Source: a virus
Strand: one strand, 5' to 3'
IMG/VR virus record: IMGVR_UViG_3300046733_000057
Location: 1 to 25,076 of that record
DNA length: 25,076 nt
In this document: in pieces, positions 1 through 25,076 of the stretch
Layout: each line of letters starts with the position of its first letter
Position numbering within the stretch: the stretch's first letter is position 1
The notes under the pieces: generated by a model
Told to the model about the DNA's origin: nothing
Database searches by the model: none
Seen by the model: the letters and a program-made list of their open reading frames with translations, nothing else
Translations under genes and position numbers: made by a program

Positions 1-517
1 TTTCTATATTACCTATAACTAAATCTGCTTTATCATATCCTGTACCTGATATACTTACAGTAGTTGTTGGTTCTATTTGTAATCCTTTAAATAACCTGTA
101 TTTGCCTGTTAGAGCTTCTCTAAACAGCCCTGAGTATAGTGTAGTACCTGCAGGTGTATATTTGCCATAAAAACCTATATCTACTGCGTCTGTTGAAGTG
201 TTGTTGTTAGCTAGTACGATTAACGGGTCTTTTACTGTTAGTGTGTCAGTTCCTACAGTTGTTGTGCTTCCTTCAACTACTAGATTTCCTATTACAGTTA
301 AATTGCTTCCTATTTTTGCATCTCCGTAAACGTGTAGATTTAATCCTGATTCTGGAGTAACTCCTATACCCACTTGAGTTGTTGATACGTATAATGGCGT
401 TGTATTTCCTAAACCGTCTGTTATTTGTTTTGCTGTAGAACCTATTGCATCATTGTCTATTGACTTTAATAACGCATCATAGGTGTTTTTTATTTTCGTG
501 CTTGTTAATGTAGCCAT
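1..517 (-). CDS. Tail fibre-like structural protein, 3' end cut off
   Basis: This open frame starts at the ATG at 517-515 and runs off the left edge; 172 codons are visible and no stop is reached. The N-terminus reads MATLTSTKIKNTYDALLKS. It is followed by beta-rich, Thr/Ser/Gly-rich sequence with phrases such as GLNLHVYGDAKIGSNLTV and GNLVVEGSTTTVGTDTL, which is the style of phage fibre shafts and surface proteins that carry collagen-like or peptidase-S74 endings. No receptor-binding or chaperone domain is visible because the C-terminus lies outside the window. The start is fixed by a TAATG overlap with the small frame upstream. As the last gene of the portal unit it probably encodes a host-recognition or virion-surface protein. 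The specific function is inferred from composition and position. Confidence 0.7.
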   Translation of the reverse strand, partial: MATLTSTKIKNTYDALLKSIDNDAIGSTAKQITDGLGNTTPLYVSTTQVGIGVTPESGLNLHVYGDAKIGSNLTVIGNLVVEGSTTTVGTDTLTVKDPLIVLANNNTSTDAVDIGFYGKYTPAGTTLYSGLFREALTGKYRLFKGLQIEPTTTVSISGTGYDKADLVIGNIE

Positions 518-609
518 TATTGCTTTTTAAATAAGTTAATAATTTCTTTACGTTCCCCTCTTTTGGTTTGTAAATCTTCTTTATAATACCCATCCGTTGA
601 ATGTTGCAT
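517..609 (-). CDS. Small hypothetical protein (30 aa) upstream of the fibre gene
   Basis: A 30-codon frame, starting MQHSTDGYYKEDLQTKRGER and ending in an amphipathic helix-like IINLFKKQ, begins inside the end of the 166-aa connector gene. It stops with a TAA that shares its last A with the fibre ATG (TAATG), an arrangement typical of translational coupling. It explains the otherwise empty 60 bases between the two larger genes. A competing frame starting MGIIKKIYKPKEG overlaps it but does not couple to the fibre gene. I do not recognise a family. Confidence 0.45.
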   Translation of the reverse strand: MQHSTDGYYKEDLQTKRGERKEIINLFKKQ

Positions 610-1081
610 CTTTATCAGGATTAATATCCTCATTAGTGTTACTTGTATATTCAGGAAATAAATTTTGATTATTAGCCATATAATCTATAAAGCGTCTTGT
701 ATAATATTCTGCAAATTCTCTTTCTTTATTTACTAAATAATCTACTTCATTTTTACTTACTGTTTCGCTGTTTTCTGATGAGTGTTTAAATACTCCTCCG
801 TTTTTTACTTGGTAAGCTGCAAAAGGTAAGTAATCTACCATAGCAAAGTGAATAAGCATAGGTTGTATATAAGTGTTTACTAAACTTAAATAATCTCCTG
901 TTAAACTATCTGCTATAATATCACTACTAATCTTGTTATATAAATCAGAACCTAAATAATTCCTTACGTGTATCTGTTGAGCTATTTTTATAAATTGAAT
1001 AAATTTATCTACGTCAACTGAACCATCTATGATAGTGTTTCTTTTTATGTCTATTGGTTTTATGAATAATGCTGTTGCCAT
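581..1081 (-). CDS. Putative head-tail connector protein (166 aa)
   Basis: The protein is mainly alpha-helical with the phrase IAQQIHVRNYLGSDLYNKI near residues 33-51, followed by helices rich in aromatic residues (MLIHFAMVDYLPFAAY). Small proteins of about 150-170 residues with this YLG.DLY.KI pattern follow the portal in Bacteroidetes phages and are generally treated as connector or neck proteins (I recall the DUF6712-type group). The gene starts 11 bases after the portal stop in the same transcription unit, which supports a role at the portal vertex. Start ATG at 1081 has an A-rich leader and no Shine-Dalgarno. Function rests on position and a remembered family pattern. Confidence 0.6.
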   Translation of the reverse strand: MATALFIKPIDIKRNTIIDGSVDVDKFIQFIKIAQQIHVRNYLGSDLYNKISSDIIADSLTGDYLSLVNTYIQPMLIHFAMVDYLPFAAYQVKNGGVFKHSSENSETVSKNEVDYLVNKEREFAEYYTRRFIDYMANNQNLFPEYTSNTNEDINPDKDATFNGWVL

Positions 1082-1092
1082 ATTTAATATCT

Positions 1093-2841
1093 TTATCTTG
1101 GATTTTTATAACCATTGTTTGGCATATCTATAGGTCTTTGTGCTACTTCTTTAGGATTCTTATATTTTTTAGCAGCAGAAGGTCCTTCAAATCTTGCCTC
1201 TTTTCTATCATCTAATGGTAAACTAGATATTATTTTTCTTGCTTTACCTACAGATATTTTCTTATTACCTTTCTTTAAATAAACTCTACGTAGCCAAACG
1301 TGTTTACAATTTGGACCACCTTTATAAAGCCATATATTCATTTTCTCTCTACCTCCTACACCAAATCCAGGATTGTTATCTTTTTGTCCTTGTAAATCTT
1401 CCCATCTATATACCTTACCTGCTTTACTAGCATTTACCATTTTTTTACAAAACTCTCTAGTATTAGATTCTATATCACCTGCGTAAGCATATCTTATTCT
1501 AAATAAACTTGAATCTTGTTTGCTCTTTTTTCTTGCATCTCCTGTAACAACTGTAGCAAATTCAAAGTAGTTTTTAATTTCATCTTCATTATCTCCTGCA
1601 ATACTTTCATCAATTAGAATCCAATCATCACCCATTTCATCACTAATAGAAATTAAATCATCTGCTATTTCAGAATGTTCTTTGTCATTTAAAGTTTCAC
1701 TTAATTTAACTCCAGTTTCTTCTTCTCTTGTTTCTTCATCTACTACGTGCTTAATTTCAGTAAACTCTAAAGGTTGTAATGTCTTGAAGTATAAATGAAG
1801 TGATATACTATTAAAAGCTAAGATTTTATCAAAGGCATCTATTAAAAGGTTTTGGAATGGTCGTATAACAGTATTGTCCATTAACGTAGAAGCCGTTTTA
1901 AGCTCGTCTGCGTTGTTTCCTAACCCTGACTGGTCTTTGATACCTAAAAGCATCGGAGAAACGACCCTATGAGCTACCATTATCTTTTTAGTTGATTCTT
2001 CAGACAAGAATTGGTATTGGTTATGTGCATCACTAAGTTGTACAGGTTCTATACTTGCAGCACTTTCTGCATTATCATTAAAAGCTAATATGAACTTACC
2101 TGCATTACTTGACCCACTAAACTTATTATATATTCTTTGTTCTATAAGACGTCTTTCCTCTGCATTAGGAGTACCGTTATTGAAGTTAATTAACATAGAA
2201 GGAGACATACCATTTAAGATGTTGTTTAAATGAAAATTAGATACTTCTTCTTCTAACTCTGCATATTGTAAACCACCTTGGTAATCTACAGGACTATAAT
2301 AGTAATATCCTGAACGATATGGTTTAACATATAGTATTTCTATAGCTTCATTACTCGTCCCAAATGCAGGTATTCTTAAAGGTTTATCAGAAGGTTTGAT
2401 TTTATTCCAATCTTTCCAATAATAATACCCCTCTATATCTCCTTTTTCATTACACTTCTCAGCTCTAAGTGTTTCTACTGGCATATGCTCAATCTGTGCT
2501 ATCTTAGTTCTATCTTTAGAATAAATAACCTGTATAGCACATTGACCCATTAATTTTAAATCATATGATAATCTTCTTACGCTATCATTGTCAAATAATG
2601 AAATCATCTGTGCATATTGTTCTGGTTTTTTACTTGAATTAGTTGCATCTAATCCTTTACCATATATCATAGAAGATACTGCATTAATTATAGCGTTATT
2701 TGTTGGACTTCCGTTGTACCTGTCTATAAGATATTGGAAGTAGTTATTGTCCTCTCCGTAAGAAATCCAATCTCTATTGCTAACTTCTTTTATTTTAGGA
2801 CTTGTGTAAGTACTTAAATTTACTATTCTTAAATCGTTCAT
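1093..2841 (-). CDS. Portal protein with C-terminal MuF-like extension
   Basis: This 582-residue protein has a portal-like N-terminal part (about residues 20-360), including NNAIINAVSSMIYGKGL near 48-63, the wing/stem-like stretch around LNGMSPSMLINF, and VVSPMLLGIKDQSGLGN at 293-309. This last stretch resembles the portal segment preceding the long stem helix. An acidic linker follows at about 365-425. The C-terminus has a basic domain with REFCKKMV (462-469), VYRWEDL and GGPNCKHVW (508-516), which resembles the Cys/His-containing core of SPP1 gp7/Mu gpF minor head proteins. The portal forms the dodecameric DNA channel; MuF domains are injected or assembly-assisting. The ATG overlaps the stop of the 126-aa gene (ATGA). 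Unusually, the portal lies far from the terminase genes. Confidence 0.8.
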   Translation of the reverse strand: MNDLRIVNLSTYTSPKIKEVSNRDWISYGEDNNYFQYLIDRYNGSPTNNAIINAVSSMIYGKGLDATNSSKKPEQYAQMISLFDNDSVRRLSYDLKLMGQCAIQVIYSKDRTKIAQIEHMPVETLRAEKCNEKGDIEGYYYWKDWNKIKPSDKPLRIPAFGTSNEAIEILYVKPYRSGYYYYSPVDYQGGLQYAELEEEVSNFHLNNILNGMSPSMLINFNNGTPNAEERRLIEQRIYNKFSGSSNAGKFILAFNDNAESAASIEPVQLSDAHNQYQFLSEESTKKIMVAHRVVSPMLLGIKDQSGLGNNADELKTASTLMDNTVIRPFQNLLIDAFDKILAFNSISLHLYFKTLQPLEFTEIKHVVDEETREEETGVKLSETLNDKEHSEIADDLISISDEMGDDWILIDESIAGDNEDEIKNYFEFATVVTGDARKKSKQDSSLFRIRYAYAGDIESNTREFCKKMVNASKAGKVYRWEDLQGQKDNNPGFGVGGREKMNIWLYKGGPNCKHVWLRRVYLKKGNKKISVGKARKIISSLPLDDRKEARFEGPSAAKKYKNPKEVAQRPIDMPNNGYKNPR

Positions 2842-3218
2842 ATTATTATGTAATCGTTATCGTGAGAACCTGCTGTACTATCAAAAGTAAATTGACCATC
2901 ATTAATAGAATAATAATCATTGTTACCTTGGTTTATAGTTTGGTCTGTACAGAATACTTTATCTTTATATATTATATTAGAAGAAGTGTCTAACAATTCT
3001 AAGTCATATGTTCTACCCTCTTTTAATATTGAATTTCCTGAAGATGTATAAGCGTTAGAAATACTTAAATAATTGCCATCTATTGTTGGTGTTACAGTAA
3101 AACTAAATTCATCATTTAATGAATCATCTCTTACATTCAAAGTAGTTGCAGAAGTAACATAACTTCTAGGTATAATCTTTATAACTTGAGCAGATGCACT
3201 TGTAGTAAGTTTCTTCAT
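2838..3218 (-). CDS. Small virion protein of unknown function (126 aa)
   Basis: A Ser/Thr/Asn/Asp-rich, beta-strand-like protein starting MKKLTTSASAQVIKIIPRSY and ending in DNDYIII. Phrases such as DEFSFTVTPTIDGNYLSI and YDLELLDTSSNIIYKDKVF suggest an Ig-like or beta-sandwich fold, compatible with a decoration or head-tail joining protein, but I recognise no named family. It is the first gene of the unit that continues with portal, connector and fibre. It sits just behind a terminator and a copy of the bipartite late motif, whose CGATATAT box ends 4 bases before this ATG. That spacing supports the chosen start. Confidence 0.7.
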   Translation of the reverse strand: MKKLTTSASAQVIKIIPRSYVTSATTLNVRDDSLNDEFSFTVTPTIDGNYLSISNAYTSSGNSILKEGRTYDLELLDTSSNIIYKDKVFCTDQTINQGNNDYYSINDGQFTFDSTAGSHDNDYIII

Positions 3219-3222
3219 ACTT

Positions 3223-3248
3223 ATATATCGAAAAAAAAACGATATTTT
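3223..3248 (-). promoter_or_regulatory. Bipartite late promoter-like motif (copy 1)
   Basis: On the minus strand AAAATA (3248-3243), 12 bases, then CGATATAT (3230-3223), then AAGT and the ATG at 3218. The 12-base spacer is mostly T. It lies between the terminator at 3260-3286 and the 126-aa gene, so it is correctly placed to restart transcription. Four more copies in the window have the same internal spacing. Promoter activity is inferred. Confidence 0.6.
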
Positions 3249-3259
3249 GTGTTATAAGC

Positions 3260-3286
3260 AAAAAAAAAGAGGACATATAGTCCCCT
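3260..3286 (-). terminator. Rho-independent terminator after the major tail protein gene
   Basis: On the minus strand a 7-bp stem AGGGGAC / GTCCTCT (one G-U pair) with loop TATAT is followed directly by nine T. It lies 23 bases past the stop of the major tail protein gene and closes the scaffold-capsid-tail tube unit. Confidence 0.85.
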
Positions 3287-3308
3287 TAATTTTTAACTTA
3301 ATTATTTA

Positions 3309-3851
3309 TTATCCGTTACTAGGAGTTGCAGGTGATATCTTAGCTGCATTTACATTGTCAGTAATATCAGTAGAATCTGCACAAAATGCAGGAGCTGATA
3401 CTTCTTGAGCTGTTAAAGAAAGAGAGAATGAACTTGCATCTCCCATAGCAGCTCCACTTGTGAATGAGCCACCAGATACCTCGCATCCGTGTTCTCTACC
3501 CATTAAAAAGAAATTACCATTATAATCCTCTATTACGATTTGTGGTCGTCCTAAAGCTATAATTTTTAATTCTTCTTGTGTTTTACTATCTAATAGTTGT
3601 AATGAAATATTTAAAGTTGTTTCAAAGAAAGTAGTACCGTTTTCTCTTGAGCTGTTTACTGCTGTTTCCATAGATGAACTACCTTTAAGGTCGTATTGAA
3701 AAAAGTCAGGCGTTCCACCTATATCTACTTTTTCTGCATCTGAAGAATTATCAGTAACAGTAAGACCATAATCAGCAAAGTAAACTGTTTTAAGTCCACC
3801 TACTGATGATTTACAAGGTATATTTCTTCCTGTTGTTAATGTACAAGCCAT
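3309..3851 (-). CDS. Major tail (tube) protein
   Basis: The 180-residue protein has the layout of siphophage tail-tube proteins: a conserved Cys-containing N-terminus (MACTLTTGRNIPCKS), a central SMETAVNSSRENGTTFFE, and near the C-terminus SGGSFTSGAAMGDASSFSL followed by SLTAQE. This end matches the gGs..tGaalgD..gytL pattern common at the end of tube proteins. Monomers of this family stack as hexameric rings around the tape measure. It is the last gene of the scaffold-capsid unit, 69 bases after the capsid gene with a strong hairpin between them, and ends just before a terminator. Its position beside the capsid gene rather than beside the tape measure gene is unusual. Confidence 0.75.
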   Translation of the reverse strand: MACTLTTGRNIPCKSSVGGLKTVYFADYGLTVTDNSSDAEKVDIGGTPDFFQYDLKGSSSMETAVNSSRENGTTFFETTLNISLQLLDSKTQEELKIIALGRPQIVIEDYNGNFFLMGREHGCEVSGGSFTSGAAMGDASSFSLSLTAQEVSAPAFCADSTDITDNVNAAKISPATPSNG

Positions 3852-3871
3852 ATTATTATAATTTTTATAAG

Positions 3872-3904
3872 AAAGGGTAAGTAGGTTTAACCCACCTACC
3901 CCTC
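3872..3904 (-). promoter_or_regulatory. Strong intercistronic hairpin between capsid and tail tube genes
   Basis: In the minus-strand transcript, bases 3904-3890 pair with 3872-3886 to form about 15 bp (four G-U pairs among them, no bulge) around a 3-base loop (3889-3887). The core is GGTAGGTGGG / CCTACTTACC. It is much stronger and more GC-rich than its surroundings. It is followed by CTTATAAAAATTATAATA rather than a T run, so it is a poor intrinsic terminator. It could be a partial attenuator, an RNase-processing site or a 3'-end stabiliser for the capsid mRNA. It ends about 20 bases before the tail tube ATG. Confidence 0.7.
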
Positions 3905-3920
3905 TATGTTAAACAATTTA

Positions 3921-4871
3921 TTAAGCTAGTGTCAATAAAGATAGGTCACTTCCTATTCCGTATTGTACACCTGCTGAGAATCTCATCACTACTCTTACGT
4001 TTTGAGAACCATCTAGGTCAGCCATATCTAATAACTTAACTTCGTTGTGGTCAGATAAAAGACCTGTACCGAAGTAAATGTTAGATTTTTGTCCTGCTAC
4101 GATGTGGTCAGATGGCATACCTGGAGCTAATACAACTTCGATACCATCGAAAGAAAGTGCATTACCTTGGTTGTACCATAATCCACCTCTATTATCAACA
4201 CCAGAACCTCCTACGCCATTTGCAGCGTATCCTCCTAGTTGTCTTATATATGATTGCCAAGCGATTGTAGGAACGTAGATTTTTAAATCTTCTTTTCCAT
4301 ATACTCCTGAAGGAAGTGAATCTACTACGTTTTCTAATAAACTGATAATGTTAGTTGAACTGAAAGCAGTTTCACCACCGTTAGCTGCATCGTTAACGTC
4401 TCCGTCTGCTGCTGCTAATACTGTGATTCCGTCAAACTCACCTGCGTTACCATTAACACCACCCCAAATGTTTTGCTCATTTTTTTCAGCTACAAGACCT
4501 GCAACGTGACCAATCATAAAGTCAGAAAACTTTGGAGGTAATTTGTCATTCAAAGAACTGTATCCCATAGAAATTGCTTCCCAATCTGAGATAAAATCTT
4601 TCTTACAAAGCTCTAAGTTTACTTGGAATTGCTCTGGTTGTAGGATTCTTTCTGTTAAAGTTACTGTTGCTGTGTCAGTAAAGTCACAAGTAGCGTCTTT
4701 GATTACGTTAGAATCTGTTGCTACTTTTTTGATAACATCTTTAAACTTTACGTTAGGTTTAATTTCGATGTTTCCTCTTTCTAATGTCGGTGAACTTAAC
4801 AAAGCTGCCGAGATGTACTTTCCTGAAAATTCTCCGGAATAACTGGAGGTAATTGAAACTGTAGTTGCCAT
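3921..4871 (-). CDS. Major capsid protein (HK97-like fold expected)
   Basis: The 316-residue protein follows a scaffold-like gene. Its composition is typical of a capsid shell protein: few Cys, many Ala/Gly/Asp and a well balanced beta/alpha mix. Recognisable segments are CKKDFISDWEAISMGYSS near 90-105, VAEKNEQNIWGG near 127-138, GEFDGITVLAAADGDV, an A-domain-like KIYVPTIAWQSYIRQLGG near 198-214, and the C-terminal NVRVVMRFSAGVQYGIGSD. The last resembles the strand ending of HK97-type capsids of Bacteroidetes phages. No delta-domain is fused; a separate scaffold-like protein and a separate protease are encoded upstream. Codons are relatively G/C-enriched compared with neighbours, as expected for a very highly expressed gene. 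Confidence 0.85.
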   Translation of the reverse strand: MATTVSITSSYSGEFSGKYISAALLSSPTLERGNIEIKPNVKFKDVIKKVATDSNVIKDATCDFTDTATVTLTERILQPEQFQVNLELCKKDFISDWEAISMGYSSLNDKLPPKFSDFMIGHVAGLVAEKNEQNIWGGVNGNAGEFDGITVLAAADGDVNDAANGGETAFSSTNIISLLENVVDSLPSGVYGKEDLKIYVPTIAWQSYIRQLGGYAANGVGGSGVDNRGGLWYNQGNALSFDGIEVVLAPGMPSDHIVAGQKSNIYFGTGLLSDHNEVKLLDMADLDGSQNVRVVMRFSAGVQYGIGSDLSLLTLA

Positions 4872-4907
4872 AATTTAATTTAATTTTAAGTTTTATTAAT
4901 TTTTATT

Positions 4908-5525
4908 TTAAAAGTTTGCTATTTTACTATATACTATGTCTTTAGTTGTTAGATTTCTTTTGTTAGAATAAACAACTTTGTTTAACTCCTCTTTAGCTTC
5001 AGGAGAATGTTTAATAGGTTCAGAAGCAGGTTTTGAAAGTTCTTCTTTTAGTGCTTCATCTTCTTGACAAGCAAGTTCTGTCATTTTTTGTGACATCAAT
5101 TCTTCTTCCCTGTGCATTTCTTCTTTTTTACCTTCTTGCATTAATTCTTTGATTTCTTCTACCATAGATTTAATTTCTGCAAGTTCTTGTTTAGTAGCGT
5201 ATTTATCTTCTTCTTTTAATTCTTCTTCTTCAACAACTTCTTCCTCTACAACTTCTTCTTCTTCTTTGTCTTTGATTTCTGAAATAATACCGTCTTCTAC
5301 AACTACTAGTATCTTACCATCTTGTTCCATTTCGTATTCTCCGATTGGTAAAGCTACTTTGTCGTCATCAGTCAAGATAAATACTTCTTGTCCTGATTCA
5401 AATGATTCTGCTTCTAAAACAGTACCATTTTCTAGTTTCATTTGTTCTAGGTTTATCTTTTCTTCTGTAGAAAGTTCTACTCCTAAAACACTTTTGATTT
5501 GATTTAACATTTCCATAGGTTTCAT
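4908..5525 (-). CDS. Putative scaffolding protein, acidic coiled coil
   Basis: The 205-residue protein has a short beta-like N-terminal part (residues about 1-80). It then has a very acidic Glu/Val/Lys repeat region around residues 85-110 and a long helical stretch (KQELAEIKSMVEEIKELMQ and following) to about 165. It ends in a basic Asn/Lys segment (NKRNLTTKDIVYSKIANF). An acidic helical protein directly upstream of the capsid gene with a basic capsid-binding tail is the usual profile of a phage scaffolding protein, removed by the prohead protease encoded just upstream. No sequence family is recognised. The start ATG is 4 bases after a CGATATAT box. Confidence 0.65.
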   Translation of the reverse strand: MKPMEMLNQIKSVLGVELSTEEKINLEQMKLENGTVLEAESFESGQEVFILTDDDKVALPIGEYEMEQDGKILVVVEDGIISEIKDKEEEEVVEEEVVEEEELKEEDKYATKQELAEIKSMVEEIKELMQEGKKEEMHREEELMSQKMTELACQEDEALKEELSKPASEPIKHSPEAKEELNKVVYSNKRNLTTKDIVYSKIANF

Positions 5526-5529
5526 ATTA

Positions 5530-5555
5530 ATATATCGTATTTAGTTAATTATTTT
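5530..5555 (-). promoter_or_regulatory. Bipartite late promoter-like motif (copy 2)
   Basis: Minus strand AAAATA (5555-5550), preceded by C, 12 bases, CGATATAT (5537-5530), then TAAT and the scaffold ATG at 5525. No terminator precedes it. If active it adds transcription for scaffold, capsid and tail tube, the most abundant virion parts. Confidence 0.6.
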
Positions 5556-5568
5556 GCATTTTTAAATT

Positions 5569-5970
5569 TTATTGAAAACTTGAAGGGTCTTTGAAACTAT
5601 TTATTGTGTTCATTATATCCTTAGATGTTTTTATATTTCTTTCTATATTTTTAAAATCTTTATTGTTATTTATATCTACTCCTAATTCCTTCCCTGCTTT
5701 TTCAAATCTTTTTGCTATGCCTTCTGCAAACTTCACATCACTATCTAAATCATTATAAGCTTTTATCATTTTAGAAAATGGTTTATCTGCCTTACTTAAA
5801 TAATCTTGATAATCTTTCCAAATATTATCTGCCTTTGATACTGATTTTAATAGAGCATCTCCTCTTTTTTTTAAATCATCAACTAAAGACAATTCAACTT
5901 TTTCTGATTTTAGTTCTGTTTTATCTTCTTGAGATAATTTGTTAATAATTTTTTTACTTATTGGATTCAT
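5569..5970 (-). CDS. Hypothetical helical protein (133 aa)
   Basis: A highly charged, Lys-rich, probably all-helical protein: MNPISKKIINKLSQEDK at the start, then heptad-like helices including WKDYQDYLSKADKPFSKM and KFAEGIAKRFEKAGKELGV, ending KDPSSFQ. It lies between the protease/Cys-rich gene pair and the scaffold gene, so a role in head assembly or as an internal head protein is possible, but I recognise no family. No membrane segment or signal peptide. Confidence 0.65.
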   Translation of the reverse strand: MNPISKKIINKLSQEDKTELKSEKVELSLVDDLKKRGDALLKSVSKADNIWKDYQDYLSKADKPFSKMIKAYNDLDSDVKFAEGIAKRFEKAGKELGVDINNNKDFKNIERNIKTSKDIMNTINSFKDPSSFQ

Positions 5971-5981
5971 TTTTATATATT

Positions 5982-6122
5982 TTATGAGTTTCTATTTATA
6001 CTTCCTATTCCTTGTGCGTGTAAAGAACCATCACAACACTCAATACTATAGGTTTCTTTATCCCAACAAAGACAAGCTCTGTTTCCACCTTGTGGACTTA
6101 CATTATAAGTAGTATCATCCAT
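5982..6122 (-). CDS. Small Cys-rich protein (46 aa)
   Basis: A 46-residue frame starts two bases after the protease stop. Its Cys pattern is RACLCWDKETYSIECC, followed by DGSLHAQGIGSINRN. I recognise the CLC....YS..CC.G.L.AQGIG pattern as recurring in Bacteroidetes phage small proteins and capsid-gene neighbourhoods, function unknown. Four Cys in 14 residues could form a metal-binding knuckle. Coding character is supported by the tight fit between neighbours and by codon use like theirs. Confidence 0.65.
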   Translation of the reverse strand: MDDTTYNVSPQGGNRACLCWDKETYSIECCDGSLHAQGIGSINRNS

Positions 6123-6124
6123 AA

Positions 6125-7324
6125 TTATTTTATTGGAATACAATTAGGTACTAATCTTCCGTTTTTTCTTTTCATTCCATACTGTTCATATCCTGATTGA
6201 CAAGGTGCTTTTAAAGAGTGCTTTTCACAAGGCATATACCATATCTTACCTTCGTATTCGTGTTCGTGATATTTATCACATCCTAAGTCGTTTGCCATTT
6301 CCATAGCTTTCTCTTTTGTTGAATAAGCCAATCTATCGTCTATGATTGCATAATCCTCGTTTACTTCCATTGAAGCTAATTCTAGCTCTCCAAATTCTTT
6401 AAGTTTTTTAGCTGCATATCTTTTGCCTGATAAACCTCCCCAAAGTAAATAAGATATAGTCCCACACGCTTCTGTATCTGATTCGTTATAATATTCTTCT
6501 GCTCTTGACAAATAAGAATACATACGTTTTATAGTTTCTTTACTTATTGGTTTTCCTTGTGCTAATTGCTGCGCTCTAATCTTACCAACTTGCGTAGCAC
6601 ATTTATTGTTTACTTTTTTGTTAAGTTCTAAACCTCTTATAGCATTATTCTTAACTGTATTAGGATAATCGTTATATGATTCCATTATCATCTTCTTTCC
6701 ATTCTTTGTTCTTTTATCGCCCTTTATGATTCCTTTAATAGTTGATAATAACTCTTGTGCTTCTTCTTCTTCAATCTTTGCTAAGTCATTTATAGTTTTG
6801 TCTTTAGGTCTTTCCATTTTATCTACAAAGTACCCCTCAATACTAAACCCTTTAACTTTACCTGTTTTTACATAATCTTTCCATACATCTTCGTTGTTTA
6901 CTTTAACCGTACCCATCCAAGTGCCTACAGGAACACTCATATCATACTTTCTGGATTTATCGTGTACATCATCCTCTACTATCCAACTTTCAACAAGAGA
7001 CAAGCCATTTAGAGAATATTGATGTTCTAAAGTTGAGTTGTTTTGGTTGCCTTTCATTAAATACATTTGGGATGCTTTTAAAACCGTATCTTTAGAGAAG
7101 TATATATAATATTCATCTTCTCCACTCCTTCTGTATATAGGTTTGTTAGGGATTAATAAAGCTCCCATTAAGATTCTCTTTTCTTGGTTGACTTCTGCTA
7201 ATTTTATCTCATCACTTTTTAAAGCAACGAAATCTTCTTCGATTGCAGGATTCTCAACAATGCTTATTGCTTCAATCCCATTTAGCTCCTCATTTTCATC
7301 TAAAATAAGTTCTACTATCTTCAT
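6125..7324 (-). CDS. Prohead protease (XkdF / S78-type) with two extra C-terminal domains
   Basis: Residues about 45-170 match the XkdF-like prohead protease family (Peptidase_S78_2): PNKPIYRR at 59-66, the likely catalytic His in STLEHQ (H101), and the likely catalytic Ser in KGFSIEGYF (S161). Residues about 215-312 form a separate helical domain with NNKCATQVGKIRAQQLAQG and DTEACGTISYLLWGG. Residues about 325-370 carry GCDKYHEHEYEGKIWYMPC with Cys349, His353, His355, Cys366 and His369, a possible metal site. The end is CQSGYEQYGMKRKNGR followed by LVPNC. I have seen these modules attached to Bacteroidetes phage head proteins; their functions are unknown to me. The protease would cleave scaffold and capsid during maturation. 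First gene of its unit; ATG lies 4 bases after CGATATAT. Confidence 0.8.
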   Translation of the reverse strand: MKIVELILDENEELNGIEAISIVENPAIEEDFVALKSDEIKLAEVNQEKRILMGALLIPNKPIYRRSGEDEYYIYFSKDTVLKASQMYLMKGNQNNSTLEHQYSLNGLSLVESWIVEDDVHDKSRKYDMSVPVGTWMGTVKVNNEDVWKDYVKTGKVKGFSIEGYFVDKMERPKDKTINDLAKIEEEEAQELLSTIKGIIKGDKRTKNGKKMIMESYNDYPNTVKNNAIRGLELNKKVNNKCATQVGKIRAQQLAQGKPISKETIKRMYSYLSRAEEYYNESDTEACGTISYLLWGGLSGKRYAAKKLKEFGELELASMEVNEDYAIIDDRLAYSTKEKAMEMANDLGCDKYHEHEYEGKIWYMPCEKHSLKAPCQSGYEQYGMKRKNGRLVPNCIPIK

Positions 7325-7328
7325 AATT

Positions 7329-7354
7329 ATATATCGTTTTAAAGTTTATATTTT
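7329..7354 (-). promoter_or_regulatory. Bipartite late promoter-like motif (copy 3)
   Basis: Minus strand AAAATA (7354-7349), preceded by C, 12 bases, CGATATAT (7336-7329), then AATT and the protease ATG at 7324. The upstream box touches the region just past the tape measure stop at 7360. Confidence 0.6.
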
Positions 7355-7359
7355 GTATT

Positions 7360-9084
7360 TTATCCTATAGAAGCACCATCAACTATATTCCTATCTAACT
7401 CTTGTGCTGTAGTTACATCATTACTAACCACAAACGCTTTAACAGGTTGTTGTTGTTGTCCTCCTATTGCTTCTGCTAATTGATTAGTTCCTGAAGCTCC
7501 TACTAAATTAAATGCAGGAGGTTGTGGAGGTGCAGGTGTTGAAGGAGTACTCACAGAAGGTGAACCACCACCACCTAAACCTGCAGTTTGTGGTGTTTGT
7601 GTTGATGATATTGCTTTAACTTGTGCCATACCACCCGCAACTGCTGCTGCTGCTGCTGCAAAACCTAAAGCAGGGCCAATTATTGGAATACCTGCAAGAG
7701 ATTTATAACTGTCTTGCGCTCCCTGATAAGTTGATATTAAAGTAGATGCTATTGCTGCTGCTTTTCCTGCTGCTGTTTCTTTACCTAAATTAGCTGCTAA
7801 TCCTGCTAAACCTTGTTGAGCATATTGCAACTTTTGGTCAGTTGTCATCTTTGCCCACTTAATTTCATTATCAGAAGATTCTTCGTTAAGATTATTTATT
7901 TTATTATCATAATCTTTTTTTAATGCTACTAACATTTCGTTTTTTTCTTCCTCATCAACTATCTCTCTTTCTATTAAAGCTTTCTTAGCATCATAATCTT
8001 GTAACAACTCTATGCGTTCTATTTCTCTTTCTGTTTTACCAATAAGAGATAATTCATTTTGTAAATCTTTTTGTTCTCTTAATAGTGAGTTAGTATTAGT
8101 TTGTTGTTCGCTTCTAAACCCTGTAATTTGTGCTTCTATTCCTGCCTGTTCATTAAGTGCTTCTCTATATGCTACTTGTAAATCAATATTTTCTTTATTT
8201 TTTTCAAGTTCAACTGCAGCTTGGTTAACTCTTGCTTGAGCATTAGCTTTCATAGCTGTTTCTTGTTCATCAAGTAATTTACCTAAATCTTCATTAGCTT
8301 TGATTCTATCTTCAAAACTTTTACTCTCATCATCTCTTATCTGTCTTAATTGTTCTGCTTGTCTATCATACTTTTCAATTAAGCCCTGATTAGCTGCTTC
8401 AGCAAGTCGTGCGCTTTTTTCTAATTCTACATTTGACTTTGCTGCTTTTATAGTTCCTTTAACATATTCTCCTATAGTTGTTGTTACTTCTTCATAACTT
8501 TTATCAACTCCTGTAATAACGTCAATGCTTTCTTTTCCTGCTTGTTTAAAACTATCTACGGCATCTGAAAAGTTACCTTTAAACAAATCTCCTATTCCTT
8601 TAGCTACAAAACCTAAAGTTTCTTTAAACTGTTCAAATCTAACTACTAAGCCATCATAGATAGCACTTCCAAAATCTTTTATTGATTGTACAGGGTCACT
8701 AAATAAACCCTTAAAAGCGTCAATAATAACTCCTGCATTGGAATCTATAAAACTAAAAAAATCATTAAATGCTATAGATAATGCTTCAAATGTTGTAGAA
8801 AAGAAATCTGTTACTTTTTGATTCTGATTTAATATTTCAGTAAACTTAGCAAATGCAGCAATAGCTAAACCAATTCCTGCTGCTTTTAAAGCTCCTCCTA
8901 TTTTCTTAATACCTCCTGCAGTTTTATTAGATGCTTTTTCTACATCCTTCAAACCTTCTTTGGTATCTTTATTACCTGCTGCTACTTCTTTATTAAGCTT
9001 TCCTATTTCTTTTTTTAATTGAGCAATCTCTTTAACTGCTGCATCCGTTTTAGCTTCTAAATCTATTACTACTTTTTGAGCCAT
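7360..9084 (-). CDS. Tail tape measure protein
   Basis: The 574-residue protein is mostly long helices. It has a coiled-coil start (EIAQLKKEIGKLNKEV), a hydrophobic segment near residues 63-80 (GGALKAAGIGLAIAAFAKF) and central charged coiled coils from about 220 to 410. A second very hydrophobic Ala/Gly stretch follows at about 455-490 (GIPIIGPALGFAAAAAAV), then a Pro/Gln/Gly-rich tail. This is the classic layout of a tape measure protein, which sets tail length and is ejected into the host envelope. At 574 residues it predicts a rather short tail if the usual 1.5 Å per residue holds. It is the last gene of the tail unit and overlaps the end of the 48-aa gene. Confidence 0.88.
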   Translation of the reverse strand: MAQKVVIDLEAKTDAAVKEIAQLKKEIGKLNKEVAAGNKDTKEGLKDVEKASNKTAGGIKKIGGALKAAGIGLAIAAFAKFTEILNQNQKVTDFFSTTFEALSIAFNDFFSFIDSNAGVIIDAFKGLFSDPVQSIKDFGSAIYDGLVVRFEQFKETLGFVAKGIGDLFKGNFSDAVDSFKQAGKESIDVITGVDKSYEEVTTTIGEYVKGTIKAAKSNVELEKSARLAEAANQGLIEKYDRQAEQLRQIRDDESKSFEDRIKANEDLGKLLDEQETAMKANAQARVNQAAVELEKNKENIDLQVAYREALNEQAGIEAQITGFRSEQQTNTNSLLREQKDLQNELSLIGKTEREIERIELLQDYDAKKALIEREIVDEEEKNEMLVALKKDYDNKINNLNEESSDNEIKWAKMTTDQKLQYAQQGLAGLAANLGKETAAGKAAAIASTLISTYQGAQDSYKSLAGIPIIGPALGFAAAAAAVAGGMAQVKAISSTQTPQTAGLGGGGSPSVSTPSTPAPPQPPAFNLVGASGTNQLAEAIGGQQQQPVKAFVVSNDVTTAQELDRNIVDGASIG

Positions 9085-9215
9085 TTTATTTCTGTTTTTA
9101 TTTGTTTAAATGTTTCCCTAAATGTTTCAGGAAGTTTGTACTTGCCTTGTGCTATTCTTATATTCTCTGTATCTCCTTTTACTAATTGGAGTAATTCTAA
9201 TATATTTTTTATCAT
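9069..9215 (-). CDS. Small hypothetical protein (48 aa) before the tape measure gene
   Basis: A 48-codon frame, starting MIKNILELLQLVKGDTEN and ending KTEIKWLKK, couples to the tail-tip gene by an ATGA overlap at 9212-9215. It overlaps the tape measure start by 16 bases. It looks like a helix-turn-helix-sized cytoplasmic protein with a basic C-terminus. It lies where a tail-assembly accessory factor might be expected, but the chaperone pair is located further upstream. Family not recognised. Confidence 0.65.
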   Translation of the reverse strand: MIKNILELLQLVKGDTENIRIAQGKYKLPETFRETFKQIKTEIKWLKK

Positions 9216-11266
9216 ACTTCGTTTAATAATTCTAGTTGGCTTTCTCCTGTTTTTAAATTTGTTGTTATGCTATTTATTTTGTAACTTCTGTTTCTTACTA
9301 TGAATCTATCTGCAAGAGTATAGTTTCTTAATATCTTCAATGGTAAAAACGCTTTCATTTTTGTTAATCTTCTTTTGGTATTAAATACATCTTGTATATA
9401 TGTTTTATATAAATCCTCAAATAAAGTACCAGAGAAGTTACCACTAGGTTGCCATTCGTTTGTTTCTAATCCAAAGTGTAAAGCAGTATCGTCTGTACTA
9501 GAATCTAATGCAACTGAATTACTTGGTATATAATAACCTGTATAACTTGATTCAGGAACTTCTGTTTCATTAGAAGCATCTGGCAAGAAAGATATAGTTT
9601 GTGGACTAGAGTTATTATATATTGCATAAAACAATAATGGTTCTCCTTTTATTGGGTCTAAGTTTTCATCAATCATATATCCTACCTGTACGTTCTTGAT
9701 AGTTCCACCTGTACCGTCTGTTAATCTCTCATATTGCATATGTTCAAAAGGTACTTCTATCTTATATATACCTCCGTCAAGTGCTTCACTATTATCATAA
9801 TTTAAAGACCCCCATTCACGGTTGTTTATTTGATTAAATACTGATGCTAATAATGATTTAGTGCTTTTAAAACTAAATGATATTTCTTTATATGGTAAAG
9901 CTAAATCAACTTGACTTTGTTCCATATCAACGTAATCATCTATTACATAGCTTGTACCTGATGCGTAGAAGTTATCTAAAGTTTCTACTTTGATAGTACC
10001 ATCATCTTGTGTAAATGCAGTTAGATTGAACATACGGAATAGTCCTGTAAGGAAATCTATAACCTTAATTTCAGGTACATTTTGAGTAGGTTGGAATTGT
10101 ATAATTTGTACTATTGATATATTAGTTGCTGATATTGTTTGTTCATTAGGTTCTGCAGGTGTTGATATATCATCAAACCCTAAAGTAAATGTATTAAAGG
10201 TCACAGAACTATTACTTCTAACAAAAACAGTTAAATTACCATCTTCTAAAGAACCTATAAAAATCATATCTAAAGCAGTTTGGTTTCCAGTTATTCCAAC
10301 AACAGAAGAAAATAAATTACCGTTTCTAAATATAAGTACATCATACGTTACAGAAGTATCACTCATTAGCGTTGTTAAACTAATATTAGTAATTTTTCTT
10401 TCTACTGTTAATGTTTGTCCTAGTATATCACTAGATACGTAAACAGGACTTGGAGTAGCTGCAAAGCCAGTAACTTGTGAAGTAAAGGTTTGGTCGTCTT
10501 GTATTAGATTCCCTTTTTTTCTTTGCATCCATAAATATAGATTGTGATACCTGTCATTTGTTGTATTGAAAAAATCTGTAGAAAAACTTAATCCATATTC
10601 GTTTTCTATTGCTTTTATAATTAAGTGTACTCTTATTCCATATTTTAAATCAGACCACAATACTCCGTGATGGTGAGTACCTCCTCCAGTATGATATGCT
10701 AAGTTAGGAGTATCTGCAACGTGTGTTGTAGAATCATAATACAATCTTTGTGAATGTGATATTAAAGGAGCTATAATAGAATCTGAGTAAGTAACACTAT
10801 CAACTACTTTATCATAACCTGATTGCAATCTTAATAATACTTCAGTAGCGTCATAATCTATAGTAAAGTTATTTAGCCACGTTAAAGCATCTAAGTTGTC
10901 TTCTCCTAATAAATCTTTTAAATCTACTGTGTTTCCAAAGAACGTAATTCTATAAGCATATGGCTTGTTGTTCTTCATATCTACTCCTTCTAGTTTTATC
11001 TTGCCTTTTTCAAATGGCATATAGTTAAGTTCTATTGTGGAGTTCTTCTTTATTCTTGCATCAAATCCATTGACTATATCATAATTGTAATAATGCTTAA
11101 ATATCTTATTATTGTCTTTAGATGCAGGTAGTGAAAAGGTCTTAGTAAAGTTTGTAAATATCTTACCTATGTCTCTTACATTTTGAATTGTCTGTGTTAA
11201 CGAAACAGATTCGTCTTTGAACATATCCATTCTATTGCCTTCAATATATAGCTGAATATTCTGCAT
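9212..11266 (-). CDS. Large tail-tip / baseplate structural protein (684 aa)
   Basis: The N-terminus contains the signature MDMFKDESVSLTQTIQNV, then KTFSLPASKDNNKIFKHYYN and NGFDARIKKNSTIELNYMP. I recognise these as the start of a conserved tail protein of Bacteroidetes siphophages that sits beside the tape measure gene. The remainder is beta-rich with repeated Thr/Ser/Asn segments. The C-terminus has LPLKILRNYTLADRFIVRNR, followed by a beta-strand region (KINSITTNLKTGESQLELL) resembling tail hub proteins whose ends repeat a rotated phage-tail domain. A role in the tail tip or baseplate hub is inferred from position and size. TAATG coupling with the upstream gene. Confidence 0.75.
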   Translation of the reverse strand: MQNIQLYIEGNRMDMFKDESVSLTQTIQNVRDIGKIFTNFTKTFSLPASKDNNKIFKHYYNYDIVNGFDARIKKNSTIELNYMPFEKGKIKLEGVDMKNNKPYAYRITFFGNTVDLKDLLGEDNLDALTWLNNFTIDYDATEVLLRLQSGYDKVVDSVTYSDSIIAPLISHSQRLYYDSTTHVADTPNLAYHTGGGTHHHGVLWSDLKYGIRVHLIIKAIENEYGLSFSTDFFNTTNDRYHNLYLWMQRKKGNLIQDDQTFTSQVTGFAATPSPVYVSSDILGQTLTVERKITNISLTTLMSDTSVTYDVLIFRNGNLFSSVVGITGNQTALDMIFIGSLEDGNLTVFVRSNSSVTFNTFTLGFDDISTPAEPNEQTISATNISIVQIIQFQPTQNVPEIKVIDFLTGLFRMFNLTAFTQDDGTIKVETLDNFYASGTSYVIDDYVDMEQSQVDLALPYKEISFSFKSTKSLLASVFNQINNREWGSLNYDNSEALDGGIYKIEVPFEHMQYERLTDGTGGTIKNVQVGYMIDENLDPIKGEPLLFYAIYNNSSPQTISFLPDASNETEVPESSYTGYYIPSNSVALDSSTDDTALHFGLETNEWQPSGNFSGTLFEDLYKTYIQDVFNTKRRLTKMKAFLPLKILRNYTLADRFIVRNRSYKINSITTNLKTGESQLELLNEV

Positions 11267-12627
11267 TATCTAATATCATTTATTTTATTAAACGCATATT
11301 GGAAATCTACTGTATAATTAATCAATCTATCATTTACTGATTTCTTAAATTGTAAACTTGACGTGTTTAAACTTATTGGGAGTACTTCTGTGCCATTATC
11401 TACCCACACCTGTTCACTTAGCATCATTTGTTTTATAACCTCGTTAAAACTCTCTTGTATGAATCCTGTGTTCATTGTTATGGCTTCTTTTCCTGTGACG
11501 TGAAACTGTCTTATTTGGTGTTTCTCAGTATTGTATGTTGGGTCGTTTGTGAAGTCCATTAAGTTTCTTTTGTAATTATCAGATTTGGTATTTATACTAT
11601 CTACTGACTTTTTATAGAAAGGCATAATCTGTAAAGCTCCAAACTTGTTATAAAAGATTACTTGTAGTTCTTGGAATTTAGGTTCACATACTGCTTCTAG
11701 TGTAATGGTTGTTACTTGTGATGTTCCTACCGAGCTTGTTATTGTTATTGTATCTCCACTTACTAGAGATGTTGTAGGACTTACTCTTATATATATAATC
11801 TTTTGTGTAGAATCAGATGAATCATTTACTTGTATATCGTTTATTGTACTTCCCCAACTAACGTCATATAAGTTCCAGAAATCTTCTACTTGTTCCCAAA
11901 ACACATCTGCTCCACCACCTGTTATAAACTCAATCAAAGGAGCTGCTTCTGCAAATACAGGAAATACTATATCAGTACCTTGTTTGAAATATATCTTAGT
12001 ATTTGATTGTAAATATTGAGGAGTATAATTTGGAGTACCTACTATTCTGTAATCCTCTCCTGTAGTCATTATATCATTTTTAATTGAAAGCTGCGTATCA
12101 CTATCTATAGCTGTTATTGTTGTTTGTGTTGTATCTGTATCATTAAAAACTGTATCTCCTATTTGTACGCTTGTTAAGAATGTCTGTACACTATCTATTA
12201 GTTTATAAGCTGTGGTCGTACCTGTAGTTGTTGAATCTATTAAGGTGTTTACTGGGTCTGTTAAAGTTCTAGGATTTACACCATCTTCAAAATACCCATA
12301 ACCATCAAAAGATAGATAATCCAAATTCTGTGTTTCACTTCCTGATGTTTTAGTTAATGTTATATCTGCTTCTACCCACACTCCGTCTGTAGCAAAACTA
12401 GCATACTCTGTGTTTAGATAATCTCTAATAAGTTCTGTTATTTCATATATTACATAGTTATTAGTTCCTATAATATCTTTACTTATAGTGTACTGTGGTG
12501 AACCAGGTTTGTCTGTTGTAAAAGTTCCTGAATATATATATAAGCTCATTGAAGCTGAAGTAAGTGTTCCAGTTGCAGGAGCTACTTTTATATAATAGGG
12601 ACTTCTTGCGTTTATTATTGTACTCAT
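11266..12627 (-). CDS. Tail structural protein, distal-tail-like (453 aa)
   Basis: The N-terminus reads SPYYIKVAPATGTLTSAS and then a domain with YVIYEITELIRDYLNTEY. The middle (about 110-215) is a Thr/Asp-rich region, probably an inserted beta domain. The C-terminal part contains VIFYNKFGALQIMPFYKK, and MNTGFIQESFNEVIKQMML. The NKFGA / FYKK pattern is a conserved feature of a family of Bacteroidetes phage tail proteins always adjacent to the large tail-tip protein encoded next. By location it may be the distal tail protein or an upper baseplate component. ATGA overlap with the preceding gene. Confidence 0.7.
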   Translation of the reverse strand: MSTIINARSPYYIKVAPATGTLTSASMSLYIYSGTFTTDKPGSPQYTISKDIIGTNNYVIYEITELIRDYLNTEYASFATDGVWVEADITLTKTSGSETQNLDYLSFDGYGYFEDGVNPRTLTDPVNTLIDSTTTGTTTAYKLIDSVQTFLTSVQIGDTVFNDTDTTQTTITAIDSDTQLSIKNDIMTTGEDYRIVGTPNYTPQYLQSNTKIYFKQGTDIVFPVFAEAAPLIEFITGGGADVFWEQVEDFWNLYDVSWGSTINDIQVNDSSDSTQKIIYIRVSPTTSLVSGDTITITSSVGTSQVTTITLEAVCEPKFQELQVIFYNKFGALQIMPFYKKSVDSINTKSDNYKRNLMDFTNDPTYNTEKHQIRQFHVTGKEAITMNTGFIQESFNEVIKQMMLSEQVWVDNGTEVLPISLNTSSLQFKKSVNDRLINYTVDFQYAFNKINDIR

Positions 12628-13112
12628 TCTATTGTTATTTCTATATCGTTTATAAATCCTTTAACTAAATCTGTTGGTAAATCTTTGTATGCTTTCTCAA
12701 ATGGTTTGGTAAAGAATAAACTAGGTTTAATTCCTTTGTTAAATATTGACCTTGCTATTAAGAAGTTTATTGACTTTCTTGGTATGAACTTTCCACTTTT
12801 ATCTCTTGGAGCTATGTTTTTTCTTACTGACCATTTATCAAATGCAGAACTAGGAGGCATTTTATCTTTATAACTAAAAGGAGTATTGTATTTCTTTTTC
12901 TTTCCACTTACCCCTTTGTCTTGGTAAACACCATATTCATCCATTAGAAACTGTATGCCGAATCCATTTGTAGTTGCCCTATACTCATAATCTAAACTAT
13001 TATAAAGTGCCTTAGAGCTGTTCTTTTTGCCCTTAGTAAGGTTAGTACGTGATTGTTGTATTACATACTTTGCAAATTTGTTTAATATGTCCTTAGTTTC
13101 TTTTAACTGCAT
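12624..13112 (-). CDS. HK97 gp10-like head-tail joining / neck protein
   Basis: This 162-residue basic protein begins with a helical N-terminus (LNKFAKYVIQQSRTNLTKG). It contains the motif FLMDEYGVYQDKGVSGKKK, matching the Y..Y.e.G....... core of the HK97-gp10-like (minor tail/neck) family, and ends with a helix pair (KPFEKAYKDLPTDLVKGF). These proteins form the ring joining head and tail. It overlaps the upstream gene by 10 bases and couples to the next with ATGA, in the usual position after the tail terminator-like gene. Confidence 0.7.
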   Translation of the reverse strand: MQLKETKDILNKFAKYVIQQSRTNLTKGKKNSSKALYNSLDYEYRATTNGFGIQFLMDEYGVYQDKGVSGKKKKYNTPFSYKDKMPPSSAFDKWSVRKNIAPRDKSGKFIPRKSINFLIARSIFNKGIKPSLFFTKPFEKAYKDLPTDLVKGFINDIEITIE

Positions 13113-13576
13113 ATAGTAATATCATTTTCAATTAATATATCCATAGTACACGCCCATCCTGCTAACTGATTCTCAAATCTATCAAAGAAAGGTTCACAAG
13201 TTGGATTGCCTTCTAATTGGTATTTAGTAGTATATAAGCTGCCTTTTCTTAATATCATAACAAGTTTATTAAGTACTGCTAATTGAGTGTTTAATATATC
13301 GTGTTCGTTATTGTTCCCTCTAAATAAATCTACCTCTGCTTCTTTATCTACATCTACAATATCCATTGACATTACTGTTATATTAAAAGCCAATACTTGT
13401 TCCTGTGTATTAACACTATTTACTATAATATGAGATAAAGGAAATATAGTTTGTTTAGATAAATCAATTTCTGTTATATCTCCTGTAGTAACACTATTTA
13501 CATTATCGTCTGATAATAGCTGTGTTTTTATTGTTTCTGTTAATTGATAAAATCCTCTTATTCCTTGTTGGCTCAT
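13103..13576 (-). CDS. Putative tail terminator / tail completion protein (157 aa)
   Basis: The protein has the sequence of a widespread Bacteroidetes phage family: IRGFYQLTETIKTQLL, then LSKQTIFPLSHIIVN, MDIVDVDKEAEVDLF and DRFENQLAGWACTMDILI. Its size and location (after the chaperone, beside a gp10-like protein) match tail terminator proteins that cap the tail tube and bind the neck. This assignment is by position and remembered family pattern, not by a diagnostic residue. Its ATG overlaps the stop of the -1 frame of the chaperone gene (ATGA), which also argues that this -1 frame is translated. Confidence 0.65.
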   Translation of the reverse strand: MSQQGIRGFYQLTETIKTQLLSDDNVNSVTTGDITEIDLSKQTIFPLSHIIVNSVNTQEQVLAFNITVMSMDIVDVDKEAEVDLFRGNNNEHDILNTQLAVLNKLVMILRKGSLYTTKYQLEGNPTCEPFFDRFENQLAGWACTMDILIENDITICS

Positions 13577-14309
13577 TTTATTTTACTTTTAAATTGCTTT
13601 GCTTCTGCTTCTGATTTGTCTTTCATAAATGATAGCATTAATAAACATTCGTGCATCTTTAATTGAGTGATATCTTTAAATCTTCTAATATCCCCTTGAG
13701 CGAGACCGTAAATTGATTGATACCATCCCCACTTGTTTCCGAATTGAGATATTGCACTAAATTCGTTTCCTGTTTGTCCTCCAAATAATTCATCATAGCT
13801 GTCGATAAGTCGATTCCTAAATGATAAAAAAAAAGCACAGAACTTAATACTGCATCCATTGGCATATTTTGCATCTTCTCTGGATGCTCTATATCGTATT
13901 CTTCTATATTGTACTTTTCACCGTATTTGTGTTTTATAGGTCTATACATAACATTCATAGCTCTATGTATATTTTCCCAATCTCCTAAGTACGTATCTAA
14001 GTCAATGTATTCTCCTAAACTCATTTGGTCTAAGTCAGGTATGAATCCATATTCTACATCACCTATTTTAAACTTTCTTACTAGCTTAGGTTTCTGATTA
14101 AACATATCACCTAGTATTCCAGTAATAGCATAGACGTCTGATACTTTCATTTTAAGAGCATCTGTGAGCTTTAAACCACAGAATATCTCTATCATCTTAG
14201 AAGCTAAGAACTTTTCATCTACGCTCTTTTCTTGGAGTTTTAAGAACTTTTGATATTGGTGAAGTTTGATTTCTTTTAAATCGTTAGGTACATTGATTTC
14301 TAGTTTCAT
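13573..14309 (-). CDS. Tail assembly chaperone, -1 frameshift fusion product (GT-like, about 245 aa)
   Basis: After codon 161 (TTT at 13829-13827) a one-base backward slip lets reading continue from 13827 for 84 codons, to a TGA at 13573-13575. This part reads NEFSAISQFGNKWGWYQSIY, then GLAQGDIRRFKDITQLKMHE and CLLMLSFMKDKSEAEAKQFK. This is typical of the T-part of phage tail chaperones (KWGWY....AGGDI.kf......h.cL.yLaf.KdK.eAea). The frame has no suitable start of its own, so fusion by frameshifting is the simplest reading. Its TGA overlaps the ATG of the next gene. The product presumably binds the tape measure and recruits tail tube protein. Confidence 0.75.
13659..14309 (-). CDS. Tail assembly chaperone, short (zero-frame) product
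   Basis: The 216-residue zero-frame product begins MKLEINVPNDLKEIKLHQYQ, has a helical core (KFLASKMIEIFCGLKLTDAL) and a central IGDVEYGFIPDLDQMSLGEY. The C-terminal part reads SGDGINQFTVSLKGILEDL before the stop at 13659. This corresponds to the G-type product of the two-part tail chaperone of long-tailed phages, which coats the tape measure during tail assembly. At codons 160-161 (Phe-Phe) the message has a nine-T run where a -1 shift leads to a longer product. The ATG lies 4 bases after a CGATATAT box. First gene of the tail unit. Confidence 0.75.
   Translation of the reverse strand: MKLEINVPNDLKEIKLHQYQKFLKLQEKSVDEKFLASKMIEIFCGLKLTDALKMKVSDVYAITGILGDMFNQKPKLVRKFKIGDVEYGFIPDLDQMSLGEYIDLDTYLGDWENIHRAMNVMYRPIKHKYGEKYNIEEYDIEHPEKMQNMPMDAVLSSVLFFYHLGIDLSTAMMNYLEDKQETNLVQYLNSETSGDGINQFTVSLKGILEDLKISLN
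13826..13834 (-). other. Slippery sequence for -1 programmed frameshift (T9)
   Basis: Nine consecutive T on the coding strand are read CTT TTT TTT TAT in the zero frame. This contains the canonical X XXY YYZ heptamer in the form T TTT TTT. Slipping back one base enters the 84-codon -1 frame. Transcriptional slippage on the same run is an alternative mechanism. I did not identify a clear downstream pseudoknot. Confidence 0.7.
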
Positions 14310-14313
14310 ATAT

Positions 14314-14339
14314 ATATATCGAAATTTCTAAGCTATTTT
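14314..14339 (-). promoter_or_regulatory. Bipartite late promoter-like motif (copy 4)
   Basis: Minus strand AAAATA (14339-14334), 12 bases, CGATATAT (14321-14314), then ATAT and the tail chaperone ATG at 14309. It sits directly after the terminator at 14352-14378, so it should start the seven-gene tail unit. Confidence 0.65.
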
Positions 14340-14351
14340 TGACATATACAT

Positions 14352-14378
14352 AAAAAAAAAGCAGCCATTTCTGACTGC
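14352..14378 (-). terminator. Rho-independent terminator ending the terminase unit
   Basis: Minus strand stem GCAGTC / GGCTGC (6 bp, one T-G pair) with loop AGAAAT, followed directly by nine T. It lies 25 bases after the 34-aa gene and before the late motif that begins the tail unit. Confidence 0.85.
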
Positions 14379-14402
14379 ATACAAACAATAAACTAATAAA
14401 GT

Positions 14403-14507
14403 TTAGAAACGTATTGTTAAAAGTATAGTTAATACTAGAGCTATAACATAAAAGCTAATTAGCCATTTCCAGTTGTTTGGGTCTTGTTGTAAGAATTTCT
14501 TTATCAT
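14403..14507 (-). CDS. Small single-pass membrane peptide (34 aa)
   Basis: A 34-codon frame with a soluble start MIKKFLQQDPNNWKWL and one membrane segment (ISFYVIALVLTILLTI), ending RF. It fits exactly between the 49-aa gene and the terminator. Tiny membrane peptides like this are common in phages and may act on the host envelope or membrane enzymes. No family is known to me. Confidence 0.6.
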   Translation of the reverse strand: MIKKFLQQDPNNWKWLISFYVIALVLTILLTIRF

Positions 14508-14527
14508 TTTTTGTTTTTATTATTTTA

Positions 14528-14677
14528 CTATTGTATTTTAATACCATCTGGTGTAGCAATAAAACCATCTCCTACTTGTTGGATAAGATTTCTAGCTATG
14601 TTTATGTCATCAATATAAACAACACCTTGTACTCCATTTGAGTAAATACCAACTACTTTTAAATATATTTTTTTCAT
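14528..14677 (-). CDS. Small hypothetical protein (49 aa)
   Basis: The frame reads MKKIYLKVVGIYSNGVQGVV, then IDDINIARNLIQQVGDGFIA and ends TPDGIKIQ, a compact beta-alpha-beta-like domain. An upstream TTG would extend it to 62 residues, but that extension lies inside the -7 promoter box at 14706-14713. The ATG at 14677, preceded by the A-rich leader AAAACAAA, is therefore the likely start. The promoter suggests expression separate from the terminase genes, possibly early. Family not recognised. Confidence 0.65.
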   Translation of the reverse strand: MKKIYLKVVGIYSNGVQGVVYIDDINIARNLIQQVGDGFIATPDGIKIQ

Positions 14678-14705
14678 TTTGTTTTGTTTTAGTATTAATA
14701 TACAG

Positions 14706-14736
14706 CTAATATACAACTATTTATTTAATTAACAAA
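14706..14736 (-). promoter_or_regulatory. Bacteroidetes-type promoter (TTTG - 19 - TATATTAG)
   Basis: Minus strand TTTG at 14736-14733, a 19-base spacer, and TATATTAG at 14713-14706. The Bacteroidetes primary sigma consensus is TTTG, about 19-21 bases, TAnnTTTG; only one position of the -7 box differs. Transcription would start near 14699 and read the 49-aa and 34-aa genes up to the terminator. The promoter before the non-coding RNA has the same -7 box and spacing. Confidence 0.7.
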
Positions 14737-14764
14737 TTTTAATAACTTTTTTTTAAATATTTTT

Positions 14765-14881
14765 TTATTTCTCTAGTTCCCTTCTGTCTATCTCCTCTAA
14801 TAATGCTTGAGCATATTTGATAGATGACCTAAGTTCTCCTTGAAGCTGTGCGTCTGTAAAATTTGGTATATCGTATATCAT
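14765..14881 (-). CDS. Small hypothetical protein (38 aa) after terminase
   Basis: A short acidic helical protein: MIYDIPNFTDAQLQGELRSS followed by IKYAQALLEEIDRRELEK. It starts 41 bases after the large terminase stop. The amphipathic helix and codon use support a real gene, and similar 35-45-residue helical proteins follow terminase genes in other phages. No function assigned. Confidence 0.55.
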   Translation of the reverse strand: MIYDIPNFTDAQLQGELRSSIKYAQALLEEIDRRELEK

Positions 14882-14922
14882 ACCATCAAAGATATTAAAA
14901 AATGTTAATAATACAAACTTAA

Positions 14923-16092
14923 TTATTGAATAGTATATCTGCCTCTATTTGGATTCTCTAGCTGCATCATTAAAGCATATCGAGCTGCATCAATACAGTC
15001 AGGATGTGTCCCTGTAGGTTTCTGTATGTTGTTTCCCTCTTTGTCTTTTGCCCATATATAACCTTGTAGTTCTTTTATTAGATTCTTAGACCTGGAGGTA
15101 ACATAGATTTCATTTTGATTCATTAAGTTGATTCCATATATCACACTATCCCTACCTTTTGTTACTCCAGATATTTTATGTCCGTAAGCACGTATCTCAC
15201 TAATACTCTTTGGTTCTGCTGAATCTGCCCATAGGTGAGTAGTTGTATTATTGTCTTTTAAGAATCTACTTATATCTCTATTGTGCATCCCTTTTCTATA
15301 AAGTATCTCATCAAATATATAAGCATCGTTCCATTTGTATAATAAGATAATCGTACTAGGGTCAACACTATAACCAAAGTCAAGCCCTCCACAAAGTAAC
15401 CTAGCTTCATATGGTATGTTATCAATATATTTCCAATCAGGAATACACACTCCCTCTAAACTTCCTATCTCACCAAGTCCATATACCTTCCACCAGTTTG
15501 CCCAGTATGTTGATGTCTTAGCTTTTACTTTAGCTTTCTCTATTTCTTTAACTATTGAAGCAGGTAAGCTATCGTTGTCTTTATAAGTTAATGTTAGAAA
15601 GTCAGTATCTTCTTGACCTATTAGTTCTTTATCTACCCAGAATATGTTACTAGGATTGTAATCTAACCACACGGTTTCTGATGTTCTTACTGCTAGTTGT
15701 TGGTACACCTCAAAGCTAGGAATGTTATTACATTCATTTATAAATAGGTCTGTTCTTCTTGCTCCTCTAAGTTTGTCTGGTTGGTCTGTACTAAAGAACT
15801 CTATATATGACCCTGTACTGAATTGGTACTTTAGAGTTGATTTGTTGAACTTTCTATCATCGTACCTATTGGTTTGTTTAAGTATATTAAGAAAGTCCTT
15901 TAAAGCTCCTCTACGTAAGTGTGGGACTGATTCTGCTACTACGCTTATTTCTTTGTTCTTGTTTTTAATAGCATAGTCAATAAGTATCATTAGAATAGCT
16001 ATGGTCTTACCTGCAGAACTACCTCCCCTTACAATTCTTATTCTTTTGTGTAATTCTCTAAGTTTTACTACTGCTTCTGTTTTAGCAAACAT
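14923..16092 (-). CDS. terL: Terminase large subunit
   Basis: The 389-residue protein is the DNA-packaging motor. The ATPase half has Walker A GGSSAGKT (23-30), Walker B TDLFINE with Glu120, and a coupling-like WLDYNPSN (142-149). The nuclease half has the acidic triad candidates Asp238 in GGLDFGY, Asp290 in LWADSAEP, and Asp365/Asp368 in HPDCIDAARYA. It belongs to the Terminase_3/PBSX-like type. Length is slightly short for the family (about 400-450) but complete. The start shares the A of a TAATG overlap with the small subunit gene, indicating coupling. It cuts concatemeric DNA and pumps it through the portal at the procapsid. Confidence 0.95.
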   Translation of the reverse strand: MFAKTEAVVKLRELHKRIRIVRGGSSAGKTIAILMILIDYAIKNKNKEISVVAESVPHLRRGALKDFLNILKQTNRYDDRKFNKSTLKYQFSTGSYIEFFSTDQPDKLRGARRTDLFINECNNIPSFEVYQQLAVRTSETVWLDYNPSNIFWVDKELIGQEDTDFLTLTYKDNDSLPASIVKEIEKAKVKAKTSTYWANWWKVYGLGEIGSLEGVCIPDWKYIDNIPYEARLLCGGLDFGYSVDPSTIILLYKWNDAYIFDEILYRKGMHNRDISRFLKDNNTTTHLWADSAEPKSISEIRAYGHKISGVTKGRDSVIYGINLMNQNEIYVTSRSKNLIKELQGYIWAKDKEGNNIQKPTGTHPDCIDAARYALMMQLENPNRGRYTIQ

Positions 16093-16340
16093 TAATCAAT
16101 AAATAAAGGTACATCTTCGTTTATAGTTATATCCTTTGTTTCTTTTGGTTTACCTGCAAAGTAATTATAGTAGAGTTGAACAAATTTAAAGTCCTTTTTT
16201 TCTAAGCCATCTTTAAGAGCTTCAAATGCTAAAGGTTCTAATGGAGTAAGTTTCTCTATTAATTGTACCTCCTCTTGCTTAGGTTTTCTACCTGCAAATC
16301 CTTTTGTTGAATGTCCACCGTTGTTTTTTCTACCATCCAT
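16092..16340 (-). CDS. terS: Terminase small subunit (short form)
   Basis: An 82-residue protein with a basic, Gly-rich N-terminus (GGHSTKGFAGRKPKQEE), then LIEKLTPLEPLAFEALKDGL, VQLYYNYFAGKPKET and a short acidic tail. This pattern is known from short terminase small subunits of Bacteroidetes phages, directly upstream of the large subunit. It would recognise packaging sites and regulate the large subunit. The protein is shorter than the common 150-180-residue forms and lacks a visible N-terminal helix-turn-helix, so DNA recognition may differ. First gene after the late motif at 16381-16406, with a leader of about 40 bases. Confidence 0.8.
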   Translation of the reverse strand: MDGRKNNGGHSTKGFAGRKPKQEEVQLIEKLTPLEPLAFEALKDGLEKKDFKFVQLYYNYFAGKPKETKDITINEDVPLFID

Positions 16341-16380
16341 AGAATTAATATAAATTAATTAATTAATCTTTTGTATATCT

Positions 16381-16406
16381 ATATATCGAAAAATAAATTA
16401 AATTTT
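16381..16406 (-). promoter_or_regulatory. Bipartite late promoter-like motif (copy 5, slightly degenerate)
   Basis: Minus strand AAAATT (16406-16401; one change from AAAATA), 12 bases, CGATATAT (16388-16381). Here no ATG follows at 4 bases (AGAT then ATA); the terminase small subunit ATG is 40 bases away. This separates the motif from start-codon context and favours a transcriptional role. The upstream box touches the last base of the DnaA-like gene. Confidence 0.55.
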
Positions 16407-16867
16407 TAAATACTTTCTTCTCTTTGTAAAACTTTATTATACATATCCTCTGTGTAGAGTGCTAAGTCGTCTATGTCTTTATTAGTAAGATACTTTATAC
16501 GATGTTTAATTAAGATTCTTTTGTTTTCATTTCCCACGTCATCAATATCATTTATAATAATGTCTAGCCACCTATCTATGTTCTTATTGTATAATTTATA
16601 AATATCATAGTTCCTAATTAAATGTAGTGCTGTGGCGTGGTGCATATTCTTTCCATTCTCTTTAAAGAAGTTAGCTATTCTACTTAATCCTATTCCTAAA
16701 TATTTTCTAAGCACAAAACAAACTAAAGACCTTGCTTCTACGTGTTCTCTTTGTCTTGTATTTTCAAACACATCTAAACCTGATAATTTATTTACTTGTT
16801 GTGCAATATATAAAGCTCTTTTTTCAGTTACTATACTCGATTGCTTTATAACATTTGATTCTTTCAT
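16406..16867 (-). CDS. DnaA domain IV-like DNA-binding protein
   Basis: The 153-residue protein contains REHVEARSLVCFVLRKYLGI (about 41-60), followed by GLSRIANFFKENGKNMHHAT and ALHLIRNY. This matches the C-terminal DNA-binding domain of DnaA (helix-turn-helix plus the DHsTV.ha signature, here MHHATALHL). The AAA+ domain of DnaA is absent and the remaining C-terminal 65 residues are helical. It may bind DnaA-box-like sites as a phage origin-binding protein or transcription regulator, or mimic DnaA. It starts in an ATGA overlap with the 41-aa gene. Family identity is from motif recognition; role is inferred. Confidence 0.65.
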   Translation of the reverse strand: MKESNVIKQSSIVTEKRALYIAQQVNKLSGLDVFENTRQREHVEARSLVCFVLRKYLGIGLSRIANFFKENGKNMHHATALHLIRNYDIYKLYNKNIDRWLDIIINDIDDVGNENKRILIKHRIKYLTNKDIDDLALYTEDMYNKVLQREESI

Positions 16868-16989
16868 AATAATAATAATTTAATTTTTAGTTCTCTTTGT
16901 ATCTCCTGAAGCATACCCACGGCATCTTCTGTGTCTCCCATATCTATAGCATCTATTATAATGTCTATATCTTCTATTAGTTCTTTCAA
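16864..16989 (-). CDS. Small acidic helical protein (41 aa, TTG start)
   Basis: A frame running from a TTG that overlaps the exonuclease stop (TTGA) to a TGA overlapping the next ATG (ATGA). Residues read LKELIEDIDIIIDAIDMGDT, then EDAVGMLQEIQRELKIKLLL, typical of a two-helix acidic protein. There is no upstream ATG in frame before the exonuclease stop. The double coupling and the gene-sized gap it fills argue that it is translated. Role unknown; it could modulate one of its DNA-acting neighbours. Confidence 0.55.
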   Translation of the reverse strand: MKELIEDIDIIIDAIDMGDTEDAVGMLQEIQRELKIKLLLL

Positions 16990-17753
16990 AGCGTACCTGT
17001 CAATATGTAGTCATCTAATGCAGCTCCATTAATAAAGAATGTTTCAAATATATCTACTGCCTTCTCTACTTTTCTTTTACCTTCTAAATAAAATTCTTCT
17101 GAACAATCCCATACACCTAAATCTAAACTTCCTTTGTCCATTACTAGGAATTTGAATTCTTCATATCCCACCTTAAATAGTTCACAGTATAAATAGCATT
17201 GTACATCATATCCGTATTTCTTTGCAGCATATGGAAAACCTTTAATGTCTGTTGTAGTTTTTAAATCTACTATTCTACCTTTTCCCAGAACGTCTGCCTT
17301 ACCTCTAAATGGATAACCACAAACATTGCCTATTGCAGGAACTTCAAAATCACAGTCAGTTATCATTTTAAGTGCGTGTTCGTTTCTAAAGAAAGCATCT
17401 GCTAATTTCTCAGCTTTATTCTTTTCTTGCATTGTAAATACTCTACCGTGTTCTTCCTTTGCTAATTTATATGCTTTTGTATTCTTACTAGCAACATCTA
17501 CAAATATCTGTGCATTAAAAACGTGAGGTTCTAATATAGCTGTATGAAATAACCACCCATCTCTTAAAGGTTGTGTTTCTGGATTTCCATACTGAGTAAC
17601 GTGCTTATAAGTTTTAGGACTTGATAATAGTAATTTAAGTGAGGAGCTACTTAATGCTAACTTGTTAAGTTCTCCATAGTAGAAAGAATCATCATCCATT
17701 TTAGATAATAGTTCTTTATGGTCATAGTTTTTACCGTCTAGTAGTTGTATCAT
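16986..17753 (-). CDS. PD-(D/E)XK exonuclease, RecE / DUF3799-like
   Basis: The 255-residue protein has a family-typical start with LNKLALSSSSLKLLLSSPKT, DGWLFHTAILEPHVF, and the nuclease core GYPFRGKADVLGKGRIVDLK. In this core the Asp of GKADVL and the D-L-K of IVDLKTTTD are the metal-binding residues. It is followed by YGYDVQCYLYCELF, the Q-x-x-x-Y helix of this superfamily. Length is that of the RecE C-terminal/DUF3799 type. A 5'-3' exonuclease of this kind normally works with an annealase; none is recognisable in the window. It starts overlapping the end of the 87-aa gene and leads into the small acidic and DnaA-like genes. Confidence 0.8.
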   Translation of the reverse strand: MIQLLDGKNYDHKELLSKMDDDSFYYGELNKLALSSSSLKLLLSSPKTYKHVTQYGNPETQPLRDGWLFHTAILEPHVFNAQIFVDVASKNTKAYKLAKEEHGRVFTMQEKNKAEKLADAFFRNEHALKMITDCDFEVPAIGNVCGYPFRGKADVLGKGRIVDLKTTTDIKGFPYAAKKYGYDVQCYLYCELFKVGYEEFKFLVMDKGSLDLGVWDCSEEFYLEGKRKVEKAVDIFETFFINGAALDDYILTGTL

Positions 17754-18013
17754 TTTAATAGTTTTTCTGATTTTCTTGCTCTTTCTATAGCTCTTAGTTT
17801 ATCTGATTCTGCTAATTTAATTTTAAAATCCATTATATGCAATTCGTTTAAAGCATTATTAGTGAACATATACATCTCATTTAAATTCTTTATAAGGTTT
17901 GATAATTCCTTAGTAGATTCTTTGTTCTTTTTTTTCTTGTCGTATGCTTTGATTAATGTTTGCCCTATATAATTGAAGTTTGCTTCGTATATCTGTCTTT
18001 GAAAAAGTGTCAT
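17750..18013 (-). CDS. Hypothetical coiled-coil protein (87 aa)
   Basis: A Lys/Asn-rich helical protein starting MTLFQRQIYEANFNYIGQTL, with a charged KKKKNKESTKELSNLIKNL region and a basic end (RAIERARKSEKLLK). It is preceded by an AAAACAAA leader and an ATGA overlap with the upstream small gene, and its stop overlaps the exonuclease ATG. Its tight coupling to the exonuclease makes it a candidate partner protein, but there is no recognisable annealase or inhibitor motif. Confidence 0.65.
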   Translation of the reverse strand: MTLFQRQIYEANFNYIGQTLIKAYDKKKKNKESTKELSNLIKNLNEMYMFTNNALNELHIMDFKIKLAESDKLRAIERARKSEKLLK

Positions 18014-18150
18014 TTTGTTTTAAGCTGTGCTGCACATACTGCCAATCTTTGATTTTGATTTGGATATTCTTTAATCATTACTTGGTCTGACATACAACGA
18101 TTAATAAATTCGTTATTTGTTTCTGATGATTTCTTTTTAGGTATAGGCAT
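18010..18150 (-). CDS. Small conserved phage protein (46 aa) with RCMSD...EYPNQ.QR.AVC motif
   Basis: The frame begins MPIPKKKSSETNNEFINRCM, continuing SDQVMIKEYPNQNQRLAVCA and ending AQLKTK. I recognise the pattern (F..RCM.d..m..EfPd..QR.AvC) as recurrent in phage proteins, both as stand-alone small proteins and as tails of head-maturation proteins. The conserved Cys pair could bind metal. The function is unknown to me. ATGA overlap with the next gene. Confidence 0.65.
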   Translation of the reverse strand: MPIPKKKSSETNNEFINRCMSDQVMIKEYPNQNQRLAVCAAQLKTK

Positions 18151-18265
18151 AGTAAATTATTATTGTGATTAGTATTCCAATTATACTATAAGCAACTATT
18201 TTTAAGGATGCTCTTTCTTTAGCAGGATTTCTACCCTGATTGCTTCTATACCGTCTTTGTCTCAT
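18137..18265 (-). CDS. Small basic single-pass membrane protein (42 aa)
   Basis: A basic N-terminus (MRQRRYRSNQGRNPAKERAS) is followed by one membrane segment (IVAYSIIGILITIIIYYAY). The positive N-terminal side would stay in the cytoplasm. It overlaps the next gene by 14 bases and has the AAAACAAA leader seen at other starts here. Family not recognised. Confidence 0.6.
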   Translation of the reverse strand: MRQRRYRSNQGRNPAKERASLKIVAYSIIGILITIIIYYAYT

Positions 18266-18271
18266 TTTGTT

Positions 18272-18436
18272 TTAGATATTAGTTTCTTTAATATTATTTT
18301 TATTTATAATATTATTTTCTAAATCGAGTATAGTGTATCCTTGTTCTGCAAGAAGTTTAATAGCTTTTTTTTGTTCTTTTACTCTTTCTCTAATTCTAAA
18401 TGTTTCAAAAATTTCATTACTTATTGGTTCTGACAT
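18272..18436 (-). CDS. Small hypothetical protein (54 aa) downstream of the non-coding RNA
   Basis: The sequence starts MSEPISNEIFETFRIRERVK and continues with EQKKAIKLLAEQGYTILDLE, ending in an Asn-rich tail. It looks like a small soluble helical protein with good codon use. It is the first gene after the structured RNA, about 30 bases past its closing helix. It may share a transcript with it, in which case the RNA could act as a leader. Confidence 0.6.
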   Translation of the reverse strand: MSEPISNEIFETFRIRERVKEQKKAIKLLAEQGYTILDLENNIINKNNIKETNI

Positions 18437-18462
18437 AATTTTATTTTTTAGTTTGTTTATTA

Positions 18463-18757
18463 AATACTAAGATTAGTTAATTGCTATTGCAAATACAACT
18501 GCCATATTTGTTTTCAAGTTCGCCCATAGACAGGTTACGATTTCATTTCGTTATTAATCTTTCAAATAACTCCTATACCTCGCTTGGGTATGTCTATTCT
18601 CATAGAGCTTGTATAACTATCTTTTCCCTAGCACTCCCTAAGGTGCGTACTTACTTAAGTTTCAGTCGCTATTCAGTAATAAGCATCGTTTCCAAGTTAT
18701 GCGCCTTGTCTCCCTATGCGTTTTGCCTAATCTCAGTAAATTAATGTACGTTTGTTA
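18463..18757 (-). ncRNA. Candidate structured non-coding RNA (about 275-295 nt), family unknown
   Basis: This stretch has no credible protein frame and is clearly richer in G+C (about 38% by hand count over 18481-18740) than flanking non-coding DNA. On the minus strand a 12-bp closing helix joins TACTGAGATTAG (18738-18727) to CTAATCTTAGTA (18476-18465), with one G-U pair. Inside are a 7-bp helix 18597-18591 / 18532-18526 that encloses hairpins 18590-18587/18579-18576 and 18570-18565/18555-18550, and hairpins 18510-18505/18495-18490 and 18646-18643/18634-18631. A possible pseudoknot is formed by 18708-18705/18696-18693 with 18702-18699/18686-18683. Unpaired segments are rich in GAAA. A strong promoter lies just upstream. 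I do not match it to tmRNA, 6S, RNase P, group I intron or any phage RNA I know. Confidence 0.65.
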
Positions 18758-18763
18758 ATAATG

Positions 18764-18794
18764 CTAATATAAGTAATAAAATGTTATTAACAAA
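18764..18794 (-). promoter_or_regulatory. Bacteroidetes-type promoter for the structured RNA (TTTG - 19 - TATATTAG)
   Basis: Minus strand TTTG (18794-18791), 19-base spacer, TATATTAG (18771-18764), predicting a start near 18757, about 20 bases before the closing helix. The first nine bases TTTGTTAAT, the spacer length and the -7 box are the same as in the promoter at 14706-14736. Confidence 0.75.
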
Positions 18795-18796
18795 AT

Positions 18797-19231
18797 TTAA
18801 TTATGTATATCTTTATTTATAATACTAGCGTGTTTTTCTTTTAGAAGATATACAGGTTTTAATAATCGTTTCTTAGTCCACATTGTAGTATCAGGACAAT
18901 ACATCTCTACAGGTTCAGGCATCTCTAAATAGTTTAACCAATACAAGTAGTTTCCTTTAGGGTCTGATACAAAATAGAGCTTAACTATTTCAGAATCCAT
19001 ACTTATAAGTTGTTCATACTTAAATACTTCTAACATCTTTTCTTCATAGTATTTATTTCTAAATTTCATTTCTATTACGCATCTATGTCCCTTAGGAGTA
19101 TATCCTTCAGCATCATAATGCTCAAAGCCATTACCTGACCATTTTAAATCCCAGTTATCTAAGTTTAATACCTTGACTACTGTTTGTTCATATAAGTGTA
19201 TCTTATTTAATCCCATTAGCGTAAATATCAT
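18797..19231 (-). CDS. Putative PD-(D/E)XK nuclease (144 aa)
   Basis: The core reads HLYEQTVVKVLN, then GFEHYDAEGYTPKGHRCVIE and MKFRNKYY. An Asp (YDAEG) followed about 13 residues later by E-M-K in a strand fits the D...ExK arrangement of PD-(D/E)XK nucleases, with an earlier Glu (YEQ) as the usual additional acidic residue. The size is like Holliday-junction resolvase or VRR-type phage enzymes. The frame has two starts: ATG at 19231 and a better-spaced ATG at 19213 (MGLNKIHLYEQ) that overlaps the upstream gene by only 11 bases. Last gene before the non-coding RNA promoter. Confidence 0.65.
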   Translation of the reverse strand: MIFTLMGLNKIHLYEQTVVKVLNLDNWDLKWSGNGFEHYDAEGYTPKGHRCVIEMKFRNKYYEEKMLEVFKYEQLISMDSEIVKLYFVSDPKGNYLYWLNYLEMPEPVEMYCPDTTMWTKKRLLKPVYLLKEKHASIINKDIHN

Positions 19232-19421
19232 TAAGTTGTTTAATCCACGCTATATATGTTTTTGGAGTGCAAGTACAAGGTAAATAATACGAGTGCTTAA
19301 AGTACTTAGAATGTAGTTTAGCTATTAACTCTTGTTCTTTTCTATTTATGCTTTTACCATTAGCAGATTTAAACTCTGTCCAGTTTTTATATTCTTCTTT
19401 ACTAAACTTTTGTGATTCCAT
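19203..19421 (-). CDS. Hypothetical protein (72 aa) with PCTCTPKTY motif
   Basis: A basic protein, MESQKFSKEEYKNWTEFKSA, with a Cys-x-Cys motif (YLPCTCTPKTYIAWIKQLND) near the C-terminus. The PCTC.PK....WI..L pattern is one I associate with small proteins of Bacteroidetes phages near replication genes. The Cys pair could bind metal, but there is no other clear ligand. It overlaps both neighbours, consistent with operon coupling. Confidence 0.65.
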   Translation of the reverse strand: MESQKFSKEEYKNWTEFKSANGKSINRKEQELIAKLHSKYFKHSYYLPCTCTPKTYIAWIKQLNDIYANGIK

Positions 19422-19563
19422 TTCTGTCTATTTTAAATTGATTTAAAGCATCTTTTCTTTTGTCACATTCGCACTTAGTTCCTCTCACACTATGGTAAGT
19501 ATCTACTATGTATTTTATGCCTGTGTATGTCGTTATAAGTTCTACTAAGTTTCCTAGTTTCAT
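19402..19563 (-). CDS. Small conserved phage protein (53 aa), LGNLVELITTYTGIK type
   Basis: The N-terminus reads MKLGNLVELITTYTGIKYIV, followed by GTKCECDKRKDALNQF. The combination LG.LVE.IT..TGIK with a later C.CD.RK..LN motif is common in small phage proteins and I recognise it, but no function is known to me. Two closely spaced Cys residues are conserved in the pattern. Starts within an ATGA overlap after the 168-aa gene and overlaps the next start by 20 bases. Confidence 0.65.
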   Translation of the reverse strand: MKLGNLVELITTYTGIKYIVDTYHSVRGTKCECDKRKDALNQFKIDRNGITKV

Positions 19564-20066
19564 AATATATTATTTAATTCTATATGGCTTAATAAGTTTT
19601 TCTTTTCAATTACATATGCTTCTACTCTTGTCATTTTTAGATTTTTTTCTTGGAATATTATTTCGTTTGTTATAAAACCTTCAAATATATATTCAGGATA
19701 ATTACAAGTAAATAATGCAAATATCTTGCAATTACTTTTAGCATATTTAGGAATCATCAAAGGATTATTTTTGTTTCTATTAACTTTTATATCAACAGAA
19801 TATCCATTCCATACAGCATCATAATTATCTGTTTGTAATTGTTTAGATGTGTTATGTATTTTAAAATCTGGATATAAATTGTTTTCTCTAGCAAAAATAA
19901 ACTCACCACCAAAGCCAACTATATTTAATTCTACATCAGATTTAACATTTACTGTTTTATAACCATCCCAACCTGTTTTACTTTTATTGTTTTGCCTTTG
20001 CATAGCACAAAGTTCAACTATCTTTTGTTCACTTTCATCTAAAATATATATTTGATTAATTACCAC
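19560..20066 (-). CDS. Putative PD-(D/E)XK-fold endonuclease (168 aa)
   Basis: The protein contains VGFGGEFIFARENNLYPDF (about 50-68), then DNYDAVWNGYSVDIKVNR (about 80-97) and NPLMIPKYAKSNCKIFALF. Glu in GGEF, Asp in NYDAVW and the D-I-K strand (VDIKVNR) fit the E / D / (D/E)xK residues of the PD-(D/E)XK fold. The third acidic position is Asp rather than Glu. Similar proteins occur in phages as DNA-processing or host-DNA-degrading nucleases. It follows the sigma-like gene with a TAATG overlap. Activity is inferred from the motif only. Confidence 0.6.
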   Translation of the reverse strand: MVINQIYILDESEQKIVELCAMQRQNNKSKTGWDGYKTVNVKSDVELNIVGFGGEFIFARENNLYPDFKIHNTSKQLQTDNYDAVWNGYSVDIKVNRNKNNPLMIPKYAKSNCKIFALFTCNYPEYIFEGFITNEIIFQEKNLKMTRVEAYVIEKKNLLSHIELNNIL

Positions 20067-20545
20067 TATAAATTTTCTTTTAGTTTCTGTTTAACTTTCT
20101 TATAAGTATTGTATAAGCTGTAATAACTTATTTTACTTTTTCTGGATAGCTCACTTATATTAGTACCATCTTCTACTATTTCATATACTTTTTTATCGTA
20201 CCAGTACATATCTTTAAGTATCTCCTGTAGCTTCTGATAGACCTCATCATAGTTATTATGGTCAATCTCTGTAATAGGTTCTATATTTTCTAAGCTAACT
20301 AATTTAACTTTACTTTTCTTTCTAATCAAATCTACATATAAACCTCTTAATAATTTAAATACATAATAATAGTTTATTTCATCACCGTACATAAAGTCAA
20401 TACCTTTCCTGGTATTTTTGATTAAAAGAATATACATAGTTTGTACTATATCTTCAGCTTCTTCTTTGTTTAAACCTCCAAAAGTTATAACAATATCTGT
20501 CCATTGATTATGTTTCTTATACGCTATTTCTACTGGTGTTTTCAA
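20066..20545 (-). CDS. Phage-encoded RNA polymerase sigma factor-like protein
   Basis: The 159-residue protein looks like a small group-4 (ECF-like) sigma factor. A region-2-like stretch has LNKEEAEDIVQTMYILLI (the EDivQ..f/y motif) and YVFKLLRGLYVDLIRKKSK (the ..R...D..Rk.kr motif). A linker follows, then a region-4-like helix-turn-helix with KKVYEIVEDGTNISELSRKS and SYYSLYNTYKKVKQKLKE. It would direct host RNA polymerase to phage promoters. The five AAAATA-12-CGATATAT motifs in front of late units are candidate targets. The N-terminus is divergent, so a non-sigma DNA-binding role is possible. TAATG coupling with the next gene; ATGA with the ATPase. Confidence 0.7.
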   Translation of the reverse strand: MKTPVEIAYKKHNQWTDIVITFGGLNKEEAEDIVQTMYILLIKNTRKGIDFMYGDEINYYYVFKLLRGLYVDLIRKKSKVKLVSLENIEPITEIDHNNYDEVYQKLQEILKDMYWYDKKVYEIVEDGTNISELSRKSKISYYSLYNTYKKVKQKLKENL

Positions 20546-21456
20546 AATGGAAAGTTAACTTGTTCTGTCATAGTAGGACTAATTAAATTACTTCCATTAA
20601 TTTGGAATCCTACATTATTTAAAATTGATTTTAGTTTTATAGGTTCATCTAATGGAGTAGGTCTCCCACCTGTATCAATATCTTTTACTTTTCTTACGTG
20701 TATGTGATTATACATCCAATCTGTAGGGTGTTGTGTATATCTGTGAATTACTATAAACTCATCACTTCTATTTACAAACTTACCACCACCCTCTACATCA
20801 CTAGCCATAGGAGGTATTGGATGTCCTGCGTATTCATCTTGTATATTATGTTTCTTTCTTAAAGATTCTGTAGCTGCGTGAGTGTTTAACCATACTGATA
20901 CATTATGAGTTTTACAGAATAATCGTATCTCAGACGTTGCCTCATAATCATAATCGTGTGAGTTAATTCCTTTTAACATATCTCTATCCTTCATTAAAGA
21001 GTTATAAGGGTCTATTAAGAACCCTTGGTAGTTCCACGCTTTTTTAATATTAGTAGCTAAAGTTAATAAAGATTTATATGTATGTAATTGGTTAGTGTCA
21101 ATAATCTTAAATTGATGAAATATAAATTCTTTGTGTTTGTTAAATTCTTCTTCAGGAATTTTGTTGATTGGTTTAGCAGCTAAGAACTCTATTAGTTTTC
21201 TTATAATACTGTGTGCATCATTCTCACTAGAAAATACTAACCATCTTGTATTATGCTTTAATGAATAAAGCAACATTAAATAAAGTATAACAGTCGTTTT
21301 ACCTACGTTTGCGTGTCCAAGGCATACAAGAAAATTACCTGCCTTAAATCTAAAATATTCGTCTATTTCTGGGAATCCTAATGTTAATCCTTCAACCATT
21401 TGACCATTTCTTATTTTATAAAGTTTATCTATTTGGTCGTCAAAGTTTATTAACAT
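20542..21456 (-). CDS. RecA/DnaB-fold ATPase, probable replicative helicase
   Basis: The 304-residue protein has Walker A GHANVGKTT (47-55), a following WLVFSSEND (motif typical of DnaB/RadA: FSsEn), Walker B with GFLIDPYNSL (Asp149), and VWLNTHAATES near 190-202. The gene is the size of the C-terminal RecA-like domain of DnaB helicases and lacks the N-terminal primase-binding domain. This suggests either a DnaB-like helicase of the phage type or an accessory RecA-like ATPase. It sits between SSB-like genes and the sigma gene, as expected in a replication operon. No primase or polymerase is visible, so the rest of the replisome may come from the host or from outside the window. Confidence 0.8.
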   Translation of the reverse strand: MLINFDDQIDKLYKIRNGQMVEGLTLGFPEIDEYFRFKAGNFLVCLGHANVGKTTVILYLMLLYSLKHNTRWLVFSSENDAHSIIRKLIEFLAAKPINKIPEEEFNKHKEFIFHQFKIIDTNQLHTYKSLLTLATNIKKAWNYQGFLIDPYNSLMKDRDMLKGINSHDYDYEATSEIRLFCKTHNVSVWLNTHAATESLRKKHNIQDEYAGHPIPPMASDVEGGGKFVNRSDEFIVIHRYTQHPTDWMYNHIHVRKVKDIDTGGRPTPLDEPIKLKSILNNVGFQINGSNLISPTMTEQVNFPF

Positions 21457-21457
21457 A

Positions 21458-21739
21458 TTAATCGTTTTCTATTTCCTTTTGTAAGTTAGCTAAAGCTCTC
21501 CAAGCTACCTTAGCTGAATGTCTCATACCATCTGAATCTAATTTACCTGCGTCTATTAAATGTCTTGTAAGAGCATCTAATTCGTCTGTACTCTTGTTTC
21601 TATCCCAATGCAAAGGTTTGTCTGGATGGTGTTGCTGATTACCAATATAAGAAACTTTTGCCACTTCTAAAATAGCATCTGGAAAATAATTTAAAACCCC
21701 TGAATAAACAGGAGCTTTTTTTCTTTCTTCAGCAGTCAT
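21458..21739 (-). CDS. dATP/dGTP diphosphohydrolase-like protein (DUF5664 type)
   Basis: The 93-residue protein reads KAPVYSGVLNYFPDAILEVA, then KPLHWDRNKSTDELDALTRH and LIDAGKLDSDGMRHSAKVAW. The NW/HWDRN..., RHL.dAg..D..sG..H.a..aw.a pattern fits the phage dATP/dGTP diphosphohydrolase N-terminal (DUF5664-type) family as I remember it. Such enzymes trim purine dNTPs. In some phages they accompany base-modification pathways, but no such synthetic gene is visible here. The catalytic acidic residues cannot be verified without an alignment. Confidence 0.65.
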   Translation of the reverse strand: MTAEERKKAPVYSGVLNYFPDAILEVAKVSYIGNQQHHPDKPLHWDRNKSTDELDALTRHLIDAGKLDSDGMRHSAKVAWRALANLQKEIEND

Positions 21740-22075
21740 TTAAAATGGTAAATCATCGCTTCTATCAGGACTTTGTTCTGAAGCTGTTACTTGTTCTACA
21801 TCATCTTCTATCTTCCACCCCTCTATAGTGTTAAATACCTTTACTTCATTAGTTTTAGGATTTTCCCATTCTCTACCCTTTAGGTTAATTGATGTCTTTA
21901 CAAAAGAACCTTCTGTGTAATGGTCTAGTAGATTAACTCTATCCTGTGTAAACTCTACTTGTAATGTTTGTGGGTATTTGTCATTTGTTACTAATACCAT
22001 ACTTCTTATTCTAAAGTTGTTACCTCCGAATACTTTTGATTCATTGATTTTTTTAATTCTTCCTGTGATTTGCAT
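21740..22075 (-). CDS. DUF3127-like single-stranded DNA-binding protein
   Basis: The 111-residue protein begins MQITGRIKKINESKVFGGNN, then has FRIRSMVLVTNDKYPQTLQV, a loop with LLDHYTEGSFVKTSINLKGR, and EWENPKTNEVKVFNTIEGWK. These match the DUF3127 OB-fold family, which resembles SSB. The end is acidic and finishes DDLPF, like the SSB C-terminal tail that recruits partner proteins, supporting the role. It lies in the replication operon directly before the diphosphohydrolase and helicase genes, and after another small OB-like protein. Confidence 0.8.
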   Translation of the reverse strand: MQITGRIKKINESKVFGGNNFRIRSMVLVTNDKYPQTLQVEFTQDRVNLLDHYTEGSFVKTSINLKGREWENPKTNEVKVFNTIEGWKIEDDVEQVTASEQSPDRSDDLPF

Positions 22076-22077
22076 AA

Positions 22078-22437
22078 TTATTGTTTTAATATTTGATTAA
22101 ATTGATTTGTAAATTCTTCTATTTCTTGAATGTTTATCTTTCCAGAAGTTGCAAGTTCTATAGCTCCTTTAAATGCTACTTGTTTTAGTATTGAATTGTG
22201 AGTGTCAAGAGGTTTACTAAAAGATGTTTGTGGTTTAGGATATATTATTTTAGCCGTACCATACTTTTCATTTGTGATTTCATATTCTATTTCTTCTCCT
22301 ACTTTCTTTTTAAATTCTCCTTTTGCTAGAAAGCTGTAAGAATTACCATTTGCTAATGATACTTGAAATTTATTAAAAGAACCAGATGTATTAGACCAAG
22401 TGCCTTTAGATTCTACGTGAGTGATTTTACTTTTCAT
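22078..22437 (-). CDS. Small OB-fold-like replication protein (119 aa)
   Basis: The protein has a beta-rich first half (KITHVESKGTWSNTSGSFNK, NGNSYSFLAKGEFKKKVGEE, IEYEITNEKYGTAKII) and a helical second half (HNSILKQVAFKGAIELATSG, then IQEIEEFTNQFNQILKQ). Phage proteins with this arrangement, an OB-like strand part followed by a helical tail, often sit beside SSB-like genes and are annotated as ssDNA-binding or recombination mediators. I do not assign a specific family. ATGA coupling with the upstream coiled-coil gene. Confidence 0.6.
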   Translation of the reverse strand: MKSKITHVESKGTWSNTSGSFNKFQVSLANGNSYSFLAKGEFKKKVGEEIEYEITNEKYGTAKIIYPKPQTSFSKPLDTHNSILKQVAFKGAIELATSGKINIQEIEEFTNQFNQILKQ

Positions 22438-22592
22438 TGTTTAGATTTATAATAGTTATTTGATTCTTCTTGTTCTTTAATTTCACTAGTTGAAGATAGT
22501 GATAAATTCTTAATTCTTAAATTTGCATTTTCTTTTTGTAATGCTTCTACTTGAAATTGTAGTTGTCTAATGTAATCTTCTGTGTAAGTCAT
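22434..22592 (-). CDS. Small coiled-coil protein (52 aa)
   Basis: Starts MTYTEDYIRQLQFQVEALQK with a leucine-zipper-like heptad pattern through ENANLRIKNLSL, then a polar tail. It overlaps the previous gene by four bases (ATGA) and the next by ATGA. It is likely a dimeric small protein; function unknown. Confidence 0.65.
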   Translation of the reverse strand: MTYTEDYIRQLQFQVEALQKENANLRIKNLSLSSTSEIKEQEESNNYYKSKQ

Positions 22593-22738
22593 AGTTTATC
22601 TATTTGTTTTAGGATTAATTCTGCTTTACTATCATTGTACAAATCCCAGTCAGCAGTTTTAACTGAGTGTTTTAATGACATCTTTATAATGTCTAATTCT
22701 TCTAATGATAGGTTAATAGTGTGAAAGTTTTTTGGCAT
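22589..22738 (-). CDS. Small protein (49 aa), first gene of the replication operon
   Basis: MPKNFHTINLSLEELDIIKM is followed by SLKHSVKTADWDLYNDSKAE and LILKQIDKL. The LSLEEL..I..SL.......D.......... layout is that of small helical phage proteins. The longer reading from a TTG at 22780 is unlikely because it would run through the -7 promoter box at 22760-22767; the ATG at 22738 leaves a leader of about 15-20 bases. Function unknown. Confidence 0.65.
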   Translation of the reverse strand: MPKNFHTINLSLEELDIIKMSLKHSVKTADWDLYNDSKAELILKQIDKL

Positions 22739-22759
22739 ATCTATAATGTTTGTTTTTAA

Positions 22760-22791
22760 CAAATGTAAATAAAAAAACAATACAAGTCAAG
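22760..22791 (-). promoter_or_regulatory. Promoter of the replication operon (CTTG - 20 - TACATTTG)
   Basis: Minus strand TACATTTG (22767-22760) is a perfect match to the Bacteroidetes -7 box TAnnTTTG. CTTG 20 bases upstream (22791-22788) is one base off TTTG; an overlapping TTGAC also resembles a generic -35. It lies just after a terminator and before the first gene of the operon. Confidence 0.65.
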
Positions 22792-22799
22792 TATTTTAC

Positions 22800-22828
22800 A
22801 AAAAAAAAGGGAGAAGATTAATTCCCCC
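22800..22828 (-). terminator. Rho-independent terminator after the NinG-like gene
   Basis: Minus strand stem GGGGGAA / TTCTCCC (7 bp, one G-T pair) with a 6-base loop, followed directly by nine T. It lies about 45 bases after the NinG-like stop and immediately before the replication promoter. Confidence 0.85.
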
Positions 22829-22871
22829 TTTCAAAACAAAAAGATTACAGACCTGCGTAAAAACAGATATT

Positions 22872-23279
22872 CTACAAATATAATTCTTTTTTTCTTTTCT
22901 CTACTAATATTTTATATTTATTTATCATTTCTTCTAAATCTATATTAGAGAACTTTACAATTTGTTTAGATTGTATTAATAGTTCTTCAGGTAAATCTTT
23001 ATAGTATTCTTTTTGGAGTTCTAGTCCGTACTTATATTGTTCACCATATCTCATTACATTACAGGCATAGCATTGTACTTGGCAGTTTAATTCTTCCCAT
23101 CTTGTTGAGTAGGATTTTCTAGACATAAAATGTCCGTTCTGCATTTTTTTATAGTGGTCTTTCTTTCCACAAGTATAACAAGTAACTATACCTTGCTTAT
23201 TAGCTTTACGTAATCTAATGAATATTGAAAATATCGTATCTAACTTCTTTACAAGTGTTTTACGTGATACCTTTCTCAT
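22872..23279 (-). CDS. NinG/Rap-like recombination endonuclease
   Basis: The 135-residue protein reads MRKVSRKTLVKKLDTIFSIF, then a zinc-binding nuclease core. The core has IVTCYTCGKKDHYKK, QNGHFMSRKSYSTRWEEL, and VQCYACNVMRYGEQYKYGLE. Two CxxC pairs and the GHF/....N.Q...CN pattern match lambda NinG (Rap), a junction-resolving nuclease related to HNH folds. An upstream in-frame TTG at 23414 would add 45 hydrophobic residues encoded by a homopyrimidine tract, which is not credible; the ATG at 23279 gives the usual NinG beginning. It lies between lysis and replication units and ends before a terminator. Confidence 0.8.
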   Translation of the reverse strand: MRKVSRKTLVKKLDTIFSIFIRLRKANKQGIVTCYTCGKKDHYKKMQNGHFMSRKSYSTRWEELNCQVQCYACNVMRYGEQYKYGLELQKEYYKDLPEELLIQSKQIVKFSNIDLEEMINKYKILVEKRKKELYL

Positions 23280-23304
23280 TTTACTAATATAAGAATTTAT
23301 AACT

Positions 23305-23351
23305 AAAAAGAAAGAAAAAGAAAAAGAGTAAAAAGAAAAAGAAAGAAAAAA
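23305..23351. repeat. 47-base purine tract in the leader of the NinG-like gene
   Basis: On the plus strand bases 23305-23351 are A/G only except for one T at 23329, made of irregular AAAAAG/AAAG units; the transcribed message would carry a C/U tract. It lies in the 173-base non-coding gap 23280-23452, which otherwise shows only a TATATTTG box (minus 23441-23434) without a TTTG at the right distance and a weak GTGC/GCAC hairpin. It could form a triplex, act as an unwinding element, or lengthen the leader. No function shown. Confidence 0.6.
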
Positions 23352-23452
23352 CCTACAAAAAAGAAATTTAAAGTGCCTGTTCCAAGCACCGTCCAACTTT
23401 ATTAGGTTGTGCAAGTTTAGCTATTAGCATTGACAAATATATAAAAAAATAT

Positions 23453-23578
23453 TTATCTGCCTTGTCCTCTATATTTCTTTTTAAACTTTACTTGACCCTT
23501 ACTTGCGTTCTTAGAATGTACATTAGGTCTTTTAGTGCGTTTAGAGGCACGATAATTAGTTGAGGTAACCTTTGCCAT
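23453..23578 (-). CDS. Small basic protein (41 aa)
   Basis: MAKVTSTNYRASKRTKRPNV is followed by HSKNASKGQVKFKKKYRGQG and a final R. It is very Lys/Arg-rich, probably disordered and nucleic-acid binding. The ending (RP.VHSKN..S......KKY.GQGR) is one I recognise in many small proteins of Bacteroidetes phages, function unknown. TAATG coupling with the holin-like gene, so it is made together with the lysis proteins. Confidence 0.7.
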   Translation of the reverse strand: MAKVTSTNYRASKRTKRPNVHSKNASKGQVKFKKKYRGQGR

Positions 23579-23973
23579 TACTTTTTTATTTTCTCGTAAC
23601 TACGACCCCCAAAATAAGCTCCTATGACTGTTATAAGAACTAACTGTAACAAATCAATCCAACTTTCTTTAACTTCAAACGAAATAACACCTGCATCTAT
23701 AAACACCATAAGTACAGTAGATACAACTAAAAAGATTAATACTAAAGGTCTTACATTCTTGCTTAAAAAACTGTCGCTATTCATATCAGTTTTCCAACGC
23801 TCTGTTACGTTTTGTTGCATATCAGCTTCTGCATCTATTAACACCTTAGTCATCTCATTTTCAAACCTTGCTCTATCTTCTTTTGAGAAAGTATGTTTAG
23901 CTATGATGTTAGATATCTTCTCTGCTACTCCTCCTGCTGCTCCTCCAAATAGTTTTGCTAGTATATTTTTCAT
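23578..23973 (-). CDS. Holin-like membrane protein (3TM / GTA-type)
   Basis: The 131-residue protein begins with an amphipathic, Gly/Ala-rich helix (KLFGGAAGGVAEKISNII). A charged helical middle follows (FSKEDRARFENEMTKVLIDA), then two clear membrane segments (VRPLVLIFLVVSTVLMVF and LLQLVLITVIGAYFGG), ending in the basic GRSYEKIKK. The layout, with NVRPLVLIFLV preceding the first strong segment, matches the 3TM holin family known from gene transfer agents and many phages. It would permeabilise the inner membrane to free the amidase encoded upstream. Confidence 0.75.
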   Translation of the reverse strand: MKNILAKLFGGAAGGVAEKISNIIAKHTFSKEDRARFENEMTKVLIDAEADMQQNVTERWKTDMNSDSFLSKNVRPLVLIFLVVSTVLMVFIDAGVISFEVKESWIDLLQLVLITVIGAYFGGRSYEKIKK

Positions 23974-24070
23974 AAATGTATTTTAAAATAATTACTGATA
24001 AAATTACTGTGTAAATGTTTATATGACTTTCGCCACAAATTCCAAGTAAGTGCCTAAGTGTTTCTATCAT
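23909..24070 (-). CDS. Small membrane protein (53 aa) overlapping the holin gene
   Basis: The frame reads MIETLRHLLGICGESHINIY followed by the membrane-like TVILSVIILKYIYEKY and then a basic tail (IWRSSRRSSREDI) that lies in another frame over the first 65 bases of the holin-like gene. The start is ATGA-coupled to the upstream gene. The LLG.CGE.H..I beginning is a pattern I associate with small lysis-region proteins in flavobacterial phages. The overlap of 65 bases is unusually long, so the true product may be as drawn or the downstream gene may start later. Confidence 0.55.
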   Translation of the reverse strand: MIETLRHLLGICGESHINIYTVILSVIILKYIYEKYTSKTIWRSSRRSSREDI

Positions 24071-24372
24071 TTTAGTTCTTTTAGTATTGTATATATTTCT
24101 TCTAATTCTTTTTCCATATACTCAATTTTTAAATCTTGTCTGCCATCAGCAGGTAAAGCACCTAATTCTCCTCTTGGCCATTTTATTCTAAATTCGTCAT
24201 TTAAACTTTGATTGTATTGTAGTCGTGCTACATCCATTTGTAGTGTAGCAATTTCAGCAGTTAAAGTGAACCAAACACCTGTTATAGACAATATACCTAA
24301 TATTATACCTATTAAACTTTTAAGGTCTAATTGTATTTTAGAATTTTCTCCTAATTCGATTGGTTTTGTCAT
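24067..24372 (-). CDS. Single-pass membrane protein of the lysis cassette (101 aa)
   Basis: A short polar N-terminus (MTKPIELGENSKIQLDLKS) precedes one membrane segment (LIGIILGILSITGVWFTLTA). A periplasmic or cytoplasmic coiled coil follows, with the phrase KWPRGELGALPADGRQDLKI and a helical end. The GELGALPAD phrase recurs in lysis-region proteins of marine Bacteroidetes phages. By size and position a holin, antiholin or spanin-like role is possible; no lipobox is present. ATGA coupling with the next gene. Confidence 0.65.
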   Translation of the reverse strand: MTKPIELGENSKIQLDLKSLIGIILGILSITGVWFTLTAEIATLQMDVARLQYNQSLNDEFRIKWPRGELGALPADGRQDLKIEYMEKELEEIYTILKELK

Positions 24373-24377
24373 ATTAT

Positions 24378-24458
24378 TTATGATAAAGGTAAAACAGTAA
24401 ATGAGCCAATTACTAATATGATTACTATCATAAAAACAAACTCAATTAACTTGTTCAT
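24378..24458 (-). CDS. Tiny membrane peptide (26 aa)
   Basis: MNKLIEFVFMIVIILVIGSF followed by TVLPLS: a single hydrophobic helix. Its ATG overlaps the stop of the upstream membrane protein gene (ATGA) and it fills the gap exactly. It may be a pinholin-like or regulatory peptide; function is not established. Confidence 0.5.
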   Translation of the reverse strand: MNKLIEFVFMIVIILVIGSFTVLPLS

Positions 24459-24751
24459 CTTTTATATATTTTATCTTCTATCTTATCTAGTCGTTTATCT
24501 TTGGATTCTATTTGTCCTTCAAGAAACTCTATTCTTTGCTTAATAACTTCTAATGATTGTGCAGGTGGTAGCTTTTTAGCAACCTCTATTTCTTGCTTAT
24601 TAAGCTCTATTTGTTTAGTAAGGGTAGAGTAAGTCATAGTTAAGCTAATAATCCCTCCTACTACCATTATAATAGTTTTTAGGTCTAAGTTTAAATCAGG
24701 TTTACCATCTCCGTCAATATCTACATTAACTTTTTTATTCTCTATTCCCAT
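24455..24751 (-). CDS. Single-pass membrane protein with N-terminal DxDGDGxPD motif (98 aa)
   Basis: The N-terminus VDIDGDGKPDLNLDLKT contains an EF-hand/dockerin-like DxDGDGxPD calcium-loop pattern. It precedes one membrane segment (IIMVVGGIISLTMTYSTL) and a long charged coiled coil (IELNKQEIEVAKKL, IEFLEGQIESKDKRLDKIED). It resembles, in order of parts, the membrane protein encoded next, suggesting an old duplication or a shared design (soluble lead, one membrane helix, coiled coil). Likely part of the lysis system, holin or spanin-like. It overlaps the amidase stop by 17 bases. Confidence 0.65.
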   Translation of the reverse strand: MGIENKKVNVDIDGDGKPDLNLDLKTIIMVVGGIISLTMTYSTLTKQIELNKQEIEVAKKLPPAQSLEVIKQRIEFLEGQIESKDKRLDKIEDKIYKR

Positions 24752-25076
24752 TACTTATATTTTTATATTCTTCCTTAGCATCAAAACAAGGACATACTTT
24801 CTTATTAGTAAAATCTTTATGTCCATATATTTTAGCTTCTGGATACTTCTGTTTTAAATCTTTTAATAGTTGTTCTAATGATTCTTTTTGCTCAGGTGTT
24901 CTAGTATCTATCCATTTGTCCATAGTTCTATCCATACCTCCTATGTAACATATACCTATAGAATTTCTATTGTGACCTTTACAATGCGCACCTATCTTTC
25001 TTTCTGGTCTAGCATCTTGTATCTCACCACTAAGAGTAATGACATAATGATAACCACAATCTGACCAACCATTTCC
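24735..25076 (-). CDS. N-acetylmuramoyl-L-alanine amidase (endolysin), 5' part outside window
   Basis: The frame is open to the right edge; 113 codons are visible and the start lies outside. It reads GWSDCGYHYVITLSGEIQ, DARPERKIGAHCKGHNRNSI, then EAKIYGHKDFTNKKVCPCFD. This is the T7-lysozyme-like Amidase_2 fold. The second zinc His lies in YGHKD and the zinc Cys in KKVCPC, with the catalytic-type Lys two residues before that Cys (K-x-C). The first zinc His should lie just upstream of the window. It cleaves the bond between muramic acid and the peptide stem, releasing progeny with the help of the downstream holin-like proteins. Confidence 0.88.
   Translation of the reverse strand, partial: GNGWSDCGYHYVITLSGEIQDARPERKIGAHCKGHNRNSIGICYIGGMDRTMDKWIDTRTPEQKESLEQLLKDLKQKYPEAKIYGHKDFTNKKVCPCFDAKEEYKNISNGNRE

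Follow-up and report, generated by a model that had tools for sequence, protein, structure and literature searches.

A candidate family of structured, mobile non-coding RNAs in phages of probable Bacteroidota hosts

To our knowledge, the list of structured non-coding RNAs from phages is short, and no function is known for the large, ornate kind. The phi29 pRNA, of 174 nt, is needed for packaging. ROOL and GOLLD are large ornate RNAs of phages and prophages whose function is unknown and for which models exist in Rfam (PMC12286853). The rRNA precursor of E. coli is closed by a leader–trailer helix of more than 17 bp, and its boxA serves to recruit the Nus complex (PMC10250234). The RNA described here resembles ROOL and GOLLD in being phage-borne, non-coding and apparently non-essential, with an elaborate, covariation-supported fold that includes a pseudoknot. 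It is smaller than these (~300 nt compared to 660–800 nt or more) and has no match to the covariance models of either; it also differs in its probable Bacteroidota phage carriers, the lack of tRNA genes nearby, its boxA start and its end-closing helix. A homo-oligomeric RNA cage is a further mark of the ROOL/GOLLD class. Like phi29 pRNA it is a phage-encoded structured RNA with a closing helix, but it is absent from sister phages and matches nothing in Rfam. A long helix joining the 5′ and 3′ ends is also a feature of retron msr-msd RNA; a retron is unlikely here, as no reverse transcriptase was seen beside the RNA, either among ten window proteins around it (Pfam and PHROGs) or, by eye, among the neighboring ORFs of its relatives. 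The likeness to an rRNA unit lies in the order of a promoter, then a boxA of the Bacteroidota 16S type, then a long helix joining the ends, and is one of architecture only: no rRNA sequence lies inside, and the boxA overlaps the closing helix. We read the locus, as probable rather than secure, as a stand-alone, mobile, accessory gene for a trans-acting phage RNA that is transcribed and closed like a miniature rRNA unit.

The window, by which we mean the whole 25,076-nucleotide stretch analyzed, is a 25-kb phage contig with all main genes on the minus strand. Between the gene for a 144-aa protein (18797–19231, minus strand) and a 54-aa ORF (18272–18436, minus strand), both of them separate from the RNA, lie 360 bp without a conserved frame. 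The preliminary description had named a conserved protein frame through the region as evidence against an RNA, and comparison with relatives reveals none: their frames are broken by indels, and an 87-aa plus-strand frame in the gap is not kept. The stretch is GC-rich, as had been noted (37%–38% in 200-bp windows, compared to 21%–28% on both flanks). It is not strictly the only gap over 300 bases that it was said to be, since the 613 bases at 14310–14922, between TerL and the gene for a 216-aa protein, hold only ORFs of 34–62 aa. Compared with dinucleotide shuffles, the minus strand has the more stable fold (z −2.4; 3/200), while the plus strand folds no better than shuffles (z −0.7). The RNA is encoded on the minus strand, for which the preliminary description had given no strand at all, and spans ~300 nt from a predicted 5′ end near 18759, placed from the promoter position only, to 18459, where the 3′ strand of its terminal helix ends.

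The near-consensus promoter that had been proposed does lie just upstream of the RNA on the minus strand (18764–18794), with TTTG at 18794–18791, a 19-nt spacer, and TATATTAG at 18771–18764. It agrees with the sigma-A consensus of Bacteroidota, which is TAnnTTTG at −12 to −5 (PMC9723704). Equivalent elements precede the homologous RNAs that we inspected, including members with unrelated neighbors, and the promoter is conserved in relatives without the RNA. No obvious terminator follows the RNA. Among isolates, the terminase is most similar (49% identity) to those of Flavobacterium psychrophilum phages, and this, together with the fit of the promoter, suggests a Bacteroidota host, probably a flavobacterial one.

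Exact DNA patterns from the conserved core, followed by profile searches, uncovered ~22 further distinct relatives with the same fold, in four groups, all in uncultivated viral contigs (L004, L010, L155, L180, L196, L209, L218, L242, L252/L248, L264, L265–L267, L270–L272, L274–L276 and L323, and the more distant L319/L321 and L318/L320/L328). Covariance model R1 scores 206–312 bits against the main groups, most of whose sequences it was trained on, and 311 bits against the window (18450–18752), likewise part of its training set; the distant group D, absent from that set, scores 60 and 51 bits. A final viral scan found no member outside the known groups. No Rfam 15 family exceeds its gathering threshold in the window or in 11 loci with relatives; permissive scans return chance matches only, and ARAGORN detects no tRNA or tmRNA in the window or in 20 loci with relatives. 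By blastn, the window RNA has only short chance matches to phage and plasmid records, as do members of the other groups to phages, with no copy in 50,697 phage records. One degenerate pattern run against 84,980 species genomes gave 34 matches and no credible copy; the best of these by profile (L295) sits in an ABC-transporter-like frame, and two others (L287 and L311) hold no family sequence. The covariance model had a single match in 395 Bacteroidia genomes (E 0.0096 per genome), within a 502-aa coding frame, and no match in half of one F. psychrophilum phage genome. A literature search of limited reach found no earlier description of this RNA. The preliminary description had proposed a non-coding RNA that is structured, has a promoter to itself and belongs to an unknown family, and this agrees with these searches, with the promoters upstream of inspected relatives, with the lack of a conserved frame, and with the compensatory changes reported below; the RNA matches no known RNA family and would constitute a new one.

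The fold common to the relatives comprises a terminal helix, P1, of 17–21 bp, branched helices P2–P9, and a pseudoknot. A closing helix of 12 bp linking bases 262 apart had been pointed out, and it is found on the minus strand, with 18738–18727 paired to 18476–18465. P1 is longer than this: in the window it extends outward by another 5 bp (18745–18741 with 18463–18459), such that its 5′ strand (18727–18745, minus strand; outer part 18745–18741, inner part 18738–18727) pairs with its 3′ strand (18459–18476, minus strand), and in relatives it reaches ~21 bp. The inner 7-bp helix that had also been described (GCGACUG/CAGUUGU) appears in the single-sequence fold, but only the closest group retains it, and it falls outside the consensus. 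Helices P2–P6, which follow, are all on the minus strand. The P2 5′ strand, CAUA (18715–18718), pairs with 18503–18506, and its variants across groups (CAUA/UAUG, CUCA/UGAG, CACA/UGUG) include two pairs with E < 0.05 in the phylogeny-aware test described below. The P3 5′ strand, CAAG (18705–18708), pairs with 18515–18518; CAAG/CUUG, CAAA/UUUG and CUAG/CUAG occur, 100% of cells are paired, and one pair has E < 0.05. The 5′ strands of P4a and P4b (CAUA and CUUG, 18693–18701) pair with 18601–18604 and 18608–18611; 91% of P4a cells are paired, with two-sided changes, and one P4 pair has E < 0.05. Hairpin P5 (ACU/AGU, 18649–18666), with a GAAA-containing loop, is confined to group A and part of group B, where ACC/GGU, GCC/GGC and GCU/AGC are found as well. 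Hairpin P6 (GCAC/GUGC, 18631–18646), with UUAG or UUCG in its loop, changes to GUAC/GUAC and is replaced by another hairpin in group C.

The possible pseudoknot of the preliminary description is there. It lies within 18526–18597 on the minus strand, 18597–18592 (AUAGAC) pairing with 18531–18526 (GUCUAU), and encloses P7, P8 and the 5′ strand of P9; its variants (AUAGAC/GUCUAU, GAUAGC/GCUAU and others) include three pairs with E < 0.05. Hairpin P7 (ACC-CAAGCGA-GGU, 18577–18589, minus strand) is the most conserved stretch and is invariant, so that it shows conservation only, without covariation. P9 (18520–18540, minus strand), whose loop contains a pseudoknot strand, combines an invariant UCG/CGA, for which the evidence is again conservation only, with CC/GG in group A and GG/CC elsewhere. 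P8 (GUUAU/AUAAC, 18550–18570, minus strand; one pair with E < 0.05) is a peripheral domain of variable size. Its loop is deleted in L266 and L276, and a larger domain takes the place of the hairpin in L323 (838–1164) and group D (L319 and L318), as expected of a peripheral domain.

We used a sequence-only MAFFT alignment of 20 sequences (A1), with a consensus structure of 59 pairs, to measure compensatory change. Here 86.6% of cells are paired, and two-sided compensatory changes are seen in 32 of the 59 pairs (shuffle mean 18.7). Covariation is 0.318, compared to 0.158 for shuffled alignments and at most 0.132 with slid partners, although these same sequences guided the drawing of the structure, and its edge over the slid versions is thus partly by construction. 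None of 500 shuffles match the observed values, the pair-type count excepted. In a phylogeny-aware test (our own R-scape-like script, with substitutions resampled on the tree), 8/59 pairs have E < 0.05, in P2, P3, P4, P8 and the pseudoknot, compared to 0–4 in slid controls; 56 of 62,481 column pairs outside the structure pass the same threshold. The number is only eight because many pairs never vary and MAFFT misregisters P1. Compensatory changes in homologues, the check that the preliminary description had proposed, are present on both counts. P1 was tested by an alignment-free duplex test with 2,000 shuffles per member. In 20/20 members, the pairing of its ends outdoes at least 99% of shuffles (0–17 of 2,000; 1 of 2,000 for the window), so that a long helix of the leader–trailer type, 17–21 bp, is found in every member tested, and the paired sequences differ between groups yet stay complementary. 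Group D came to light before the pseudoknotted structure had been drawn up but played no part in drawing it, and by eye it keeps P1 (AAGTTC..TTGAGATAG / CTATCTCA..TTGAACTT), P4 and the pseudoknot.

Among pair cells, G-U outnumbers A-C by 68 to 35, which fits an RNA of the minus strand better than a strand-symmetric DNA hairpin. The balance bears on whether the element could serve replication, recombination or packaging, as a pRNA-like RNA or as a site in the DNA (an origin or packaging site). Such a role would suit the closing helix and the replication, terminase or capsid genes that neighbor the RNA, but the pair cells speak against the DNA version, the position roams, and the RNA is dispensable among near-identical phages. 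We regard this as very unlikely; the packaging or replication RNA raised in the preliminary description is disfavored by its clean absence from a near-identical phage.

The pattern of presence and absence comes from 146 related viral loci gathered via the 144-aa and helicase proteins, among which the RNA occurs only in the window's clade. In L008, whose flanking proteins are 99%–100% identical to those of the window, the ~301 bp of the RNA are cleanly absent, and the promoter and 54-aa gene are kept; in relatives whose 144-aa proteins are ~85% identical, the same promoter is followed by a short leader or another ORF (L034). None of 25 long contigs from RNA-less relatives carries the RNA elsewhere by covariance-model search. 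Where present, it is always in sense, and each of nine records searched whole has a single copy. It follows the 144-aa homologue, its commonest upstream neighbor, in, for example, the window, L218, L196, L180, L252 and L276; TerL in L209, L265, L271, L272 and L274; the major capsid gene in L242 and L264; and a NinG-like gene in L270. In L267 and L275 it stands before the tail tube region. The RNA of L209 is 90% identical to that of the window and its TerL just 29%, which indicates that the RNA is not tied to the phage backbone in its movement. Mobility, clean presence or absence, and inverted ends of 17–21 bp would also be expected of a non-autonomous, MITE-like transposon, with the P1 strands as terminal inverted repeats. 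A single transposon family should keep the sequence of those repeats, but the ends differ between groups, both co-changing; the internal helices covary, there is one copy per record, and no transposase was recognized nearby. A transposon is thus the least credible of the alternatives, and we give it hardly any weight.

In most members the next ORF starts 12–25 nt past P1, as might be expected if the RNA were a cis-regulatory leader of the following gene, either riboswitch-like or a stabilizing 5′ UTR. This distance is ~120–170 nt in L267 and L275, the ORFs after the RNA are unrelated between phages with no constant partner gene, and the 54-aa ORF is found with or without the RNA (L008 has it without). 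A leader role is improbable in general, and as a leader of the 54-aa gene, which had been suggested, the RNA is an unlikely candidate because the following ORFs are unrelated.

In most members, the RNA opens with boxA, the antitermination signal also found in rRNA leaders of Bacteroidota. Of the 24 Bacteroidia 16S leaders that we examined, nearly all have GTTCTTTGA, ~95–210 nt upstream of 16S and often followed by AAAATATTG, and it occurs with 0–1 mismatch at the RNA start in 15 of 19 members tested. It is decayed in the window, where GTACATTAA (18741–18749, minus strand) has three mismatches, a chance level shared by L010. Leaders of RNA-less relatives have at least four mismatches and never 0–1. 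The rRNA-like architecture is thus observed, and by analogy the RNA may use the antitermination pathway.

This raises the main rival explanation, that the RNA is a cis antitermination element (putRNA- or EAR-like), the nascent boxA RNA modifying RNA polymerase for read-through of a long late operon. Like the HK022 putRNA and EAR antiterminator RNAs, the RNA here is structured and lies near a phage transcript start, with a possible link to antitermination, and structured nascent RNA does act in this way in HK022 (PMC9378689). The boxA-like 5′ end of most members fits such a role, as does the setting of the RNA, always in sense inside long operons with its own promoter and no obvious terminator. 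HK022 put is short and cis-acting, whereas this RNA measures ~300 nt, has its two ends joined, and is dispensable: a near-identical phage and many related ones lack it and keep the promoter and operon. Its depth in the operon varies, the window's boxA is decayed, and folding can be completed only once ~290 nt have been made, since the two ends pair with each other. We consider cis antitermination unlikely, if less so than the other alternatives.

The reading as a trans-acting accessory gene suggests the following course. The gene would be an accessory cassette of Bacteroidota (probably flavobacterial) phages, in effect an RNA "moron". Transcription by the host sigma-A RNA polymerase would begin at the dedicated promoter, and in most members boxA, just after the start, may load the host Nus antitermination complex, such that ~300 untranslated bases could be copied in full, as with rRNA. 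The predicted transcript would have a core in which P2–P9 and the pseudoknot hold conserved unpaired segments. Its ends would close as the 17–21-bp helix, where the RNA might be cut from the polycistronic transcript in the manner of the pre-rRNA leader–trailer helix, and the stable RNA or RNP could then act in trans on a host component. Since no partner gene is constant, it is solely from mobility and dispensability that a role in trans is suggested. Host takeover and counter-defence are usual roles of phage accessory cassettes, and one or the other is most likely here, our leading guess given that the RNA is dispensable and spreads between unrelated phages; of the roles guessed at in the preliminary description, a regulatory or decoy RNA may be a candidate. 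More tentatively, and as a conjecture that is less likely than not, the family could represent a new class: a ~300-nt trans-acting phage RNA with an rRNA antitermination signal and an rRNA-like closing helix around a stable RNP or ribozyme-like core, which disables a host system (a defence, or the Nus/ribosome machinery) and spreads as an RNA-only moron. A compact, covariation-supported family with a natural, near-identical phage pair differing in its presence makes the question of function directly askable. A boxA at the RNA start would mean that a phage draws on a signal of host rRNA transcription to make a non-coding RNA of its own. Accessory cassettes that consist of RNA alone also escape protein-based searches for counter-defence genes.

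The surroundings of the RNA offer several further observations. Its site looks like a cargo hotspot, as L034 has in the same place, behind the same promoter, a ~170-aa ORF (within 2550–3300). The 144-aa protein upstream has no Pfam or PHROG match and is nuclease-like by eye, with a PD-(D/E)XK-like stretch (VIEMKFR). A 159-aa protein of the window (20066–20545, minus strand) is weakly similar to a phage sigma factor (phrog_1740, E 5.5e-4) and has a sigma-like region by eye; its homologues lie upstream of the RNA in many related phages.
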